Origin: an uncultured Oscillospiraceae bacterium
GTDB taxonomy: Bacteria > Bacillota > Clostridia > Oscillospirales > Oscillospiraceae
NCBI GenBank assembly: GCA_947626345.1
Contig: CANQSF010000012.1
Location: 1-64,000 of the forward strand
Direction of reading: 5' to 3'
DNA: 64,000 bases
Shown: one piece after another, positions 1 through 64,000 of the stretch
How positions within the stretch are numbered: position 1 is the stretch's first letter
How the letters are laid out: every line of letters starts with the position of its first letter
Made by a program: the position numbers and the translations under genes
The notes under the pieces: model-generated
Databases searched by the model: none
Told to the model about the DNA's origin: nothing
Seen by the model: only the letters and a program-made list of their open reading frames with translations

Positions 1-1002
1 GGGCTCGATGACGTAGGGGATGAAGCCCTCGGCCATGCCCTCTTCCTTGTACTCCATCTTCTCGCCGGAGAAGGTCTGGTGCTGGGTCAGGTCGTAGTCG
101 GTCCGGTCCGCGATGCCCCACAGCTCGCCCCAGCCGAAGGGGAAGAGGTACTCGAAGTCCGTGGTGGCCTTGGAGTAGAAGCTCAGCTCCTCGGGGGTGT
201 GGTCCCGGAGACGCAGATATTCGTCGTTCATGCCCAGCTCCAGCAGCCATTTGTGGCAGAACTCACGCCAGTACTTGAACCACTCCAGATCGGTGCCCGG
301 CTCGCAGAAGAACTCCAGCTCCATCTGCTCGAACTCCAGGATGCGGAAGGTGAAGTTGCCCGGGGTGATCTCGTTGCGGAAGCTCTTGCCGATCTGGCAG
401 ATGCCGAAGGGCAGCTTTTTGCGGGTGGTGCGCAGCACGCTCTTATAGTCCACGAAGATGCCCTGGGCGGTCTCCGGCCGCAGATACACGTCCGTGCCGG
501 ACTCCTGGGTAACGCCCTGGTGGGTCTTGAACATCAGGTTGAACTTCTTGATGTCGGAGAAGTCCGTGGCGCCGCAGCCGGGACAGGGGATGGCGTGCTC
601 ACGGATATAGTCCACCATCTCGTCGTTGGTCAAAGCCTCCACGTTCACGTCCGTGCCCGTCTCCTTGGCCCACTCCTCGATGAGCTTGTCGGCGCGGTGA
701 CGGCGCTTGCAGCCCTTGCAGTCGATGAGGGGGTCGTTGAAGTTGGTCACGTGGCCGGAGGCCTCCCACACCCGGGGGTTCATGAGGATGCCGGCGTCCA
801 GGCCTACGTTGTAGGGGCTCTCCTGGACGAACTTCTTCCACCAGGCGTTTTTCACGTTCTGCTTCATCAGAACGCCCAGCGGGCCGTAGTCCCAGGAGTT
901 GGCCAGGCCGCCGTATATCTCGGAGCCGGCGAAGATGAAGCCCCGGTTCTTGCACAGGGCGACGATCTTTTCCATCGTCTTGTCTTGGGCGTGCATGCGC
1001 AT
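1..1002 (-). CDS. glyS: Glycine--tRNA ligase, class II dimeric type (C-terminus off the window)
   Basis: Charges tRNA-Gly with glycine in the cytoplasm. The 334 readable codons run off the left edge, so the anticodon-binding domain is missing from view. The N-terminus has the one-chain (alpha2, archaeal/eukaryal-like) GlyRS layout: motif 1 region [13 protein letters not shown], an insertion with two CxxC pairs (CKGC, CPGC), then RPETAQG and a motif 2 region around [22 protein letters not shown] at 1002 is preferred over ATG 996 because an AGGAG sits about 10 nt upstream of it. It starts 4 nt after the HD-domain gene stops, so the two are probably co-transcribed. Identification is very secure. 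Confidence 0.97.
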
Positions 1003-1006
1003 TGTA

Positions 1007-1630
1007 TCAGTTCTCCTTTTCGGATAGTGTATTCAGTTTTGGCTCGCGATAGTCCATGGTCCCCAGCTCGTCCAGCGTCCGCTCAAAGGCGGGGATGAAG
1101 CGGACCAGGAAATAGTCCACCTCGGCCATGCCGTAGCTCCGGAGGGTCTCCAGGGAGCGCTGCTCGGCCTGGAGGAACTCGTCGTTGCCGGCCCGGCGCT
1201 CCTCGATGCACTTGATATAGGCGGCCAGCTTGTCCGCGGCCTTCACCAGGCTCTTCAGCTCCGGGGCCGGTTCGGCCAGCAGCGGGGCGTAGGCCGGGCG
1301 CATGGCCTCCGGCAGCATGGCCAGCAGCTTTTCCGCCGCCTCCGCCTCCACCTGGCGGTAGGCGGTCATGATCTCCGGGTTGCGGTACTTGATGGGGGTG
1401 GGCAGATCCCCGGTGAGGATCTCCCCCGCGTCGTGGAAAAGAGCCGCCGCGGCCGCGGCCTCCGGGTCACAGGGCACGCTGAACACGTCCCGGCGGATCA
1501 CCGCCAGCGCGTGGGCCAGCACCGCCACCATGTGGCTGTGCTCCTGGACGTTCTCCGGCATGACGGAGCGCATCAGCGCCCAGCGGCTGATGTTCTTCAT
1601 CCGGGCGATCAGCGCGAAAAAGCTGTCCAC
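1007..1630 (-). CDS. HD-domain 5'-deoxynucleotidase (YfbR-like)
   Basis: Predicted cytoplasmic metal-dependent hydrolase that removes phosphate from deoxynucleoside 5'-monophosphates. The 207 aa protein carries the YfbR-type HD constellation: H33, the H66-D67 pair and D133, within the expected length of the family. GTG at 1630 is chosen because GGAGGAGGG lies 7 nt upstream and no better start exists. It is the first gene of a minus-strand unit with glyS, behind promoter TTGAAA-N17-TATAGT (1663-1691). A nucleotide-pool housekeeping role is inferred from family only. Confidence 0.88.
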
Positions 1631-1662
1631 AGACGCACCCTCCTCCCCGCATAGTAAACTAT

Positions 1663-1691
1663 ACTATATCATATTGTTTTCCGCTTTTCAA
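1663..1691 (-). promoter_or_regulatory. Sigma-A promoter of the HD nucleotidase-glyS unit
   Basis: Read on the minus strand: TTGAAA (1691-1686), 17 nt spacer, TATAGT (1668-1663). It is back-to-back with the plus-strand promoter at 1696, only 4 nt apart. Confidence 0.7.
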
Positions 1692-1695
1692 TGCC

Positions 1696-1724
1696 TTGTG
1701 CTCCGCCGGGCGTGGATGTATAAT
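1696..1724 (+). promoter_or_regulatory. Sigma-A promoter of the O-antigen-ligase-like gene
   Basis: TTGTGC (1696-1701), 17 nt spacer, TATAAT (1719-1724); start codon 34 nt downstream. Confidence 0.75.
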
Positions 1725-1757
1725 ACGCATGACAGGAAAAATGGAAAGGAGAGAGGG

Positions 1758-3050
1758 ATGGACTTCCCCTTTCTGAACAGGGCCCGCTGGGTCACGGACA
1801 AGTACATACTGGTCATGGTGGGGCTGTTCCCGCTGTTCGTGGGCTTTCATGGCTACGGCGCCATCACCGCCTCCAAGTTCTGGTTCTTCGCCATAGCCAC
1901 GGGGCTGTGGCTGGCGGCGGCGCTGACGATGCTGGCGTGCGGGCTGATCCGGGGCGAGCGGTACCGGATGGACGTGCGCCCGGCCCACCTGGCGGTGGGG
2001 CTGTTTTTGGCCGTCAGCGGCGTGTCCGCCATGACGTCGGACTTCGGCGGGCAGTGCCTGGTGGGCATATCCCGCTACACTGGGTATCTGACGGACCTGC
2101 TGTGCGCGGCCGCCTTTTTCGGCGTGTCCCAGCTGGCGGCGCCCCGGCGGCGGTACGTGTGGGCCATGGGGATCTCGGCGGCGGTGTGCTGCGGCATCTC
2201 CTTTTTGCAGCTGCTGGGATTGGACCCGCTGTGGTTCTACCCGGAGGGGACGAATTATTACGACAAGTTCGTGGCCTACAACAGCGCCTTTCTGGGCACC
2301 ATCGGCAACACGGGGCTGCTGGCGGCCTATCTGTGCCTGGCCGGACCGCTGACGGCGGTGTACGCCCTGCTCAGCCACCGGCGGGGGGATTGGCTGCTGA
2401 TCGTCCCCGGGGGGATGTGCCTGGCCCTGCTGGTGCTGTGCGACGTGGACGCCGGGGTGCTGGCGCTGCTGGGCGGCGCGCTCATCGCCGTGCCCGTGGT
2501 GATCCAAAAGGAGCGAGCGGCCCGGATCGCCGGCTGCGTCAGCGGCGGGACCGCGGCCGTGGGGCTGGCGGCGCTGTGGTTCTGGCCGGGAAAGAGCGGC
2601 ACCCTCTATGAGATGCACCAGGTGCTCCACGGCCATCTGGCCGACGAGTTCGGCTCCCACCGGGGCCAGATCTGGAAGCGGTGCTGGCAGCTTTTTCAGG
2701 AGAAGCCCTGGCTGGGGGGCGGCCCAGGCACCGCGCCCGGCCGCATCCTGATCCAGTGGACCAGCGGCGTGCGCAACCAGACGGTCCAGGAGGACAACGC
2801 CCACAACGTGTACCTGGGCCATCTGATCGACGTGGGGCTGCTGGGAGCGGCGGCCTATATCGGGGCACTGGCCTGCTCCGCCGTCACCTGGATCAAGCGG
2901 CGGCACGACGGGCCCATCTATCCCGCCCTGGGCAGCGCCATGGTGTGCTATCTCATCCAGGACTTCTTCGGCATGGGCCTGGTGCTCACGGCCCCCATGC
3001 TGTGGGTGCTGTGGGGCCTGCTGGAGAGCGCGCCGGAGGACGACGGCTGA
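1758..3050 (+). CDS. O-antigen ligase / Wzy-type polymerase-like membrane protein
   Basis: Multi-pass inner-membrane protein (430 aa, about 11 hydrophobic segments) of the O-antigen ligase superfamily, which transfers or polymerises lipid-linked glycans on the outer face of the membrane. The family signature region is near residues 315-375: a glycine-rich GGGPGTAPGR stretch in the large external loop, followed by the conserved NAHNVYL with the catalytic-type histidine. ATG 1758 follows AGGAGA by a few bases; the frame is open further upstream but without a better site. In a Gram-positive-type cell the substrate is more likely a teichoic-acid-like or capsular glycan than LPS. No glycosyltransferases lie nearby, so substrate is unknown. 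Confidence 0.75.
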   Translation: MDFPFLNRARWVTDKYILVMVGLFPLFVGFHGYGAITASKFWFFAIATGLWLAAALTMLACGLIRGERYRMDVRPAHLAVGLFLAVSGVSAMTSDFGGQCLVGISRYTGYLTDLLCAAAFFGVSQLAAPRRRYVWAMGISAAVCCGISFLQLLGLDPLWFYPEGTNYYDKFVAYNSAFLGTIGNTGLLAAYLCLAGPLTAVYALLSHRRGDWLLIVPGGMCLALLVLCDVDAGVLALLGGALIAVPVVIQKERAARIAGCVSGGTAAVGLAALWFWPGKSGTLYEMHQVLHGHLADEFGSHRGQIWKRCWQLFQEKPWLGGGPGTAPGRILIQWTSGVRNQTVQEDNAHNVYLGHLIDVGLLGAAAYIGALACSAVTWIKRRHDGPIYPALGSAMVCYLIQDFFGMGLVLTAPMLWVLWGLLESAPEDDG

Positions 3051-3066
3051 AAACGGATCATAATAA

Positions 3067-3096
3067 AGCGGCACGGTCCCGGAGGACCGTGCCGCT
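3067..3096. terminator. Bidirectional terminator
   Basis: 13 bp perfect stem (3067-3079 / 3084-3096) between convergent genes. On the minus strand it is followed by TTTATTAT, so it serves the minus-strand surface-protein gene best. Confidence 0.8.
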
Positions 3097-3107
3097 GGTT
3101 TATGTTG

Positions 3108-5231
3108 TTAGTTGTTGGCGTCCGAGCCGTTGGCAGGCGGCGTGGTGGGCGTGGGCTTGTTGGCATCCGATCCGTTGGCAGGATCGGGCGCCTTGGAAGG
3201 CGTGGGATCCGCTGTGGGCGTCGGCGTCGCTACCGGAGAGGGCTCCGTGGAGGGGTCCGTGGGCGGCGCAGATTCCTGGCCGGAGGGCGAGGTCTGCGGC
3301 GCGCTGGAGGGAGACGTGGTCTGGGTGCCGCTAGGAGTGGAGGAGGGACTGGGAGACGGGCTGGGACTGGTGCTGGGGGAGGGGCTCGGCTCCGCGGTCT
3401 CGTTGGTCAGGAAGGTGGTGCCCGCATAGGTGCGCACGATCTGACCGGTATACTTGCCGATGAACCGGATGGTCACCACCACGGTGCTGTTGTTGCACAC
3501 CCGGGCGCTGACGGTGTAGTCCTGGCCCAGGGTCAGGATGTTGGCCCCGTCCCGGACGATCATGGTGCTCAGATTGGTCTCGGCGTTGATGGCGGGGACC
3601 ACGATCCGGCTGGCGGGAGGCGTGCCGGCCCCCTCGGGGGCGGTCTCGATGTCCTCGTCCAGCTTGAACAGCAGCACCCGCAGCGCTTCGTCGGCGTTGT
3701 CCTCGCCGGTGGTGGTGATGTGCAGCACCTCGCGCATGGCGACGTCATTGTCCGCCGCCGCGCCGCCCAGATACACCGGCTGCGGGATGACGCTGTCCGC
3801 CGGAGGCGTGGCGGAGGGGAAGTCGGAATCGTTGACCTCGTCGGTGAGCATCTCCATGACGTTGATGTAATGGCGCTCGCCGTCCACGTAATAATCCAGG
3901 GTGTCCATCTCCGAGCCGTCGGACAGCTCCGCGGTCTGGATGAGCCAGCGGGTGCGCGCGCCGGAGTCGGTGAGGATCACGTTTTCGTTGTTGTCGTCCA
4001 GGTTCAGGAAGCTGCCGTTGTTCTCCATGGAGTAACGGACGTTGCTGGCGTAATACTCGCCGTTGGTGGTCCACAGCATGCCGGCGGTCACAGCGCCGCC
4101 CAGGCACCACTTGCCGTCCTCGGTCTGGACCAGGGGCATGTCCACCGTGCGCAGGGTCGTGCCGTCCAGGTTCAGCAGCACCCGGGCGGTGGGGCCGGCG
4201 GTCTGCTCCGGGGCGGGCGTGGCCTCGCCCTCGGCCGGGACAGGGGCCTCCGGGTCGCCGTCGGCGGTCTCCACGTAGGAGAAGTCCACCTCGCCGTCCG
4301 CGGGGGTAGCGCTGGCGCTGGGGGAGGGGGACGCGTCGGCGTCGGCGTCCGCGCCGTCCTGGGCGTCCTCAGGCAGATCCTGGACCAGGGCGATCACGTA
4401 CGTGGCGTCGTCCTCCATGTCCTCGGTGAGCAGGGAGAAGACCCCGTTCTGCACGTCGGCGAAGGCGCCGTAATCCATGGCTTGGGTGGGCGCGGGCGTG
4501 GGCACCGGCGTGGGCTCCGCGGTGGGCGTGGGCTCCGCGGTGGGCTCCGGCGAGGGCTCGGGCTCAGAGGAGATGACCTGGAAGGCGAAGGGGGACAGAT
4601 CGTTCACCAGGAAGGTGACAGAGTGGTCCCGGATGGTGTAAGTGCCCACCGTCTCCCACTGGTTGTCATGATTATAATGGTGCACGGCCAGGCCGTCCCC
4701 ATCGGGCCAGGAGGGATCGCTGACGGTGACGTACATGGGGCCCTCGGGCTCCTTTTTGCCGGTCCAGTTGATATCCAGCAGGACCATGTCCTCCTCGGGG
4801 GGCACCACGTCGGGCCGCTGGGTCCCCTCGGTGACGGTGAGCTGACCGGACAGGTTCTTGCCCGTCTGGTCGGACGCGCCGATCTGGGTGGTGATGCCGG
4901 GGGCGATGTCCGCCTTGGCGTCGGCGGTGGTGCCGTTGATGCGGTCCATGATGTCGCCGCCGAACACCTGCCAGGCGAGATAGCCCAGCGCCGCCACCAC
5001 TACCAGCAGGATGACCACCAGCACGGCGACCTTCCACCGGCCGGAGCCTCTGTGGCGCCGCTCCGGCTCATATTCCGAGTCATAGTCAGACTCGTATTCG
5101 GACTCGGGCTCGTCGTAGTCGTAGCCGGAGTCCTCCCAGTATTCCTGCTCGTTTTCGCGCACGTCAGCCTGGGCTTCCGCGCGGGTCTTTTTTCTCGGCG
5201 CCTCGTGCTGCGCCAGATGACTGCCAGACAT
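3108..5231 (-). CDS. Membrane-anchored extracellular protein, unknown function
   Basis: 707 aa. Residues 1-65 form a charged, Tyr/Glu/Asp-rich cytoplasmic tail; one membrane helix follows at about 67-90 (VAVLVVILLVVVAALGYLAW); the rest is outside. The external part has repeated Pro/Thr/Glu linkers (EPTAEPTPTAEPTP type), a beta-rich middle, and near residue 560-615 a segment resembling the bacterial Ig/YDG-like repeats of Clostridia (LTLGQDYTVS...GKYTG). The last ~90 residues are low-complexity Ser/Pro/Thr and end in two near-identical PANGSDAN motifs. No sorting signal or catalytic motif is seen. ATG 5231 has a weak AAGG site. It is a single-gene unit ending at the terminator at 3067. Role at the cell surface is inferred from topology only. 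Confidence 0.7.
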   Translation of the reverse strand: MSGSHLAQHEAPRKKTRAEAQADVRENEQEYWEDSGYDYDEPESEYESDYDSEYEPERRHRGSGRWKVAVLVVILLVVVAALGYLAWQVFGGDIMDRINGTTADAKADIAPGITTQIGASDQTGKNLSGQLTVTEGTQRPDVVPPEEDMVLLDINWTGKKEPEGPMYVTVSDPSWPDGDGLAVHHYNHDNQWETVGTYTIRDHSVTFLVNDLSPFAFQVISSEPEPSPEPTAEPTPTAEPTPVPTPAPTQAMDYGAFADVQNGVFSLLTEDMEDDATYVIALVQDLPEDAQDGADADADASPSPSASATPADGEVDFSYVETADGDPEAPVPAEGEATPAPEQTAGPTARVLLNLDGTTLRTVDMPLVQTEDGKWCLGGAVTAGMLWTTNGEYYASNVRYSMENNGSFLNLDDNNENVILTDSGARTRWLIQTAELSDGSEMDTLDYYVDGERHYINVMEMLTDEVNDSDFPSATPPADSVIPQPVYLGGAAADNDVAMREVLHITTTGEDNADEALRVLLFKLDEDIETAPEGAGTPPASRIVVPAINAETNLSTMIVRDGANILTLGQDYTVSARVCNNSTVVVTIRFIGKYTGQIVRTYAGTTFLTNETAEPSPSPSTSPSPSPSPSSTPSGTQTTSPSSAPQTSPSGQESAPPTDPSTEPSPVATPTPTADPTPSKAPDPANGSDANKPTPTTPPANGSDANN

Positions 5232-5372
5232 AGAATCACTACCTTACGTTAAGGATGTGCCCATTATAAATGATTCCCTGCAAAAAAGCAACAAAAAATT
5301 ACGAAAGTTTGCGAAACGGTAAAGCGAGGGGCCGGCCCGTCCAACAAAATTCGGGGAAAGGCGAAAATCTTC

Positions 5373-5401
5373 TTGACAGGGGGGGTCATAGTGAGTATAA
5401 T
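5373..5401 (+). promoter_or_regulatory. Consensus sigma-A promoter of the tRNA pair
   Basis: TTGACA (5373-5378), 17 nt spacer, TATAAT (5396-5401). Both hexamers are perfect; tRNA-Asp begins 13 nt after the -10 box. Confidence 0.92.
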
Positions 5402-5413
5402 CAAAAGGCTCGT

Positions 5414-5490
5414 GGCCGGGTAGTTCAGTCGGTTAGAACGCCGGCCTGTCACGCCGGAGGTCGAGGGTTCAAGTCCCTTCTCGGTCGCCA
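5414..5490 (+). tRNA. tRNA-Asp (anticodon GTC)
   Basis: 77 nt cloverleaf with CCA encoded. Acceptor GGCCGGG pairs with CTCGGTC; anticodon stem CCGGC/GCCGG frames loop CTGTCAC; T loop TTCAAGT. First gene of a two-tRNA transcript. Confidence 0.97.
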
Positions 5491-5566
5491 GCTGCTGTAG
5501 CTCAGTCGGTAGAGCGCGTCATTGGTAATGACGAGGTCGGCGGTCCGAATCCGCCCAGCAGCTCCA
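5491..5566 (+). tRNA. tRNA-Thr (anticodon GGT)
   Basis: 76 nt cloverleaf, CCA encoded, beginning directly after the CCA of tRNA-Asp with no spacer, so the pair must be separated by 3' processing. Acceptor GCTGCTG/CAGCAGC; anticodon loop TTGGTAA. Confidence 0.97.
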
Positions 5567-5572
5567 CAGCAA

Positions 5573-5605
5573 AGCCCTGTAGTTTCAACGGCTACAGGGC
5601 TTTTT
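5573..5605 (+). terminator. Terminator of the tRNA transcript
   Basis: 10 bp stem AGCCCTGTAG/CTACAGGGCT followed by a run of five T. Confidence 0.9.
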
Positions 5606-5703
5606 CTATATTTTATCAATGACCACCGCAAAATGAAAAACCGCCGCGGATAGAGCATCGCACAGGCCGACAAAACGCCAGCTATACAGGGGAGGACGAT
5701 CGT

Positions 5704-5868
5704 ATGGGGATATTCATTGCTTTGCTGTTGATCATCGGCGTGGCGCTGATCGTCTACGGCATCCTCCGCGCCGTGTCCGGCGGCGGCGAGAAGCCGCGCG
5801 ACGATGGCGGCCGCATGGAAGTGGTGTACCGGGTCCCGTCAGTATTTGACCGGCGGGATAAAAAGTAG
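5704..5868 (+). CDS. Small single-pass membrane protein
   Basis: 54 aa: residues 1-21 are a hydrophobic helix (GIFIALLLIIGVALIVYGIL), the rest a short polar, basic tail ending in FDRRDKK. ATG 5704 has a strong GGGGAGG 8 nt upstream and two terminator-like hairpins follow, which together argue for a real gene. Function unknown; no known family recognised. Confidence 0.6.
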   Translation: MGIFIALLLIIGVALIVYGILRAVSGGGEKPRDDGGRMEVVYRVPSVFDRRDKK

Positions 5869-5914
5869 CGCCGCGGCAATACGGTCTTGCTTTTTTTCGC
5901 TGATTCTGGTAACA

Positions 5915-6002
5915 TGAAAGGCGATAAGTGGCAGGCCCTATCGCCTTTCACTTCTTGTTTCAGGCTCCCTTTGCTGTCAGGCTCCGGGGAGCCTCTTTTT
6001 TT
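5915..6002 (+). terminator. Two consecutive terminator-like hairpins
   Basis: First: 12 bp perfect stem TGAAAGGCGATA/TATCGCCTTTCA (5915-5926 / 5939-5950) followed by a T-rich stretch. Second: short GGCTC/GAGCC stem (5980-5993) followed by seven T. They close the small-protein unit. Confidence 0.6.
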
Positions 6003-6064
6003 GCCGGGGTCTTTCGCCCCGGGGGCGCAATTATGAACCGTTTGTAAAATGATCGGACGCGGCG

Positions 6065-6112
6065 TTGACGGAAGGGAGAGGACAGGGTAGAATACTAACT
6101 GTATTAGTTAGT
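6065..6112 (+). promoter_or_regulatory. Promoter with overlapping palindromic operator
   Basis: TTGACG (6065-6070), 17 nt spacer, TAGAAT (6088-6093). A perfect palindrome ACTAACTGTATTAGTTAGT (6094-6112, 7 bp arms, 5 nt centre) starts at the base after the -10 box and covers the expected transcription start, the usual position for a repressor site. The cognate regulator is not identified. Confidence 0.65.
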
Positions 6113-6168
6113 TCCTTATACGCGGCGCGGGCCCGCAGACACGACGACAGGTGATGAAGGAGGTCCCT

Positions 6169-6579
6169 ATGAACATCGTAAAAATGATGATCCCCAAATC
6201 CATGACGGTGCACATCCACGGGGACGACTCCGTCCGTCAGGGACTGGAGGTGCTGGCCCGGCACCGGTACACGGCCATCCCGATCCTGGACGAGAACGAC
6301 CGGTACATCGGCAGCATCGCGGAGGGGGACATCCTCCGGCTGCTGGTGAACGAGAGGCCGGACAGCGCCGGCGAGCTGGAAAAGCGCCGGGTGCAGGACA
6401 TCATCCGGGAGGACTTCTGCCCGGCCATCTCCATCGACGCGGACGCCGACACGGTGATCGACGCGATCCTGGAGCAGAACTTCGTGCCGGTGGTGGACTC
6501 CCGCAACGCCCTGTGTGGCATCGTGACCCGCCGGCGGCTCATCGCGTACTACGCCGGACGGGAGCTGCCCCTGGAATAG
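6169..6579 (+). CDS. Two-CBS-domain protein
   Basis: 136 aa stand-alone CBS pair, with CBS1 at about 7-60 (YTAIPILDENDRYIGSIAEGDIL) and CBS2 at about 75-130 (FVPVVDSRNALCGIVTRRRLI). Such Bateman modules bind adenine nucleotides and regulate partner proteins; the partner is unknown here. ATG 6169 is chosen over GTG 6151/ATG 6154 because AAGGAGG (6157-6163) sits 5 nt before it. The promoter carries a palindromic operator, so expression is probably repressible. Single-gene unit closed by the hairpin at 6599. Confidence 0.85.
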   Translation: MNIVKMMIPKSMTVHIHGDDSVRQGLEVLARHRYTAIPILDENDRYIGSIAEGDILRLLVNERPDSAGELEKRRVQDIIREDFCPAISIDADADTVIDAILEQNFVPVVDSRNALCGIVTRRRLIAYYAGRELPLE

Positions 6580-6598
6580 ACCCGGCCCGCGCCGGAAA

Positions 6599-6630
6599 GG
6601 CCCCCGCGGTCCTCACGGACCGCGGGGGCC
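6599..6630 (+). terminator. GC-rich terminator hairpin
   Basis: 14 bp perfect stem (6599-6612 / 6617-6630) with a 4 nt loop; only a short T stretch follows. Confidence 0.6.
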
Positions 6631-6773
6631 GCTGCATTTCCCCGGGCACAAATTTACAATGCGGTCACATTTCGTTCAACGATTTGTCAACATCTGCCTG
6701 GGGAGCCGTACTAGAATAGCGGGGAAAGGGAGAGGTTCCCCCTCATCATTCCAATAGAAGGAGCGGATATAAA

Positions 6774-7931
6774 ATGTATGAGAAGAACACCGCCGGCCGG
6801 GGCCGGCGCATCGGCCGGTATCTGGCGGTACTGCTGTGCCTGGCGCTGCTGGCGGGCATGTTCGCCGGCACCACCCGGTCCGCCGCCGGGACCAAGCGCC
6901 AGCAGATGAGCGCGGCGGACATCTACGAGCAGAACGTGGGCTCCACCGTGGGCATCACCACCACCATCACCACCAACGTCTGGGGCTACCAGACCACCGC
7001 CGCCGTCTCCGGCTCCGGTTTCATCATCTCCGAGGACGGCTACGTGCTCACCAACTACCACGTGGTGGAGGGGGCCGAGAGCATCACTGTCACCTCCTAT
7101 GACGGCGAGGCCTACAGCGCGGAGCTGGTGGGCTACGACGAGAGCAACGACATCGCCGTGCTGAAGGTGGAGGCGGAGGATCTGGACCCCGTCACCATCG
7201 GCGACTCCGGCGCGCTGCGGGTGGGCGACGAGGTCATCGCCATCGGCAACCCCCTGGGCGAGCTGACCTTCTCCCTGACCGGCGGCATGGTCAGCGCTCT
7301 GGACCGGGAGATCACCGTGTCCGGCGGCGAGACCATGGACCTGATCCAGACCGACTGCGCCATCAACTCCGGCAACTCCGGCGGCGCGCTCTTCAACATG
7401 TACGGCGAGGTCATCGGCATCACCAACGCCAAGTACTCCGGCCGCATGGGCAGCGGGACGGCGTCCATCGACAACATCGGCTTCGCCATCCCCATCAGCC
7501 GGGTGATCGGCATCGTGGAGGACATCATGACGGACGGCGTCATCTCCCGGCCCTACATCGGCGTCACCGTGGGCAACGTGAGCGGGGACGCCCTGGCCTA
7601 CGGCCTGCCGGAGGGCGCGGCCGTGAAGAGCGTGGTGGAGGACGGCCCCGCCGCGAAGGCCGGCCTGCAGGAAAACGACATCATCACCGCCGTGGACGGC
7701 CAGACGGTCTCCGGCAGCAGCGAGCTGGCGGATATCGTGTCCGCCTCCGAGCCCGGCGCCATCCTGGTGCTGACGGTGTACCGCCAGGGCCAGACGGAGG
7801 AGATCAAGGTGGAGGTGGGCGAGAACGTCCAGTCCGCCCTGCCCGACGAAGGCCAGTCCCAGGAGCAGCAGCAGACCGAGGGGTCGCTGGAGGAGTTTTT
7901 CTCCCAGCTCCCCGGCGGCAGCGATTCGTGA
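6774..7931 (+). CDS. HtrA/DegP-like membrane-anchored serine protease
   Basis: 385 aa extracytoplasmic quality-control protease. Residues 14-33 are an N-terminal membrane anchor or uncleaved signal. The trypsin-like domain has the complete triad: H96 (NYHVV), D126 (SNDIAVLKV) and S202 (GNSGGA). One PDZ domain follows at about 265-350 (YIGVTVG...GPAAKAGLQENDIIT). A Gln-rich tail ends the protein. ATG 6774 follows AGAAGGAG. Monocistronic, closed by the strong terminator at 7945. It would degrade or refold misfolded secreted proteins; no CssRS-type regulator is adjacent. Confidence 0.95.
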   Translation: MYEKNTAGRGRRIGRYLAVLLCLALLAGMFAGTTRSAAGTKRQQMSAADIYEQNVGSTVGITTTITTNVWGYQTTAAVSGSGFIISEDGYVLTNYHVVEGAESITVTSYDGEAYSAELVGYDESNDIAVLKVEAEDLDPVTIGDSGALRVGDEVIAIGNPLGELTFSLTGGMVSALDREITVSGGETMDLIQTDCAINSGNSGGALFNMYGEVIGITNAKYSGRMGSGTASIDNIGFAIPISRVIGIVEDIMTDGVISRPYIGVTVGNVSGDALAYGLPEGAAVKSVVEDGPAAKAGLQENDIITAVDGQTVSGSSELADIVSASEPGAILVLTVYRQGQTEEIKVEVGENVQSALPDEGQSQEQQQTEGSLEEFFSQLPGGSDS

Positions 7932-7944
7932 GAATAAAGCAGCG

Positions 7945-7982
7945 GACCCGGGAGGCGCTCTGCGCGCCTCCCGGGTCTTTTT
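7945..7982 (+). terminator. Strong intrinsic terminator of htrA
   Basis: 14 bp stem GACCCGGGAGGCGC/GCGCCTCCCGGGTC, loop TCTGC, then five T. Confidence 0.92.
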
Positions 7983-7987
7983 GCGTT

Positions 7988-8664
7988 TTATGGCTGTTCG
8001 CGCCCCGCGCGCCGGATGGCCCTCGTGCCCCGCACGATCATGCATACCGCCAGGGTGGAGATCAGAAGGAACACGCCCGCCCCCACGCAGCTGCCCATGA
8101 CCACCCGGAACCGCTCGGAGTCCCCGAAGGCGGGGATCATGGCCGCCTGCAGGGAGTAGACCGATATGGCGGCCACCGCCAGGGACAGGGCCTTGGCGGC
8201 GGACAGGACCGGGTCGTTGTAGCGGCGGTAGATCACCACGTTCCGCACCGCCGCGATCGCCGCATAAAAGGTGTAGGCCGCCATGGCGTAGATCATATAG
8301 CCGGGGTATGTGATGATATGGCCCGTGTACAGCGTGACGCCGTGTATCCCCAGTAAGGCGATGTCCAGGACCAGCATCACCAGGGCGCTGGCCCGGTATT
8401 TGCGCCACTTTTGCAGGCTGTCCGCCCTTTTGTGGCCATGCAGCAGAGAAAACCGGATGGCGCTGAGGGTCATGTGATAAAAGGCCAGCGCCCCCGCCCA
8501 GGGGGAGCGCGCCGCGACGCCGATCACTGCCTGAAGGAGCCCATAGCACAGGTTGAGGGCGAAGCTGCCGTACAGCAGCGCCTCCGCCCGGGCCCGCCGG
8601 TCGATTTTAGCGTGCGCACGGCGGCCCGGAGCCGTGTTCTTCCGACAGCCCCGCCCATCTTCAC
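7988..8664 (-). pseudogene. Multi-pass membrane protein, N-terminal frameshift
   Basis: The reading frame from about 8600 to 7988 encodes five to six membrane helices of a clostridial family of uncharacterised membrane proteins that usually follows a TetR regulator (core ALLYGSFALNLCYG...YMIYAMAAYTFYAAIAAVRNVV...PVLSAAKALSLA). That frame has no ATG, GTG or TTG before the first helix. The expected coupled start is the GTG at 8664, which overlaps the TetR TGA (GTGA), but it lies in another frame. One indel between about 8660 and 8590 would join them. It is therefore either a recent frameshift pseudogene or an assembly/sequencing error. Confidence 0.6.
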
Positions 8665-9272
8665 GAGCCGCTTTCCTGCCCGGGCCATCTGCCCTCCGGC
8701 AGGATGCAGCGCATGCAGATATCCATGATCCGGTCGATGGGGTCGGCGCAGTCCTTTTCCACCCACTGGCCCACCACGGCGGTGATGCCGCCGAGATAGA
8801 AGTGGACGGTGTATGCCTTCTCCTGCTCCGGGAAGTGGAACTTATCCAGCGTGGGGGAGAAGATGCGGTCGAATATCTGCTGGAAGGTGCCCCGGGTGCG
8901 GAAGACGTCCTGGTGCTGCAGGACAACCTGATAGATGCGCTTGTTTGCCCGGACGAATTCCAGATAGGGCCGCAGGTACTCCGGGGAGATGAGGATGGCG
9001 TCCTCCGGCCGGCCGGAGGCCAGGCGGCGGTCTATGTCCGTCAACTCGACGGGATACTGCTGAAAGCACTTGTTGTTGGTGTACTCCACGCACTCGTCCA
9101 GCAGGTCGGCGATGGTCTCGTAATGCAGATAGAAGGTGGAACGGTTGACTCCCGCTTTTTCGCAGATCTCCTTGACGGTGATGTACGCCAGATCCTTTTT
9201 CTCCAGACAGGCGATCAGCGCCTCGTCCATGCGGGCGGCCGTGGCGTAATATCTGCTCTCCGTTTTGTTCAA
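8661..9272 (-). CDS. TetR/AcrR-family transcriptional regulator
   Basis: 203 aa. The N-terminal helix-turn-helix is clear at about 29-55 (ITVKEICEKAGVNRSTFYLHYETIADLLD); the C-terminal ligand domain is divergent and its ligand cannot be inferred. It lies 26 nt after the small two-helix protein and its stop overlaps the start region of the membrane protein, so the three form an operon that it probably regulates itself. ATG 9272 has a purine-rich GGAGG site upstream. Confidence 0.9.
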   Translation of the reverse strand: MNKTESRYYATAARMDEALIACLEKKDLAYITVKEICEKAGVNRSTFYLHYETIADLLDECVEYTNNKCFQQYPVELTDIDRRLASGRPEDAILISPEYLRPYLEFVRANKRIYQVVLQHQDVFRTRGTFQQIFDRIFSPTLDKFHFPEQEKAYTVHFYLGGITAVVGQWVEKDCADPIDRIMDICMRCILPEGRWPGQESGS

Positions 9273-9298
9273 CCGTTCCGCCTCCTTCCGCTGCCGGT

Positions 9299-9658
9299 TC
9301 AGCCCTCTTCGCCCGCGATCTCCGTGGCAAGGCGGATGATGTCGCCGGCATACTTGTCCTTGCCCCGCTGCAGGACCCGCTTATAGAGCGGATAGTTCAC
9401 GCCCATCCCGGCGAAGCCCGCGATCCCCACGACAACGCCCAGCACGGTGAAGGCGGCGGAGCCCCCGCCGATGACGCCCATGGCCAGGCACATGCCCGTC
9501 CCGGCCACCAGGGCGCAGAGGACGCCGAAGGCATAGGTGAAGACCAGGGCGGGCGTCTTCGCCGCCTTGTCCAGCTTCCGCAGCGCAACCACCTTGGACG
9601 CGCTCTTTTTGGAGTACTCGTTCACGATGGCCTCGGCATAGATCTTGTCAGTGTTCAT
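9299..9658 (-). CDS. Small two-helix membrane protein of TetR operon
   Basis: 119 aa with a charged N-terminal amphipathic region (1-33), two membrane helices at about 36-58 and 66-88, and a basic/acidic tail. Clostridial homologues with this size and topology commonly sit beside TetR regulators (from memory); biochemical role unknown. ATG 9658 is preceded by GGAGGGAACAGACC. First gene of the operon. Confidence 0.75.
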   Translation of the reverse strand: MNTDKIYAEAIVNEYSKKSASKVVALRKLDKAAKTPALVFTYAFGVLCALVAGTGMCLAMGVIGGGSAAFTVLGVVVGIAGFAGMGVNYPLYKRVLQRGKDKYAGDIIRLATEIAGEEG

Positions 9659-9744
9659 GGTCTGTTCCCTCCGTTCGTTTTTGTGGCTTTATGATAGCAG
9701 GCGGAGGGGCGGGACGGAACGACACCGGCGGGGATTTCTGTCGT

Positions 9745-9851
9745 GCGGCAGCTGATCGCGCATATCAATATACTATGTCGCGCGGTTCCGGCATTTGCCG
9801 GGAGCGCGACCGGTATTTTGGGTATAATGGCGATTTTATCGCTATTATACC
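9745..9851. repeat. Cluster of inverted repeats upstream of the TetR operon
   Basis: 9821-9851 is a near-perfect palindrome: 14 nt arms (GGTATAATGGCGAT / ATCGCTATTATACC, one mismatch) around TTT, with a TATAAT hexamer in both orientations. Just before it, 9778-9808 contains CGCG...CCGGC-ATTT-GCCGG...CGCG. This could be an operator, a small mobile repeat, or both. Confidence 0.5.
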
Positions 9852-9854
9852 ATA

Positions 9855-9886
9855 AAAAAGTAGCGGCGGGGAGCATCCCCGCCGCT
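9855..9886 (-). terminator. Terminator of the [FeFe] hydrogenase gene
   Basis: Minus-strand reading: 11 bp stem AGCGGCGGGGA/TCCCCGCCGCT (9886-9862), then ACTTTTTT. Confidence 0.88.
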
Positions 9887-9906
9887 GTTTTGTATCGTGC
9901 AGATCA

Positions 9907-11358
9907 TCACGCCCGATGCATGGGCACGGCGTCCGCGCCCATCGTTTTCAGGTTCTCCAGCACGCCCCGGCCGTCTGCCCGGCCGATCATGTCGTCCCGG
10001 TTCTTCTTGGCCTCCAGGATGGTCATATTCTTGCTGGGGCCGCCCACGCAGCCGCCCTCGCACACCATGCCCTCGATGAAGTCCGCCGGGAGCTTCCCGG
10101 CCTTCATGAGCAGCAGCGCCTTCTTGCACTCCGCCGCGCCGGAGCACTTCATGACCTCGGGATGGATGTCCTCGCCCATCTCCTCGAAGCACCGCACCAC
10201 CGCGGCGGTGACGCCGCCGCCGTTGCCGAAGCGCTTGCCGTACACGCTGCTCTGCTGCTTGTTCACCGGCTCCGGCTCCAGCTCGATGTCCTTGCCGTAC
10301 ATCAGCGAGCGGATCTCGCCGTAGGTCAGCACATAGTCGGCGTTGCCCTCGATGCCATGCATGTTGACCTCGCTCTTTTTCGCGATGCAGGGGCCCACGA
10401 ACACCGTCACCGTGTAGGGGTCCAGCTGCTTTAAGTACCGGCTCACCGCGCACATGGGGCTGACGGTGGTGGACATGTTCTCCAGCAGGGCGGGGTAGTG
10501 GAGCTTTATCATGTTCACGAAGGCGGGGCAGCAGGAGGTGGTCATCTTCTTGCCCTCCTTATAGGCATCTGCCCACTCGGCGGCCTCCGCAGCGGCGGTC
10601 ATGTCGCCGCCCAGGCCCACCTCGATCATGTCGGCGAAGCCCGCCTTCTTCAGGGCGGTGCGCCAGCTGTCCATGGTGATGTCCTTGCCGAACTGGCCCT
10701 CGGTGGCGGGGGCCAGCATGGCGATCACCTTCTTGCCGGCCTTGATCTCGTTGATGACCTGCACCACGGAGGCCTTGGTGCCGATGGCGCCGAAGGGGCA
10801 GTTGTGGATGCAGATGCCGCAGCGGATGCATTTGGATTCGTCGATCTTGCAGATGCCGTACTCGTCGTAGGTGATGGCGTCCACGGGGCAGACCTTCTTG
10901 CAGGGCCGCTCCAGGTGGGCGATGGCGTTGTAGGGGCAGGCGGCGGCGCACTTGCCGCACTCCCGGCACTTGTTGGGGTCTATGTAGGAGCGGTTGGGGC
11001 CCATGGAGATGGCGCCGAAGGCGCAGGAGTTCTGGCAGGCCTTGCCCACGCACTTACGGCAGTTGTCCGTGACGATGTAGGAGGCGATGGGACACTCCTC
11101 GCAGGCGGCGTTGATGACCTGGACCATGTTGTCGGACTCGTTGCCCGTGGGGCACAGCCCCTCGGCCAGGCGGACACGCTGGCGGATGATCTCCCGTTCC
11201 TTATAAATGCAGCAGCGGAACTGGGCCTGGGGCCCGGGGATCATCTCATAGGGGATCTGGTCCCGCCCCTCGTCCAGCTTGCCCTCCCAAGCCAGCTTGC
11301 ACACCAGGCGCATGACCTCGTGTTTGATCCGGGCGATGGCTTCGTCGTTGGTGACCAT
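9907..11358 (-). CDS. [FeFe] hydrogenase, group B-type, monomeric
   Basis: 483 aa cytoplasmic H2 metabolism enzyme, probably ferredoxin-linked. N-terminal Cys-rich region, then two [4Fe-4S] ferredoxin-like motifs at about 131-190 (CRECGKCAAACP, CIRCGICIHNCP). The H-cluster domain has the three signatures in variant form: L1 TSCCPAF (274-280), L2 PCIAKKSE (323-330, Ile where group A has Met) and L3 MVCEGGCVGG (431-440). These variants match what I know as group B, whose physiological role is poorly defined. ATG 11358 follows GAGGAGAAC. Monocistronic with its own promoter and terminator; maturases HydEFG are not in the window. Confidence 0.92.
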   Translation of the reverse strand: MVTNDEAIARIKHEVMRLVCKLAWEGKLDEGRDQIPYEMIPGPQAQFRCCIYKEREIIRQRVRLAEGLCPTGNESDNMVQVINAACEECPIASYIVTDNCRKCVGKACQNSCAFGAISMGPNRSYIDPNKCRECGKCAAACPYNAIAHLERPCKKVCPVDAITYDEYGICKIDESKCIRCGICIHNCPFGAIGTKASVVQVINEIKAGKKVIAMLAPATEGQFGKDITMDSWRTALKKAGFADMIEVGLGGDMTAAAEAAEWADAYKEGKKMTTSCCPAFVNMIKLHYPALLENMSTTVSPMCAVSRYLKQLDPYTVTVFVGPCIAKKSEVNMHGIEGNADYVLTYGEIRSLMYGKDIELEPEPVNKQQSSVYGKRFGNGGGVTAAVVRCFEEMGEDIHPEVMKCSGAAECKKALLLMKAGKLPADFIEGMVCEGGCVGGPSKNMTILEAKKNRDDMIGRADGRGVLENLKTMGADAVPMHRA

Positions 11359-11387
11359 AAGTCTGTTCTCCTCATTATTCTTTCTCC

Positions 11388-11401
11388 GCCCCCCGGGGGG
11401 C
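11388..11401. promoter_or_regulatory. GC palindrome in hydrogenase leader
   Basis: Perfect 14 bp palindrome GCCCCCCGGGGGGC, about 20 nt downstream of the -10 box and 30 nt before the hydrogenase start codon. Possible operator; does not look like a Rex site. Confidence 0.35.
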
Positions 11402-11420
11402 GTCTTCTCTGTGTGGGGAC

Positions 11421-11449
11421 ATTATAATCGAAGCGGGGCCGATTTGCAA
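11421..11449 (-). promoter_or_regulatory. Promoter of the [FeFe] hydrogenase gene
   Basis: Minus strand: TTGCAA (11449-11444), 17 nt spacer, TATAAT (11426-11421). Confidence 0.75.
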
Positions 11450-11536
11450 CCGTGTCCGGCATGCCGGCGGGGGCTCCTTCGGTATTTTCCCGAAAATCGG
11501 CGCTGCCGGACCGGGGATTTCTGGTCCCCGGGTGCA

Positions 11537-11565
11537 TTGACAAGCCCTGCCGGGCGTGCTACAAT
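11537..11565 (+). promoter_or_regulatory. Promoter of carAB
   Basis: TTGACA (11537-11542), 17 nt spacer, TACAAT (11560-11565). The start codon is ~215 nt downstream, leaving a long leader. Confidence 0.85.
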
Positions 11566-11709
11566 ACGCCAAACGGTGCCCGGGAAGGGCGCCGGCACGG
11601 GGAGAGAAGGGATCGCCTTGACAAGGTCTGCCTGCGGAAAGGGGCCGAGGGGGGTCCTTTTTTCCTTTTTCGCTCCGCGGGGCGGGCGGTTTTATCTGCA
11701 AGATACGTT

Positions 11710-11757
11710 CCGGTCTGTGCGATGTGCCTGACACATCGTCACGGGCCGGTTTTTCTT
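11710..11757 (+). terminator. Intrinsic terminator inside the carAB leader (attenuator candidate)
   Basis: Long hairpin: 5' arm 11710-11726 (CCGGTCTGTGCGATGTG), loop CCTGA, 3' arm 11732-11749 with a single bulged T at 11739, followed by TTTTTCTT. It ends 24 nt before the carA start, so readthrough must be conditional for the operon to be expressed. Confidence 0.75.
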
Positions 11758-11759
11758 AT

Positions 11760-11773
11760 GGTCCAGGGAGGCG
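11760..11773 (+). promoter_or_regulatory. Possible PyrR-binding-loop-like element over the carA ribosome binding site
   Basis: GGTCCAGGGAGGCG matches 11 of 14 positions of the PyrR binding-loop core (AGUCCAGAGAGGCU) as remembered from Bacillus, and contains the GGGAGG that is carA's Shine-Dalgarno. The terminal A-U pair of the core is lost, so the match may be chance. Confidence 0.35.
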
Positions 11774-11780
11774 GATGCAT

Positions 11781-12869
11781 ATGACGGCCAGAAAGATCGT
11801 GCTGGAGGACGGCAGCGAATATGTGGGCGAGGGCTTCGGCGCGCCGGGGGACAAGGTGTGCGAGATCGTGTTCAACACCTCCATGGCGGGGTACCAGGAG
11901 ATCCTCTCCGACCCGTCCTACACCTTCCAGCTGGTGGTGATGACCTATCCCCTCATCGGCAACTACGGCATGGCTGCGGCGGATTACGAGACGAAAACGC
12001 CCACCATCGGAGCCCTGGCGGTGCGCCGGTATAACGATAAGCCCTCCAACTTCCGCTCGGAGGAGACCCTGGGGGCGGTGATGGAGCGGTTCGGCATCCC
12101 CGGCATCCAGGGCATCGACACCCGCAGGCTGGGCCGGAGCATCCGGGACCACGGCAGCCGCAAGGCCCTGATCACCACCGCGGACACGCCCCTGGACGCC
12201 GCGCTGGAGATATTGCGGACCACCGGCGTGCCCCGGGACGCGGTGCGTCAGGTCAGCTGCAGGGCCCCCTGGGAGAGCCCGGCGGAGCGGGAACGGTTCC
12301 ATGTGGCGGCCATCGACTGCGGCATGAAGCGCAACATCGTCCGCTCCCTCAACGCCCGGGGCTGCCGGGTGACCGTGCTGCCCTACGATACCACGGCGGA
12401 GCAGGTGCTGGCGCTGCATCCCGACGGGCTTTTCCTCTCCAACGGCCCCGGGGACCCGGAGGACGTGCCGGAGGTGATCGCCCTGGTGCGCGCGCTGCGG
12501 GGAAGGCTGCCCATCTTCGGCATCTGTCTGGGCCACCAGATCATCTCCCTGGCCTACGGGGCCAGGACCTATAAGCTGAAATTCGGCCACCGGGGCGGCA
12601 ACCATCCGGTCCGGGACCTGACCACGGGAAAGATCGAGATCACCAGCCAGAACCACTCCTACGCCGTGGATGAGCGGAGCCTGGCCGGCACGGGATTGGA
12701 GCTGACCCACGTGAACATCCTGGACGGCACGGTGGAGGGCGTGAGGTGCGCCGCCGACCGGGTGTTCTCCGTCCAGTACCACCCGGAGAGCGCCCCGGGG
12801 CCCCAGGACAGCGGCCATCTCTTCGACCGCTTTATCGCCATGATGGAGGAGGAAAAAGCCCATGCCTAA
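11781..12869 (+). CDS. carA: Carbamoyl-phosphate synthase small chain
   Basis: Glutaminase subunit that releases ammonia from glutamine for carbamoyl phosphate (pyrimidine and arginine synthesis). 362 aa, normal length. The N-terminal CPSase domain ([17 protein letters not shown]) is followed by a class I glutamine amidotransferase domain: oxyanion region [13 protein letters not shown], nucleophile Cys in FGICLGHQI, and the His-x-Glu near the end ([11 protein letters not shown]). ATG 11781 is favoured over ATG 11775 since GGGAGG (11766-11771) is 9 nt away rather than 3. carB overlaps its last 8 bp. Confidence 0.98.
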
Positions 12870-15800
12870 GAGAACGGACCTGCACAAGATCCTGGTCATC
12901 GGCTCCGGCCCCATCGTCATCGGCCAGGCGGCGGAGTTCGACTACGCCGGAACCCAGGCCTGCCTGGCCCTGAAGGAGGAGGGGTACGAGGTCATCCTGT
13001 GCAACTCCAACCCAGCCACCATCATGACCGATACCTCCGTGGCGGACAAGGTGTACATGGAGCCGCTGACCCTGGAGTATGTGGCGAAGATCGTCCGCTA
13101 CGAGCGGCCGGACGCCATCGTGCCGGGCATCGGCGGCCAGACGGGGCTGAACCTTGCTATGCAGCTGGAGAAAAAGGGCGTGCTGCGGGAGTGCCGCACG
13201 GAGCTTCTGGGCACCAGCAGCGAGAGCATCGAGCGGGCAGAGGACCGGGAGCTTTTCAAGGAGCTGTGCCAGCAGCTGGGCGAGCCGGTGCTGCCCTCGG
13301 ACGTGGCCGGCAGCATCCAGCAGGGCCTCGCCATCGCGGCGGACATCGGCTATCCGGTGGTACTGCGGCCGGCCTTCACCCTGGGAGGCACCGGCGGCGG
13401 CTTCGCCGATGACGAGGACCAGTGCCGTGAGATACTGAAAAACGCCCTGAAGCTGTCCCCGGTGCACCAGGTGCTGGTGGAGAAGAGCATCAAGGGCTAC
13501 CGGGAGATCGAGTACGAGGTGATGCGGGACGGGAACGACACCGCCATCACCGTGTGCAACATGGAGAACATCGACCCGGTGGGGGTGCACACCGGCGACA
13601 GCGTGGTGGTGTGCCCGTCCCAGACCTTGACCAATAAGGAGTACCATATGCTCCGGGACAGCGCCCTGCGCATCATCCGGGCGCTGCAGATCAAGGGCGG
13701 GTGCAACGTGCAGTTCGCCCTGGACCCGGCCAGCTTTCAGTACTACGTCATCGAGGTCAACCCCCGCGTGTCCCGCTCCTCGGCATTGGCCAGCAAGGCC
13801 AGCGGCTATCCCATCGCCCGGGTGTCCGCCAAGATCGCCGTGGGCATGGACCTGGACGAGATCATGCTGGCCAACACCCCCGCCTGCTTCGAGCCGGCGC
13901 TGGACTACGTGGTCACCAAGATGCCCCGGTTCCCCTTCGACAAGTTCGCCGACGCGGACAACACCCTGTCCACCCAGATGAAGGCCACCGGCGAGGTGAT
14001 GAGCGTGGGCAGGACCATGGAGGAGAGCCTTCTCAAGGCGGTGCGGTCCCTGGAGATCGGCACGGACCACCTGTGGATGCGCAAGTTCGACGACTGGACG
14101 GCGGAGGCGCTGCTGGACCACGTCCGGGAGGGCCGGGACGATAGGCTGTTCGCCATCGCCCAGCTGCTGCGCCTGGGGGTGGACGAGGCGCGCATCCACG
14201 CCGCGACGAAGATCGACATGCTCTTCCTGGACGTGATCGCCAATATCGCGGCCATGGAGCGCAGGCTCTCCGCCGCGCCGGGGGATGTGGATGTCCTCTA
14301 TGAGGCCAAGCGCATGGGCTTCTGCGACCGGGCGGTGGCCCGGCTGTGGGGCTGGGCGGAGCTGGACGTCTACCGGCTGCGGCTGGAGCGGGACATGCTG
14401 CCGGTATACAAGATGATCGACACCTGCGCCAGCGAATTTGAAAGCTATGTGCCCTACTTTTACTCCACCTATGAGCAGGAAAACGAGTCCGTCTTCTCCG
14501 ACCGGAAGAAGATCGTGGTGCTGGGGGCGGGGCCCATCCGCATCGGCCAGGGGGTGGAGTTCGACTACTCCACCGTCCACGCCGTGCAGACCATCAAGGC
14601 CGCGGGCTACGAGGCCATCATCATCAACAACAACCCGGAGACCGTCTCCACCGACTACACCTGCTCGGATAAGCTGTACTTCGAGCCGCTGTACGTGGAG
14701 GACGTGATGAACATCCTGCTGCGGGAAAAGCCGGAGGGGGTCATCGCCTCCCTGGGCGGGCAGACGGCGGTGAACCTGGCCCAGCCGCTGATGGAGCGGG
14801 GCGTGAGGATCATCGGCACCGACTGCGACGCCATCCGGCGGGCGGAGGACCGGGACGCCTTTGAAAAGGTGCTGGACGAGCTGGGCATCCCCCAGCCCCC
14901 CGGCCAGGCGGTGACGAATATCGACGCGGGCGTGGCCGCCGCCGCGAGCATCGGCTACCCTGTGCTGGTGCGGCCCAGCTTCGTTCTGGGCGGCCGGGCC
15001 ATGCAGATCGTCTCCGACGAGGAGCAGCTGCGCCGGTATCTGCGCTCCGCCGTGGAGATCGACGCGGACAAGCCGGTGCTGGTGGACAAGTACATCCAGG
15101 GCAAGGAACTGGAGGTGGACGCCATCTGCGACGGCCGGGACGTGTTCGTGCCGGGGATCATGGAGCTGGTGGAGCGCACCGGCATCCACTCCGGCGACTC
15201 CATCAGCGTCTACCCCACCTTCAGCGTCTCCCAGAGGGTGAAGGACACCATATTGGACTACGCCAAGCGCCTGGGCCTGGGCATCGGCATCGTGGGGCTC
15301 TACAACATCCAGTTCATCGTGGACCGGCAGGAGAAGGTGTACATCATCGAGGTGAACCCCCGGTCCAGCCGGACGGTGCCCTTCCTCTCCAAGGCCACGG
15401 GCTGGTCCCTGGCGGACATCGCCACCCGGGTGATGCTGGGGCTGAGCCTGAAGGAGCAGGGCTTTTTCAAGCTCTATCCGCCGGAGAAAAAGCGCTGGTA
15501 CGTGAAGGCGCCGGCCTTCTCCTTCTCCAAACTGCGGGGCATGGACGCCTACCTCTCCCCGGAGATGAAGTCCACCGGCGAGGCCATCGGCTACGACAAC
15601 ACCCTGACCCGGGCCCTCTACAAGGCCCTGCAGGCCTCCGGCATGGCCATGGCCAATTACGGCGCGGTGCTGGCCACCGTCGCGGACGAGGACAAGGCCG
15701 AGGCCCTGCCCCTGATCCGCCGGTTCTACGACATGGGCTTCAACATCCTGGCCACGGCGGGCACGGCGGCGTTCCTGAAGAAAAACGGCATCCGCACCCA

Positions 15801-16041
15801 CATGGTGGAGAAGCTGCGGGAGGGCAGCGAGGAGATATTGCGGGCCATCCAGGCGGGAGTGGTGAGCTACGTCATCAACACCCGGGACGTGCACAGCGCC
15901 GGGGCCCTGTCCGACGGCCACGAGATCCGGGACTGCGCCGTGGCAAACGGCGTGACCGTGTTCACCAGCCTGGACACGGTGCGCGTGCTGCTGGATGTGC
16001 TGGAGGAGACCACCATGGGCATCTCGCCCATCGACGCTTGA
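12862..16041 (+). CDS. carB: Carbamoyl-phosphate synthase large chain
   Basis: Synthetase subunit: makes carbamoyl phosphate from bicarbonate, ammonia and two ATP. 1059 aa with the classic internal duplication: two ATP-grasp halves (about 1-400 and 545-930; both begin with the GSGPIVIGQ / [10 protein letters not shown] nucleotide loop), an oligomerisation segment between, and a C-terminal MGS-like allosteric domain (about 930-1059; [24 protein letters not shown]). Start codon lies within the end of carA (8 bp overlap), so translation is coupled. Full length, no lesion seen. Confidence 0.98.
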
Positions 16042-16053
16042 TGCGCTTTTTTC

Positions 16054-16081
16054 TTGCATACAGCGGAAAACCTGTTATACT
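16054..16081 (+). promoter_or_regulatory. Promoter of the lipoprotein-PTS-xfp cluster
   Basis: TTGCAT (16054-16059), 16 nt spacer, TATACT (16076-16081), 32 nt before the lipoprotein start. Confidence 0.65.
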
Positions 16082-16113
16082 GTGGGCAGAATGAAACTGC
16101 AGGAGGGATCGGG

Positions 16114-16749
16114 ATGAAACATAAAGCGATCATGAGCCTTGTATTGGCGGCGCTGCTGGCGCTGAGCTGCGCCGGGTGCTCCCTGGCGGACGCCGGGGAT
16201 CTGGTGGCGCAGGCGGAGCAGATGCTGGACGGCATCTTCTCCCAGGCGCAGCAGGTCCTGGAGCAGGCGGAGCAGGCGGAGCAGGCGGACGGGACCGTCC
16301 CCGCGCCGGTGGAGGAAGCGCCTGTGACAGCGGAGCCCGCCGCCCCGGGACCGGCGGAGGAAGCGCCGGTGACCACGGAGGAGACCGTCCCCGCGCCGGC
16401 GGAGGAAGTGCCGGCGGCCACGGAGACCGCCGCCCCGGAACCGACGCAGGCCCCCCAGGAGGCCGCCGCCCCCGAGCCGCCGCGCCCGGGAAAATATAAG
16501 GGCGGGGACGGCAGCGTCCTCACCGTGAAGGACGACGGCTCCTGTACCTTCAAGACCCGCATCGAGGTCACCGTCAACGGCGAGAAGATGGCGGACACCG
16601 TCACCTTCCACGGCTCCGTCTCCGACGGCAGCTTCACCTTCACCAAGGTGACCTATTATGGCATGGACATCACCGACATGGCTCGGGACGCGGGCTACGC
16701 GGACGCCTCCCAGTGGGAGGCCCAGGCCGCCGCGCTGTATGGGAAATAA
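16114..16749 (+). CDS. Lipoprotein with Ala/Glu/Pro-rich linker, unknown function
   Basis: 211 aa. A lipoprotein signal peptide (basic MKHK, hydrophobic core, candidate lipidated Cys22 in SCAGC, or Cys19) leads to a short helical region rich in EQAEQA, then a repetitive Pro/Ala/Glu linker (copies of PAEEAPVTTE type, about 65-130) and a compact C-terminal domain of ~85 aa (KYKGGDGSVLTVKDDGSC...) likely to be beta-rich. ATG 16114 has a perfect AGGAGGG site. It precedes the PTS-IIC-like gene by 18 nt. No family recognised. Confidence 0.7.
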   Translation: MKHKAIMSLVLAALLALSCAGCSLADAGDLVAQAEQMLDGIFSQAQQVLEQAEQAEQADGTVPAPVEEAPVTAEPAAPGPAEEAPVTTEETVPAPAEEVPAATETAAPEPTQAPQEAAAPEPPRPGKYKGGDGSVLTVKDDGSCTFKTRIEVTVNGEKMADTVTFHGSVSDGSFTFTKVTYYGMDITDMARDAGYADASQWEAQAAALYGK

Positions 16750-16767
16750 GCTTCCCAGGGGACTGCA

Positions 16768-17871
16768 ATGAGATTCAAGGCATTTTTAAAGCGCAAGAAC
16801 ATCGAGATATCCGTCCACCGGTATCTGGTGGACGCCCTGGGGGCCATGGCCCAGGGGCTTTTCTGCACGCTGCTCATCGGCACCATCCTGAACACTTTGG
16901 GCCAGCAGCTGCACATCGGCTTTCTCACCGCCATCGTGGCCAACATCAACGGCGCGGACTACACCGTGGGGGGCCTGGCCTCCGCCATGGTGGGACCGGC
17001 CATGGCCGTGGCCATCGGCTACGCCCTGCAGGCCCCGCCGCTGGTGCTGTTCTCCCTCATCCCCGTGGGCATCGCCACCAACGCCCTGGGAGGCGCCGGC
17101 GGGCCCCTGGCCGTGCTGGCGGTGGCCATCCTGGCCGCCGAGGTGGGAAAGGCGGTCTCCAAGGAGACGAAGGTGGACATCCTGGTCACGCCCCTGGTCA
17201 CCATCCTGGTGGGGCTGGGCATCGCATGGCTCATCGCGGCGCCCATCGGCAGAGCCGCCAGCTGGCTGGGCCGGATCATCATGCTGGCCACGGAGCTGCA
17301 GCCCTTCTGGATGGGCATCATCGTGAGCGTGACGGTGGGGGTGCTGCTGACGCTGCCGGTGTCCTCGGCGGCCATCTGCGCGGCCCTGAGCCTCACCGGT
17401 CTGGCCGGCGGGGCCGCCGTGGCGGGCTGCTGCGCCAATATGGTGGGCTTTGCCGTCATGAGCTTTCGGGAGAACCGCTGGGGCGGCCTGGTGAGCCAGG
17501 GCATCGGCACCAGCATGCTGCAGATGGGCAACATCGTGAAAAATCCCCGCATCTGGCTGCCGGCCATCGTCACCAGCGCCATCACCGGGCCCATCGCCAC
17601 CTGTGTGTTCAAGCTGGAGATGAACGGCGCGGCGGTGAACGCCGGCATGGGCACCTGCGGCCTGTGCGGGCCCATCGGGATCTGGACGGGCTGGCTGGCC
17701 CCCTCGGAGGCGGCCCTCGCCAACGGGGCCGCGGCCATCACGCCGGGCTTTGTGGACTGGCTGGGCCTGGCGCTGGTGTGCTTCGTGCTGCCGGGGCTGC
17801 TGTGCTGGGCGCTGGGGCTTCTCTGCCGCCGGCTGGGCTGGATAAAGGACGGAGACCTCACCCTGGAGTGA
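16768..17871 (+). CDS. PTS-EIIC-type membrane transporter (PTS_EIIC_2 family)
   Basis: 367 aa, about ten hydrophobic segments rich in Gly/Ala. The sequence resembles the stand-alone PTS IIC-like proteins (family PF13303 as remembered; e.g. GLASAMVGPAMAVAIGYAL, ILVTPLVTILVGLGIAWLIAAPIG, GTCGLCGPIG). No IIA or IIB partner is nearby, so phosphotransfer-coupled sugar uptake cannot be assumed and the substrate is unknown. It lies between a lipoprotein and phosphoketolase; a link to pentose or hexose supply for Xfp is only inference. Confidence 0.82.
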   Translation: MRFKAFLKRKNIEISVHRYLVDALGAMAQGLFCTLLIGTILNTLGQQLHIGFLTAIVANINGADYTVGGLASAMVGPAMAVAIGYALQAPPLVLFSLIPVGIATNALGGAGGPLAVLAVAILAAEVGKAVSKETKVDILVTPLVTILVGLGIAWLIAAPIGRAASWLGRIIMLATELQPFWMGIIVSVTVGVLLTLPVSSAAICAALSLTGLAGGAAVAGCCANMVGFAVMSFRENRWGGLVSQGIGTSMLQMGNIVKNPRIWLPAIVTSAITGPIATCVFKLEMNGAAVNAGMGTCGLCGPIGIWTGWLAPSEAALANGAAAITPGFVDWLGLALVCFVLPGLLCWALGLLCRRLGWIKDGDLTLE

Positions 17872-17920
17872 GCCGATATACGCCCCCTGAGCGGGGCATA
17901 CTATGACGGAGGTGAACGGG

Positions 17921-20299
17921 ATGAATTACCACAAGGAATTTGCCGCCACGCCGGAGCTGCTGCATACCATGGACATGTACTGGCGGGCGTCCAACTATCT
18001 GGCGGCGGGGCAGCTGTATCTGCTCAGCGACCCGCTGCTGCGCCGGCCCCTGGCCGAGGCTGACTTCAAGCACAAGATCGTGGGCCACTGGGGCACCGTG
18101 CCGGGCCAGAACTTCATTTATACACATCTCAACCGGGTCATCCGGGCCTATGACCTGGACATGATCTACCTGTCCGGCCCCGGCCACGGGGGCAACGCCA
18201 TGGTGGCCCAGGACTGGCTGGACGGCAGCTACACCGAGATCTATCCCAACATCACCCGGGACGAGGCGGGCATGGAGAGGCTGTTCAAGCAGTTCTCCTT
18301 CCCCGGCGGCATCCCCTCCCACGTGGCCCCCGAGACCCCGGGCTCCATCCATGAGGGCGGCGAGCTGGGCTACTCCCTGGCCCATGCCTTCGGCGCGGTG
18401 GCGGATAACCCGGGCCTCATCGCCGCCTGCGTGGTGGGCGACGGCGAGGCGGAGACCGGCCCGCTGGCCACCTGCTGGCACCTGAACAAGTTCACGGACC
18501 CCCGCTCCGACGGGGCGGTGCTGCCCATCCTGCACCTGAACGGGTTCAAGATCGCCAACCCCACCGTCTTCTCCCGCATTCCCCGCGAGGAGCTGAAAAA
18601 GTTCTTCGAGGGCTGCGGCTGGACGCCCATCTTCGTGGAGGGGGACGACCCGGCGAAGATGCACCCGGCCATGGCCAGGGCGCTGGACACCGCCATCCGC
18701 TCCATCCTCCGCTTCCAGGAGACCGCCCGCAAGAACAACGACGGCAGCCGGGTGAAGTGGCCCATGATCGTGCTGCGCACCCCCAAGGGCTGGACCGGCC
18801 CCAAGGTGGTGGACGGGGCCAAGGTGGAGGGCTCCTTCCGGGCCCACCAGGTGCCCATCAGCGCCGACAGCGAGGAGCACCGGCGCATGATCGAGGACTG
18901 GCTGAGGTCCTACCATCCCGAGGAGCTGTTCGACGAAAACGGCGTGCCCGTCCAGGCCCTGCTGGATCTGCCCCCCAGGGGCAACGCCCGCATGGGCGCC
19001 AACCCCCACGCCAACGGCGGGCTGCTCTTGAAGGACCTGCGCATGCCCGATTTCCGGGACTACGCGGTGGACATCCCCGCCCCCGGCGCGGTGGAGGCGG
19101 AGGACATGCGCAAGCTGGGCGAGTTCGTGCGGGACATCTACGCCCTGAACGAGTCCGAGCGCAACTTCCGGGTCTTCGGCCCCGACGAGACGGCCTCCAA
19201 CCGCCTGAGCGCGGTGTTCGAGGTCACCGGCCGGGACTGGAACGCCGAGATAGAGCCGGACGACGAGTTTTTGTCCCAGGACGGCCAGGTCATGGACAGC
19301 GTGCTCTCCGAGCACGTGTGCGAGGGCATGCTGGAGGGGTATCTGCTCACCGGCCGCCACGGCTTTTTCAACTCCTACGAGGCATTCATCCGCATCGTGG
19401 ACAGCATGGTCTCCCAGCACGCCAAGTGGCTGAAGGTGTGCAACCAGCTGCCCTGGCGGCAGAAGATCGCCAGCCTGAACTACGTGCTGGCCTCCAACGT
19501 CTGGCAGCAGGACCACAACGGCTTCACCCACCAGGACCCCGGTTTCCTGGACCACGTGGCCAACAAGAAGGCGGACGTGGTGCGCCTGTACCTGCCCCCC
19601 GACGCCAACTGCCTTCTCTCCGTGTTCGACCACTGCATCCGCAGCCGGGACTACGTGAACGTGGTGGTGGCCAGCAAGCACCCCCGGCCCCAGTGGCTGA
19701 CCATGGACCAGGCCGTCAAGCACTGCACCGAGGGCATCGGCATCTGGCAGTGGGCCAGCACCGACGCCGGCCAGGAGCCGGACATCATCATGGCCTGCTG
19801 CGGCGACACCCCCACCCTGGAGACCCTGGCGGCGGTGACCATATTGCGGGACGCCTTCCCGGAGCTGAAGATCCGGGTGGTGAACGTGGTGGACCTGATG
19901 CGCCTGCAGGCGGACACCCAGCATCCCCACGGCCTCAGCGACCGGGATTACGACATGCTCTTCACCACCGACAAGCCCATCGTGTTCGCCTTCCACGGCT
20001 ATCCCAGCCTGATCCACGAGTTCACCTACCGGCGCAAGAACAAGAACCTCCACGTCCGGGGCTATATCGAGGAGGGCACCATCACCACGCCCTTCGACAT
20101 GCGGGTGCTCAACAACATCGACCGGTACCATCTGGTGCTGACGGCGCTGCAGAATCTGGACTGCCTGGGCAACCGGAGCGCCTTCCTTGCCCAGCAGATG
20201 AAGGACAAGCTGGTGGAGCATAAGCAGTATATCGCCAAATACGGCGTGGATATGCCGGAGGTGGCTGACTGGCGCTGGACCCCAGCGGCGGAAAAATAA
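17921..20299 (+). CDS. xfp: Xylulose-5-phosphate/fructose-6-phosphate phosphoketolase
   Basis: Thiamine-diphosphate enzyme that splits xylulose-5-P (or fructose-6-P) with phosphate to acetyl-P plus glyceraldehyde-3-P (or erythrose-4-P), feeding acetate and ATP formation. 792 aa, full family length. Recognisable: the N-terminal PGHGG loop, ThDP-binding [11 protein letters not shown] (about 180) followed by the conserved [12 protein letters not shown], and the C-terminal domain with [15 protein letters not shown] 17921 is preferred over ATG 17903 because GGAGGTGA (17908-17915) lies 5 nt upstream. It follows the PTS-IIC-like gene by 49 nt and ends at a dispersed repeat. Confidence 0.97.
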
Positions 20300-20335
20300 A
20301 AGCCTCAAGGGGAGGGACCGCGGCGCAGCCGCTCC

Positions 20336-20493
20336 TTATGGAGCCTCCCCTGTGTAAGGGGAGGTGCCGAGCAGCGCGAGGCGGAGGGGTTGATTCTATA
20401 GTGCGCTGCAACTAACACGCCTGGTCTAAAGAATCAATCCCCCAGTCAGCGCTTCGCGCTGACAGCCCCCTTTACACAAGGGGGCCTCCATAA
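20336..20493. repeat. Dispersed inverted-repeat element, copy 1 (158 bp)
   Basis: The ends are terminal inverted repeats beginning TTATGGAG and containing CCTCCCCTGTGTAAGG, versus a right end that reads the same way on the other strand with CCCCCTTGTGTAAAGG. The arms extend inward ~55 bp, through a GAGGCGGAGGGGTTGATTCT-type stretch that pairs with AGAATCAATCCCCC. Total structure is one large hairpin. It shares arms with 30521-30656 and separates xfp from prmA. Bases 20301-20335 look like a further decayed fragment. Confidence 0.8.
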
Positions 20494-20497
20494 TATG

Positions 20498-20537
20498 GGG
20501 CTGACGCCGGAGCCAGCCCCCTTTGCACAAGGGGGCC
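20498..20537. repeat. Partial third copy of the inverted-repeat element
   Basis: GCCCCCTTTGCACAAGGGGG (from 20516) is the right terminus of the same element, here forming its own short hairpin immediately upstream of the prmA ribosome binding site. Confidence 0.65.
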
Positions 20538-20559
20538 AATACGGTTGGAGTGAATTTTT

Positions 20560-21480
20560 ATGGCAAATTGGATCGAGGTCACCGTCCCCGCCCACGGGGA
20601 CCCGGAGGCAATGTGCGACACCCTGGCAGGCATGGGCCTGGAGGGGTTCGTCATCGAGGACGAGCGGGACTTCAAGGGCTTTCTGGAAAACAACACCCAG
20701 TACTGGGACTTCGTGGACGAGGAGCTGGAAAAGTCCATGGCGGGGACCAGCCGGGTGAAGTTCTGGCTGCCGGACGCGGACGAGAGCCGGGCCCTCATCG
20801 CGGACCTTTACGAGAAGGGGCTCCAGCCCGCGTCCCGCCCGGTGGCGGACGCGGACTGGGAGAACAACTGGCGGGACTACTACCAGCCCGTGGAGGCCGG
20901 GGAGAAGCTGGTGATCGTGCCCCAGTGGCAGGACTATGACGGGGACCGCACCCCGGTGAAGCTGGACCCGGGGCTGCTGTTCGGCACCGGGGACCACCCC
21001 ACCACCAGGATGTGCCTGGCTGAAGTGGAGCGGTACGCCGGGCCGGGGAAGCGGGTGCTGGACCTGGGCTGCGGCAGCGGCATCCTGGGCATCGCCGCGG
21101 CGGTGCTGGGGGCTGGGCCCATCGTGGCCGCCGACGTGGACGACAAGGCCCCGGACATCGTCCGGGACAACGCCCGGCTCAACGGCGTGGAGGACGCCTT
21201 CACCGTGTACGTGGGGGACGTGGTCGCCTCGGGAACGCTGCGGGCCCGGCTGGGCGCGGACTACGATCTGGTGCTGGCCAACATCGTGGCGGACGTGATC
21301 ATCCCCCTGGCCCCCTATGTGCCGGCCTTCCTGGCCCCGGACGGCGCGTTCGTCTGCTCCGGCGTCATCGACGGCCGCCAGGACGAGGTGGCCGCGGCCC
21401 TGGAGGCCGCGGGCCTTCGGATCGAAGAGCACCGCACCATGGAGGAGTGGCACTGCTTCCAGGCCCGGCGCAAAATGTGA
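20560..21480 (+). CDS. prmA: Ribosomal protein L11 methyltransferase
   Basis: SAM-dependent methyltransferase that trimethylates ribosomal protein L11. 306 aa, normal length. The N-terminal substrate-recognition domain (1-120) precedes the conserved FGTGDHPTTR (about 146-155), then SAM motif I DLGCGSGILGIAA (168-180), acidic motif II AADVDD and the NPPY-like catalytic segment LANIVADVI. ATG 20560 has a TTGGAG site at moderate distance. Its upstream region is made of repeat-element sequence, so the promoter is not obvious. Closed by the terminator at 21487. Confidence 0.95.
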   Translation: MANWIEVTVPAHGDPEAMCDTLAGMGLEGFVIEDERDFKGFLENNTQYWDFVDEELEKSMAGTSRVKFWLPDADESRALIADLYEKGLQPASRPVADADWENNWRDYYQPVEAGEKLVIVPQWQDYDGDRTPVKLDPGLLFGTGDHPTTRMCLAEVERYAGPGKRVLDLGCGSGILGIAAAVLGAGPIVAADVDDKAPDIVRDNARLNGVEDAFTVYVGDVVASGTLRARLGADYDLVLANIVADVIIPLAPYVPAFLAPDGAFVCSGVIDGRQDEVAAALEAAGLRIEEHRTMEEWHCFQARRKM

Positions 21481-21486
21481 GGATAT

Positions 21487-21517
21487 GCCCCTCTCGGCCG
21501 AGAGGGGCTTTCTTTTT
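21487..21517 (+). terminator. Terminator of prmA
   Basis: 10 bp stem GCCCCTCTCG/CGAGAGGGGC followed by TTTCTTTTT. Confidence 0.9.
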
Positions 21518-21594
21518 CCGGAAAGATGTGGTATACTGCTTCCATCTACCCATGATTTGTCGGCGTCCGGAGGACGCCGGGGAAGGAGGGAGCC

Positions 21595-22230
21595 GTGAAC
21601 AAGAAGGTAGCCGCGGGCGTAGCGGCGGTGATCCTGGCCGCCAGCGTAGGCGCCAACCGGGCCTTTGAGCCGTCGGAGCTGGTACATAGCGCGGAGTATC
21701 TGGCCCGGCACACCCAGCATGCCCCTGTCCGGCTGGCGGGGGAGGACCCCCTGGCGCAGCTGGAGGATTATGAGCGCATCTCCCTGCCCGACGCGGTGCG
21801 GGCCTGGTTCATCCGGCTGCCGGTGGCGGTGAAATCCACGCTGCTGCTGCCTCTGTGGGCGCTGGGCGCCATCCCGGCGGCGCTGCTGACGGCGCTGGGC
21901 CCGGTGTGGGGCGCCGTGCTGGGCTTTCTGGTCCAGATGGCGGTGCTGGCGGGGCTGTTCTGCCTGGTGTACAAGCTGCTGTTCCCCCACAAAAAGCTGA
22001 GGGAGCTGTTCCGGAAGAAGAACCTGAAGTGGCTGCTGCTGGCCGCCGTGACCCTGACCGCCGCCAATGTGCTGCTGGCCCAGCTGTGGACAGGCTGGCC
22101 GCTGCTGCGGACGGTGCTGCTGGCGGGCGTGGGCGCGCTGGTGCTGGGGCTTCTGTGGAAGAGGCTGTGCGGCATGTTCCAGGCCCCGGAGCCGGACGTG
22201 GTGCACACCCGGCTGATGCTGGACTACTGA
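21595..22230 (+). CDS. Integral membrane protein, unknown function
   Basis: 211 aa. An N-terminal hydrophobic stretch (4-20) is followed by a polar external or cytoplasmic section (22-75) and four membrane helices (about 82-100, 105-128, 143-162, 166-185); the tail is short and polar. GTG 21595 is selected because GGAAGGAGGG lies 4 nt upstream. Single-gene unit with a strong terminator at 22261. No family recognised. Confidence 0.7.
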   Translation: MNKKVAAGVAAVILAASVGANRAFEPSELVHSAEYLARHTQHAPVRLAGEDPLAQLEDYERISLPDAVRAWFIRLPVAVKSTLLLPLWALGAIPAALLTALGPVWGAVLGFLVQMAVLAGLFCLVYKLLFPHKKLRELFRKKNLKWLLLAAVTLTAANVLLAQLWTGWPLLRTVLLAGVGALVLGLLWKRLCGMFQAPEPDVVHTRLMLDY

Positions 22231-22260
22231 GAGGCGCAATTATTAAATTTTCCTTGGCCG

Positions 22261-22294
22261 GCGGGCTGTTGGAGCTTCCAACAGCCCGCTTTTT
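22261..22294 (+). terminator. Intrinsic terminator
   Basis: 12 bp stem GCGGGCTGTTGG/CCAACAGCCCGC, loop AGCTT, five T. Confidence 0.93.
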
Positions 22295-22341
22295 CCGGCT
22301 TTTTCGGCCGGCGCGCCCATTTTCCGCCGCCGGGGGCGGCG

Positions 22342-22371
22342 TTGACAAAAACCGGGCGAGCGGGGTATACT
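22342..22371 (+). promoter_or_regulatory. Promoter of the Mrp/two-component operon
   Basis: TTGACA (22342-22347), 18 nt spacer, TATACT (22366-22371). Confidence 0.8.
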
Positions 22372-22432
22372 GACACAGGATATCGCCGGGCGTGCGCGCC
22401 CGAAAACCCATGGAAAGACAGGAGCGAAGAGC

Positions 22433-23251
22433 ATGAGCGAGGAATGTTCCCATAATTGCGACAGCTGCGGCGCCGACTGCGCCCAGCGCCAGGGCCCGGC
22501 CAGCCTTTTGGAGCCGGTGAACGAGCTGTCCCGGATCGGCCGGGTCATCGCCGTGGTCAGCGGCAAGGGCGGCGTGGGCAAGAGCACCGTCACCTCCATG
22601 CTGGCGGTGGCCGCCGCCAAGAGCGGCAAGCGGGTGGGCATCCTGGACGCGGACATCACCGGTCCCTCCATCCCCACCGCTTTCGGCGTCCATGAGCGGC
22701 CCTACGGCACCGACCAGGGCATGCCCGCGCTGGTGAGCCGGCAGGGGATCCGGCTGATGAGCATCAACCTTCTTCTGGACAGCCAGACCGATCCGGTGGT
22801 CTGGCGGGGCCCGGTCATCGCCTCGGCGGTGAAGCAGTTCTGGACGGACGTGATCTGGGGCGAGCTGGATTATCTGTTCGTGGACATGCCCCCCGGGACC
22901 GGGGACGTGCCCCTGACGGTGTTCCAGTCCCTGCCGGTGAACGGCGTGGTGGTGGTCACCACTCCCCAGGAGCTGGTGGGCATGATCGTGGCCAAGGCCG
23001 TGAACATGGCCCGGATGATGGACGTGCCGGTGGTGGGCATGGTGGAGAACATGGCCTGGTACGAGTGCCCCTGCTGCGGGCAGAAGCTGCCCATCTTCGG
23101 CGAGAGCCATCTGCAGGCCATCGGCCAGAGCTTCGGCGTGGACAATCTGGCCAGCCTGCCCCTGGACCCGGCGGTGGCAACGCTGTTCGACCACGGCCAG
23201 GTGGAGGAGGCGGACATCTCCCGGCTGTGGGAGTTCGCCCAGAAGCTGTAA
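22433..23251 (+). CDS. Mrp/NBP35-family ATP-binding Fe-S carrier
   Basis: 272 aa cytoplasmic P-loop ATPase of the Mrp/ApbC/Nbp35 group, which holds and transfers [4Fe-4S] clusters to apoproteins. An N-terminal Cys cluster (C5, C9, C12, C16) resembles the Nbp35 extension; the deviant Walker A GKGGVGKS is at about 44-51, switch DADITGPSIP at about 72-81, and a CPCC pair near 216-219 is the bridging-cluster site. Anaerobes with many Fe-S enzymes, such as the hydrogenase here, use such carriers. First gene of an operon with the two-component pair (13 nt gap). Confidence 0.92.
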   Translation: MSEECSHNCDSCGADCAQRQGPASLLEPVNELSRIGRVIAVVSGKGGVGKSTVTSMLAVAAAKSGKRVGILDADITGPSIPTAFGVHERPYGTDQGMPALVSRQGIRLMSINLLLDSQTDPVVWRGPVIASAVKQFWTDVIWGELDYLFVDMPPGTGDVPLTVFQSLPVNGVVVVTTPQELVGMIVAKAVNMARMMDVPVVGMVENMAWYECPCCGQKLPIFGESHLQAIGQSFGVDNLASLPLDPAVATLFDHGQVEEADISRLWEFAQKL

Positions 23252-23264
23252 AGGGGCCGCCGGC

Positions 23265-23918
23265 ATGATACGTGTGCTGGTAGTGGAGGATGAGCGGCCC
23301 ATCTCCGATCTGATCCGCATGAGCCTGCAGAAGGCGGGGTACGAGTGCCGGTGCGTCTATGACGGACTGGCCGCCGCCGACGCGCTGGAGGCGGAGCGGT
23401 ACGATCTCATCCTGCTGGACGTGATGCTGCCCGGCGTGGACGGCTTCGCCCTGATGGACTATATCCGCCCCATGGGCATCCCCGTGATCTTCCTCACCGC
23501 GAAAAACTCGGTGGACGATCGGGTGAAGGGCCTGAAGATGGGGGCGGAGGACTATATCGTCAAGCCCTTCGAGGTCCTGGAACTGCTGGCACGGGTGGAG
23601 GTGGTGCTCCGCCGGTACAACAAGCTGGACGAGCTGCTGCACGTGGGCGGGCTGGACATCGACACCCGCTCCATGACCGTGTCCCGCAGGGGGGAGGACA
23701 TCCCCCTCACCGCCAAGGAGTATGAGCTGCTGCTCCTGTTCGCCCGCAATCCGGGGGTGGCCCTGTACCGGGAGACCATCTACGAGCGGGTGTGGGGCGG
23801 CGACTATATGAGCGGCAGCCGCACCGTGGACCTGCACGTGCAGCGGCTGCGGAAAAAAGTGGGCTGGGAGGACCGCCTGGTGGCCCTGCCTAAGGTGGGC
23901 TACCGGCTGGAAGCGTAA
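23265..23918 (+). CDS. OmpR/PhoB-family response regulator
   Basis: 217 aa. Receiver domain 1-115 with acidic pocket E8-D9, phosphoacceptor D52 (LLDVMLPG) and K102 region (DYIVKPFE); winged-helix DNA-binding domain about 127-217 (LTAKEYELLLLFARNPGVALYRETIYERVWG...RTVDLHVQRLRKKVG). Followed 4 nt later by its histidine kinase. The signal is unknown; the downstream lipoprotein could be part of sensing or an output. Confidence 0.96.
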   Translation: MIRVLVVEDERPISDLIRMSLQKAGYECRCVYDGLAAADALEAERYDLILLDVMLPGVDGFALMDYIRPMGIPVIFLTAKNSVDDRVKGLKMGAEDYIVKPFEVLELLARVEVVLRRYNKLDELLHVGGLDIDTRSMTVSRRGEDIPLTAKEYELLLLFARNPGVALYRETIYERVWGGDYMSGSRTVDLHVQRLRKKVGWEDRLVALPKVGYRLEA

Positions 23919-23922
23919 GAGA

Positions 23923-25320
23923 ATGAAGTTTCGCCTGCGGATGACGCTGTGCATCGTGATGCTCCTGGCCCTGGTGTTCGGGGCCGGGGGCAGCATGCTC
24001 ATATCCGTCTCCTTCCGGGAGAGCCTGGACAGCGAGCAGGCCCTGGCCGTGCGCAGTCATCGGGTGCTGGTCAACACCCTGGTGCTGGCCAACAACATCT
24101 CCGCCCAGACCGGCTACGCCGGGCTGGTGGATACCCTGCGCCAGCTGGACGGCCAGGGGGAGTCCATGTGGAGCGGCCTGCGGCTGACGGACGGGGAGAG
24201 GACGCTGTATCAGAGCGGGAGCCTGCCCTATGACAGCACCGCCGCGGCGGAGCCGGGAAAGTGCTACGTGCGCCTTTATGAGAACGAGGGCGTGGGCGTG
24301 CTGCAGGTGTCCGGCATGATCCAGGTGAACAGCGGCGCGACCCTCACCCTGGACGCGGGCTACAGCGTGTCCCATCTCTATTCCGTCCGCCAGATCCAGA
24401 TCGGCATCTATTACCGGCTGCTGGCGGCGGTGGTGGTGCTGGGGGCGGCGCTGAGCTGGGCGCTGTCGGTGCTGCTGACCCGGCCGCTGTATCAGCTGGG
24501 GCGGGTCACCCGCCAGATAGCGAACGGCAACCTCTCCAGCCGGGCCAACATCCGCTCCGGCGACGAGTTCGAGCAGCTGGCCGGGGATTTCAACCGCATG
24601 ACCGACCGGGTGGAGGAGGATATGGCCGCCCTGCAGGACGCCATGCGCCGGCAGGAGGAGTTCATGGGCTCCTTTGCCCACGAGCTGAAGACGCCCATGA
24701 CCTCCATCATCGGCTACGCCGATCTGCTGCGGGGCCAGGGGCTGTCGGAGGAGGACCAGCAGCGGGCCGCCAACTATATATTCTCCGAGGGCCGGCGGCT
24801 GGAGAGCCTGTCCCTGAAGCTGTTGGACCTGCTGGTACTGCGCAAGCGGGACTTCGCCCTGACGGAGGCGTCCCCCGCGGCGGTGATCCAGTCGCTGGTG
24901 AAGGTGCTGCGCCCCACGTTGGCGGAGCGGGACGTGACGCTCCAGTGCCGGTGCCAGCCGGGGCGGTGCCGGATGGAGCCGGACCTGGTGAAGAGCCTGG
25001 TGATCAACCTGATCGACAACGCCCGCAAGGCCATGGACGGGCCGGGGAACGTGTTCGTACTGTCGGAGATGACCGACGCCGGCTGCCGCATCCGGGTGGT
25101 GGACAACGGCCGGGGCATGCCCGCGTCGGAGATCAGCCGCATCACCGAGGCCTTTTACCGGGTGGACAAGTCCCGCTCCCGTGCCCAGGGCGGCGTGGGG
25201 CTGGGCCTGGCCCTGTGCCAGGAGATCGTGGGGCTGCATGAGGGGACCATGACCTTCCAGAGCGCCCAGGGCAAGGGCACCATCGTGACGGTGACGCTGA
25301 ACGGAGGCCGGACGCTATGA
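23923..25320 (+). CDS. Membrane sensor histidine kinase
   Basis: 465 aa partner of the preceding regulator. Two membrane helices (about 8-30 and 162-184) bracket an extracytoplasmic sensor of ~130 residues; HAMP follows (about 186-240), then HisKA with phospho-acceptor H253 (SFAHELKTPM), and HATPase_c with N box (NLIDNARKAM), G1 (DNGRGMP) and G2 (GGVGLGLAL). The stop overlaps the lipoprotein start by ATGA, showing translational coupling. Confidence 0.96.
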   Translation: MKFRLRMTLCIVMLLALVFGAGGSMLISVSFRESLDSEQALAVRSHRVLVNTLVLANNISAQTGYAGLVDTLRQLDGQGESMWSGLRLTDGERTLYQSGSLPYDSTAAAEPGKCYVRLYENEGVGVLQVSGMIQVNSGATLTLDAGYSVSHLYSVRQIQIGIYYRLLAAVVVLGAALSWALSVLLTRPLYQLGRVTRQIANGNLSSRANIRSGDEFEQLAGDFNRMTDRVEEDMAALQDAMRRQEEFMGSFAHELKTPMTSIIGYADLLRGQGLSEEDQQRAANYIFSEGRRLESLSLKLLDLLVLRKRDFALTEASPAAVIQSLVKVLRPTLAERDVTLQCRCQPGRCRMEPDLVKSLVINLIDNARKAMDGPGNVFVLSEMTDAGCRIRVVDNGRGMPASEISRITEAFYRVDKSRSRAQGGVGLGLALCQEIVGLHEGTMTFQSAQGKGTIVTVTLNGGRTL

Positions 25321-26183
25321 GAAGAAAGAAGGTCCTTTGGCTTCTGGTGACGGCGCTGGTGGTGGCCGGGTGCGCCCTGCTGCCGGAGGCGGTCCTGCGG
25401 GTACAGGATGTGCGCCTGGAGCGGGACGTGCAGACCCAGGACGTGGGGACGGTGGACCTGGAGCTGGTCACCGAGCTGAGCTTGGAGGACACGCTGTATC
25501 TGGTCCAGAACGTCCAGTCCCGGGTGACGCTGGAGCGGGGCCGGGAGCTGACGGAGCAGGAGGCGTCTGACGACGCGGTCAGGCTGCTGTCAGAGCTGTT
25601 TCTCGAGCAGCTGGGCAACTATGTGACTGTGACCACGACCCACGGCACGCCGCAGCTGTTCGTGGGCGAGGGCGGCGAGAGCGTGGTGCTGTGGCAGGTG
25701 GATGTGAATGGCTCCACCGCCGATCCCGCCGCCACGGGGTACGGCATCTATCCCCCCTGGGCGAACGAGTGGTACGATCCGGGGGACAGGCCCTTTGCCG
25801 CCACGATCCTGATAGACGAGCGCAGAGGCAGGGCGGTGGGCATGCGGATGCGCTGGAACGACATACCCACCGCCGACCCGGCGCCCACGGAGGGGCCGTA
25901 TCCGACGCCCGGGAGCGCGGCGGAGGACATGTTGGACCCGGCGGCGAAGCCGATGGTGGGATGGGACGATATCAGCGCCGAGGCCGCCTTCCAGAATCTG
26001 CGCGCGACGCTGATGTACGCCATGTTCTCGGACCTGATCCAGACCGACTATCCCTTTGACGGCGATCTGATCATGGAGGAGGACAGCCTGGTGTGGTACG
26101 TGACCACCAGCACCGGCGTGCGCTTCACCGTGCCCAGCACCTGGGACATGGAGCAGATCGCCGTCAATCCCTGGGACGGATGA
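25317..26183 (+). CDS. Lipoprotein coupled to a two-component system
   Basis: 288 aa. Signal peptide with a good lipobox (VVAGC, Cys19), so anchored outside the membrane. Mature region alternates charged beta-like and helical sequence; a proline-rich linker is present at about 195-205. No catalytic motif or family recognised. The ATGA overlap with the kinase gene suggests a sensor accessory or negative modulator of the kinase, but this is inference from position alone. Confidence 0.75.
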   Translation: MRRKKVLWLLVTALVVAGCALLPEAVLRVQDVRLERDVQTQDVGTVDLELVTELSLEDTLYLVQNVQSRVTLERGRELTEQEASDDAVRLLSELFLEQLGNYVTVTTTHGTPQLFVGEGGESVVLWQVDVNGSTADPAATGYGIYPPWANEWYDPGDRPFAATILIDERRGRAVGMRMRWNDIPTADPAPTEGPYPTPGSAAEDMLDPAAKPMVGWDDISAEAAFQNLRATLMYAMFSDLIQTDYPFDGDLIMEEDSLVWYVTTSTGVRFTVPSTWDMEQIAVNPWDG

Positions 26184-26190
26184 GACAGCA

Positions 26191-26232
26191 AAAAAGAAAA
26201 AAGGGCCGCGCGCCGTTTTGGCGCGCGGCCCT
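26191..26232 (-). terminator. Terminator of the ABC-F/DUF218/ilvA/ridA operon
   Basis: Stem GGGCCGCGCGCC/GGCGCGCGGCCC with T-rich run (CTTTTTTCTTTTTT) on the minus strand. Confidence 0.93.
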
Positions 26233-26246
26233 TCGCTGTCCGCGGA

Positions 26247-26621
26247 TCACTTCAGCTCCGCGATGACCTCGATCTCGCACAGGACCTGCTTGGGCAGCTC
26301 TTTCACCGCCACGCAGGAGCGGGCGGGCTTGCCGGTGAAGAACCGGCCGTACACGCCGTTGAAAGCGGCGAAGTCGCCCATGTCGGCCAAAAAGCAGGTG
26401 GTCTTCACCACGTCCTCGAAGGTGAGGCCGTTGGCCGCCAGGATGGCGCCCACGTTCTTGCAGGCCTGCTCGGCCTGCTCCTCGATGGTGGCGCCCACGA
26501 TGGAGCCGTCGGCGGGGGACAGGGGGATCTGGCCGGAGGCGAACAGCAGCCCGCCGGCGGCGATGGCCTGGGAGTAGGGGCCGATGGCGGCCGGCGCGTT
26601 GGGGGTAGAGGTCTTTTTCAT
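26247..26621 (-). CDS. ridA: RidA-family enamine/imine deaminase
   Basis: 124 aa, typical YjgF/YER057c/UK114 length. Hydrolyses the reactive 2-aminoacrylate/2-aminocrotonate made by PLP dehydratases such as threonine ammonia-lyase. Signature segments: GPYSQAI (14-20), ASGQIPL (28-34), the conserved Arg in KPARSCVAV (about 98-106) that binds carboxylate, and the LPK...CEIEVIA end. It sits 50 nt downstream of ilvA, exactly the enzyme that produces its substrate. Last gene of the operon. Confidence 0.95.
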   Translation of the reverse strand: MKKTSTPNAPAAIGPYSQAIAAGGLLFASGQIPLSPADGSIVGATIEEQAEQACKNVGAILAANGLTFEDVVKTTCFLADMGDFAAFNGVYGRFFTGKPARSCVAVKELPKQVLCEIEVIAELK

Positions 26622-26671
26622 ATCATGTCATCCTTTCGTCGTATCATGGTCTGTTATGGCAGCCCTGCGGC

Positions 26672-27865
26672 TCATTCGCCGAGCAGGGGATAGCCCTGGG
26701 AACGGAGCGCCTCCCGGATCTGGAACACGTGGGCCTCGTCCCGGGTCTCCAGCACCATGGACACGGTGCAGGAGGCCACGTCCGCCCGGGCGTCCTCCCG
26801 GGCGTGGCGGATGCTGACGATGTTGGCCCCGGTGCGGGATACGATCTGCAAAAGGCAGATGAGGCTGCCCGGCCGGTCCGGCACCCGGGTGGTGAGATCC
26901 ACGATCCGGCCGGACTTCACCAGGCCCGTGGTGATCACCCGGGACAGAGTGGTCACGTCCACGTTGCCGCCGGACACCACGCACACCGTCTTTTTTTCGG
27001 ACGCGTCCACCTTGTTGAACATACACGCGGCCACGCCGGTGGCGCCGGCGCCCTCCGCCACGGTCTTCTGATTTTCCATCAGCGACAGCATGGCGGCGCA
27101 GATCTCGTCCTCGGTGACGGTGACGATCCGGTCCACGTACTGCTGGCACAGCTGGAAGGTGAGCTTGCCGGGGGTGAGCACGTGGATGCCGTCGGCGACG
27201 GTGTCCCGGTCGGGGATGGTGACGATATGGCCCGCCCGGAGGGAGGCGGCCATGGACCCGGCGGCCTCGGCCTGCACGCCGATGACGCGGCAGGAGGGCT
27301 TCAGGGTCTTGACGGCCATGGCCACGCCGCTGATGAGCCCGCCGCCGCCCACGGGGCAGACCACCTGCTCCACGTCGGGCAGCTGCTCCAGGATCTCCAG
27401 GCCGATGGTCCCCTGGCCGGCGATCACATAGGGGTCGTCGAAGGGGTGGGCGAAGGTATAGCCGTGCTCCTCCGCCAAGCGGGCGGCCTCCCGGGCGGTG
27501 TCGTCGTATACCCCGGGCACCAGCACCACCTCCGCGCCGTAGCCGCGGGTGGCTTCCACCTTGCTGATGGGCGCGCCGGCGGGCATGCAGATCACCGACC
27601 GGATGCCCAGCCGGGAGGCGGACAGGGCGATGCCCTGGGCGTGGTTGCCGGCGGAGCAGGCGATGACGCCCCGGGCCGCCTCCTCGGGGCTGAGGGAGCG
27701 GATCTTGTTGTAGGCGCCCCGGAGCTTGAACGCGCCGGTGAGCTGCAGGTTCTCCGCCTTGATGTAGATGTTCTTCCCCAGCCGGGGGGCGTTCTCCAGG
27801 GGCGTGCGCCGGGCGATGCCCCGCAGCGCCGCCTGAGCGTCCAGGATCATGTCGAAGGTCAGCAT
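26672..27865 (-). CDS. ilvA: Threonine ammonia-lyase with ACT domain
   Basis: PLP enzyme converting threonine to 2-oxobutyrate and ammonia. 397 aa, matching the shorter catabolic-like class with a single C-terminal ACT-type domain (about 325-395; RVPDRPGSLICLLQIV) rather than the 500 aa biosynthetic form. PLP lysine K47 in GAFKLRGAYNK; glycine loop GGGGLISG. Located between a DUF218 protein (19 nt upstream) and ridA downstream. Whether it serves isoleucine synthesis or threonine fermentation cannot be told from sequence. Confidence 0.94.
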   Translation of the reverse strand: MLTFDMILDAQAALRGIARRTPLENAPRLGKNIYIKAENLQLTGAFKLRGAYNKIRSLSPEEAARGVIACSAGNHAQGIALSASRLGIRSVICMPAGAPISKVEATRGYGAEVVLVPGVYDDTAREAARLAEEHGYTFAHPFDDPYVIAGQGTIGLEILEQLPDVEQVVCPVGGGGLISGVAMAVKTLKPSCRVIGVQAEAAGSMAASLRAGHIVTIPDRDTVADGIHVLTPGKLTFQLCQQYVDRIVTVTEDEICAAMLSLMENQKTVAEGAGATGVAACMFNKVDASEKKTVCVVSGGNVDVTTLSRVITTGLVKSGRIVDLTTRVPDRPGSLICLLQIVSRTGANIVSIRHAREDARADVASCTVSMVLETRDEAHVFQIREALRSQGYPLLGE

Positions 27866-27884
27866 GGTCGCCTCATCCTTTCTT

Positions 27885-28616
27885 TCAGGGCCCGAAGACC
27901 CACAGCTTCCACATGGCGAAGGCCTCCCGGACGGCGTAGTTGAGGAACATCACGGGATTGCTGGTCCGGGCGGCCACGGGCACCGGCTCGCAGCCCAGCT
28001 TTTCCGCCATGTACTCCAGCCGGTGCAGGTGGTACTCGCTGGAGAGGATGGCCACCCGTCCGGGGTCGGGCCCCAGCAGGGCCAGGGAGTATTGGATGTT
28101 CTCGTAGCTGTCCGTGGCCCGGTCCTCCAGGATGAGCCGGGCCGGGTCCACGCCCCGCTCCGCGAGCCAGTCGAACATGGCCTGGGCCTCGCTCAGATCC
28201 TCCCCCGGGCCCTGACAGCCGGAGAGGACGGCGTCGGCGTCCGGGTTGGCCTGCAGCCAGTCCAGCGCTGCCCGCAGCCGGTCGGTGAGGGACCGGCTGG
28301 GCACGGAGCCGTGCACCCCCGCCCCGCACACGATCAGGTGGGGCGCGGCGGTGTCCGCCGCAGAGCGGCAGTCCAGCAGCACCGGGATCTCCGCCGCGAG
28401 AAAGCAGCCCGCGCCTATGAGCAGTATCACGATCATGGTCACCCTCACCCGCCGGGCGGCGGCGGTATGGCGGCCGCTCAGCGCTCCGAACAGGGCCAGC
28501 ACCGCCGCCAGGCCCAGAAATGCCAGCGCCATCATGCGGTAGCCCACCAAGGCGAAGGCGAACAGGGCGCTGATGCCGGCGCTTACGGCCGCGCCGATGT
28601 AAAACGCTTTTTTCAT
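27885..28616 (-). CDS. DUF218 / YdcF-SanA-like membrane protein
   Basis: 243 aa. Two or three N-terminal helices (about 5-27, 29-48, 62-84) followed by an external DUF218 domain (about 92-235) with family features LIVCGAGV, the DR/LT region, LSGCQGPGEDLSEAQAM and ATDSYENIQYS. Family members act in envelope polysaccharide metabolism or vancomycin tolerance, but enzymology is largely unknown. ATG 28616 overlaps the TGA of the ABC-F gene (ATGA), so it is translated by coupling. Confidence 0.85.
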   Translation of the reverse strand: MKKAFYIGAAVSAGISALFAFALVGYRMMALAFLGLAAVLALFGALSGRHTAAARRVRVTMIVILLIGAGCFLAAEIPVLLDCRSAADTAAPHLIVCGAGVHGSVPSRSLTDRLRAALDWLQANPDADAVLSGCQGPGEDLSEAQAMFDWLAERGVDPARLILEDRATDSYENIQYSLALLGPDPGRVAILSSEYHLHRLEYMAEKLGCEPVPVAARTSNPVMFLNYAVREAFAMWKLWVFGP

Positions 28617-30484
28617 TGTTCCGCCAGAGCCTCCCACTGCTCATAGAGCCCGTCCAGCTGGCTCTGGAGCGTCTGCCGCTCCTCCGCCAGCTCCATCAGC
28701 TTTTCGTAGTCGGCGGAGAACTGCTCCTCCCGGGCGGCCACGTCCGCCAGGGCGGACTCCAGCTTTTCGATCTGGCTCTCCAGCCGGGCCATCTGCCGGG
28801 CCGGGTCGGCGGGACGGGGGGCCTTGGGCCCCTTGGCGGGGCGGGGCTCTTTGTGCTTGGCGGCCAGCTCCAGCTCGGTGCGGCGGGCCTTGAATTGCTG
28901 ATACTCCGTGTAGCCGCCGGCGAAGTCGGTGAGCGCGCCGTCCTTCAGCTCCCAGATGCGGGTGGCGAACCGGTCAGTGAACCAGCGGTCGTGGCTGACG
29001 AACAGCAGCGTGCCGCCGTAGTCGTCCAGGGCGCTCTCGATCCACTCCCGGCTGGCGATGTCCAGGTGGTTGGTGGGCTCGTCCAGGATGAGGAAGTTGA
29101 TGTCGTCCTTCATGAGCATACACAGCCGCAGCCGGCTCTGCTCCCCGCCGGAGAGGGCGCCCACGGTCTTGAACACGTCCTCGCCGGTGAAGTTGAAGGC
29201 CGCCAGCCGGTCCCGGGCCGCCTGGGGCTCGGCCTTGTCGTCGTAGATCAGGGTGTCCAGCAGCGTCCGCTCCGGGTGGGAGAAGGTGACCTGCTGGGGC
29301 AGATAGGCCGTGCGGATGGCGGGGCCCAGGCGGGTGTAGCCCGCGTCGGGGACCACCTCGCCCAGGATGATCTTTACCAGGGTGGATTTGCCGCTGCCGT
29401 TGTCGCCCATCACGGCCACCCGCTCGCCGGGGCGGATCAGCAGCTCCAGGTCCGAAAAGAGCTTCTTCTCCCCGAAGCTCTTGCCCAGCTCGTCGATGAC
29501 CAGTACCTCGTCGCCGAAGAAATCCCGCTCCTTGAACTTTACGTTCAGCTTCCGCTCCTTCTGGGGCTTGGGGGCGGTCTGGAGCCGGGCGATGCGCTTT
29601 TCCATGGAGAAGGCCCGCTTGTAGAGCTTGTCGTTGCCCAGAAAGGCCCACAGCCGCAGGTCCCGCGCCGCCTGCTCCAGGTGGGCGATCTCCTTCTGGC
29701 TCTTCTCATACTGCCGGCGCATGAGCTCGTACCGGCGCTGCTTTTCCGCGATATAAAAGCTGTAGGCCCCGGCGTAGAACTGGCACACGCCGTCCGCCAG
29801 CTCGATGGTCCGCTGGGCCACCGTGTCCAAAAACCACCGGTCATGGCTGACGGTGAGGACGGTGCCCTTGAAGTGCAGCAAAAATTCCTCCAGCCACTGG
29901 GTGCTCTTCAGGTCCAGGTGGTTGGTGGGCTCGTCCAGCAGCAGGATGTCCGTGTCCTCCAAGAGCAGCCGGGCCAGGTTCACCCGGGTCTTCTCCCCGC
30001 CGGAGAGGCTGTCGAAGGCCTGCTCCCGCATGGCGGCAGCCAGGTCCAGGCCGTTGGCCACCCGCTCCCGCTCATAGTCGGCGCTGTAGCCCCCCAGCCG
30101 GTCGAATTCCGCGGCCAGCCGGTCGTATCGGGCCAGGGTGGCGGGGGAGCTGTCCGTCTGCATGGCTGTCTCCAGGGCGGTCATCTTCTCCCGGATGCCG
30201 TCCAGGCGCCGGTGGGCGGAGCGGAGCACGTCCTCCACGGTGTAGCCGTCGGGGTAGACGGGGATCTGGGAGATGAGGCCGATCCGCTTGCCGGCGGCCA
30301 GGACCACCGTGCCCTCGTCCGGCTCCAGCGCCCCGGTGAGGATGCGCAGCAGGGTGGTCTTGCCGGCGCCGTTGGCGCCTAAGAGGGCCACCCGCTCCCC
30401 GGCCTGCACGTCAAAGCTGACGCCCCGGAGGATCTCCGTGCCGCCAAAGCTCTTTTTTATGTTTTGTAGGGATATATCGATCAT
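28613..30484 (-). CDS. ABC-F family ATPase (ribosome-associated type)
   Basis: 623 aa soluble protein with two ABC modules and no membrane domain: Walker A GANGAGKTT (about 36-44) and GDNGSGKST (about 355), signatures LSGGEKTR and LSGGEQSR, both with DEPTNHLD Walker B. A basic/charged inter-domain linker (about 235-290) and a C-terminal coiled coil (about 560-620) match Uup/YdiF-like translation factors. ATG 30484 (MIDISLQN) aligns with the first ABC strand; an upstream extension lacks a ribosome binding site. Antibiotic-resistance function cannot be claimed from sequence. First gene of a four-gene operon. Confidence 0.93.
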   Translation of the reverse strand: MIDISLQNIKKSFGGTEILRGVSFDVQAGERVALLGANGAGKTTLLRILTGALEPDEGTVVLAAGKRIGLISQIPVYPDGYTVEDVLRSAHRRLDGIREKMTALETAMQTDSSPATLARYDRLAAEFDRLGGYSADYERERVANGLDLAAAMREQAFDSLSGGEKTRVNLARLLLEDTDILLLDEPTNHLDLKSTQWLEEFLLHFKGTVLTVSHDRWFLDTVAQRTIELADGVCQFYAGAYSFYIAEKQRRYELMRRQYEKSQKEIAHLEQAARDLRLWAFLGNDKLYKRAFSMEKRIARLQTAPKPQKERKLNVKFKERDFFGDEVLVIDELGKSFGEKKLFSDLELLIRPGERVAVMGDNGSGKSTLVKIILGEVVPDAGYTRLGPAIRTAYLPQQVTFSHPERTLLDTLIYDDKAEPQAARDRLAAFNFTGEDVFKTVGALSGGEQSRLRLCMLMKDDINFLILDEPTNHLDIASREWIESALDDYGGTLLFVSHDRWFTDRFATRIWELKDGALTDFAGGYTEYQQFKARRTELELAAKHKEPRPAKGPKAPRPADPARQMARLESQIEKLESALADVAAREEQFSADYEKLMELAEERQTLQSQLDGLYEQWEALAEQ

Positions 30485-30520
30485 AGGATAAAACTGCCTT
30501 ATTTCAGATTGGGCGGCGCT

Positions 30521-30656
30521 GCCTCCCCTGTGCAAGGGGAGGTGCCGAGCGTCAGCGAGGCGGAGGGGTTGTTACTAGGCTTGGAGAACATCTGATCTTG
30601 GTAACAATCCCCCAGTCACGGCTGCGCCGTGACAGCCCCCTTTGCACAAGGGGGCC
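30521..30656. repeat. Dispersed inverted-repeat element, copy 2 (136 bp)
   Basis: Left arm GCCTCCCCTGTGCAAGGGGA, right arm ending CCCTTTGCACAAGGGGGCC. The inner arms (GAGGCGGAGGGGTTGTTAC / GTAACAATCCCCC) pair, as in the copy at 20336. It fills the gap between the ABC-F and transpeptidase genes and its terminal hairpin could serve as terminator for the latter. Confidence 0.8.
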
Positions 30657-30680
30657 ATAAGCGGTGCGCCTGCGACGATC

Positions 30681-32000
30681 TCAATCCAAAACGGCGACCG
30701 CCTTTTGCAGCACCGTGTTGGCGATGGGGGCGGCCACATAGAACCCGGCGCCGGCCCGCTCCGCGATCACCACGAAGGCCAGAGGCGCATTAGCGTTGGT
30801 GATGAAGCCGGCGAACCAGGCGTGGGTGCCGCCGTATGTCTCGGCGGTGCCGGTCTTGGCGTGCATCTCCAGTCCCGGGAAGGTGGACGCGCCGTATTCG
30901 TATTGGACGTTGTAGCTCATCATCTCCGCCAGGGTCTGGGCGGTGGCGGCGTTCATCAGCTGGACCTGCTCCGGCTTCTCCCCGGCCAGGAGGGTGGGCT
31001 CCACGCACACGCCGCCGTTGGCGATGGCCCCGATAAAGCGCAGGAAGGCGTAGGGGTTGATCAGGTCCTCGTACTGGCCGATGCCGGCCCAGGCCGCATC
31101 GCCGTCGCCCTGGGCGGCGGGCACGCTGCCGGCGGCGGTGGGGATCTCGTCGGTCAGCTGGTGGGAGGACGTGAGGCCGTAGGCCTCGGCGTAGCGGGCG
31201 ATGGTGTCGCCCCCCAGCTGGCGGGCGATCTCGCCGAAGGCCACGTTGCAGGAGTGGGCCAGGGCCTGCTCCACGGTGATGGTACCGTGGTGGCCGGTGC
31301 ACACGATGCGCTGGCCGCCGATGATGGTCTCGCCGCTGCAGGTGAAGGTCTGCTGCCAAATGTCGGGGATCTGCTCGATGGCGGCGGCCATGGTCACCAG
31401 TTTGAACACCGAGCCGGGGGTGAAGGTGGAGCTGATGGCCCGATCGATGAAGGCCCCCTCGTAGGCCGGGTCATCCAGATCGAAGGTGACGCCTTGCTCC
31501 GGGTCCCAGCCGGGGGCGGAGGTCAGGCACAGGATCTCGCCGGTCTTGTAGTTATACACCAGCACGGCCCCTTTTTTCCCGCTGAGGGCGTCGGCGGCCG
31601 CGGCGGAGACGGCGCTGTCCAGCGTCAGCTGCACGGTGCCGCCGTCGGTGGTGGTGCCGGTGATGAAGGAGTAGTCGATCAGCTCCGGCAGGTAGTTGGA
31701 GAGGATGCTGGTGCCGATGTTGCCGGCCAGGTCGCCCACCACGTGCAGGCAGCCCCGGCGGGTGGAGGCGTCCTCCGCGTAGGCGAGGCCGTCCTCCCCG
31801 GCGGCGGCCAGAACGGCCCCGTTCCGGTCCAGCACCGCGCCCCGGTTCAGCACGCCCTGGGTATAGACGCTGTCGTTGGCGTAAAAGGAGGCCCAGTCGC
31901 CGCCGTCCCGGGCCAGGCGGAAGAGATAGACGCCCATGCCGGCGACCATGATCGCCACCAGCAGCAGCACGGCCATGGAGCGGCCCGTCACTTTTTTCAT
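30681..32000 (-). CDS. Penicillin-binding transpeptidase (class B-like)
   Basis: 439 aa peptidoglycan transpeptidase outside the membrane. One N-terminal membrane helix (9-27), a short pedestal (about 45-130; GAVLDRNGAVLA), and a transpeptidase domain with active-site S197-VFK200, SCN motif (250-252) and KTGTAE (382-387). Smaller than PBP2/PBP3, like PbpA-type partners of SEDS proteins. Its start overlaps the FHA-SEDS stop by ATGA, so the two should be made as a pair: SEDS polymerase plus cognate transpeptidase. Confidence 0.95.
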   Translation of the reverse strand: MKKVTGRSMAVLLLVAIMVAGMGVYLFRLARDGGDWASFYANDSVYTQGVLNRGAVLDRNGAVLAAAGEDGLAYAEDASTRRGCLHVVGDLAGNIGTSILSNYLPELIDYSFITGTTTDGGTVQLTLDSAVSAAAADALSGKKGAVLVYNYKTGEILCLTSAPGWDPEQGVTFDLDDPAYEGAFIDRAISSTFTPGSVFKLVTMAAAIEQIPDIWQQTFTCSGETIIGGQRIVCTGHHGTITVEQALAHSCNVAFGEIARQLGGDTIARYAEAYGLTSSHQLTDEIPTAAGSVPAAQGDGDAAWAGIGQYEDLINPYAFLRFIGAIANGGVCVEPTLLAGEKPEQVQLMNAATAQTLAEMMSYNVQYEYGASTFPGLEMHAKTGTAETYGGTHAWFAGFITNANAPLAFVVIAERAGAGFYVAAPIANTVLQKAVAVLD

Positions 32001-33814
32001 CCGCGCCCTCCCCGGGGATCATACCCGTCGTCGTACCAGCCGCCGGCGTCGTCGCTGTAACCGTCGTCGTACCAGCCCTCGTCCCCGGCCCCGGCGTCCT
32101 CCACGCCGGCGCCGCCGGTGAACCGCTCCGGGCGCACCACGGCGAAGCTGGCGTTGGCCCGGGTGTCGCAGCCCTTGACGAAGGCCAGCATCATCCAGCA
32201 GCCCAGCATGCTGCTGCCGCCCACGGACACGAAGGGGAAGGTGACGCCGGTGAAGGGCAGGATGTCCATGGTGCCCAGCACGTTCAGGATCATCTGGGCC
32301 AGCATCATGCTCATGGTGGCGCAGGCGGCGATGACGAAATAGCTGGAGCGGCCCTTGGAGGCGCTCTTCACCACGAACACCGCCATGGCCAGCAGGCTCA
32401 CCACGCAGCACAGGGCCGTGATCAGGCCCAGCTCCTCGCTGACCACGGCGAAGACCATATCCGTCTCCGCCGCGTAGATGTCCACCAGCCAGCCGTTGCC
32501 GGCTCCCTGGCCGAACAGCCCGCCGCTGGCGGCGGCGGACATGGCCCGGACCTGCTGGAAGCCCTTGTCGTAGATATCCTCCCACACGTGGCCCCACACG
32601 GCGAACCGGCTCAGGGTCTCCGGCTTCAGGGACAGCACCACCATCACCGCCAGCACCGCGCTGCCCACCGCCAGGAAGGCCGTGGCGAAGCTGCCGGAGC
32701 GCATGAAGGAGATCACCAGGAACGTGACGAAAAACACCAGCGCCGTGCCAAAGTCGCCCATCAGGGCCAGCAGGCCCACGCAGGCGGCGGAGAAGCCGAT
32801 GTAGAAGATCAGGTTCCGGTCCACGAACAGCCGGTCCAGGGTGGCCGCGCCGGCGTAGATGTACAGTACCTTCACCAGCTCCGACGGCTGGATGGTCAGA
32901 TGGCTGCCCAGCTCGATCCAGCTGTAGGCCCCGTTCCGGGGCGTGGCCAGCAGCCGGGTAGCCGCCAGCATCACCACCGCGGCGACGAAGGCGTACATCC
33001 GCACGCTTTTCACCCGCCCCAGGTCCCGTATCCACAGGCACAGGAACACATAAAGGCCCACCGCGACCAAAAACAGGATGATGTATTTGATCATGTCCTC
33101 CGGCGTCTTGGACGCGGCCACGCTCATGCCCACGGAGGAGAGAAAAAAGGCCAGCAGCTCCGGCTCGAAGCCCGTCTGGCCCGAGGCGCGCAGCACGATG
33201 AAATAGACCCACTGCACCGCGGCCACCACGCCGAAGGCGATGGCCACGCCGAGGCCGGCGCCGGGGTTGAAGGTCAGCTGCTGCAGGAGCAGCAGCACCT
33301 GGAACACCGTCAGCAGCAGCAGCGTCACCCCGGGGCGCACCCGCCGGCCGGGGGCGTGGCGGTACTTGAGGAGACTGGAGCGCTCCTCCTCCGTCAGGTC
33401 CACGAACCGGGCCGCGGCGGAGCCCATGGTGAGCACGTCCGCATCGGCGATGGGGCTGCCCCCGGGGGGCACCCGCATGCCGTTGACGTATGTCTCGCTC
33501 CGGCCCAGATTGTACACCGTCCAGTCCCCGGCCGCGTCCCGGATCAGGCAGGCGTGCAGCCGCTCCACGGTGGGGTCGTTCACCTGGCCGTCCACGCTCC
33601 TGGCCCGGCCCAGGATGCACTCCCAGTGACGCAGGGGCACCATCACGTTGCCGGGCAGATAGAGGTAGGCCCAGGTCTCCGGCTCATACCGCTCCCGGAG
33701 CATGCTGCCCACGCACCGGGCCACGATCAGCGCCGCCACCAGGGGCAGGACATACCGGCTCGTCCGGGCCAGCATGGGGCCGGCCTCGCCGAATATGGCC
33801 GATACGAGATCCAT
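31997..33814 (-). CDS. FHA domain fused to FtsW/RodA/SpoVE (SEDS) protein
   Basis: 605 aa. One membrane helix at about 18-36; a cytoplasmic FHA phosphothreonine-binding domain at about 55-140 (ILGRARS, ERLHACL, SETYVNGMRVPPG); then ten-helix SEDS glycan polymerase (about 155-560) with the SEDS hallmarks IELGSHLTIQPSELVKV, GDFGTALVFF and PFVSVGGSSM. A disordered Gly/Asp/Tyr tail (DDGYSDDAGGWYDDGYD) ends it. ATG 33814 follows GGAGGAAGGCGCG. Coupled to the transpeptidase gene. The FHA implies control by Ser/Thr phosphorylation; no kinase is in the window. A second plain SEDS (rodA) lies at 35624. Confidence 0.92.
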   Translation of the reverse strand: MDLVSAIFGEAGPMLARTSRYVLPLVAALIVARCVGSMLRERYEPETWAYLYLPGNVMVPLRHWECILGRARSVDGQVNDPTVERLHACLIRDAAGDWTVYNLGRSETYVNGMRVPPGGSPIADADVLTMGSAAARFVDLTEEERSSLLKYRHAPGRRVRPGVTLLLLTVFQVLLLLQQLTFNPGAGLGVAIAFGVVAAVQWVYFIVLRASGQTGFEPELLAFFLSSVGMSVAASKTPEDMIKYIILFLVAVGLYVFLCLWIRDLGRVKSVRMYAFVAAVVMLAATRLLATPRNGAYSWIELGSHLTIQPSELVKVLYIYAGAATLDRLFVDRNLIFYIGFSAACVGLLALMGDFGTALVFFVTFLVISFMRSGSFATAFLAVGSAVLAVMVVLSLKPETLSRFAVWGHVWEDIYDKGFQQVRAMSAAASGGLFGQGAGNGWLVDIYAAETDMVFAVVSEELGLITALCCVVSLLAMAVFVVKSASKGRSSYFVIAACATMSMMLAQMILNVLGTMDILPFTGVTFPFVSVGGSSMLGCWMMLAFVKGCDTRANASFAVVRPERFTGGAGVEDAGAGDEGWYDDGYSDDAGGWYDDGYDPRGGRG

Positions 33815-33874
33815 CGCGCCTTCCTCCTCTCCCGCCCGTCCGGACAAATCCGGCCGGGACGGCCAAGAATCTTA

Positions 33875-33908
33875 TTGACATTATACATTCCTGTAACTAA
33901 AATGTAAA
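33875..33908. promoter_or_regulatory. Overlapping divergent promoters
   Basis: Plus: TTGACA (33875-33880), 17 nt, TAAAAT (33898-33903), serving the NusG-II gene. Minus: TTTACA (33908-33903), 17 nt, TATAAT (33885-33880), serving the FHA-SEDS gene. Each promoter's -35 overlaps the other's -10, so they must compete for polymerase. Confidence 0.8.
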
Positions 33909-33910
33909 CT

Positions 33911-34246
33911 ATGAAGCGGAAAACACTTTTCTGGGCGGCGCTGTTCGCCCTGCTCGCTCTGGCCGGAGCGGCGGTATACGCCCTGCGGGGCGGAGGCACC
34001 GCGGCGGTGGTCACCCTGGACGGCAAGGAGGTGGACCGGGTGAACCTGGCGGCGGTGGCGGTGGCCTTCGAGCGGACCTACCGGTCCGAGCGGGGCTGGA
34101 ACACCGTCCGGTTCTCCCCCGGCGGCGTGGCGGTGGTGGACGCGGACTGCCCGGGCCACGACTGCATGGAGCAGGGCGAGATCACCGACGGGGCGATCCC
34201 CATCGTGTGCCTGCCCCACAGACTGGTCATCGAGATCAAAGAATAA
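33911..34246 (+). CDS. NusG domain II-containing small secreted/anchored protein
   Basis: 111 aa with an N-terminal membrane helix (6-24) and an extracytoplasmic NusG-II-like domain (about 30-110) containing the family's Cys/His features: CPGHDC and CLPHRLVI. Proteins of this type pair with Gx transporters in Firmicutes and are tied by context to flavin- or quinone-dependent extracytoplasmic redox systems; the exact role is unproven. The start codon falls at the predicted +1 with no Shine-Dalgarno, so the mRNA may be leaderless. Confidence 0.85.
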   Translation: MKRKTLFWAALFALLALAGAAVYALRGGGTAAVVTLDGKEVDRVNLAAVAVAFERTYRSERGWNTVRFSPGGVAVVDADCPGHDCMEQGEITDGAIPIVCLPHRLVIEIKE

Positions 34247-34247
34247 A

Positions 34248-34757
34248 ATGAGCAAGACGAAAAAACTCGTTGTCATGGCCCTGCTGACGGCGGTGGAGCT
34301 GACCATATGGGTCATCGAGGGGCAGATCCCCCCGCCCATCCCCGTGCCGGGGGTGAAGCTGGGGCTGGCCAGCGTGGTGACCCTCACCGCCATGGTGCTG
34401 CTGGGCCGCCGGGAGGCGGGCTGCATCCTGCTGATGCGCATCCTGCTGGGGAGCCTGTTCGCCGGGAGCTTTTCGGCGGTGCTGTTCTCCCTGGCGGGAG
34501 GAGCGGTCAGCTGGGCGGTGATGAGCGCGCTGAAGGGGCTGTTCCCGGAGAAGCTGCTGTGGGTGGTGAGCGTGTTCGGCGCCATCGGCCACAACGTCGG
34601 CCAGCTTCTGGCGGCGGTGGCGGTGACGGGCACGCCGGGCCTGTTCTGGTACGGGCCGGCCCTGCTGGCGGCGGCTATCGTCACCGGCGCATTCACCGGC
34701 GTGGGGGCCATGTATCTGATTCGTGCCCTGCGGGCGTACGAAGAAAAACGCGGTTGA
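34248..34757 (+). CDS. Gx transporter / heptaprenyl-diphosphate-synthase component I-like membrane protein
   Basis: 169 aa, five membrane helices, family PF07456 as remembered (often annotated heptaprenyl diphosphate synthase component I). Sequence features include an N-terminal helix, PVPGVKLGLASVVTL and LMRILLGSLFAGSFSAVLFSLAGG. It begins 1 nt after the NusG-II gene stops, so they are one translation unit. ECF-transporter-S-like topology supports transport, with substrate unknown. Confidence 0.88.
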   Translation: MSKTKKLVVMALLTAVELTIWVIEGQIPPPIPVPGVKLGLASVVTLTAMVLLGRREAGCILLMRILLGSLFAGSFSAVLFSLAGGAVSWAVMSALKGLFPEKLLWVVSVFGAIGHNVGQLLAAVAVTGTPGLFWYGPALLAAAIVTGAFTGVGAMYLIRALRAYEEKRG

Positions 34758-34773
34758 AAGGAGCATGGAAAGC

Positions 34774-35583
34774 ATGTCTGCAGACAGAAAGACACTCAAA
34801 CGCACGGCCCGGGAGGCCATGCGCGCCACCAAGCCCGCGCCCATGCTGACGGCGCTGGTGTTTCTGGCGATCAGCCTGCTGCTGGCGGTGCTGGGGATGA
34901 GCCTGGACGGCTCGCTGGCGGCCTATCGGACCATGGTGGAGAACGCCATGAGCGGCGGGCCGGTGCAGTATGTGGCGCCGGTGGCCCGGGGCGGCCTGTT
35001 CACCTCGCTGCTGACCCTGGCGCTGGAGCTGATGAGCGCGGTGGTCTCGGTGGGGTTCATCCTCTACGCCATGCGGGTATGGCGGCGGATGGACGCCTCG
35101 GTGGGGAACCTGTTCGACGGGTTCGGCATCTTCTTCCGGGCAGTGTGGATCCAGCTGCTGCCCGCGCTGCTGGTGAGCCTGTGGACGATGGTGTACCTGG
35201 TCCCGGTGACCGCCCTGATGCTGATGACCGGCCAGACCTGGTGGACCTTCGTGGGCCTGCCGCTGCTGATCCCCGCCATCCGGGCGTGGTACTCCTACCG
35301 GCTGGCGCCCTACATCATGCTGGACCGGCAGGATATGACCTGCTGGCAGTGCGTGAGCATGAGCAGGCGGCTGATGCAGGGCCACAAGTGGGAGATGTTC
35401 GTGCTGGAGCTGAGCTTTTTGGGCTGGCAGCTGCTGGCGGCGGTGATCCCCCTGGCGGGGCTGGTCCTGATGGCCTGGGTCATCGCCTACCTGCAGGTGA
35501 CTCTGGCCGGATACTATGAGGCCGTGGCGGGCGTGGGCCAGGCGGAGGTCATCCCGCCCCTGGACGTGCCGCCGGCGGTATGA
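34774..35583 (+). CDS. DUF975-family membrane protein
   Basis: 269 aa with about five to six membrane helices. The C-terminal half holds the DUF975 consensus: YRLAPYIMLDRQDMTCWQC, SRRLMQGHKWEMFVLELSFLGW. Function unknown in the family. ATG 34774 is chosen because GAAAGGAG (34756-34763) is 10 nt upstream; ATG 34765 would be only 1 nt from it. Follows the Gx gene by 16 nt, so probably co-transcribed. Confidence 0.82.
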   Translation: MSADRKTLKRTAREAMRATKPAPMLTALVFLAISLLLAVLGMSLDGSLAAYRTMVENAMSGGPVQYVAPVARGGLFTSLLTLALELMSAVVSVGFILYAMRVWRRMDASVGNLFDGFGIFFRAVWIQLLPALLVSLWTMVYLVPVTALMLMTGQTWWTFVGLPLLIPAIRAWYSYRLAPYIMLDRQDMTCWQCVSMSRRLMQGHKWEMFVLELSFLGWQLLAAVIPLAGLVLMAWVIAYLQVTLAGYYEAVAGVGQAEVIPPLDVPPAV

Positions 35584-35589
35584 CGCGGA

Positions 35590-35620
35590 AAAAGCAGCAG
35601 AGCTTATCTGCTGCTTTTGC
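35590..35620. terminator. Bidirectional terminator
   Basis: Stem AAAAGCAGCAGA/TCTGCTGCTTTT around GCTTA, flanked by A and T runs, between convergent DUF975 and rodA genes. Confidence 0.85.
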
Positions 35621-35623
35621 GCT

Positions 35624-36781
35624 TTAGAATACCGAGGAATAGGACTGGAACTGCACCGGTTTTGGTCGGTATCGGATGCCGGAGACGATGCCCATGGCGG
35701 CGAACATGGTGAACAGCGACGAGCCGCCGTAGCTGAAAAAGGGCAGCGTCAGGCCGATGACCGGGGTCAGGCCCGTGCACATGCCCACGCTGTTGATCAT
35801 CTGGAAGGCCAGCATGGAGGCGACGCCGAAGCACACCAGCATGCCGAAGGTGCTGTGGCAGTGCAGGCCCACGTACACGCACCGCAGGATGATGGCCGTC
35901 AGCAGCAGGATCACCACGATGCAGCCCACCATGCCCATCTCCTCGCCGATGCAGGCGAAGATATAGTCCGCGTGCTTGCTGCGCAGGGCGCTGGACTGGG
36001 TCTGGGTGCCCTGGCCGAGGCCGGTGCCCCACAGCCGCCCGGCGGACAGGGCCAGCTTCGCCCGGGTGGGCTCCCAGCTCAGATCGAAGCCGGAGGGGTC
36101 TATCTGGTCCTGCATGTAGGGCAGGAGGATGCGGTTTTTCTGGTTGTCGGACAGCACATAGTTCCAGGCCAGGGGGATGGCGACGGCCATGGCCGCGCCG
36201 CCGAACAGAAACCAGTACAGCTTCACCCCCGCGGCGAACACCAGCACCGCGAACACCACGAAAAACACCAGCGCGTTGCCCAGGTCGCTGGAGATCATCA
36301 TGTACAGGGAGAACAGCGCCCCCAGGTGGGCCAGCAGCTGGAAGATGGACAGGGGCGAGTTCAGGTTGCGGTATTCCTTCAGATAGGCCAGGTGCTTGGC
36401 CGTAAGGATGATGTAGATGACCTTGATGACCTCCGCCGGCTGGATGCCGATGCCCAGGAACCGAAGCCAGGCCCGGTTGCCGGTGTCGTCCTTATAGCCC
36501 AGAGGGGTCAGCAGCACCAGGATGAGGCCGAATTCCGCCACCAGCAGCAGCGGCCACTGGTCGGCGAAGATGTCCGCGTCGATGACCGTCAGCACGAAAA
36601 ACAGCACGATCCCGATGACCAGGGCCAGCAGCTGGACGTATATGTAAGAGGCAGTGCCCATGGTCTTGGTGGCGCTGGAGATGGCCACCAGGCCCATGAT
36701 GGACGCGGCCAGGCACAGGGTGAACAGCAGCATGTCCGCCCGCCGGAAAAAGTCGCGCAGCAGGGAAGTCTTCGATCGCAA
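35624..36781 (-). CDS. rodA: Rod-shape/elongation SEDS protein
   Basis: 385 aa, ten membrane helices, peptidoglycan glycosyltransferase of the SEDS family. Hallmarks: WLRFLGIGIQPAEVIKV, SSDLGNALVFF, the long external loop with PYMQDQIDP, and PFFSYGGSS. TTG 36781 is the likely start: GGAGG lies 9-10 nt upstream; the nearby ATG (GGTATGTCC) is out of frame. It has its own promoter (36815-36843). No adjacent transpeptidase, unlike the FHA-SEDS at 31997. Confidence 0.93.
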   Translation of the reverse strand: MRSKTSLLRDFFRRADMLLFTLCLAASIMGLVAISSATKTMGTASYIYVQLLALVIGIVLFFVLTVIDADIFADQWPLLLVAEFGLILVLLTPLGYKDDTGNRAWLRFLGIGIQPAEVIKVIYIILTAKHLAYLKEYRNLNSPLSIFQLLAHLGALFSLYMMISSDLGNALVFFVVFAVLVFAAGVKLYWFLFGGAAMAVAIPLAWNYVLSDNQKNRILLPYMQDQIDPSGFDLSWEPTRAKLALSAGRLWGTGLGQGTQTQSSALRSKHADYIFACIGEEMGMVGCIVVILLLTAIILRCVYVGLHCHSTFGMLVCFGVASMLAFQMINSVGMCTGLTPVIGLTLPFFSYGGSSLFTMFAAMGIVSGIRYRPKPVQFQSYSSVF

Positions 36782-36814
36782 CGGACATACCCTCCTTTCG
36801 TCCGGTCACGACAG

Positions 36815-36843
36815 AGTATACCACACAAAGGCCCCTGTGGCAA
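36815..36843 (-). promoter_or_regulatory. Promoter of rodA
   Basis: Minus strand: TTGCCA (36843-36838), 17 nt spacer, TATACT (36820-36815). Confidence 0.75.
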
Positions 36844-36876
36844 ATGAAGAAATTATGAAGACGCGAGGAACATGCC

Positions 36877-37557
36877 ATGGAAGAACACGCCGGACACCGG
36901 GAGCGGATGCGCAAGCGCTTCCTCCGCTTTGGCCTGGATAACTTCGACGACCACAACGTGCTGGAGCTGCTGCTGTTTTACGCGGTGCCCCGGCGGGACA
37001 CCAACGTGATCGCCCACCGGCTGCTGGATGCCTTCGGTACCCTGGACGGGGTGTTCGATGCCTCGCCGGAGGCGCTGATGGCTGTAGAGGGGGTGGGTCC
37101 CGGCGCGGCGGCGCTGATCCGGCTGGTGCCGGAGGCCGCCAGAAGGTACTTCATCGCCCGCACCGCCCCCGGCCAGATCCTGGCGGACAGCGAGGCCGCC
37201 GGGCGGTACCTGCTGCCCCGGTTCCTCACCTGCCGGGACGAGACCATGTATCTGGTGTGCATGGACGGCAAGCTGAAGGTGCTGGACTGCCGGGAGGTGA
37301 GCCGGGGCAGCGCCACGTCCGTGTCGGTGAACGCCCGGCGGGTGACCCAGATTGCCCTGGGCCAGAACGCCTCCGCGGTGCTGCTGGCCCACAACCACAC
37401 CAGCGGCATCGCCATCCCCTCCGACGAGGACGTGGCCGTGACGCTGCGGCTGCGCGCCCTGCTGGCCCAGGTGGGCGTGACGCTGACCGACCACATCGTG
37501 GTGGCGGGGGACGACTTCGTCTCCATGGCCGACAGCGGCCTGCTGCCCGGCGGCTGA
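36877..37557 (+). CDS. radC: RadC-family JAB/MPN-domain protein
   Basis: 226 aa, full RadC architecture: N-terminal helix-hairpin-helix region (about 50-85; AVEGVGPGAAALI) and a C-terminal JAB domain with the zinc-binding JAMM motif HNHTSGIAIPSDED (about 173-186). Despite the name, no repair activity is established for the family; a nuclease or isopeptidase-like role has been proposed. ATG 36877 follows GAGGAA by 6 nt. Divergent from rodA. Confidence 0.92.
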   Translation: MEEHAGHRERMRKRFLRFGLDNFDDHNVLELLLFYAVPRRDTNVIAHRLLDAFGTLDGVFDASPEALMAVEGVGPGAAALIRLVPEAARRYFIARTAPGQILADSEAAGRYLLPRFLTCRDETMYLVCMDGKLKVLDCREVSRGSATSVSVNARRVTQIALGQNASAVLLAHNHTSGIAIPSDEDVAVTLRLRALLAQVGVTLTDHIVVAGDDFVSMADSGLLPGG

Positions 37558-37980
37558 GGGGAAAATGAAGGAGCCCCTGCGTGGGCTTGCACTTTGGCCG
37601 CGGATATGCATACAGAAATGAAAACAATGTGATTATGTAAAGCCAGAAATTGATACAATTTGTTTCTGGACAGGATACAAGAATTTGAAAATATTGGAAA
37701 TTCAAGGGGGCGTGGCCGAGATAAAGAGGGAAAATGCCTGTTGAAATCTCTGTTGAAAATGTCGATAACTCTCCGCATTAGGAATGAAAGCAATAAGTTA
37801 TGTAAAGCTATTCGGCCTGACGGGCATTTGGGAAAAACCCGAAATTACAGGGCGCCGCGCCTGCGGTTTTTTGGATATTGACGGGAGACGGATGAAGGCC
37901 TGCCGGGCGAAATGGGGGAAAATGGTCATTTCCCCGGGATATAATACGTTCCGTAATCGTTTAAGGCCGCAGATTGGATA
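37558..37980. other. Non-coding AT-richer stretch before the island
   Basis: No frame here has a ribosome binding site or recognisable protein. Only small hairpins are seen, e.g. GGGGAAA/TTTCCCC near 37915-37936 next to an isolated TATAAT. Base composition drops compared with radC and marks the transition towards the island. Confidence 0.4.
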
Positions 37981-38010
37981 TTGACTTCCGCCGGGGCGGT
38001 ATGCTAAAAT
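37981..38010 (+). promoter_or_regulatory. Promoter of tRNA-Thr(CGT)
   Basis: TTGACT (37981-37986), 18 nt spacer, TAAAAT (38005-38010). Confidence 0.75.
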
Positions 38011-38024
38011 ACGGGAGCGCAAGC

Positions 38025-38100
38025 GCTAGTGTAGCTCAGTCGGTAGAGCAGCTGATTCGTAATCAGCAGGTCGCCAGTTCGAGTCTGGCCACTAGCTCCA
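38025..38100 (+). tRNA. tRNA-Thr (anticodon CGT)
   Basis: 76 nt, CCA encoded; acceptor GCTAGTG/CACTAGC, anticodon stem GCTGA/TCAGC with loop TTCGTAA. It stands at the left border of the low-GC island, the classic integration position, although no duplicated 3' end is found downstream. Confidence 0.96.
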
Positions 38101-38145
38101 CCTATGCACGTCAGCACTGGAGGTTGTGCGACGTACAGCCATATG

Positions 38146-38175
38146 AAAAACATCCCCGACAACGGGGGTGTTTTT
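38146..38175. terminator. Bidirectional terminator after tRNA-Thr
   Basis: AAAAACA.CCCC / GGGG.TGTTTTT hairpin with T run on both strands. It can stop the tRNA transcript and any minus-strand transcript of the array at 38267. Confidence 0.8.
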
Positions 38176-38266
38176 CGTTATATGAAGCAGTTTTGCCCTG
38201 CTACAGAGCTTTTGCCGGTGCTCACACTGCACCAATAATCTTGCTGGCAATTCAGGACAGTTTTGC

Positions 38267-38358
38267 AAAATTGGTGCACTGCACCATTTTTGTCACGGCT
38301 TGAACAAATTTGCTACGGCTTGCACCAATTTGTTACGGCTTGGCGAAAAAGTGGTGCA
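38267..38358 (-). repeat. 20-bp tandem repeat array C (reverse orientation)
   Basis: 92 bp. Plus-strand units: TGCACCATTTTTGTCACGGCT-like, TGAACAAATTTGCTACGGCT (38301-38320), TGCACCAATTTGTTACGGCT (38321-38340), flanked by AAAATTGGTGCA (38267-38278) and GTGGTGCA. It is an exact length and layout match to the array at 42969. One stray half unit (TGCACCAATAAT) lies at 38228. Confidence 0.85.
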
Positions 38359-38423
38359 GTGTGAAAGATTATTTGGAAATCCGAGCGTATGAATGATTGA
38401 ATCGCTCTCTGGACGCAGAAAAA

Positions 38424-38444
38424 GAGCCCGCGGATCGCGGGCTC
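38424..38444 (-). terminator. Hairpin upstream of island cassette 1
   Basis: Perfect 9 bp stem GAGCCCGCG/CGCGGGCTC, with TTTTT following on the minus strand. Confidence 0.5.
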
Positions 38445-38448
38445 ATGG

Positions 38449-39048
38449 GTGCTTAGGCGTTTCCTTGTTCGAGGATCACATCATCAGTTTGCGGATGAGG
38501 GCGTACTGCTGGCCCTGTATGGCTACACGCTCATCCCGGTGTGTGAGGCCATGGCGGACCGCAAATCATTCGCGTTCCGGCCAGGGCGGTCTCCCCAGGA
38601 CGCCCAAGCCTATATCCTCAATGCCCTAAAAGGGGCTCACGCCCCGGAGATCATCGTCCGAGGCGATATAAAGGCTTACTATGCCAGCCTCCACCATTCC
38701 TGGCTGCTCGGCAACGCGCCGATGGACAAAAAGGTGCTGAAGGAATTTTTGGATGCTGGCTATGTATACGCAGGGCTGATCTCTGGCTGTGAAGCCTATA
38801 TTCAGAAAGCAAAGCAGGCTCAACTGCCGACCGTCCATTTTGATGAGATCCATGATCTGCAGAGGATGTGGCAAGAGAGCAGTATAGACGGCTTGACATT
38901 CTCAATCGGGATGTATGGCATCAACAGTATGGAGATCACCATCGGCGATGAGGTCAACCAGCGCCATAACGCCATCATCACCGGTGCAGTGGGACAAGGT
39001 AAGAGCAAAAAATTATTGATCAGGGGGAAAAGCCAATGTCTATGGTAA
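38449..39048 (+). pseudogene. Fusion remnant: group II intron RT fragment joined to P-loop ATPase fragment
   Basis: Open for 199 codons but built from two unrelated pieces. Residues ~20-100 look like a group II intron reverse transcriptase (PVCEAMADRKSFAFRPGRSPQDA, GDIKAYYASLHHSWLL, PMDKKVLKEFL) lacking the catalytic YADD part. Residues ~105-195 look like an internal piece of an FtsK/SpoIIIE-like ATPase (FDEIHDLQRMWQ, SMEITIGDEVNQRHNAIITGAVGQGKSKK, with Walker A GAVGQGKS) that stops just after the P-loop. No Shine-Dalgarno precedes GTG 38449. Most likely residue of two deletions, kept in frame by chance. Confidence 0.6.
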
Positions 39049-39293
39049 CAGAACTAATCGCTGCCGTTTCAAATGCTGAACGGCAGATCGATGACCAGAT
39101 CGCAAAATTGAAGAGCTTTCAAGGCGAAATAGATTCTGCCAAGCAAAGAGCAGATGCTGCATTTAGCGGGAGCACGGCGTCATATGGGCAAAGGATGATC
39201 GAGCAGCTTTCGCAAACTAACCAGCAAATCACCGACACGATTGGCAGACTGCAGAACGCAAAAGACAAGCTGATACAAGTGCGTATGGTGTAA
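39036..39293 (+). CDS. Small helical protein, WXG100-like size
   Basis: 85 aa, almost entirely helical and Gln/Lys/Asp-rich (SNAERQIDDQIAKLKSFQGEIDSAKQRADAAF...), suggesting an antiparallel helical hairpin or coiled coil. ATG 39036 has GGGGGA upstream and overlaps the end of the preceding ATPase remnant. Size, fold and FtsK-like neighbour recall type VII secretion (Esx/YukE-like) loci, but there is no WXG motif, so this is only a hypothesis. Confidence 0.65.
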   Translation: MSMVTELIAAVSNAERQIDDQIAKLKSFQGEIDSAKQRADAAFSGSTASYGQRMIEQLSQTNQQITDTIGRLQNAKDKLIQVRMV

Positions 39294-39306
39294 GGGGGGC
39301 CAGAAG

Positions 39307-39471
39307 ATGATTTCTGTTGAAGAACTAATTAGAGAAGTATCCTCACTCAAGATGTCCGCAGAACAGTTGGCGATTTTCATTACTGATGCCCTGAACTGGA
39401 CAGGAATGATCTCGTCAAAAACACAATTTGGGAGGAATAAGAATGGATCGGCTGAGCGGTGCGGAGGATAA
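39307..39471 (+). CDS. Small protein between helical and MBL-Sel1 genes
   Basis: 54 aa: a helical first part (MISVEELIREVSSLKMSAEQLAIFITDALNW, written here only for positions 1-31 in outline: acidic/hydrophobic heptads) and a polar tail. ATG 39307 is preceded by a GGGGGG stretch at good distance and starts 13 nt after the previous gene; its end overlaps the MBL-Sel1 gene by 29 bp. Overlap and spacing support translation in an operon. No homologue recognised. Confidence 0.5.
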   Translation: MISVEELIREVSSLKMSAEQLAIFITDALNWTGMISSKTQFGRNKNGSAERCGG

Positions 39472-41164
39472 GAGTATATACTGCACATATTTGGGTCACA
39501 GCGGTTTTATGATCGAAATGCCAGAGGCAACACTGCTGTTTGACTGGTATCAGGGAGATCTGCCTGATTTGAGAGCCGATAAGCCTCTTTATATTTTTAT
39601 CAGCCATGTTCACGCAGATCATTTCAAACAGGCGGCATTGGAGATTGCCCTTCAGCTTTCCCGAGTCAAGATTTTCCTGGGATATGACAACAGCGTGAAA
39701 GAACTCAATGAGGCTCTGGCTCAGTTCCCGCCGAGGATACGGCAAGCATTGAAGATCGTCGGCGGCGGACAGAGGCTGTCTGCCCTAAATGGGGAGTGGG
39801 TCGTCGAAACGCTAACGTCTACCGATATGGGCGTGGCATATCTTGTGGAGATCGGCGGTAAGACGTTCTTCCATGCGGGTGATCTGTTTCTGATGCAGAC
39901 CATAAGTGAAGCGGACTATATGAAGTGGTATACACAGATGATGGCCGGTCCCCATGCAGGCAAGCATATCGAGACCTACAAGGAACACCTAAAGCACCAG
40001 GAAAAGCGCTTTGCCGAGTTCACAGAACCGCTGCGGAGGAAAACCATCGACTATGGCATGATACCCCTTGACCCGAGGTTCGAAGATATTGGCTACCTCA
40101 CCGTGAAGAGATATATGAAGATCGCTGATTTCAAGGTTTGGTCCCCGATGCACCTTTGGGGAAAGTATGATTTTGTGGACGACTTTATCGAAGCGCATCC
40201 GGAATACGGTGAAAACATGATTGCTTTCACGAAGCGGACCCAGCCGATGAAACGCATCCATGTCGGGGTCAGATTCAGACTGTTCGGGCCCAACGGAGAA
40301 GTGGACAGAGCCAGAACGTCAAACGTGTGCCCCCAGGGTGTATCGGAATTTGAACGCGCCAGTGAAATGTTCAACATAGGGTACTCATATTACGATGGCG
40401 TCGGCGTAAAACGGGATATCGGCAAGGCGATAGAGTGGTTCAAAAAAGCGGCGGAGCTGAACCACCCGCGAGCGATGTTCCTCCTTGGGTCTTTCTATTA
40501 CAACGGAACAGGGATGAACAAAGACAATGACCGGGCGTTTGACTGGTTGACCAAGGCGGCACAGCTTGGGGACGCCAAGGCGATGAACAGGCTCGGCTAC
40601 ATGTATGAGTGCGGCCATGGGACCAGAAAAGACTTTGCAGAAGCTATGAAGTGGTATGAGAAGTCATCGGACAGGGGGAACCCCGACGCCACGTTCAAGA
40701 TCGGACTTTTGTACTACAACGGGAATGGCGTGGCCCGAAACTATGAAGAAGCGATGAAATGGCTCCGGAGGGCAGCGCAGCTTGGCCACTCCGACGCGAT
40801 GCATTGGACTGCATTCATGTATGAGAAGGGATATGGCGCGGATAAGGATCTGGGCAAAGCATTAAAGTGGTATCAGACGGCGGCGTCCTGTGGCAAGGCC
40901 AACTCCATGTTCAGAACCGGGCTGATGTACTATAACGGTGGAAATGGCGTGGAAAAGAACTACGGTAAGGCGCTGGAATGGTTTATGAAATCTGCGGAAA
41001 AGAAATATTCCGACGGAATGAATTGGACAGGCTACATGTATGAAAACGGATTTGGAACAACTAAGGACCTTTCCAGGGCGCTGGCCTGGTATAAGAAAGC
41101 GGCCGCGCTGGAAAATGACAGCGCAAAAAAGAATGTTGAGCGACTTGGGAGCAAAATGAACTGA
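39443..41164 (+). CDS. Metallo-beta-lactamase-fold protein with C-terminal Sel1 repeats
   Basis: 573 aa. Residues 1-270: MBL fold with metal ligands HVHADH (55-60; H55, H57, D59, H60), FFHAGD (about 150-155) and a late His in SPMHLWG (about 235). Residues ~300-565: about seven Sel1/TPR-like repeats of 36 aa (e.g. GYSYYDGVGVKRDIGKAIEW, AMFLLGSFYYNGTGMNKDND), a protein-binding solenoid. ATG 39443 has GGGAGG 7 nt upstream. The combination suggests a hydrolase recruited to a protein partner; substrate unknown. Moderate GC and codon use differ from the flanking core genes. Confidence 0.85.
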   Translation: MDRLSGAEDKSIYCTYLGHSGFMIEMPEATLLFDWYQGDLPDLRADKPLYIFISHVHADHFKQAALEIALQLSRVKIFLGYDNSVKELNEALAQFPPRIRQALKIVGGGQRLSALNGEWVVETLTSTDMGVAYLVEIGGKTFFHAGDLFLMQTISEADYMKWYTQMMAGPHAGKHIETYKEHLKHQEKRFAEFTEPLRRKTIDYGMIPLDPRFEDIGYLTVKRYMKIADFKVWSPMHLWGKYDFVDDFIEAHPEYGENMIAFTKRTQPMKRIHVGVRFRLFGPNGEVDRARTSNVCPQGVSEFERASEMFNIGYSYYDGVGVKRDIGKAIEWFKKAAELNHPRAMFLLGSFYYNGTGMNKDNDRAFDWLTKAAQLGDAKAMNRLGYMYECGHGTRKDFAEAMKWYEKSSDRGNPDATFKIGLLYYNGNGVARNYEEAMKWLRRAAQLGHSDAMHWTAFMYEKGYGADKDLGKALKWYQTAASCGKANSMFRTGLMYYNGGNGVEKNYGKALEWFMKSAEKKYSDGMNWTGYMYENGFGTTKDLSRALAWYKKAAALENDSAKKNVERLGSKMN

Positions 41165-41413
41165 GCAGACCGTATCCCGGATCGCTGAACATGAATTTTA
41201 GCCAGGTGGAGCAACGCTTCATAGATAAGCGGATGCGGTATAACGCGTGTCCTGAAGTGGATGGAAGATATGTCACGCTTTAGGGCTTCTGAAACCCTTG
41301 CGGCGCAACGGGTTCAGATCGTCAAAGTCACAGGGGTAAGGGTAACATACGGCACCCCTCAAAAACCGGGGTTCATTGCGTGACATGCTTCGAAGTTTTT
41401 AAGCAATTCAAAA
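41165..41413. other. Gene-free stretch downstream of the MBL-Sel1 gene
   Basis: Nothing convincing is encoded. A short frame at 41191-41283 (30 codons) lacks context. The GC-rich 41280-41360 part may be the tail of a deleted gene. Confidence 0.35.
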
Positions 41414-41453
41414 CAGGCAGCGGATGGCGTATTTTAGCACCATCCGCTGTCTG
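41414..41453 (-). terminator. Terminator of the truncated FISUMP gene
   Basis: 10 bp stem CAGCGGATGG/CCATCCGCTG extended by CAG/CTG, followed by TTTTG on the minus strand. Confidence 0.65.
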
Positions 41454-41505
41454 CTCTGTCGATTCCAATTCCGTAAGGCAGTTGCCGCTTTTCAATTATT
41501 CGTTG

Positions 41506-42336
41506 TCATACTGTCTTACGAACACTTGCCTGGGTGAGGGTTTTGTTTTGTATCTTTAGGTTGTCGATCATCCAACACTTGCCATCGGCCAGCTTGCGGA
41601 CGCGATACTCGTTGCCATCGCGGGAATCTGTAAGTGTGAGGGTCTGCCCTTCTGTCATGGAGTTTGTGCAGTAATCAGATGTAAAGGTGTCCATTGTCGT
41701 TGGTTCGGGAATTGGTCCGTGAGAGCTGGGGTTAAAGAGTGTGTAGAGGACTTTGCCAGAATAGGTCCCGGATGCTTGGTTTCCGGCAATATACGCCGCA
41801 TAGGTCACGCTGAACCGGTCCAGACTGGTCACTCCCTCGAGAGACTCCCGCTTCACCACTGCGGTCCTCTCCTCCGGCACGGCGGCAAATTTGCCAAAGT
41901 CACCTTGGATCACGAGCCCCTCGGCGGCGTCGTGTATTCTGAACGCCCAGTTGGATTCTTCTCCATTCGTCGCTGTGCCGGTCTTGATGTCGATCCCCTG
42001 GGCCTCTCCGCTGCCGATCATAGCAGTGGTGCCCTCTTCCTCGTTACTATAACCCACCGCATAGACCACATAGCCATCTGGGTCGTTGCAGCCCACAGTA
42101 AAGACCGTGTCCTCGCCTATTTGAGACTGGTAGGTGCCGGGAGTAATCGTAAGCGAATGTTCGTGGGTAGAGGCGCTGAAAGTGCAAGCCGTGCTCACCC
42201 CGACGCCCGCCGTGGCACTGGCGCCATTATCGGCATTGGCAGAACGGTTCATTGTGTCTGTAAGCACAATCACGCTTCCGCTGAATATGGCCAGCATTGC
42301 CACGAATTTGATTATCTTGCCGCTTGCTCTTTTCAT
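41506..42336 (-). CDS. Secreted FISUMP-type protein, C-terminally truncated
   Basis: 276 aa. Signal sequence at 1-37 (basic start, hydrophobic core FVAMLAIFSGSVIVL, cleavage near SANADNG). A beta-rich extracellular domain follows (about 45-215), then the opening of a FISUMP domain (YCTNSMTEGQTLTLTDSRDGNEYRVRKLADGKCWMIDNLKI). The domain normally continues for >100 residues, but here the frame ends after 14 more, so the gene is truncated or 3'-recombined. Start ATG 42336 sits beside GAGGTG; an extended -10 (TGATATAAT, 42397-42402 core) lies ~55 nt upstream. This LADGKCWM style of protein is, in my experience, typical of Saccharibacteria. Confidence 0.75.
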   Translation of the reverse strand: MKRASGKIIKFVAMLAIFSGSVIVLTDTMNRSANADNGASATAGVGVSTACTFSASTHEHSLTITPGTYQSQIGEDTVFTVGCNDPDGYVVYAVGYSNEEEGTTAMIGSGEAQGIDIKTGTATNGEESNWAFRIHDAAEGLVIQGDFGKFAAVPEERTAVVKRESLEGVTSLDRFSVTYAAYIAGNQASGTYSGKVLYTLFNPSSHGPIPEPTTMDTFTSDYCTNSMTEGQTLTLTDSRDGNEYRVRKLADGKCWMIDNLKIQNKTLTQASVRKTV

Positions 42337-42480
42337 CCTCACCTCGATTTGTTGTCCTTATATTAAAGGCATATCACAATATAGCGATACACCCCCATTA
42401 TATCATACTTATTGTTTTTTGGTGTGATTTTTCATAAGCACAATTAATCCAAGAACATCACCGGCGTTTCACCCCAAAAA

Positions 42481-42520
42481 TAAGCGCGGCTGGTTCCTTG
42501 GGGCCAGTCGCGCTTAGGGT
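42481..42520. terminator. Large hairpin between divergent units
   Basis: TAAGCGCGGCTGG/CCAGTCGCGCTTA stem (42481-42493 / 42504-42516) followed by GGGTGCTTCATTTTT. It stands upstream of the truncated FISUMP gene, so it probably ends a plus-strand transcript. Confidence 0.6.
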
Positions 42521-42650
42521 GCTTCATTTTTCTGATCATTCCATCCCTGTTGCACGGCCAATCACTATATTGGTGTAGCCGTGGCGTGGTTTATGGGATT
42601 AATTATGGACGAACCGCAATGCTGGGTATGTTGTTTTTCTAATTCTGTGT

Positions 42651-42900
42651 TACAATATCCATATGGCCCAGTATGAGGCTGGCGGGATTCTGCATTTACA
42701 CGGCAAGCCGCAAAATTGGTGCAGTCCGGACAAAATTGGTGCACCGTGAGTAAAATTGGTGCAGCCGTGTAAAACTGCACGGAAGGTTTTTGCAACCTCC
42801 AAACCTGACGTGCAAAGGCAAGATTTTTTCAGGACATGGCGTGCAAAATATTAACCGCCAAAAATACCGATAAACCCCTGTTAATTGGGGTTTATTTTAT
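42651..42900 (+). ncRNA. Candidate repeat-containing small RNA unit A
   Basis: A promoter-like TACAAT (42651-42656) in a block conserved with unit B is followed by three AAAATTGGTGCA repeats at 42712, 42732 and 42752 (period exactly 20 bp). Then come small hairpins (CCGTG/CACGG; AGGT/ACCT) and an intrinsic terminator TAAACCCC/GGGGTTTA with a T-rich tail (42870-42900). No open frame with a ribosome site fits. The -35 box is weak. Unit B at 46978 has the same order of parts and is alignable over ~190 bp. Confidence 0.55.
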
Positions 42901-42968
42901 TGTTTGCGCAAATTTCCGAATAGTTTTCTCGGCTTTAACGCGTCAAATTTTTGTGTACAGATTCTCCC

Positions 42969-43060
42969 AAAATTGGTGCAGTGCACCAATTTTGTCACGG
43001 CTTATACCAATCTGCTACGGCTTGCACCAATTTGTCACGGCTTGGCAAAAAATTGGTGCA
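42969..43060 (-). repeat. 20-bp tandem repeat array D (reverse orientation)
   Basis: 92 bp. AAAATTGGTGCA-G-TGCACCAATTTT forms a 25 bp perfect palindrome (42969-42993); then units TATACCAATCTGCTACGGCT (43003-43022) and TGCACCAATTTGTCACGGCT (43023-43042), and a final AATTGGTGCA to 43060. Same length as array C. It converges on unit A with the terminator at 42870 between them. Confidence 0.88.
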
Positions 43061-43148
43061 TTGGCCCGGAGATTAGGGTACAGTACAGGTCGTGACCCTT
43101 TCGTGAAAAACTATCTAGGGATTCTGTACAGCATGGTATAATTAGTAT

Positions 43149-43544
43149 GTGAATAGTTCGAAACAGAAAGGTAGGATTGTAATACCCGGTGGTCGCCGGC
43201 CTTGGCCGCACGAACTGCGCATAGCTGATATCTTAGCGATGGCTGGGCACAACATTGAGTTTCTGTCAGAGTCCAATGTCAGCACGGCGGATATATTACT
43301 AGACGGGGTGGAATATGAGCTGAAATCTCCCTTCACCAATAAGCCAGACAAGCTAGAGCGCAATCTCAAGCGAGCCCTCAAGCAGTCCAAAAACATCATC
43401 TTTGACTCCTATAGAGTCAAAAATATGCGCGATGACAGTCTGCGTCGTTTCCTCATTAAAAAAGCTCGAGAACAAAAGCAGATCGGCAAGCTGCTTTTCA
43501 TCACGAAGCACGGCCAAATTATTGACATCACTTCCCTTGTTTGA
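43149..43544 (+). CDS. CdiA C-terminal-type PD-(D/E)XK nuclease
   Basis: 131 aa stand-alone protein resembling the tRNA-nuclease domain at the C-terminus of contact-dependent inhibition toxins. Restriction-like core: D48 (TADILLDG), E57-L-K59 (VEYELKSP), then the helix KLERNLKRALKQSKNIIFDS and a final strand KLLFITKHGQIIDI. GTG 43149 lies ~7 nt after a TATAAT (43137-43142), so the message could be leaderless; no ribosome site is seen. No immunity gene is adjacent, and no secretion signal exists, so a toxin role is uncertain; repair or recombination use is an alternative. Confidence 0.75.
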   Translation: MNSSKQKGRIVIPGGRRPWPHELRIADILAMAGHNIEFLSESNVSTADILLDGVEYELKSPFTNKPDKLERNLKRALKQSKNIIFDSYRVKNMRDDSLRRFLIKKAREQKQIGKLLFITKHGQIIDITSLV

Positions 43545-43550
43545 TATAAT
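43522..43550 (+). promoter_or_regulatory. Consensus promoter at the end of the nuclease gene
   Basis: TTGACA (43522-43527), 17 nt spacer, TATAAT (43545-43550): perfect hexamers. Predicted +1 coincides with the first bases of the 50-bp repeat E1. Confidence 0.8.
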
Positions 43551-43559
43551 GTAAATATC

Positions 43560-43609
43560 GAAGTCCTTGCACGGGGCAGTATGCTCCTACCGCAGGGGCT
43601 TCTTTATTG
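43560..43609 (+). repeat. 50-bp hairpin repeat E1
   Basis: Identical over 50 bp to 46747-46796. Outer stem GAAGTCCTTGC / GCAGGGGCTTC pairs at all 11 positions with G.U allowed; inner stem GGGGCA/TGCTCC; then TTTATTG. With the consensus promoter ending 9 nt before it, it may be a ~50-nt transcript or a transcription-start-proximal attenuator. Confidence 0.8.
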
Positions 43610-43918
43610 TCCGGCCAAAATAAAGACGCCACAGAACAATTTACTATAATATATATGCTATATTCATATGCGGTGCGCACCGAAGGGAGAGATACTTGGG
43701 GCGGAACCTGCTTTTTCATAGGCAAGCCATAGTCTCAATAAGCAAGATGATAGCACGAAAAAACCTTGGCGGGAACGAATCCAGACCAAGGCGCTGTACT
43801 TTAATGATATACCAAGTTATCCTAAACGTCAATGGTGATCATGGCGGCGGCATAGTAACACTTTTATTAGACAACGAGTGGATTTGGGTAAAATTTTTAA
43901 TTATCTAATGCGCACTTA
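43610..43918. other. AT-rich stretch between E1 and FISUMP promoter
   Basis: Contains an isolated TATAAT (43645-43650) and a 70-codon frame starting with TTG 43696 that has a GGGAGAG site but no recognisable protein features. No confident gene. Confidence 0.35.
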
Positions 43919-43947
43919 TTGTGCAAATAATATTTCTGTGATATGAT
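43919..43947 (+). promoter_or_regulatory. Promoter of the large FISUMP gene
   Basis: TTGTGC (43919-43924), 17 nt spacer, TATGAT (43942-43947). The predicted +1 (~43954) is the first base of the inverted repeat below. Confidence 0.65.
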
Positions 43948-43953
43948 GGAAAT

Positions 43954-44110
43954 GCAAAACACAATTATCTGCGGTAAACGAGCACTTTTCTGGCTTTGAT
44001 CATGATGGAACATAAAAATGGCACCACAAGGCCACCTTTACGTATGTTCGATCATGATTGTTCGTATGTAGGTAATTGTGTTTTGCATCCTTGCGGTGCC
44101 ATTTTTGTTA
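43954..44110 (+). promoter_or_regulatory. Structured leader with interlocked inverted repeats and terminator
   Basis: IR1: GCAAAACACAATTA (43954-43967) pairs perfectly with 44073-44086. IR2: AAAAATGGCACC-a-CAAGG (44014-44031) pairs with CCTTG-c-GGTGCCATTTTT (44089-44106). Their arms interleave, so they form a pseudoknot or exclude each other. IR2 ends in TTTTTG like a terminator. A third pair GAACATA/TATGTTC (44007-44013 / 44043-44049) sits inside. Reads like an attenuator or riboswitch-type leader; class unknown. Confidence 0.6.
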
Positions 44111-44183
44111 TGGGAGGTGAGAAAGCAAATACGGCCTGCGAGTAAATAAAATTAAGAGAAGTTACAAGAGAGGTACGCTAGGC

Positions 44184-46640
44184 ATGGCTGTAATATATGC
44201 GTTATTAAAGGTATATTATTATAATGTTCTCGGTCTTTTTGACCGCTTAATTTATATTGATCATAAAAGTAATAGGCGCTATTTCTGTGCCAATGGCTCA
44301 TTTTTACTTCTCCCATTGGCACGGAAATGGCGCTTATTTGCGACCGCCTGTACAAGTTTATTAATTTGTATTTGTGTCACGCACACGGCGGCCGCAGCGT
44401 CATTAACGATTAGCATTCCAAATACCCTCTCGCTGGATGTTACCCCAAGCGCAGCAGGAACCTTCGTAGAATCCGAGGAGGCTAAGATATCTATCATTGG
44501 TGCGGATTTCGGGTACACCTTAAGCATTGCCTCTCAAGACGGCAAGACTAATGATCTCATCGGGGAGCACGGCACACTTCCGTCTATTAAAACTCAATAT
44601 ACCGGCGCGCAGGGAGAAAGCGGCGCCTGGCCCGTTAACACCTGGGGCTATAAACCGGATAAGCTCAACGGTTCACTTAATGAGGCTTATCTACCGGGCC
44701 CCACGGACGGAGATGTCATAGAGCAACTGCCTACAGCACTTGGCGCCAATCACGAACATACCATCAAAATTGCCGCCAAAGTAGACAATACCATTGCTGC
44801 CGGGACTTACTCCAATACATTTGTGCTTACTGTCACTGCCAATAAAGTAGAATATACTATTAACTATGATGCCAACGGCGGAACGGGCGGCCCCACTGTT
44901 CAAACCGGGCAAAGTGAGAATATGAATGTTAAGCTTACCTATGAAGAGCCCGGTAGCCAAACGATGGCCTTTGAAGGTTGGTGCACCAAACCAACAAACG
45001 ATGCAACTTGTAATGGCGAGCGATATTATCCGGGTGATGATTATACATTAAATGTAGATAAAAACAATGTAACTTTATATGCTATATGGGATCAACCGGA
45101 AGCAATGCAAAACTGGTATGGCTGCAAAGATTTGGAAAAGAACCGACAAATCTCGCTGATTGATACGCGTGACAACAGGCTTTATTATGTGGCCAAGCTT
45201 GCAGACGGTAATTGTTGGATGACGGAGAACTTGGACCTATTTCTTGACCCTAATAAACCACTAACGCCGGAAGACAGTGACGTGGAAGAAGAGTGGACAC
45301 CACCGGCCACACATAAGACCGGCGACTCTGATTGGATGGGCGATAAAGTCACCGGCAATAGTACAGCAAACACGGAAAATGGCGAGAATTTACCGCAATC
45401 CTACGATCCAGGCAATCAGTGCTGGAATAACGAAAATGGTAGCTCTTACTCCGAAGATTGCCCTGCCCATGACGAGTCACATTTTCACGTGGGCAACTTC
45501 TATAATTATGCGGCCGCGGTGGCTCAGAGCGATGCGAAGGACCACGCAAATGGTGGCCAAACCTATAACACATCAATCTGTCCTTCCGGATGGCAATTAC
45601 CAACTTATATAGGCCGTAAATCCTTTATTGAGCTAAAAGAAAATACCGACACTGACCCGAACAGCCCAAATTGGGTCACCGGACCGGTTGCGAGTAGCAC
45701 AATTGACAAGGAACCTTATTTCTTCTCATACAGCGGTTGGTGGCGCGGTCATTTAGTTCAGTCTAATTCGGTTAGCGTTTGGTGGACCAATGCCGTAGTC
45801 AGCAGTACGCATGCGTATTCATTGTACATTAACACTGGCAATGCTCTGTATCTTCAAAATACCGGCACGTATCGTCTCGATGGATTTTATGTTCGCTGCG
45901 TCGCACGCGACCCATCTATGCAGGATGTGGCGGAATGGGGTGACACTATTGAGGAAGGCGAGACTGTTACGGCAATAGATGAACGAGACGGAAAAACTTA
46001 TACCGTCGCTCGGCTTGCAGATGGCAATTTGTGGATGACACAGAACCTTGCTATAGGCAGCAATGAAGAGCCGACTGTGCTTACTTATGAAAAAACTGAT
46101 CTAGACCAAGGCGTACAAATAGATGGCGAAGAGGAAGCGGGCACATTTACTCTTCCACAAGGGAGCTCAAAGTTGGCCGAAACCCCGGACGATCACGCCG
46201 GATGGCATTTCCAGCAATATAACACCAAACACATTTATATAAACGAAGATAAAGCAGAATATGGCGGTTATTACAGCTGGTTTACAGCCACATTGGGCGA
46301 AGGCACAAAAGAAATGATCTCCGGCGAAACATCATATTCTATATGCCCCAAAGGCTGGAGATTGCCAAAATTCACCGAATTCCGAAATCTCATCGCGGTG
46401 TCATCGGGCAAAATGGCTGAGCCCCCTGCTAATTTTGGAGTCTTCGCCGGCAGATGTGTAGAAAGTGGCTGTCCGAATGCGAATATGGGAAATGCCGGTT
46501 ATTGGTGGACTTCCACGGCAGCCCCAAATCCATCATATCTTGACTATGCCGGAGATATGCACGGATATAACACCGGGGAATTTGGTGCCGGCTCAATATA
46601 TAAGGGTGGCGGCAGTAGCATCCGTTGCATAGCACGCTAG
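44184..46640 (+). CDS. Large secreted FISUMP/InlB-B-repeat protein
   Basis: 818 aa extracellular protein. Hydrophobic signal RKWRLFATACTSLLICICVTHTAAA (about 47-71, so an unusually long N-terminal extension if ATG 44184 is used); domain of serine/threonine-rich beta type SLTISIPNTLSLDVTPS... (about 73-230); one Listeria-Bacteroides (InlB B) repeat with YDANGGTGG...FEGWCTKP...YAIWD (about 232-306); FISUMP domain 1 (from about 310; DTRDNRLYYVAKLADGNCWMTENLDL, ending SWWT-like around 560); FISUMP domain 2 (about 575-818; DERDGKTYTVARLADGNLWMTQNLAI to SSIRCIAR). No anchor motif. An in-frame TTG at 44316 inside a hairpin is an alternative start. Composition is far lower GC than the flanks; resembles Saccharibacteria surface proteins. 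Confidence 0.85.
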   Translation: MAVIYALLKVYYYNVLGLFDRLIYIDHKSNRRYFCANGSFLLLPLARKWRLFATACTSLLICICVTHTAAAASLTISIPNTLSLDVTPSAAGTFVESEEAKISIIGADFGYTLSIASQDGKTNDLIGEHGTLPSIKTQYTGAQGESGAWPVNTWGYKPDKLNGSLNEAYLPGPTDGDVIEQLPTALGANHEHTIKIAAKVDNTIAAGTYSNTFVLTVTANKVEYTINYDANGGTGGPTVQTGQSENMNVKLTYEEPGSQTMAFEGWCTKPTNDATCNGERYYPGDDYTLNVDKNNVTLYAIWDQPEAMQNWYGCKDLEKNRQISLIDTRDNRLYYVAKLADGNCWMTENLDLFLDPNKPLTPEDSDVEEEWTPPATHKTGDSDWMGDKVTGNSTANTENGENLPQSYDPGNQCWNNENGSSYSEDCPAHDESHFHVGNFYNYAAAVAQSDAKDHANGGQTYNTSICPSGWQLPTYIGRKSFIELKENTDTDPNSPNWVTGPVASSTIDKEPYFFSYSGWWRGHLVQSNSVSVWWTNAVVSSTHAYSLYINTGNALYLQNTGTYRLDGFYVRCVARDPSMQDVAEWGDTIEEGETVTAIDERDGKTYTVARLADGNLWMTQNLAIGSNEEPTVLTYEKTDLDQGVQIDGEEEAGTFTLPQGSSKLAETPDDHAGWHFQQYNTKHIYINEDKAEYGGYYSWFTATLGEGTKEMISGETSYSICPKGWRLPKFTEFRNLIAVSSGKMAEPPANFGVFAGRCVESGCPNANMGNAGYWWTSTAAPNPSYLDYAGDMHGYNTGEFGAGSIYKGGGSSIRCIAR
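44271..44338 (+). repeat. 26-bp inverted repeat / RNA hairpin at the FISUMP start
   Basis: Arms 44271-44296 and 44313-44338, loop 16 nt. 23 of 26 positions are Watson-Crick and the other three become G.U pairs in RNA, so the RNA stem is unbroken. It lies within the predicted N-terminal coding part. Confidence 0.75.
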
Positions 46641-46746
46641 AGCCAGGGATTACTCGTTTCCCTTCCCAATGCCGTGCGGGCTCTGCCCGGACATCCCGCA
46701 CGGCATCACAGGTTCTTCTTATTGTGTATTATATAACACACTCATT

Positions 46747-46796
46747 GAAGTCCTTGCACGGGGCAGTATGCTCCTACCGCAGGGGCTTCTTTATTG
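46747..46796 (+). repeat. 50-bp hairpin repeat E2
   Basis: Perfect copy of 43560-43609, here ~107 nt after the FISUMP stop. The upstream -10-like sequence is TATAAC (46732-46737) without a clear -35 box. The two copies bracket a 3.1 kb segment holding the FISUMP gene. Confidence 0.8.
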
Positions 46797-46977
46797 CATC
46801 TATTGTGGAGGAACTACGGCGCGTTGCACCCATAGCTCGGGAATTTGAGTAATCTGCCGGTTGGGCATTGACTCATAAACCGATCTGTCCGTATTCTGCA
46901 CCTTACATTACCAAACAGTGCCCTACTTTTTGCTCCTACAGCAAAAAGTAGGTATGGTGTCTTTTTTAATTCCGTGA
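46797..46977. other. Gene-free spacer with terminator-like hairpin
   Basis: No coding sequence. A perfect 12 bp stem CCTACTTTTTGC/GCAAAAAGTAGG lies at 46922-46952 and is followed by TATGGTGTCTTTTTT, consistent with termination of an upstream transcript. Confidence 0.5.
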
Positions 46978-47225
46978 TACAATACCTATAAGGCCAGCAC
47001 AAGGCCGGTGGAATTCTGTATTTACACGGAAAACCACAAAATTGGTGCAATTTGCAGAAATTGAGCCAAAGGCGGAAAAATTGGTGCAGTTTGCAAAAAT
47101 TGGTGCACCGTGAGCAAAATTGGTGCAGCCGTGTAAAACTGCACGGAAGGTTTTTGCAACCTCCAAACCTGACGTGCAAGGGCATAAAGAGAGCACCAGT
47201 CCGCAGACTGGTGCTTTCTTTTTGC
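46978..47225 (+). ncRNA. Candidate repeat-containing small RNA unit B
   Basis: TACAAT (46978-46983) begins the unit. AAAATTGGTGCA occurs at 47038, 47077, 47096 and 47116, with a degenerate copy at 47057: spacing 19-20-19-20 bp. The tail GCCGTGTAAAACTGCACGG... is shared with unit A, and a strong terminator AGCACCAGTC/GACTGGTGCT followed by TTCTTTTT closes it (47192-47223). Alignable with unit A from the -10 box to ~47180. No frame with a ribosome site. Confidence 0.6.
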
Positions 47226-47286
47226 AGATGCCCTTCGATGGATACAGACCGGTGCGGAACAGGACTTTTTTGGGAGAATGTGGATG

Positions 47287-47315
47287 TTGACACCGGCGGG
47301 GCCATACCATATAAT
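47287..47315 (+). promoter_or_regulatory. Consensus promoter of the Cys-rich SLH lipoprotein gene
   Basis: TTGACA (47287-47292), 17 nt spacer, TATAAT (47310-47315). A ~195 nt leader follows, with an AT-rich palindrome (TCAAAAATTTTGA) but no recognised riboswitch. Confidence 0.85.
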
Positions 47316-47515
47316 GTTTTTCAGAGAGGAGGGCGCCAAAGAGGGGCCGAAAAAACTTTTTTTCAAAAATTTTGAAAAAATGTGAGCCGTTTTGCCCTCT
47401 TCCGCCGTCTTATTATTAAAGGCCGGTACTGTCGGCATGGCAAAAGACCGGCCAAGATCCATCAGCCTGCAACAAAGACCCGCCCCCATACGGGGGGCCT
47501 GAAAGGAGAAACTTT

Positions 47516-50500
47516 ATGTTCAACACGCATCGCAGACTTTTGTCCGCCCTGCTGTGCGCGGTCGTGATCCTCTCCCTGGCCGGATGCGCGGTATCCGGCG
47601 GCGAGGCGGAGGAGCATGACCATGACCACGGGGACGAGGTCCTGGTGGAGATCCCGGTATCTCCCGCGGTGACCAGCCTGACCGAATGGGATGTGCCTCT
47701 GGCCGAGGGACCGGGGGAGGAGACCGCCGGCGATCCCGCGCCGGTGCCTCCCGCTGACACCACCACCCAGGCTCCTGCGGCGCCCGCCGAGCAGCCTGCG
47801 GCCCCCTCGGAGCAGACCGCGGCGCCCAGCGAGCAGACCACGGCGCCCGCCGGCTCTGATTCCGGTTCCAGCTCCGGTTCCGGCTCTGGTTCTGGTTCCA
47901 GCTCCGGTTCCGGCTCTGGTTCTGGTTCCAGCTCCGGCTCTGGCTCCAACATCGGCAGCGAGGACCACACCCACAACTGGGTGACCCACAGCGAGGTCGT
48001 TACCGACGACTGCGTCTACGGTACCACCTGGCGGGCCTATGACGAGTGCACGATCTGCCACGCGCGGCGGGATTCCGCCTGGCGTCCGGACAGCATCAAA
48101 CAGAAGGGTGAGCACACCTGGGTCGTCACCTCTACCGTGAAGGGCACCTGCCCCGGGAAGACCGTGACCTATAAGACCTGCAGCGTGTGCGGCGCCGGCA
48201 CCATCGAGTACTCCGGCGGAACGACCAAGAACGGCGACCACGAGTGGAGCGACTGGACCACCTCCACCGGCACGGAGTGCACCGGCGTCGTCAAGCAGCG
48301 CACCTGCGCCGTGTGCGGCACGGTGGAGCAGAAGACCACCGGCAGCGGCAACCACGCCTGGGTCTGGAAGGAGAGCCCGGCCAGCTGCACCTCCGTGGGC
48401 ACCAGGTGGCAGGAGTGCACCCGCTGCGGCGCTCAGCAGAACAAGGAGACCACGGCCCCCAAGGCCCACAAGTGGGAGGCGGACGACGGCAACTGCACCA
48501 CGCCCATCAAGTGCGCCATCTGCGGCGCCGTCGTGCAGCAGGCCATGACCCACCGCTTCTCCTCTACTTACAGTCACGACAACGTCCAGCACTGGAAGCA
48601 GTGCACCAACCCCGGCTGCACCCAGCGCTCTGAGGTGGGCAACCACAAGGGCAGCGTGTCCAACGACTGCACCCGGCTGTCCTCCTGCTCCGTGTGCGGC
48701 ATGGCGGGCGGCTCGTCCGGCATGAGCCACAACTTCGACGGCAGCGGCGGCTACATCATCTCGTCCACCAAGGGCCACCAGATCCGCTGCGGCAACCCGG
48801 GCTGCACCCAGGTGTCCTCGGAGAAGCCCCACAACACCCCCGGCACCGTGGCCAAGTGCGGCGAGGAGATCGACTGCGTGTGCGGCTATCCCCTGGTGCG
48901 GGGCAGCAGCAGCCACAATTTCGGCGGCTGGACCGCCACGTCCACCGGCCACAGCCGGACCTGCAAGACCTGCGGCTATGTGGAGAGCGCCTCTCACACC
49001 TCCTCCGGAGGCAAGACGGGCAGCTGCACCGAGTCCGTCACCTGCAGCGTCTGCGGCTACGTGCTCAGCCGCGGCAGCGGCTCCCACTCCTTCGGCGTGT
49101 GGATGTCCAACGGGAGCACCCACTATCGCAAGTGCACGCACCCCGGCTGCACCGCCGTTGAGAGCAGCAACCACGTAGGCGGCAAGGCCACCTGCGCCTC
49201 CGCCGCCGTGTGCAGCGTGTGCGGCGCTACCTACGGCAGCAAGGCCGCGGGCGTCCATACCGGCGGCACCGAGGTCCGCAACGCCCGGCCCGCCGAGGTG
49301 GGCAAGACCGGCTATACCGGCGACACCTACTGCCTGGGCTGCGGCAAGCAGATCAGCACCGGCACCACCATCAAGGCCCTGGCGGAGGATCATACCCACA
49401 GCTTTACCGGCTCCTGGCGCAGCGACAGCGGCAGCCACTGGCGTCAGTGCTCCTGCGGCGAGCGCTCCAGCGAGGCGGCCCACTCCTTTGCCAACGGCAA
49501 GTGCACCGTGTGCGGCGCGGCCGATCCCAACTATAAAGTCTGCTCCGGCAGCAGCCACGTGGGCGGCACGGAGCTGAAGAACGCGGAGGCCGCCGAGGAG
49601 GGCAAGGCCGGCTACAGCGGCGATCTGGTGTGCACCAGCTGCGGCAAGGTCATCACCAAGGGCCACACCATCCCCGCGCTGGAAAAGGCGCATGAACACG
49701 AGTTCTCCCTGACCTGGCGCACCGATGGCACCAGCCACTGGAGAGACTGCCCCTGCGGCGAGATCACCCGCAAGGCGCCTCACACCTACTCCAAGGGCAT
49801 CTGCACCGTGTGCGGCGCGGCCGATCCCAACGCCACCGAGGAGGTCCACTCCCACACCTTCGGAGCCCTGCACTCCAACGGCCAGTATCACTGGCGCGAG
49901 TGCACCATCTGCGGCTTCCAGGCGGAGAAGACCGCCCACGTGATGCTCAACGGCTCCTGCATGACCTGCGGCTATGTGATGCCCGTCATCGAGAAGGTCA
50001 AGGACGTGAAGACCCAGGATTGGTTCTATGAGCCCGTGCGGCAGGTGCTGGAGGCCGGTCTGCTCAGCGACGGCAAGGCCGCCAGCGACGCCACCGACTT
50101 CAAGCCGGAGGAGAAGGTCGTCTTGTCCGAGCTGGTGGACGCCATCTACCGCCTGGCCGGCAGCCCCGCGGCCTCCTCGGAGACCCGGTTCGACGACGTG
50201 GCGGAGGACGATTACTACGCCTCGGCCGTCACCTGGGCCACGGAGAACAACATCGTGGACGTGTTCGGCGAGAGCTTTGAGGGCGACAAGGTCACCACGC
50301 TCCAGGAGATGATCACCTTCCTGTGGCGATTCGCCAAGACCGCCGGCTGGGATATGGAGGAGACTGAGCCCGCCGATGAGGCGCAGATCGCCGGCTCCGA
50401 GGAGATCGACGATTACGCCCAGGAGGCCATGGCTTGGGCCGTGGGCGCCGGACTGATCGACGGCATCGGCGAGAACGCTGAGGAGGCCCTGACCCCCGAC

Positions 50501-50611
50501 GGCGTCGTGACCAGAGCCGAGGCGGCCGTGATCCTGGTCAACTTCATGGAGATGATCGAGGCCAACGGCCTTCCCGAGATCGAGGCCGGCGTGGAGGAGA
50601 TCCCCGCCTGA
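47516..50611 (+). CDS. Cys-rich repeat lipoprotein with C-terminal SLH domains
   Basis: 1031 aa surface protein. Lipobox SLAGC (Cys24); a His/Asp-rich patch HDHDHGDE (34-41) that could bind metal; Pro/Ala/Thr linker; (GS)n low-complexity tract (about 118-147); then roughly 15 repeats of ~35-60 aa each with one or two CxxC/CxxCG pairs and a following HxxxxW (e.g. YKTCSVCGAGTIEYSG, QECTRCGAQ, CKTCGYVESASHT), to about 835. These look like zinc-ribbon-like or disulfide knots. Two to three SLH modules end the protein (about 845-1010; DWFYEPVRQVLEAGLLSD, YYASAVTWATENNIVDVFG), so it attaches to secondary wall polymer. ATG 47516 has AAAGGAG. Confidence 0.85.
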   Translation: MFNTHRRLLSALLCAVVILSLAGCAVSGGEAEEHDHDHGDEVLVEIPVSPAVTSLTEWDVPLAEGPGEETAGDPAPVPPADTTTQAPAAPAEQPAAPSEQTAAPSEQTTAPAGSDSGSSSGSGSGSGSSSGSGSGSGSSSGSGSNIGSEDHTHNWVTHSEVVTDDCVYGTTWRAYDECTICHARRDSAWRPDSIKQKGEHTWVVTSTVKGTCPGKTVTYKTCSVCGAGTIEYSGGTTKNGDHEWSDWTTSTGTECTGVVKQRTCAVCGTVEQKTTGSGNHAWVWKESPASCTSVGTRWQECTRCGAQQNKETTAPKAHKWEADDGNCTTPIKCAICGAVVQQAMTHRFSSTYSHDNVQHWKQCTNPGCTQRSEVGNHKGSVSNDCTRLSSCSVCGMAGGSSGMSHNFDGSGGYIISSTKGHQIRCGNPGCTQVSSEKPHNTPGTVAKCGEEIDCVCGYPLVRGSSSHNFGGWTATSTGHSRTCKTCGYVESASHTSSGGKTGSCTESVTCSVCGYVLSRGSGSHSFGVWMSNGSTHYRKCTHPGCTAVESSNHVGGKATCASAAVCSVCGATYGSKAAGVHTGGTEVRNARPAEVGKTGYTGDTYCLGCGKQISTGTTIKALAEDHTHSFTGSWRSDSGSHWRQCSCGERSSEAAHSFANGKCTVCGAADPNYKVCSGSSHVGGTELKNAEAAEEGKAGYSGDLVCTSCGKVITKGHTIPALEKAHEHEFSLTWRTDGTSHWRDCPCGEITRKAPHTYSKGICTVCGAADPNATEEVHSHTFGALHSNGQYHWRECTICGFQAEKTAHVMLNGSCMTCGYVMPVIEKVKDVKTQDWFYEPVRQVLEAGLLSDGKAASDATDFKPEEKVVLSELVDAIYRLAGSPAASSETRFDDVAEDDYYASAVTWATENNIVDVFGESFEGDKVTTLQEMITFLWRFAKTAGWDMEETEPADEAQIAGSEEIDDYAQEAMAWAVGAGLIDGIGENAEEALTPDGVVTRAEAAVILVNFMEMIEANGLPEIEAGVEEIPA

Positions 50612-50628
50612 GCGATAAAAACCGACAA

Positions 50629-50656
50629 AACTCCCCCGGCGTGAGCCGGGGGAGTT
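50629..50656. terminator. Bidirectional terminator
   Basis: 12 bp stem AACTCCCCCGGC/GCCGGGGGAGTT, with A/T runs on both sides, between convergent genes. Confidence 0.88.
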
Positions 50657-50672
50657 CTCTATGATCTTTGGG

Positions 50673-51380
50673 TCACAGCTCCACGTGGGTCACGGAGCCG
50701 CCGGAGCGTTTTTTGTAGGCGGCGACGAATTCCCGTCCCCGGCTGCCCCACTGGGTGACCTGGAAGACGAGAAAGCGGGTGGGCTCGCCGGGGTCCCCGT
50801 AGCCGAAGACCAAAAACCGGTCCCGGCGGCGGACGGTCCGGGCGTGGACCGCGCCGCCCATGGCCGCGCCCAGCGGCCCCAGCAGCATGGCGCCCGCCAC
50901 CGCGCCGCCGGCGCTGGACACGTACTGCCGCCGGATGTCCTTGTGGGTGAGGATGGCGGCGGTGCGGACCTTCTCGTGGGCCAGGGTGAAGTCGTGATCC
51001 AGGGCGGTCACCCGCAGGCAGCTGTCCTCATAGGCCAGGCGGCATCTCGTGCCCTCGGGCAGGTCCAGGCCCGATACGGCCAGGAACGTGCCGGAAAAGC
51101 GGGGGCCGGTGCGCGTCTCCGGCGCCGGGACCGTCCGATCCGGGGCGGCATTGTCCGGGCCGCCCAGCTCGTAGGCGGAGGCGGCGAAGGGGCCCTGGGC
51201 CTTCGGGTCCTTCCGCCCGGCCAGAAGGGCCGCCACACCGCCGGCGAGGCACAGTACCGCCGCCAGCAGCGCGGCGACGGCCACGCTCCGGAAGGGGCCC
51301 CAGAGCGCCCAGGCACAAAAGCCGAAAAACGCCGCGCCCGCCAGTCCCGCTGCGGCCAATAGGATCCGCAGGATCTTCAA
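50673..51380 (-). CDS. Two-helix membrane protein, unknown function
   Basis: 235 aa. Two N-terminal helices (about 5-28 and 33-56), then a cytoplasmic beta-rich domain (about 85-160) containing a glycine-rich hydrophobic hairpin (SSAGGAVAGAMLLGPLGAAMGGAV). TTG 51380 is preferred: GGAGGTGA ends 6 nt before it, whereas the GTG at 51389 is part of that ribosome site. Immediately downstream of mnmE (31 nt), probably in the rex-mnmE transcript. No family recognised. Confidence 0.65.
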   Translation of the reverse strand: MKILRILLAAAGLAGAAFFGFCAWALWGPFRSVAVAALLAAVLCLAGGVAALLAGRKDPKAQGPFAASAYELGGPDNAAPDRTVPAPETRTGPRFSGTFLAVSGLDLPEGTRCRLAYEDSCLRVTALDHDFTLAHEKVRTAAILTHKDIRRQYVSSAGGAVAGAMLLGPLGAAMGGAVHARTVRRRDRFLVFGYGDPGEPTRFLVFQVTQWGSRGREFVAAYKKRSGGSVTHVEL

Positions 51381-51411
51381 CGCTGTCACCTCCCGGAGAA
51401 GGATATGGTCC

Positions 51412-52800
51412 TCATTTGCCCACGCAGAAGCGGGCGAAGATGCCGCGGGTCACGTCCTCCCGGACTGTGCGGCCGGACAGCTCGCCCAGGGCGGCGAGAG
51501 CGCCCTCCGTCTCTGTGAGCACCGCGTCGGGGGCGAAGCCGGCCTCCATGGCCTCCAGCGCCGCCCGGACATAGTCCAGCGCCCGGCCCACCGCGTCCGC
51601 CTGGCGGGGATTGGTGAGGGTCTCGCCGGGGGCGGGCGGGTCCTCCTGCCGGAATAGGGCCTCCACGGCCCGCTCCAGCTCGTCCAGGCCCTGGCCGGTG
51701 CGGGCGCTGAGGACGACGGCATCGTCCCTGTGCCAGCGGGCGGGGAGATCGGCCTTGCTCTGGATGAGGATATGGCGGGGGGCCGCCTGGGCCGCCGCCA
51801 GCACGGCCTCATCCTCCGGCCGGAGGGGCTCCGAGCCGTCCAGCACCGCCAGCACCAGCTCCGCCGCGTCCGCCGCGGCCCGGGCCCGGACCACGCCCTC
51901 CCGCTCCACCGGATCGTCGGTGGTGCGCAGGCCCGCCGTGTCCGCCAGGCGCAGGAGCGTGCCGCCCAGCACCGCTTTTTCCTCCACGGTGTCCCGGGTG
52001 GTGCCGGGGACGTCGGTGACGATGGCCCGGTCATAGCCCACCAGGGCGTTGAGCAGGGAGCTCTTGCCGGCGTTGGGCCGGCCGATGATGGCGCAGGGCA
52101 CGCCGTTTTTCATCAGGCCGCCCCGGCGGAAGGTGGCCGCCAGCCGCTCCAGATCCTGGGCCGCGCCGGCCAGGACGCTCCGATAGTTTTCCATCTGGAA
52201 GGGCTCGATATCCTCGTCCGGATAGTCCACCACCGCGTGGTAGTGGGAGCATATGGCGGCGAGGCTGTCGTAGACGCCGTCGGTCCGCCGGCGGATGGCG
52301 CCGTCCAGCTGGGCGGCGGCGTTGGCGGCGATCTGAGGCGTCTCGGCGTCGATCAGGTCGATCACCGCCTCCGCCTGGGTCAGGTCCATCCGCCCGTTGA
52401 GGAAGGCCCGGCGGGTGAATTCCCCGGGCCCCGCCTGCCGCGCCCCGGCGGCGAAGAGGCTCTCCAGCGCCTGGGCCAGCACCACGGGGGAGCCGTGGCA
52501 CTGCAGCTCCGCGGTGTCCTCGCCGGTGTAGCTGGACGGGCCCCGGGACAAGGTGGCCAGGCACTGGTCCAGCAGCGCCCCGTCGGGGCCGAAGAGGCTG
52601 CCCAGCACCAGCTTCCGGTCCGGCCGGAGGCTCATGGGCGCGCCGGAGCGGGGGGCAAATACCCGGTCCAGCACCGCCAGGGCGTCGGGACCGCTGATGC
52701 GCACCACGCCGATGGCGGCCAGCTGACGGCCTGTGGCGATGGCGGCGATGGTGTCAAAAGCGCCGCCCGGATGGGCGGCGTCCCTGTAAGTGTGGTTCAT
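51412..52800 (-). CDS. mnmE: tRNA uridine-5-carboxymethylaminomethyl modification GTPase
   Basis: 462 aa. With MnmG it modifies U34 of certain tRNAs. N-terminal formyl-THF-binding domain (about 1-120; GRQLAAIGVVRISGPDAL), helical domain, inserted G domain (about 215-375: GRPNAGKSSL, the DTAG in LADTAGLR, QSKAD for NKxD) and the C-terminal catalytic Cys motif FCVGK. ATG 52800 overlaps the rex TGA (ATGA). MnmG is not in the window. Confidence 0.97.
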   Translation of the reverse strand: MNHTYRDAAHPGGAFDTIAAIATGRQLAAIGVVRISGPDALAVLDRVFAPRSGAPMSLRPDRKLVLGSLFGPDGALLDQCLATLSRGPSSYTGEDTAELQCHGSPVVLAQALESLFAAGARQAGPGEFTRRAFLNGRMDLTQAEAVIDLIDAETPQIAANAAAQLDGAIRRRTDGVYDSLAAICSHYHAVVDYPDEDIEPFQMENYRSVLAGAAQDLERLAATFRRGGLMKNGVPCAIIGRPNAGKSSLLNALVGYDRAIVTDVPGTTRDTVEEKAVLGGTLLRLADTAGLRTTDDPVEREGVVRARAAADAAELVLAVLDGSEPLRPEDEAVLAAAQAAPRHILIQSKADLPARWHRDDAVVLSARTGQGLDELERAVEALFRQEDPPAPGETLTNPRQADAVGRALDYVRAALEAMEAGFAPDAVLTETEGALAALGELSGRTVREDVTRGIFARFCVGK

Positions 52801-53444
52801 TCCTTGTTCTTGTCGTCCTCCTGCGCCAGATGATAGGTCAGGACCAGAAAGCTGTCCGAGAAGTGGATGCTCTCCACCAGCGGGCCGTCCTCGCCTACCT
52901 CCAGCTCCGTGTTGGTGAAGTTCCAGATAGCCCGGATCCCCGCCTCCTTCAGCACGTCGGTCATGGTCTGGGCGGCGTGACGGGGGACGGTGAGGATGGC
53001 GATATCCACCTTGTGCTCCCGGACGAAATCGCCCAGCTGCGCCACGTCGTAGACCGGGAAGCCGTCGATCTTCGTGCCGATGATCTCCGGGTCGACGTCG
53101 AACGCGCACAGGAAGGAATAGCCCTCGATGATGAAATCGAAGTTCTGCACCAGCGCGGTGCCCAGCTTTCCCGCGCCCACCAGGATGGCGGAATACCCCC
53201 GATAGGTGCCCAGGATCTGGCCGATCTCCTTGCGCAGGGAGTCGATGTTGTAGCCGTATCCCTGCTGCCCGAATTCGCCGAAGCACGAGAAGTCCTGCCG
53301 GATCTGGGAGGGGGTCAGGCCCATCTGACGGCCCAGCTTGTCGGAGGAGATGCGCTCCTCGCCCTTGCCCGCCAGATCGTCCAGCCTCCGAAGATATCGG
53401 GGCAGACGGCGGATCACGTTGTTGGAAACGTTGCTGCGTTTCAC
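52797..53444 (-). CDS. rex: Redox-sensing transcriptional repressor Rex
   Basis: 215 aa NADH/NAD+-responsive repressor of fermentation and hydrogen genes. N-terminal winged helix (about 10-75; RISSDKLGRQMGLTPSQIRQDFSCFGEFGQQGYGYN), then a Rossmann domain with GAGKLGTAL (about 88-96), and a C-terminal domain-swapped helix. GTG 53444 has AAAGGAGG upstream. A Rex site was looked for at the hydrogenase and xfp promoters but not found. Heads a transcript with mnmE. Confidence 0.96.
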   Translation of the reverse strand: MKRSNVSNNVIRRLPRYLRRLDDLAGKGEERISSDKLGRQMGLTPSQIRQDFSCFGEFGQQGYGYNIDSLRKEIGQILGTYRGYSAILVGAGKLGTALVQNFDFIIEGYSFLCAFDVDPEIIGTKIDGFPVYDVAQLGDFVREHKVDIAILTVPRHAAQTMTDVLKEAGIRAIWNFTNTELEVGEDGPLVESIHFSDSFLVLTYHLAQEDDKNKE

Positions 53445-53497
53445 CTTACTGCCTCCTTTTGGGAATCGCACGCGTCAAATTCCATACTATTAACTTG

Positions 53498-53562
53498 AAT
53501 TTACCATATTTTTGGGAAAGTTGCAAATGATATTGTAAGCAGAAAAGAAAATATGCTATAAT
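53498..53562. promoter_or_regulatory. Divergent promoters of rex-mnmE and holB-ricT
   Basis: Minus: TTGCAA (53526-53521), 17 nt, TAAATT (53503-53498). Plus: TTGTAA (53533-53538), 18 nt, TATAAT (53557-53562). Confidence 0.65.
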
Positions 53563-53637
53563 GAACATATTCATACCGGGGCGGGTGAGCATATTAAACA
53601 ATGCCCGTCAGGGGAACGGAGGCGGACGAGGCGTCCT

Positions 53638-54411
53638 ATGGCGGAAAAACGGCTGAGCCACGCGTATATGCTCCTGGGGCCGGAGGGCCCCGGGCGGGAC
53701 GAGGCCGCCCTGCGCCTGGCGGCGGCGCTGCTGTGCCGGGAGCCGGACGCCCCCTGCGGCCGGTGCCGGGACTGCCGGAAGGCGCTGGCCGGCGTCCATC
53801 CGGACGTGATCCAGGTGGAGCGGGAAAAAGGGGAGAAGGAGACCCGCCGTGACCTGGTGGTGGGCCAGATCCGGGCCATGACGGCGGACGCCGCCCTGAT
53901 GCCCAACGAGGCGGAGCGGAAGGTGTACATCATCTCCCCGGCGGACCGCATGAACGCCCAGGCCCAGAACGCCCTTCTCAAGGCCCTGGAGGACCCTCCC
54001 GGCCACGCCTGCTTCATCCTGTGCGCGGCGGCTGCGGACGGGCTGCTGCCCACGGTCCGGTCCCGGTGCGTCCGGGCGGAGACGGCCGGCGGCGAGAAGC
54101 TGCCCCGGCCCGAGGGCACGGATCAGCTGGCCCGGGCCTATCTGGAGACGGCCGCCGGCGGCGACGCGGCGGAGGTGGCGCTGTACTGTCTGAGCCGGGG
54201 CAAGCTGAGCCGGGAGCAGACGGAGGCATTCGCCGAGGCGGTGAAGGACGCGCTGTGGCGGATCGCCCAGGGGCGGGAGCCGGACCCCGGCCTGGGACGG
54301 GACGGGATCTTCCGCCTGGACCGGCTGATGGACAAAACAGAAGATTACCTGCGGCACAACGTATCGCCCAAGCAGATATTCGGGATGCTGGCCGCGGAGA
54401 CATTGAGGTGA
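53638..54411 (+). CDS. holB: DNA polymerase III delta-prime subunit
   Basis: 257 aa clamp-loader subunit. AAA+ fold with a degenerate P-loop (GPEGPGRDEAA, as usual for delta prime), four-Cys zinc module CREPDAPCGRCRDC (about 33-46), and the SRC motif equivalent VRSRC. NALLKALEDPP and ILCAAAADGLLPTVRSR are diagnostic. Followed 7 nt later by ricT, the order seen in Bacillus and many Firmicutes. ATG 53638 used; upstream in-frame starts lack a site. Confidence 0.93.
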   Translation: MAEKRLSHAYMLLGPEGPGRDEAALRLAAALLCREPDAPCGRCRDCRKALAGVHPDVIQVEREKGEKETRRDLVVGQIRAMTADAALMPNEAERKVYIISPADRMNAQAQNALLKALEDPPGHACFILCAAAADGLLPTVRSRCVRAETAGGEKLPRPEGTDQLARAYLETAAGGDAAEVALYCLSRGKLSREQTEAFAEAVKDALWRIAQGREPDPGLGRDGIFRLDRLMDKTEDYLRHNVSPKQIFGMLAAETLR

Positions 54412-54418
54412 CCCATAC

Positions 54419-55693
54419 ATGACAGAGGTAGTGAGCATAAGATTCAGAGACCGGGGCAAGACCTATTATTTTGACCCGGCGGGCGTGGAGCTGGTCACCG
54501 GCGGAAAGGCCGTGGTGGAGACCTCCAAGGGCCTGGAGATCGGCACGGTGATGCAGGGCAACCACGCCGTGGAGGACGACCAGGTGGTCCAGCCTTTGCG
54601 GCCCGTGGCCCGGGCGGCCACGGAGGACGATCTGCGCATCGAGCAGCTGTGCCGCCAGCGGGAGAAGGAGGCCTACGCCATCTGCCGGCAGAAGATCGAG
54701 GACCACGGTCTGGAGATGAAGCTGGTGGACGTGGAGTGCTCCTTCGAGGGGACGAAGATCATCTTTTTCTTCTCCAGCGAGGGCCGGGTGGACTTCCGGG
54801 AGCTGGTGAAGGACCTGGCGGGGGTGTTCCGCACCCGCATCGAGCTGCGGCAGATCGGCGTCCGGGACGAGGCCCGGATGCTGGGCGGCCTGGGCATCTG
54901 CGGCCGGCCCTTCTGCTGTGGCAGCTTCATGGACGAGTTCAAGCCCGTGTCCACCAAGATGGCCAAGATCCAGAACCTGAGCCTGAATCCGGCGAAGATC
55001 TCCGGCTGCTGCGGCCGGCTCATGTGCTGCCTGCGGTATGAGCAGCCGGCCTATGAGGAGCTGGTGAAGAACGCGCCCAAAAACGGCGCCTTCGTGGAGA
55101 CGCCGGACGGCTACGGCAACGTCAACCAGGTGAACATCCTGCGCCAGACGGTGCGGGTGAAGCTGGACGGCGACGGGGACGACGCCTTCCGCCAGTATGA
55201 CGTGGACGAGGTGGCCGCCGTGCCCGGCGGCCGGCCCCGGGACGGCAGCCAGCCGCCCCATGTGCTGGTGCTCAAGCCCAAGAAGGCGCCGGAGCCCGAG
55301 GCGGAGGCGGAGGACCCCTGGCAGATGCCCCAGCGGCTGGTGGATGCCGGCAGCAGTCCGGCCGCCCCGGAGGGGGAGGACCCCGCCCGCCGGTCCCGCG
55401 CCGGTCAGGGGGAGAAGGAGCCCTCCGGCGGCGGACAGCCCCAGCAGGGCCGGTCCGGCCGGAACCGCCGCCGCGGCGGCCAGGGGAAGAAGGAGGCCAA
55501 GCCCACTGAGCAGCGCAAGCCCAAGGCCCCGGAGCAGAACAAAAACCGCTCCGCCAAGCCGCCCCAGCGGCCCAAGACGGAGGGGCCCGCGCCCCAGGAG
55601 CAGAGCCAGAAGACCCGCAGCAAGAACTATTATAACCGCCGCCGGCCCCATAATCGCCGTCCCAAGAGCGAGGGCGGGCAGAGCAAGGAGTGA
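54419..55693 (+). CDS. ricT: PSP1-domain protein RicT (YaaT)
   Basis: 424 aa. The first ~270 residues are the conserved PSP1/RicT part, with Cys-rich Fe-S ligands GICGRPFCCGSF (about 160-171) and GCCGRLMCCLRY (about 199-210); it works with RicA/RicF and RNase Y in mRNA maturation and sporulation/competence control in Bacillus. The remaining ~150 residues are low-complexity, Pro/Gln/Lys/Arg-rich and probably disordered, ending in a basic stretch that may bind RNA. ATG 54419 follows GAGGTGA. Confidence 0.93.
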   Translation: MTEVVSIRFRDRGKTYYFDPAGVELVTGGKAVVETSKGLEIGTVMQGNHAVEDDQVVQPLRPVARAATEDDLRIEQLCRQREKEAYAICRQKIEDHGLEMKLVDVECSFEGTKIIFFFSSEGRVDFRELVKDLAGVFRTRIELRQIGVRDEARMLGGLGICGRPFCCGSFMDEFKPVSTKMAKIQNLSLNPAKISGCCGRLMCCLRYEQPAYEELVKNAPKNGAFVETPDGYGNVNQVNILRQTVRVKLDGDGDDAFRQYDVDEVAAVPGGRPRDGSQPPHVLVLKPKKAPEPEAEAEDPWQMPQRLVDAGSSPAAPEGEDPARRSRAGQGEKEPSGGGQPQQGRSGRNRRRGGQGKKEAKPTEQRKPKAPEQNKNRSAKPPQRPKTEGPAPQEQSQKTRSKNYYNRRRPHNRRPKSEGGQSKE

Positions 55694-55696
55694 GCC

Positions 55697-55837
55697 GTGG
55701 ACAGACGGAAGAAGGCCGGCATCCTGGCCGGCGTGTTCGCCGGGGCCCAGGCGGTGCTGCTGGCGGCCATGGCCTTTGCCCGGCCGAAGAAGGACGATCC
55801 CGGCGGGGAAAAGCGCGGCAAGCGTCCGCCGCAATAG
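55697..55837 (+). CDS. Small single-pass membrane protein after ricT
   Basis: 46 aa: basic start (MDRRKK), Ala/Gly/Leu helix (about 7-28) and a Lys/Arg/Pro-rich tail. GTG 55697 has AAGGAG 6 nt upstream, in the end of ricT, and a terminator follows directly. Function unknown. Confidence 0.55.
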   Translation: MDRRKKAGILAGVFAGAQAVLLAAMAFARPKKDDPGGEKRGKRPPQ

Positions 55838-55842
55838 CACGT

Positions 55843-55878
55843 AAAAAGCCCGGTCCAGTGTGAACTGGACCGGGCTTT
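55843..55878. terminator. Bidirectional terminator
   Basis: 16 bp stem AAAAGCCCGGTCCAGT / ACTGGACCGGGCTTTT, loop GTGA. Confidence 0.93.
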
Positions 55879-55898
55879 TCCCCTGCTTGTTGGCGGAC

Positions 55899-55934
55899 AA
55901 AAAACGGGTCCGTACCCGCTGGGGTACGGACCCG
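55899..55934 (-). terminator. Terminator of the foldase gene
   Basis: 13 bp stem CGGGTCCGTACCC/GGGTACGGACCCG followed by TTTTTTG on the minus strand. Confidence 0.9.
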
Positions 55935-55953
55935 GTCGTATGGCGCTGGGGGA

Positions 55954-57429
55954 TCAGTGGTTCTTGCCGGCCATGCCCAGGTGGGCGGTGGAGGCGACGT
56001 AGCCGGACATCACACCGTCCTGCCAGGTCTGATAGTCCTCGTTGCGCATCTCGCTATCCATCTGATACTGGGCGTAGGTCAGCTCGCTGGGGCCCACGTA
56101 ATACACCACGTGGGTGCCGGTGTAGCTGTCCCCCTCATAGGAGACGACCGTGGTGTCGCCGGCCTTGCGGCCGTCCTCGAACAGCCAGTCGTTGATGGGG
56201 GCGACCATCTCGTTCTTGGCCACGTTCTCATACAGCCCGCCTGTGGCGCTGGAGCCGGCGTCGTCGGAGTGGTCGGCCACCATGGCGGCGAAGCTGTCCT
56301 CGGTGGCGTCGCCGTTCTGCCAGAGGGTGTACACGCCCGCAGCCTCCTCGGCAGCGGCGTCCTTCTCCTCCTGGGAGAACTCCCCGTCGCCGTCGGTGTC
56401 CTCGGCCTCGATCAGGATGTGGCGGAAGTTGGCCATGGGATAGCTGTTGTCGTCCCGGCTCAGGAACATGACCACATAGGTGCTGTCCCCGTCGGCCACG
56501 CTGGTGGTGTCGCCGGCCTGACGGGCGCTGTCCTTCAGCCAGTCGGCGTAGGTGGCGTTCAGGCTGGACACGGTCAGGTTCTGGGTGTTGGGCTCGGCCC
56601 CGTCCGCATTGTCGGCCAGATACTGGGTGAAGGCGGCCTCGTCGGCGCCGTTGAGCTCCGCGGCCATGGCCTCGGCGTCCAGGCCGCTGTCCGCGGCGAC
56701 GGTGTAGCTGACGAAGCGGATCATATCCAGCTCGCCCTCATGGCTGGCATAGCGCTCGTCCAGCTGCTCGGGGGTGTATTCGTAGCCGTCGTACACGGAC
56801 CGGGAGTAGGCGCTGGCCACATAGGTGCGGTACAGCTCGGTGCGGATCATGTCCATATCCACGCCCTTGCCGTAGCTCATGTTGATGAACTGCTTCAGGT
56901 TGGAATAGCCCAGGCCCTCCCAGCTGGTCTCCAGAGAGGCGATCTCCTCCTCATACTCGGCCTGGTCCTCCTCGGGCAGGGTGAAGCCGTTGGCCTCGGC
57001 CTGGTCGCACAGCATCTGCACCTGGGTCATGTTGTTGACGGCGGACTCCAGGAAGAAGTCCCGCCAGGTCTGGCCCTCGGTGTATTCCTGATCCGCCAGA
57101 CTGGTCTGGGGATCGAAGAACATGCCGTAGTTGATATAGGAGCCATAGGCGGAGCAGAAGCTCATGTAGTTGCTAGAGTAGTAGTAGTTCAGCTGGGCCA
57201 CGGAGTAGTCCACGCCGTTGATGGTCACGGCCGTCAAGGCCCGGCTGGGCAGAGCGGAGTTGAAGATGAAGATGAAAGCAAAGAACACCACCAGCGCCAC
57301 GGCCACCACGGTATAGGTGATGGCGCTCTTGCGCTGCCGGGCCCGCTCCTTCGCCTCGGCCACGGAACGTTTGTCCGTGCCGGCCTCGATCTGCTGCTTG
57401 CGGAGGATCTTGTCCTTGGATGCACTCAT
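55954..57429 (-). CDS. Membrane-anchored PrsA/SurA-like peptidyl-prolyl isomerase with EF-hand
   Basis: 491 aa extracytoplasmic foldase. Basic cytoplasmic start, membrane helix at 38-57, SurA-N-like helical chaperone region (about 65-230) and a parvulin (rotamase) domain from about 334 (NFRHILIEAED...) to ~465 (THVVYYVGP). Within the parvulin domain a canonical EF-hand calcium loop D344-T-D-G-D-G-E-F-S-Q-E-E355 is inserted. A second weak SurA repeat precedes it (FVSYTVAADSGL). ATG 57429 follows AAGAGGTG. It should fold secreted proteins such as the SLH lipoproteins nearby. Confidence 0.9.
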   Translation of the reverse strand: MSASKDKILRKQQIEAGTDKRSVAEAKERARQRKSAITYTVVAVALVVFFAFIFIFNSALPSRALTAVTINGVDYSVAQLNYYYSSNYMSFCSAYGSYINYGMFFDPQTSLADQEYTEGQTWRDFFLESAVNNMTQVQMLCDQAEANGFTLPEEDQAEYEEEIASLETSWEGLGYSNLKQFINMSYGKGVDMDMIRTELYRTYVASAYSRSVYDGYEYTPEQLDERYASHEGELDMIRFVSYTVAADSGLDAEAMAAELNGADEAAFTQYLADNADGAEPNTQNLTVSSLNATYADWLKDSARQAGDTTSVADGDSTYVVMFLSRDDNSYPMANFRHILIEAEDTDGDGEFSQEEKDAAAEEAAGVYTLWQNGDATEDSFAAMVADHSDDAGSSATGGLYENVAKNEMVAPINDWLFEDGRKAGDTTVVSYEGDSYTGTHVVYYVGPSELTYAQYQMDSEMRNEDYQTWQDGVMSGYVASTAHLGMAGKNH

Positions 57430-57559
57430 GTGTCGACACCTCTTGCGGAAGTTTTCTTCAGAATCTTCAATATTATAGTACAGGCCACGGCCTGTTTCAA
57501 GCTTTTTTCGCGCGTTGGGGGAATGTTTACAATTTCGTGGACGTATTATGTCAACTCAC

Positions 57560-57588
57560 TTGCAAAACATGTCCACATCCTGTATACT
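57560..57588 (+). promoter_or_regulatory. Promoter of the NYN-domain gene
   Basis: TTGCAA (57560-57565), 17 nt spacer, TATACT (57583-57588); start codon 25 nt downstream. Confidence 0.8.
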
Positions 57589-57613
57589 GTGGAGGAAATG
57601 GAGGGGATATGAC

Positions 57614-58486
57614 ATGCCCATCGCGGATAATGACAAAAATCTCCGACTGGCGGTGCTCATCGACGCGGACAACGCCCCCCGGGACTGTCTGCAGGGGATC
57701 ATGGAGGAGGTGGCCATCTACGGCACGCCCAACCTGAAAAAGGCCTACGGCGACTGGTCCACCCGGAACCTGGCCGGCTGGAAGCAGGCGCTGCTGGACA
57801 ACTCCGTCACGCCCATGCAGCAGTTCGCCTACACCAAGGGGAAGAACTCCACCGACTCGGCCATGATCATCGACGCCATGGACATCCTCTATTCCGGCAA
57901 CACGGACGGCTTCGTGCTGGTCAGCTCCGACTCCGACTTCACCGGCCTGGCCCGGCGGCTGCGGGAGGCGGGCCAGTTCGTCATCGGCATCGGCGAGCAG
58001 AAGACCCCCAGCCCCCTGATCGCCGCCTGCAATAAATTCATCTACATCGAGGTCATCCGGGAGCGGGCGGCCAAGGTGGCCGCCAAGGCCTCGCAGCCCG
58101 CCCGGAAGAAGAACGATCAGCCCAAGAAAAACGACCAGCCCAAAAAGGCGGAGCAACCCAAAAAGAACGACCAGCCCAAGAAGGCCGCCGCGGAGCCGGA
58201 GACGAAGCCCGCCGCCGGCGAGGAGCGGCAGATCCCCGACAGCATCGTCTGGCTCATCGCCGACTCCATCCTGGACCTGTCCGGCGCGGGGGACGAGGAC
58301 TATGTGTCCCTGGGCGCGGTGGGGCAGCTCATCCAGAAAAAGCGCCCGGATTTCGACACCCGCAGCTACGGCTTTTCCAAGCTGTCCGGCATGGTGAAGG
58401 CCATCAGCCGGTTCGAGGTCGTGGAGCGGGAGGACAAGTCCGATCCCCGGTCCAAGCTGGTGTACATCCGGGATCTGGAGATGTGA
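57614..58486 (+). CDS. NYN-domain (LabA/DUF88-type) putative RNase with OST-HTH-like end
   Basis: 290 aa. NYN (PIN-like) nuclease fold at about 8-150, with the acidic metal residues in LAVLIDADNAP (D17, D19), KNSTDSAMIIDAMD and LVSSDSDFTGLARRLRE. A Lys/Pro/Gln-rich repeat linker (KKNDQPKKNDQPKK type, about 172-205) leads to a C-terminal OST-HTH/LOTUS-like domain (about 212-288; SLGAVGQLIQKKRPDFDTRSYGFSKLSGMVKAI), an RNA-binding module. Likely a cytoplasmic RNA-degrading enzyme. ATG 57614 follows GGAGGGG. Confidence 0.88.
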   Translation: MPIADNDKNLRLAVLIDADNAPRDCLQGIMEEVAIYGTPNLKKAYGDWSTRNLAGWKQALLDNSVTPMQQFAYTKGKNSTDSAMIIDAMDILYSGNTDGFVLVSSDSDFTGLARRLREAGQFVIGIGEQKTPSPLIAACNKFIYIEVIRERAAKVAAKASQPARKKNDQPKKNDQPKKAEQPKKNDQPKKAAAEPETKPAAGEERQIPDSIVWLIADSILDLSGAGDEDYVSLGAVGQLIQKKRPDFDTRSYGFSKLSGMVKAISRFEVVEREDKSDPRSKLVYIRDLEM

Positions 58487-58507
58487 CCGGCCCTGAGAGG
58501 ATCAATG

Positions 58508-58540
58508 GACGCCCCTCCTTCGGGAAGGGCGTCTCTTTTT
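58508..58540 (+). terminator. Terminator of the NYN gene
   Basis: GACGCCC-TCC/GGA-GGGCGTC hairpin with a TTCG loop, then CTTTTT. Confidence 0.9.
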
Positions 58541-59043
58541 GTCATTAATGTGCAAAAACCATATAATAATTTAACAAAATTTGGGATTGCCAATTCTTAA
58601 CTTATAGTATAATATATACATATACAATGGAGCGATGTCCCACTGATCTTCCCGAGGGAAGCCGCCGGGGCTCCGCCGCCGGTCCTGACTGTCTGCCGCA
58701 TGCGCCCAGATCCCGCCTGCGGCAGCGCCGCCGGGCGCGGACGGAGAGAGCGGCGGACGGGGAGCGCAGCAGCGGACGTACGCCGGACAGAACGTGCCGA
58801 AGCCGGGAAAAACGCCGGCGGCAGGCCGCCGGCCACGGAGAATGAGGAAGGAGCGAAGGAAGAGAACATTGCGTGCAGACAGAGCGAACCGGCGGGCGGA
58901 CGCCCGTCCGGTATGGCAGTAGGAGGAAGACAGGACGGTCCGTCCCGCGGACCGTCGCAGCCGCGATCTCTCCGGCCGGTCTGACCGAGGACAGCGGGAC
59001 GTAGGCCCCGCCCCGGCGTGCTGACCGGGAACGCGTTGCCGTC
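58541..59043 (+). other. Long GC-rich leader of the SLH-transglutaminase gene
   Basis: A TATAAT (58608-58613) with a poorly spaced TTGCCA (15 nt) is the only promoter candidate. The next ~420 nt are GC-rich with several possible hairpins (e.g. GGACGGTCCGTCCCGCGGACCGTC region near 58930, shorter than stated when folded) and a 72-codon frame from 58627 with no ribosome site. The length is unusual for this genome; could hold a regulatory RNA that I do not recognise. Confidence 0.4.
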
Positions 59044-60318
59044 ATGAGTGAGAAAGAGAAACTGATGTATGGGGCCATAGCCGCGCTGGCGGCGGCCATC
59101 CTGCTGGCGCTGGCCGTGCTGGCGGCGCTGCTGTCCGGGACGGGACAGCAGGCCGAAGAGCCCCTTGCGACCCCGACGCCCACACCGGCGCCCACGCCGG
59201 AGCCGCCCTTTTCCATCGCCGACCAGTCGGCCCACCCGGCGCTGCTCCCGGCCCCGGAGGACGGCGTCTTCCGGCCCGACGGGTTCATGACCCGGGGGGA
59301 GATGGTCCTGGCGCTGGCCCGGCTGACAGAGGGACTTGAGACGAAGGAGACCACCCGGCGCCGGAGCGTCCTGCCGGCGGAGGAACACCGCCTGGCCGTG
59401 GCCGGCATGTCCGGCACGGGCCTGCCGCCGGAGCCGGATGGCTTCCGGCCACAGTGGCCCATGGAGCGGCAGGAGCTGAGGGCGCTGCTGGAGGCGCTGG
59501 GAAAACAGCTGAAAGACCCGGCGGGAGAGGCCGCCCGGGACTGTGCCGAGGATCTGACCAGCAGCGGATACGTGACGCGCCGGGAGGCGGCGCTGGTCCT
59601 GCAGGCGCTGGCCGGCCGGGAGATGCTGGAGGGGGAACGGCTGCTGCTGGGCAGATGCGTCCCCGCCGACCTGACCACAGAGGATGCGGATTGGCTCGCC
59701 ATCGCCGACGCGGTGACGCAGGGCGATCCCCCGCAGCCGGAGCCGGGCGTATACTGGCTGAACGGCTGGGTGTACGCCGCGGATGAGAACGGCGATCCGG
59801 TGCGGAACGGGACCGTCGGCGTCTGGTCCTTCGGACCGGATGGAAGATATACCACCGGCATCGAGGCGCTGGACAGGCGCCTGGTCCGGGCTCTGCAGGA
59901 GAGCGGCGCCATCGGCCTCACCGGCCGGGACGCCCTGGAAGCGGTATATCTCTATGTGAAGAACGATTTCGAGTACAAGGTGACGCCCGCCGACGCCCAG
60001 CCGGAGGAGGACGGCGCCACAGGATGGGAATTCGCGCGCGCCGCCCGGTTCTTCCAATATGGAGGGGGCACCTGCTTCGGCTATGCGGCCGCCTTTGGCT
60101 TGCTGGCCCGGTGCCTGGGAGAGGACGCGAAGATCGTGTCCGCGACGATCAACGAGTACGACGCCCCCCACAGCTTCGTGGTCATCCCGGAGGACGGGAC
60201 CGATTGGATCTATGACGTGGAGCTGGAGGACGCCCGGCCGGAGCGGCACGGGGATCTGGAGCTGTTTCACATCCTGAACTACCAGATCTACAATTATTGG
60301 TACACACCGGATTGGTGA
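59044..60318 (+). CDS. SLH-like domain protein with C-terminal transglutaminase-like domain
   Basis: 424 aa secreted or membrane-anchored protein. Helix at about 8-31, Pro/Thr linker, two to three S-layer-homology-type modules (about 65-215; DGFMTRGEMVLALARLTEG, SGYVTRREAALVLQALAG), then a transglutaminase/protease-like fold (about 285-424) with the catalytic triad C344 (GGGTCFGYAAAF), H376 (APHSFVVI) and D391 (WIYDVEL). Probably a wall-bound peptidase or cross-linking enzyme. A VWNGWVYAADENG-like beta region sits between. ATG 59044 has no strong site. Confidence 0.85.
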   Translation: MSEKEKLMYGAIAALAAAILLALAVLAALLSGTGQQAEEPLATPTPTPAPTPEPPFSIADQSAHPALLPAPEDGVFRPDGFMTRGEMVLALARLTEGLETKETTRRRSVLPAEEHRLAVAGMSGTGLPPEPDGFRPQWPMERQELRALLEALGKQLKDPAGEAARDCAEDLTSSGYVTRREAALVLQALAGREMLEGERLLLGRCVPADLTTEDADWLAIADAVTQGDPPQPEPGVYWLNGWVYAADENGDPVRNGTVGVWSFGPDGRYTTGIEALDRRLVRALQESGAIGLTGRDALEAVYLYVKNDFEYKVTPADAQPEEDGATGWEFARAARFFQYGGGTCFGYAAAFGLLARCLGEDAKIVSATINEYDAPHSFVVIPEDGTDWIYDVELEDARPERHGDLELFHILNYQIYNYWYTPDW

Positions 60319-60334
60319 TGATTGGTGATGAATT

Positions 60335-60988
60335 ATGACTGATATCTATATCATGAAATACGGCACGCCCATGTCGGAGGAGCATGCCGATCTGCTGCCC
60401 CGGTGGCGCAGGCGGCGGCTGGAACGGCTCCGCTACGCGCCGGCGCGGGAGGCCAGCCTGGGCGCGGGGCTGCTGTGGCGGTACGCCATGGAGGCCCACG
60501 GCGTCCATCCGGAGGAGCCGGTGCGGTTCCTGCAGGCCGGCAAGCCGGTATTCGCCCAGCGGGACGATTTGCATTTCAGCCTGTCCCACTCGGGGCCCTA
60601 CGCCATGTGCGCCGTCAGCGGCGGACACATCGGCGTGGATATACAGCAGATCCGGCCGGTGCATCTGTCCGTGGCCCGCCGGTTCCACTTCCGGGAGCGG
60701 GATTGGCTGGCGGAGCAGCCCCGGGCGGAGCAGACCGACGCCTTTTTCCGCATCTGGACCCGCAAGGAGGCGTGGGTCAAGGCGGTGAGCCGGGATCAGC
60801 TGCTCAGCCTGGACCAGGAGGACGTGATCCACGGCCTCAACGGCTGGCAGTTCCGGGAGTATCCCCTGGAGGACGGTTACCTGGCGGCGGTGTGCGCCCG
60901 CTGGGAGGAGGACGTGGGCCAGATCCTGATGGTCTCTCCCCAGGAGCTGCTGAGCGCGCTGAAGGAGCCCTGCGCGGCCCGGGAATGA
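60335..60988 (+). CDS. 4'-phosphopantetheinyl transferase (Sfp type)
   Basis: 217 aa, moves 4'-phosphopantetheine from CoA to carrier proteins. Sfp-type magnesium-binding motifs: GVDIQ (about 99-103) and FFRIWTRKEAWVKA (about 137-150); FSLSHSGPYAMCAV precedes them. It lies 16 nt after the transglutaminase gene, so it may be co-transcribed, but no carrier-protein or NRPS/PKS gene is in the window; it may serve as a second ACP synthase. Confidence 0.93.
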   Translation: MTDIYIMKYGTPMSEEHADLLPRWRRRRLERLRYAPAREASLGAGLLWRYAMEAHGVHPEEPVRFLQAGKPVFAQRDDLHFSLSHSGPYAMCAVSGGHIGVDIQQIRPVHLSVARRFHFRERDWLAEQPRAEQTDAFFRIWTRKEAWVKAVSRDQLLSLDQEDVIHGLNGWQFREYPLEDGYLAAVCARWEEDVGQILMVSPQELLSALKEPCAARE

Positions 60989-61013
60989 GCCGACCAAGAG
61001 CCGAAAACAGACA

Positions 61014-61045
61014 AAAAGCCGCTGCCCGCAGGCAGCGGCTTTTTC
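61014..61045 (+). terminator. Terminator, copy 1
   Basis: 14 bp stem AAAAAGCCGCTGCC/GGCAGCGGCTTTTT, loop CGCA, followed by CATGCCGTCAAAG shared with copy 2. Confidence 0.9.
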
Positions 61046-61215
61046 ATGCCGTCAAAGAATGTCTAAAAGGGAGCGAAGGCCGGTCAGGCCGAGCCGCGCG
61101 GCGGGCCGCGCGTCGATCCAAAAGCCGCAGTACGTCAGGCTTTTGGATCATGCCGGCGGGATCCATTCCCGCCGAGCAGATCATATCGAGCGGTCAAAAA
61201 ACTCGTTTTTTGACA
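61046..61215. other. Gene-free hairpin-rich spacer
   Basis: Contains three further stem-loops: ATCCAAAAGCC/GGCTTTTGGAT (61116-61148), GGCGGG/CCCGCC (61154-61172) and GTCAAAAAAC/GTTTTTTGAC (61194-61214). A 94-codon frame from 61059 runs through the hairpins and is not credible. Confidence 0.5.
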
Positions 61216-61218
61216 AGC

Positions 61219-61256
61219 TCAAAGCCGCTGCCGGCAGGCAGCGGCTTTTTTATGCC
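61219..61256 (-). terminator. Terminator, copy 2
   Basis: AAAGCCGCTGCC/GGCAGCGGCTTT hairpin and the same flank ATGCCGTCAAAG as copy 1, so a ~45 bp duplication. It lies 2 nt after the minus-strand ABC ATPase stop and T/A runs exist on both sides. Confidence 0.75.
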
Positions 61257-61257
61257 G

Positions 61258-61851
61258 TCAAAGCGATAGGAACTGCCCGTCCCGGTAGACGAGCACCTGC
61301 TCCGCCAGGGCCTCGGTCTCCTCCCGGTCGTGGCTGGCCATGAGGAGCGTCCGCCCGGCGGCGTGTTCCCGCAGCAGGGCCAGGACGCTGTCCCGGCGGC
61401 TGGGGTCCAGCTCCTTCAGCGGCTCGTCCAGCAGCAGCAGATCCCCGTCATAGGCCAGGGCCCGGGCCAGATTCACCCGCTGGCGCATCCCGCCGGACAG
61501 CGCCGCCGGCAGCAGATCCGCCCCGTCGGCCATGCCCAGCAGATCCAGCCAGTGCAGGGCCTGGGGCATGGTGGCGGCGGTGTCCCCCAGTACCAGGTTC
61601 ACGTTCTCCGCCGCCGTCCGCCAGGGCAGGAGGCGATGCTCCTGGAAGGCGTAGGCGATCTTCTTCGCCTCCACCCGGACCGTGCCCGCGGCGGGCCGGC
61701 ACAGCCCCGCCGCCAGGGTGAGGACCGTGGTCTTCCCGCAGCCGGAGGGGCCGGAGAGGGCCACGTGAGCGCCGGCGGGGATGGCCAGGTCCACGTTCCG
61801 CAGGACGGCCTTGGGCCCGTAGGAGAGGGCGACGTTGTCAAAGCGTATCAC
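61258..61851 (-). CDS. ABC transporter ATPase (nitrate/sulfonate/taurine type)
   Basis: 197 aa, short but complete nucleotide-binding domain: Walker A GPSGCGKTT (about 34-42), Q-loop FQEHRLLPW, signature LSGGMRQR (about 119-126), Walker B LLLLDEPLKELD, H-loop ASHD. FQEHRLLPW is characteristic of the SsuB/TauB/ThiZ group. Its ATG overlaps the permease stop by ATGA. Third gene of the importer operon. Confidence 0.93.
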   Translation of the reverse strand: MIRFDNVALSYGPKAVLRNVDLAIPAGAHVALSGPSGCGKTTVLTLAAGLCRPAAGTVRVEAKKIAYAFQEHRLLPWRTAAENVNLVLGDTAATMPQALHWLDLLGMADGADLLPAALSGGMRQRVNLARALAYDGDLLLLDEPLKELDPSRRDSVLALLREHAAGRTLLMASHDREETEALAEQVLVYRDGQFLSL

Positions 61852-62615
61852 GTCTCCTGCCCTCCCATGCTCCGCCGCCGGCCCAGACGCCGGATCAGGG
61901 CGGTGAACAGCTTCTCCAGCAGGATGGAGCAGGTCACCACCATCGCCGTCCAGGCGAACAGGTCGGTCATCTCCATATAGAGCTTCGACTCGTACAGCCG
62001 CCGGCCGATGGAAAAGGCCGGCATGGTGAGCACCTCCGCCGCCACGCCGGATTTCCAGGCCAGGCCCAGACTGGTGTGGCAGGCGCTCAGCAGATAGGGG
62101 GCCACGGAGGGGCCGTAGACCCGCTTGGCGATCTGCCAGCGGCCCAGCCGGTAGACCCGGGCCATCTCCAGCAGCTGCTTATCCGTGGCGGCCAGGCCCG
62201 TGGACACGTTGCCCCACACCACCGGCAGCACCATCAAAAACACGATCAGGCAGGGCAGGATGTCCCGGCCCACCCACACCAGCACCAGCAGGATGAAGCT
62301 GGCCACGGGGGTGGCCCGGATCACCGACAGCAGCGGGGACAGCACCGTCTCCAAAAACCGGGACCGGCCGGTGGCCACGGCGGTGGCCACGCCCGCCAGC
62401 ACGCCCAGCGCCGCCCCCAGCAGGATGCGGATCAGGCTCACTGCGGTGACGTGCCAGAAGTCCGCTGTGCCCGCCAGGCGGACGAGCCGCGCCGCCACCG
62501 CCCAGGGCGTGGGCAGCAGCAGCGGCCGGTCGGCCAGCACAGCCAAAACAGCCCAGACGCCCAGCCAGAATGCCAGGGCGCCCAGGCTCTTTGCCATTGT
62601 TCCGCTGCGGCGCAT
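61848..62615 (-). CDS. ABC transporter permease (SsuC/TauC type)
   Basis: 255 aa, six membrane helices and the EAA-like loop MARVYRLGRWQIAKRVYGPSVAPYLLSAC (about 158-186). ATG 62615 lies 1 nt after the substrate-binding protein's stop; ATG 62597 is possible. Works with the ATPase (61258) and lipoprotein (62617). Confidence 0.92.
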   Translation of the reverse strand: MRRSGTMAKSLGALAFWLGVWAVLAVLADRPLLLPTPWAVAARLVRLAGTADFWHVTAVSLIRILLGAALGVLAGVATAVATGRSRFLETVLSPLLSVIRATPVASFILLVLVWVGRDILPCLIVFLMVLPVVWGNVSTGLAATDKQLLEMARVYRLGRWQIAKRVYGPSVAPYLLSACHTSLGLAWKSGVAAEVLTMPAFSIGRRLYESKLYMEMTDLFAWTAMVVTCSILLEKLFTALIRRLGRRRSMGGQET

Positions 62616-62616
62616 A

Positions 62617-63684
62617 TCAGGCGCCGTAGTAGAAATCGTCTCCGGGCAGGGCTCCGCCCACGGACTCGGGGGCGAGATCATACAGTACGGAGAGATATCC
62701 GCTCATGGCGGTCTTCATCTCTCCGCCGGTGAGAAAGCACACGTTGCAGTTGGGGATGGCCTTGCGGGCCACGGCGGCCTGGGCGAAGACGCCGGTCTGC
62801 TCGATGAGCGCGGCGGCGGCGTCCGGGTCGGCGTCCAGCAGCGCCACGGAGTCGGCGTATTCCGCCAGGAAGGTGTCCACCGCCTGGGGGTTTTCCTCCA
62901 CGAAGGCGGTGCGGGCCACCACGCAGCCCTGGACCAGGCTGCCGGCGGGATAGACCTTGTCCCACTCCGCCGTCAGATCCAGCGCCACAGTCAGATCGGC
63001 GTTGGCGGCCATGGCGATGGTCACCATGGGCTCGGGCAGCACCGCCATGTCCACCTCTCCGGCGGCCAGGGCCGTGCGCAGATCGGCGGGCTGGGCGTAG
63101 GTGTCGTCCACCGTCACATCCACCCCCGCGGCCTGGCAGATGGCCTTGAAGATGAAGGTGGGGTTCTGGGCGGGGGCGTATACGGTTGTGCCCTCCAGGT
63201 CCGCCAGGCTCTCCACGGCCGGTCCGCTCTGGCTGTTGACCACCAGATACAGCACGCCCCGGGTGTTCAGGGCCAGCAGCTGCACGCCCCCCTGGGTCTT
63301 GTTGTAAACGGCGGCGGCCGCGTTGGTGGGCAGGGCCGCGATGTCGCAGGTGCCGTTGACCAGGGCGGCGCTGACGGCGCTGGCGTCCGACTCCACGGAG
63401 AAGGCGTAGTCCAGTCCGGCCGCGCCGTCGGCGGCGTCGGCCATGAGCTTGGCCATGCCGAAGCCGGTGGTGCCGTTGAGCACCATCACGGCGGGGGCCG
63501 CCGGGGCGGCGGGCTCCTCCGTGGGCGCAGGCTCGGCGGTGGGCTCCGGTTCGACGGTGGGCTCAGCAGTGGTCTCGGCGACGGGCTCCTGGGTGGGAGC
63601 GCCGCCGGCAGCGGTGTCCGCGCCGCAGCCGGCCAGACATAGCAGAATGGCCAGCGCCAGCAGCGCTGTGAGGGTACGTTTCAT
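62617..63684 (-). CDS. ABC substrate-binding lipoprotein (NMT1/SsuA-like)
   Basis: 355 aa. Lipobox CLAGC (Cys20) anchors it outside; a Glu/Pro/Thr linker (about 30-65) precedes a two-lobed NMT1/SsuA-like domain (VLNGTTGFGMAKLM..., CDIAALPTNAAAAVYNK, GVLYLVVNSQSG, DMAVLPEPMVTIA). Ligands in the family include sulfonates, nitrate, pyrimidine-type thiamine precursors; not resolvable here. First transporter gene, 28 nt after the TM1266-type gene. Confidence 0.88.
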   Translation of the reverse strand: MKRTLTALLALAILLCLAGCGADTAAGGAPTQEPVAETTAEPTVEPEPTAEPAPTEEPAAPAAPAVMVLNGTTGFGMAKLMADAADGAAGLDYAFSVESDASAVSAALVNGTCDIAALPTNAAAAVYNKTQGGVQLLALNTRGVLYLVVNSQSGPAVESLADLEGTTVYAPAQNPTFIFKAICQAAGVDVTVDDTYAQPADLRTALAAGEVDMAVLPEPMVTIAMAANADLTVALDLTAEWDKVYPAGSLVQGCVVARTAFVEENPQAVDTFLAEYADSVALLDADPDAAAALIEQTGVFAQAAVARKAIPNCNVCFLTGGEMKTAMSGYLSVLYDLAPESVGGALPGDDFYYGA

Positions 63685-63712
63685 AAGGGGTTACACTCCG
63701 TTTTTTAAGGTC

Positions 63713-63973
63713 TCACGACCTGGATATGACATGGGAATAGGCGGTCTTCACGTTCACGCCGGGCAGAACGCCGATCTCGCCGGCCATGGTGTTGATCACG
63801 TCCTGGGGCGCGTCCATGGCGATGCTGATGATGTTGATGTCCCGGTCCCGGTAGGGTATGCCCATCCGGCCCAGGATGTAGCCGGAATACCGGTGCAGGA
63901 TGGCGTTGAGCTGTTCGGTGCTGTCCAGATTCTCCACGATGATGCCAAGTACGGCCACACGTGTTACCATCAT
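63713..63973 (-). CDS. TM1266-family iron-only hydrogenase system regulator
   Basis: 86 aa ACT-like (ferredoxin-like) domain protein annotated in many anaerobes as a putative regulator of the [FeFe]-hydrogenase system (VTRVAVLGIIVENLDSTEQLNAILHRYSGYILGRMGIPYRDRDINIISIAMDAP in outline: strand-helix-strand arrangement). ATG 63973 is favoured as GGGGGAGAATAAGG lies just upstream. It is next to the window edge and immediately upstream of the ABC importer; hydrogenase maturation genes, if present, would be further right. Confidence 0.85.
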   Translation of the reverse strand: MMVTRVAVLGIIVENLDSTEQLNAILHRYSGYILGRMGIPYRDRDINIISIAMDAPQDVINTMAGEIGVLPGVNVKTAYSHVISRS

Positions 63974-64000
63974 AGCCTTATTCTCCCCCAAAAACATATT

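Follow-up and report, generated by a model that had tools for sequence, protein, structure and literature searches.

Large serine recombinases rank among the leading tools for the insertion of large DNA, on the view that two short sites are all they require. Staphylococcal cassette chromosome (SCC) elements have two of them, CcrA/CcrB: an indispensable gene receives the insertion at its 3' end and is kept functional, the elements accrete in tandem, and some cassettes carry no recombinase. Large serine integrases are described as requiring neither accessory proteins nor auxiliary DNA, and the attP of Listeria A118 is a pseudo-palindrome of ~50 bp, with 25-bp half-sites on either side of a central dinucleotide (PMC3783163). 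In streptococcal ICEs, triplets of adjacent serine integrases are found near one end, the junction repeats are 2–8 bp long, and the protein genes mutT, traG and hsdM are disrupted by insertion (PMC4701971). Integration of serine recombinase elements at tRNA genes is described as rare, examples being the mycobacterial AICEs (tRNA-Leu) and phage phiRSM1 (tRNA-Ser) (PMC3218068).

The locus considered here lies in a 64,000-nucleotide window (the whole stretch of DNA that was analysed) from an uncultured Oscillospiraceae bacterium of the gut. A sequence-only reading had described two gene cassettes enclosed by paired arrays of repeats, and suggested a new mobile cassette or a recombination or partition site system. 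The core of this idea, mobile cassettes that belong to a recombination-site system, holds; the partition alternative has gained no support. The region is probably a tandem pair of integrative elements without a recombinase, from a family that inserts immediately behind tRNA genes, in which other members carry paired recombinases and the arrays would flank attP (Table 1).

Table 1. Features of the two elements and their surroundings (positions in the window)
Feature	Position	Strand	Details
tRNA-Thr(CGT)	38025..38100	+	ARAGORN, Rfam tRNA; terminal CCA is the insertion point
Element 1, recombinase-less cassette, 4720 bp	38101..42820	+	Empty sites; tip dyad 22/28; ends with CA 42819-42820
Element 1, tRNA-side terminal half-site	38101..38126	+	Inverted copy at 42793-42818 and 47157-47178
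Element 1, terminator-like hairpin behind tRNA-side tip	38146..38177	+	Read from sequence
Array C	38267..38358	mixed (.)	Units: forward, reverse, reverse (degenerate), reverse, forward
Element 1 cargo, ORF with weak RVT_1 similarity (remnant)	38449..39048	+	PF00078 E=0.095, below cut-off
Element 1 cargo, metallo-beta-lactamase fold + Sel1 repeats	39428..41164	+	PF13483 1.5e-7, PF08238 8.4e-71
Element 1 cargo, truncated FISUMP-like protein	41506..42342	-	Inverted DNA similarity (repeat I1) to element 2 FISUMP gene
Array A	42712..42763	+	Three forward units, 20-bp spacing
Element 1, distal terminal half-site	42793..42818	-	Sequence comparison
Element 2, recombinase-less cassette, 4364 bp	42821..47184	+	Architecture as element 1; ends with CA 47183-47184
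Element 2, tRNA-side tip, degenerate half-site	42821..42846	+	6/28 ungapped identity to partner
Element 2, terminator-like hairpin	42871..42900	+	Read from sequence
Array D	42969..43060	mixed (.)	Near copy of C (90%), same unit order as C
Second repeat type AGGGTACAGT, single unit adjoining D	43073..43083	+	Sequence
Element 2 cargo, CdiA-C-like nuclease domain protein	43149..43544	+	PF18451 E=1.4e-9
Element 2 cargo, large FISUMP (Fib_succ_major) surface protein	44184..46640	+	PF09603 E=5.1e-10
Array B	47038..47127	+	Four forward units + one degenerate
Element 2, distal terminal half-site	47157..47182	-	Sequence comparison
Displaced host terminator of tRNA-Thr	47185..47225	+	Aligns with DNA directly after tRNA in G319

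Sequence comparison with relatives establishes that an insertion took place, fixes its left border to a single base and reveals the empty site. The DNA upstream of the island is matched in all 35 genomes of the genus, and five relatives align to the window up to exactly 38100. In G319, AAAAGAGCGCCGGTCCGCGGACCGGCGCTC directly follows the tRNA and matches TAAAGAGAGCACCAGTCCGCAGACTGGTGC of the window, which starts at 47185; in G321 and G320, homology restarts at 47494-47500, with the same downstream gene. Thus 38101-47184 has been inserted between the tRNA and its terminator, and G319, G320 and G321, all of the same genus, have the empty site. The tRNA-Thr gene was left whole. The GC content of the island is ~0.41-0.52, against ~0.66 in its flanks. 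The true borders are each marked by CA (38099-38100, 42819-42820 and 47183-47184), and we infer the first of these to be the crossover dinucleotide. Only 2-3 bp are common to the junctions, where there is no 4-8-bp target duplication and nothing beyond CA is duplicated. The arrays, which had been taken to delimit the cassettes, lie 56-166 bp inside these borders; the sequence-only reading had overlooked the CA core, the half-sites at the tips and the tRNA. Insertion by a serine recombinase at the CCA end is very probable.

The two tips of element 1, each read from CA towards the interior, are CCTATGCACGTCAGCACTGGAGGTTG and CCTTTGCACGTCAGGTTTGGAGGTTG. They agree at 22 of 28 positions, a score not equalled in 200,000 pairs drawn at random from the island, and when the ends are joined at CA they form a pseudo-palindrome of ~54 bp. 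The junctions have this short core in common and the ends are pseudo-palindromic and attP-like, with one degenerate half-site in element 2 (its tRNA-side tip; the hairpin and array D behind it are typical). Each element starts with the tRNA-side tip, followed by a terminator-like hairpin and array C or D, and arrays A and B precede the distal tips. The hairpin of element 1 has equivalents in G294, G251, G237, G275, G143 and G717. The junction palindrome appears better explained by attP half-sites than by an integron attC. The earlier statement that no known attachment site explains the arrays is thus right only in part, since the ends lie at the 3' end of a tRNA and resemble the att sites of a known class of enzymes, the large serine recombinases. 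Element 2 presumably arrived first, and element 1 later, at the regenerated tRNA junction.

All four arrays were where the sequence-only reading had placed them, far above chance, and are built from a conserved 12-mer, AAAATTGGTGCA, at a spacing of ~20 bp. (The 20-bp unit originally quoted matches once in C and once in D.) The 9.1-kb island contains 15 copies with at most one mismatch, compared with 0.125 on average, and never more than 1, in 200 first-order Markov randomisations, and a search of the rest of the 2.59-Mb genome found only four copies, all single. Arrays C and D are near copies of each other (90% identical across 96 bp), but their orientation is mixed, not simply reverse, as had been thought. 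Arrays A and B are indeed forward; of the ~190 bp of flank that they were said to share, 89 bp of outer flank are 98% identical, and the upstream flank, although also common to both, is more diverged. The earlier exclusion of a CRISPR stands: these are 12-bp units with gaps of ~8 bp and mixed orientation, whereas a CRISPR would have repeats of ~23-50 bp, unique spacers about as long, and neighbouring cas genes. Across elements, arrays range from two to six or more units. A second repeat, GGGGTACAGT, forms runs adjoining AAAATTGGTGCA units in four islands (L009 6995-7140, L016 6380-6440, L073 17942-17983 and L153 10546-10625). Its units stand beside arrays in G717, G275, L009 and L016, and a search for GGGGTACAGT pairs in 300 family genomes matched the G275 island and no other.

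Related islands with the same layout and unit are found behind tRNA-Glu, -Pro, -Leu and -Ser and the same tRNA-Thr, and these carry paired adjacent recombinase genes, rec1 and rec2. Both products have the domains of large serine recombinases (Resolvase, Recombinase and Zn ribbon). At E<=1e-170, rec1 is present in six elements among 300 family genomes, and G717 (the genome of L009) supplies a seventh; the pair occurs in all seven, with rec2 fragmentary in G717 and G251. Five of the seven rec1-bearing relatives adjoin a tRNA, the islands of G143 and G011 having none beside the array. Units lie between rec1 and the terminal tip in six of the seven, and at the island ends in G275. By comparison, 199 kb of other family loci contained three single units.

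Two of these islands, in G294 (of the same genus as the window) and G275, were found with the FISUMP protein as bait, and both have arrays at the two ends. Behind tRNA-Glu, the 10.8-kb G294 element has first a tip, a hairpin and units; a pair of overlapping recombinase genes follows, then FISUMP and further genes, and at the far end units again and the inverted tip. The G275 island extends for 32 kb behind tRNA-Leu. Their equal-armed, CA-centred dyads match at 20/24 (G294) and 21/24 (G275) positions, where for each far end two neighbouring CA positions were possible and the one chosen makes the arms agree. The half-sites vary between elements and agree within each. In G717, a rec1-bearing element (with one in-frame stop) occupies the same tRNA-Thr(CGT) as in the window; its tip, CGTTTCCACGTCAGATTTGGAG, matches, and its array follows the layout of C and D. 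The same genome has a second array locus, L009, beside tRNA-Ser, with no recombinase in the 0.9 kb of island examined.

Some occurrences of the unit were set aside. Two units at 20-bp spacing occupy the same intergenic spot of two Lachnospiraceae-type genomes (L010 5178-5209 and L015 2444-2475), outside any island seen. These loci and L011-L014 were left out, as the parts of them that were viewed showed units with neither the tRNA nor the tip architecture. Viral contigs that matched the two-unit pattern were left out as well; in L019, the one examined, the units sit inside a coding frame.

In a tree of 40 recombinases, the array-bearing sequences form one clade of eight rows (support 100/100) on a long stem, and arrays are absent from all 32 other rows. 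The eighth row of the clade is a viral-contig copy identical to G237 that lacks downstream DNA. An automatic label (at least one unit with at most one mismatch within 1.6 kb) did not yield one group, and array presence was judged per locus instead, a decision taken after the result of the automatic label. The exceptions to the label were G251, whose units have two mismatches; G275, where the array is farther off; L118, without downstream DNA; and L108, with one stray unit. Judged in this way, comparison links the AAAATTGGTGCA unit exclusively to one recombinase clade. No rec1 was found at E<=1e-150 in a class-wide sample of 391 genomes, so the clade seems restricted to the family at that sampling. 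AAAATTGGTGCANTGCACCA had no match in viral contigs, and plasmids gave only recombinases less than 60% identical.

A linked recombinase is thus present in relatives but absent from the window genome. The ORFs of the window elements encode none, whereas a recombinase with Resolvase and Recombinase domains (plus Zn ribbon) accompanies the same ends in seven relatives. The best match in the window genome, a draft in 92 contigs, has 30% identity and is no orthologue; with the assembly in that state, a helper recombinase could be missing from it. With neither a recombinase of their own nor an orthologue in the genome, the window elements appear to be helper-dependent, and the match of tip and array to G717 suggests that they are best read as recombinase-less elements with G717-type ends. 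We have filed them as recombinase-less relatives of the rec1-bearing elements, and lean towards the view that they move in trans.

How might such an element insert? The circular form would carry the ~54-bp pseudo-palindromic attP centred on CA, which rec1 and rec2 would exchange at the CA of the terminal CCA of the tRNA; that these two proteins catalyse the exchange is presumed from the comparisons above. The tRNA would remain intact, its own terminator being pushed to the far end while the incoming tip brings a replacement. The AAAATTGGTGCA arrays would then be protein-binding sites on either side of attP that help to assemble or control the recombination complex. That the arrays are accessory sites of this complex is a tentative proposal, to which we give somewhat less than an even chance. 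The same caution applies to the fullest version of the model, a paired-recombinase family that uses the CCA end of many tRNAs, has an attP flanked by arm-like accessory arrays, and may be used in trans by small recombinase-less cassettes piling up behind tRNAs.

What else could the arrays be? The main rival keeps the islands as described but gives the arrays another role: in the circular form they may be iterons or the origin of its transfer, or they may be operators where a regulator controls the genes of the element. We regard this as having close to an even chance. The direct ~20-bp spacing and the mixed orientation fit iterons or operators as well, and two repeat types co-occur in several islands. 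However, in the window, G294 and G275 both ends have arrays close to the att tips, the ORFs that were read in the window elements and in G294 include no replication gene, and the presence of only four single units elsewhere in the host genome argues against a host regulator. Tyrosine integrases typically target tRNA 3' ends and have arm-type sites away from the core, so that both the location and the repeated sites could point to such an enzyme, but this is quite improbable: reading the ORFs of the window elements, G294 and G275 turned up no tyrosine integrase, the latter two having serine recombinases instead, and only CA is repeated at the junctions (2-3 bp in common), where tyrosine integrases usually leave longer repeats. 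Least probable, and largely refuted, is the idea that the arrays form the ends of an IS21- or Tn7-like DDE transposon and are bound by its transposase. Such elements do have several ~20-bp sites at each end and in some Tn7-like cases insert beside tRNA genes, but no transposase was recognised in the window elements, no 4-8-bp target duplication flanks them, the unit tracks a serine recombinase clade, and the IS21 transposase loci of 120 family genomes lack it (IS21-like ends were the first hypothesis, dropped on this result).

Among the cargo genes, Pfam gave no match of its own for the truncated FISUMP-like protein of element 1, and homologues of the element 2 FISUMP protein are present in the G294 and G275 islands. 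The element 1 ORF at 38449-39048, in which a stretch with weak similarity to reverse transcriptases is followed or preceded by a P-loop-like motif (GAVGQGKS), resembles a fused gene remnant. A 72-bp direct repeat (88%) with a terminator-like inverted repeat lies on either side of the FISUMP gene (43538-43609 and 46725-46796). The DNA just 5' of the FISUMP start is near-identical in the window (44110-44190) and G294 (L071 11600-11700), while the proteins are 50% identical. Further upstream there may be a structured leader (43952-44110), also seen in G294, at two G275 genes and in L016, in which the first ~20 nt past a TATAAT-like box pair with the segment directly 5' of a constant terminator-like hairpin (GGCACCACAAGG/CCTTGCGGTGCC-TTTTT), giving the order a-b-a'-b'. 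The a/a' arms differ per element, and each arm finds its match in its own partner alone (paired runs are 14-16 bp long, against 4-7 crosswise). Rfam had no match in this region at gathering thresholds.

If the proposed family is real, a paired clade that is linked to many tRNA types with a CA-of-CCA core, and has arrays by the inferred attP, would provide new targeting rules and allow a test of whether accessory sites can control large serine recombinases. It would also account in a simple way for the tRNA genes of gut Firmicutes behind which cargo such as FISUMP, nuclease and MBL-Sel1 genes is stacked. The open-access papers searched contain no account of a recombinase pair that targets tRNA-CCA ends and has arrays, subscription papers being largely outside the search.

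Among the described systems, SCC is the closest working analogy, sharing with the present family the recombinase pair, insertion at a gene end with function kept, tandem accretion and recombinase-less cassettes. The target of SCC, however, is rlmH and that of the family the CCA end of tRNA genes, and the family has a different recombinase clade and arrays beside its att tips; the window elements, behind tRNA-Thr, are not ccr-driven insertions in rlmH. Streptococcal ICEs are alike in having adjacent serine integrase genes near one end and very short junction repeats, but there the genes come in triplets and protein genes are disrupted, whereas the family has a gene pair and leaves the tRNA end intact. 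AICEs and phiRSM1 likewise combine a serine recombinase with a tRNA target; unlike them, the family covers several tRNA types within one recombinase clade and has paired recombinases and arrays. The A118-type integrases are similar in domain content and in their pseudo-palindromic attP of ~50 bp with a central dinucleotide. A regulated nucleoprotein architecture of the kind that such arrays would imply is undescribed for these enzymes. Since large serine integrases are described as doing without auxiliary DNA, what surprises most is that in this family arrays consistently accompany the inferred att tips.

Follow-up and report, generated by a model that had tools for sequence, protein, structure and literature searches.

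Introduction

In type III toxin–antitoxin systems (ToxIN, CptIN, TenpIN and AbiQ), an endonuclease toxin is held by a short, structured, protein-binding RNA. Other than AbiF, the known type III toxins are relatives of ToxN (PMC12373285). For AbiF and its RNA RCd22, from Clostridioides difficile, direct neutralisation of the protein by the RNA has been demonstrated (PMC12373285). Nucleases are neutralised differently in contact-dependent inhibition (CDI), where the toxic domain, CdiA-CT, forms the tip of the secreted protein CdiA and is countered by the immunity protein CdiI. The CdiA-CT domains of Burkholderia pseudomallei 1026b and E479 are PD-(D/E)XK toxins, which cut the acceptor stem of tRNA-Ala and the T-loop of tRNA-Arg, respectively (PMC9086364).

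Here we describe a locus that has features of both arrangements. It lies in a 64,000-nucleotide stretch of DNA from an uncultured Oscillospiraceae bacterium, the whole of which is referred to as the window. The locus pairs a free-standing nuclease of the CdiA_C family with a gene for a small hairpin RNA, which is probably the antidote to the nuclease. This pair is undescribed in the full texts that we searched, a scope that leaves most subscription papers and all preprints outside.

Results

Two identical hairpin elements in a low-GC island

Positions 43560–43609 (E1) and 46747–46796 (E2), both on the forward strand, are identical over exactly 50 nt, as an earlier note on this DNA had stated. 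No near copy of the 50-mer arose by chance in 100 shuffles, and a search of the 2.59-Mb host assembly, the note having suggested looking for the repeat elsewhere, found no third copy at ≤3 mismatches. The 11-bp outer and 6-bp inner stems that it had described were reproduced by computation: the fold of the 50-mer has −25.4 kcal/mol, against −12.6 for shuffles (z −5.0), and its two stems, of 11 bp (outer) and 6 bp (inner), are separated by a 2x4 internal loop and capped by a loop of 3 nt. Within E1 the stem-loop occupies 43560–43602 and a T-rich end 43603–43609. The consensus promoter just ahead of E1 (43522–43550, forward strand) was likewise confirmed, with 12 of 12 matches: TTGACA at 43522–43527, a 17-nt spacer with TG ahead of the −10, and TATAAT at 43545–43550. 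Since the −10 box ends at 43550 and the hairpin starts at 43560, the expected +1 is at about 43557, just ahead of the hairpin. The earlier note missed that this promoter overlaps the 3′ end of a gene: an ORF at 43149–43544 contains the −35 box in its last codons, and its stop codon (TGA, 43542–43544) supplies the TG of the extended −10. E2 stands alone, without a nuclease gene, and was recognised by its identity to E1 and by R1, a model of this type of RNA (type A), which scores E1 at 59.7 bits. Ahead of E2 there is a weak promoter-like match, by consensus only, at 46705–46732 on the forward strand (ATCACA-N16-TATTAT, 9/12). In the window, as in 12 loci related to it, tRNAs alone reached the Rfam gathering score.

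The window is high-GC Clostridia DNA interrupted by a low-GC island, which runs from a tRNA-Thr gene at 38.1 kb to ~47.2 kb. The island comprises two tandem stretches, with the RNA pair in the second. Their left ends (38266–38361 and 42968–43063) are 90% identical and their right ends (42668–42820 and 46994–47184) 98% identical over 89 nt; the right end of the island has no other copy in the host assembly. The ends of the stretches are rich in TTGGTGCA repeats. They look like those of a mobile element, with no obvious transposase. An ORF at 38449–39048 appears by eye to be a reverse-transcriptase fragment fused to an ATPase fragment, and can be regarded as island debris.

Between E1 and E2 lies a forward-strand gene for a FISUMP (Fib_succ_major) surface-type protein (44184–46640; Pfam PF09603). 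The earlier note had described the repeat as lying on both sides of this gene, but the essential partner is the ORF upstream of E1: related surface-protein genes occur beside some relatives of the locus (e.g. L004, L019, L077 and L096), making FISUMP a neighbour and not a constant partner. The first codons of the gene contain a 26-nt inverted repeat (44271–44338) encoding YFCANGSFLLLPLARKW, and a similar peptide and repeat are found in the related gene at L003. Its leader has nested inverted repeats (44014–44031/44089–44106, 94%; 43952–43970/44070–44088, 95%), with a comparable one at L003.

A free-standing CdiA_C nuclease precedes E1

The ORF at 43149–43544 (forward strand), which stops 15 nt ahead of E1, encodes a free-standing PD-(D/E)XK nuclease-like protein of 131 amino acids, the proposed toxin. 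It matches the CdiA_C family (PF18451) with an E value of 1.4e-9 and 38.5 bits, the curated cut-off being 26.6, and all of 75 relatives matched the same family at E≤0.01; it is the only Pfam family common to them. Residues D48, E57, K59 and P61 are invariant across the 75 members. The best PDB matches of the AlphaFold model (pLDDT 93.4) were the CdiA-CT of 1026b (4g6v; Z 13.7) and that of E479 (5j4a; Z 7.9), and an HMM match to the 4g6v tRNase was also obtained (E 8.7e-7). Searches with PADLOC and NCBIfam gave scattered weak matches only. Since these structural relatives cut tRNA (PMC9086364), a tRNA is, by analogy, the likely target of the window nuclease. The equivalence of the active sites is imperfect, because the 4g6v chain has NYAP where the nuclease family has EIKSP.

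The nuclease gene has a −10 box (TATAAT, 43137–43142, forward strand) 6 nt ahead of its start codon, so that its mRNA would be leaderless or nearly so. Among 84 relatives, an upstream −10-like box was found in 55, ending 6–8 nt ahead of the start codon in 41, and a ribosome-binding motif was rare (7/84).

Distribution in Saccharibacteria and Clostridia

The same gene, promoter and hairpin are present in a second Oscillospiraceae assembly (L003/L004), with 85% protein identity and one mismatch in the hairpin. Candidatus Saccharibacteria also have relatives, of which L006 has 82% protein identity and two hairpin mismatches, and L007 has 55% protein identity. Altogether the nuclease family occurs in 56 of 199 genomes of the parasitic Saccharibacteria, the group of L006, with up to 11 copies per genome, and in 5 of 240 from a wider sample of the same phylum. 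Among 245 Clostridia, the genomes with the family are the host and three others, all from a single further genus; in these three the gene is followed by RNAs of other types, themselves known in Saccharibacteria. R1 matches 34 of the 199 Saccharibacteria genomes and, among the 245 Clostridia, the host only. The nuclease–RNA pair came from, or is common to, Saccharibacteria. Viral contigs yielded neither a match to an exact 27-mer nor a confirmed match to the nuclease protein, and blastn of the region against phage and plasmid collections gave none. These loci come mostly from metagenome assemblies, and all the evidence is comparative.

Several copies lie within ~1.5 kb of tRNA genes (L008, L009, L012, L036 and L061), and in another Oscillospiraceae genome (G275, L005) a phage-type integrase is encoded ~3 kb upstream of its copy. 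Another Patescibacteria genome (G812) has more distant CdiA_C proteins (L136 and L140), with a convergent promoter-and-hairpin candidate at the 3′ end.

The hairpin covaries and is preceded by a conserved promoter

The earlier note proposed covariance analysis as a check on the hairpin. When 27 type-A hairpins were aligned by sequence alone, 14 of the 17 base pairs showed compensatory, double-sided changes; 86% of alignment cells were paired, compared with 38–49% when the partners were slid, and none of 500 shuffles equalled this. The common type-A shape is an outer stem of ~9–11 bp, an internal loop of 2 nt/4 nt and an inner stem of ~6 bp. Relatives outside type A have RNAs of other sequence, some with a similar fold outline (e.g. 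type B), which suggests that the RNA types may share one architecture. Type labels other than A were assigned by eye; regular expressions tried for this were too loose and were discarded.

The promoter is conserved as well. Around the end of the nuclease gene, a −10-like box was found at 84 of 93 loci (shuffled mean 39), an exact TATAAT at 42 (shuffles 5) and TTGACA at 46 (shuffles 2.6). Both boxes, in the layout seen at E1, are present in 45 of the 93, with 17-nt spacing in 38 of the 45. A strict detector for promoter, hairpin and T-tract found 71 of 95 downstream regions, as against 24 of 173 control windows. At six loci (L014, L016, L017, L067, L121 and L145) small RNAs, alike or unlike in type, stand in tandem, some each with its own promoter; these are possible antitoxin arrays.

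RNA and nuclease form one unit

Does the element always follow a gene, as the earlier note had thought worth checking? Largely so: in the 199 Saccharibacteria genomes, 32 of the 40 R1 matches (E≤3.4e-5) lie 19–153 nt downstream of a nuclease-family gene on the same strand, an adjacency that is partly by construction because the training hairpins were mostly gene-adjacent. The matches independent of training are those in tandem or adjacent in G588, G576, G422:C19 and G555, plus 8 unlinked ones. These 8 have no linked same-strand family gene. Beside one solitary RNA (L122) there is a stretch resembling the 3′ end of the nuclease gene, another (L124) sits past a nuclease gene remnant, and L121 has two RNA types in tandem. 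For E2, the better explanation is likewise a second RNA-gene copy that stands alone, of the kind also found in Saccharibacteria. The solitary RNA at L122 also lies directly past a HicA-like ORF.

Below 60% protein identity, similarity of the RNA region still rises with that of the protein (Spearman rho 0.23; reached in none of 2000 permutations), whereas similarity of the flanking DNA does not (rho 0.01 and −0.03). Co-divergence without the flanks shows that RNA and protein are passed on and maintained jointly, which is not by itself proof of binding. A recurrent neighbouring protein family, as a candidate protein antitoxin, was sought and not found; the largest cluster, of surface proteins, covered 6 loci.

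Such tightly co-diverging pairs would also fit an effector ribonucleoprotein, in which the RNA serves the nuclease as cofactor, guide or substrate and does not inhibit it. The pattern of loss makes this unlikely. Among 82 intact nuclease genes none lacks a candidate RNA, detected automatically at 69 and recognised only by eye at the other 13 (L025 is truncated by a contig end). At 11 of 13 broken or partial nuclease genes automatic detection still found the RNA; at L007, where the nuclease gene has an internal stop, there is none. Retention of the RNA beside broken or lost nucleases is unexpected for a cofactor, and is the order of loss expected of antitoxins that outlive their toxins. Moreover, the RNA stops at its terminator and has no variable guide segment, and the related 1026b CdiA-CT is active in vitro without added factor (PMC4364669).

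Given its T-rich end and its position just downstream of a gene, the hairpin might be a mere intrinsic terminator of the nuclease gene, with the promoter-like sequence there by chance or for a gene further downstream. However, most relatives have a consensus promoter with fixed spacing between gene and hairpin, and the conserved internal loop would be superfluous in a plain terminator. In several relatives (e.g. L057, L068, L084 and L085) the RNA is convergent on the opposite strand, with its own −10, an arrangement for which a simple 3′ terminator cannot account. The element also persists without the gene, and in L033 and L037 a further terminator-like hairpin lies past it. This reading is therefore very improbable. 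Where the earlier note left a choice between a tiny RNA of ~50 nt and a terminator placed at +1, the covariation, the conserved promoter and U-tract and the opposite-strand RNAs speak strongly for the RNA, the hairpin of which is also its own terminator.

The layout here, with a small RNA beside the gene for a toxin-like protein, is common among type I systems. In a type I system the RNA would base-pair with the nuclease mRNA, but in 70 pairs cognate partners showed no excess over non-cognate ones, either in duplex energy (−28.56 versus −28.61 kcal/mol) or in the longest perfect complement (6.5 versus 6.6 nt), and many of the predicted mRNAs are leaderless. Antisense pairing was accordingly rejected, and we regard a type I mechanism as hardly tenable.

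Two identical copies flank a gene within a low-GC island with terminal repeats, and from their identity at a distance of 3 kb the earlier note had suggested a recent duplication or a gene-cassette recombination site. An integron attC-like or REP-like repeat spread by a nuclease is very improbable, since the element has no other copies in the host, follows one nuclease family and not varied cassettes, covaries as an RNA that diverges along with the protein, and is matched to a promoter whose layout would be left unexplained. An assembly join at the island may be considered too; the presence of the same module in the second assembly speaks against it.

Discussion

The genes, promoter motifs, RNA structure, linked divergence, distribution and toxin fold computed here lead us to favour, with fair confidence, a toxin–antitoxin system with the nuclease protein as toxin and the RNA hairpin as the agent that neutralises it, a reading that draws on sequence comparison. 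The locus would be a two-gene module of a small PD-(D/E)XK nuclease, toxic probably through its action on tRNA, and a hairpin RNA gene. A separate strong promoter at the nuclease stop codon would direct transcription of a hairpin RNA of ~43–50 nt ending in its own terminator. Most likely, the folded RNA would hold the nuclease inactive by binding it directly, with the inner stem and the conserved 2x4 internal loop as the contact. Because the RNA promoter is a consensus one, and the nuclease mRNA is predicted to be leaderless with a promoter that is mainly a −10 box, the RNA should be in excess; the sequences suggest that the RNA is abundant and the protein weakly expressed. Were the module lost or transcription shut off, for instance by a phage, the short-lived RNA would decay and the nuclease would be freed, and through this the module might have a role in phage defence or in maintenance of the island. 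E2 would then be an extra copy of the antitoxin. We prefer direct neutralisation of protein by RNA as the best account of why the internal loop is conserved, why cognate RNAs and proteins diverge together, how the two genes are arranged for dosage and why the RNA outlasts the nuclease. One point against a toxin–antitoxin pair of this kind is that, for the known relatives of the nuclease, the neutralising partner is a protein, CdiI, and not an RNA.

Somewhat more cautiously, we propose that these loci represent a new protein–RNA toxin–antitoxin family. It would comprise stand-alone CdiA_C (tRNase-like) nucleases, each with a cognate, rapidly diversifying single-hairpin RNA, reaching up to 11 copies in Saccharibacteria genomes of ~0.6 Mb and shared by Clostridia; its RNAs, which at some loci stand alone or in tandem, would be of several sequence types, possibly with a common architecture. 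If so, it would be an abundant toxin–antitoxin family for ultra-small episymbionts, whose defence repertoire is little known. The loci also offer a large natural set of matched protein–RNA pairs for studies of specificity.

The proposed mode of action resembles that of type III systems, in which an endonuclease is likewise held by a short structured RNA, and extra RNA copies and tandem RNAs are features of both. However, the type III toxin has the ToxN fold whereas the window toxin is PD-(D/E)XK: CdiA_C is the sole Pfam family common to the 75 members, and the best PDB matches of the window model are PD-(D/E)XK CdiA-CTs. Type III RNAs come from an upstream tandem repeat array, read through a terminator and forming repeated pseudoknots, whereas the window-type RNA is downstream or convergent, has its own promoter and is usually one hairpin of ~43 nt. 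Since these defining features of toxin and gene order differ, we would not file the locus as a type III member, even though the proposed mode of action is alike. AbiF/RCd22 offers a parallel in that a conserved stem-loop RNA adjoins a toxic protein (PMC12373285), but its toxin is an Abi_2 protein related to Cas13 and its RNA lies upstream and has two motifs. With the CDI tRNases (4g6v, 5j4a; PF18451) the window nuclease shares domain family and fold, but in place of a domain at the tip of CdiA it is a stand-alone ORF of 131 amino acids, with no CdiA carrier, CdiI gene or recurrent neighbour family, and is paired with an RNA. If the proposed system is real, RNA-held toxins would have arisen here independently, from a nuclease fold that is otherwise found in secreted weapons countered by proteins, and the system would show a way in which polymorphic toxin domains become domesticated, with an RNA in place of protein immunity.
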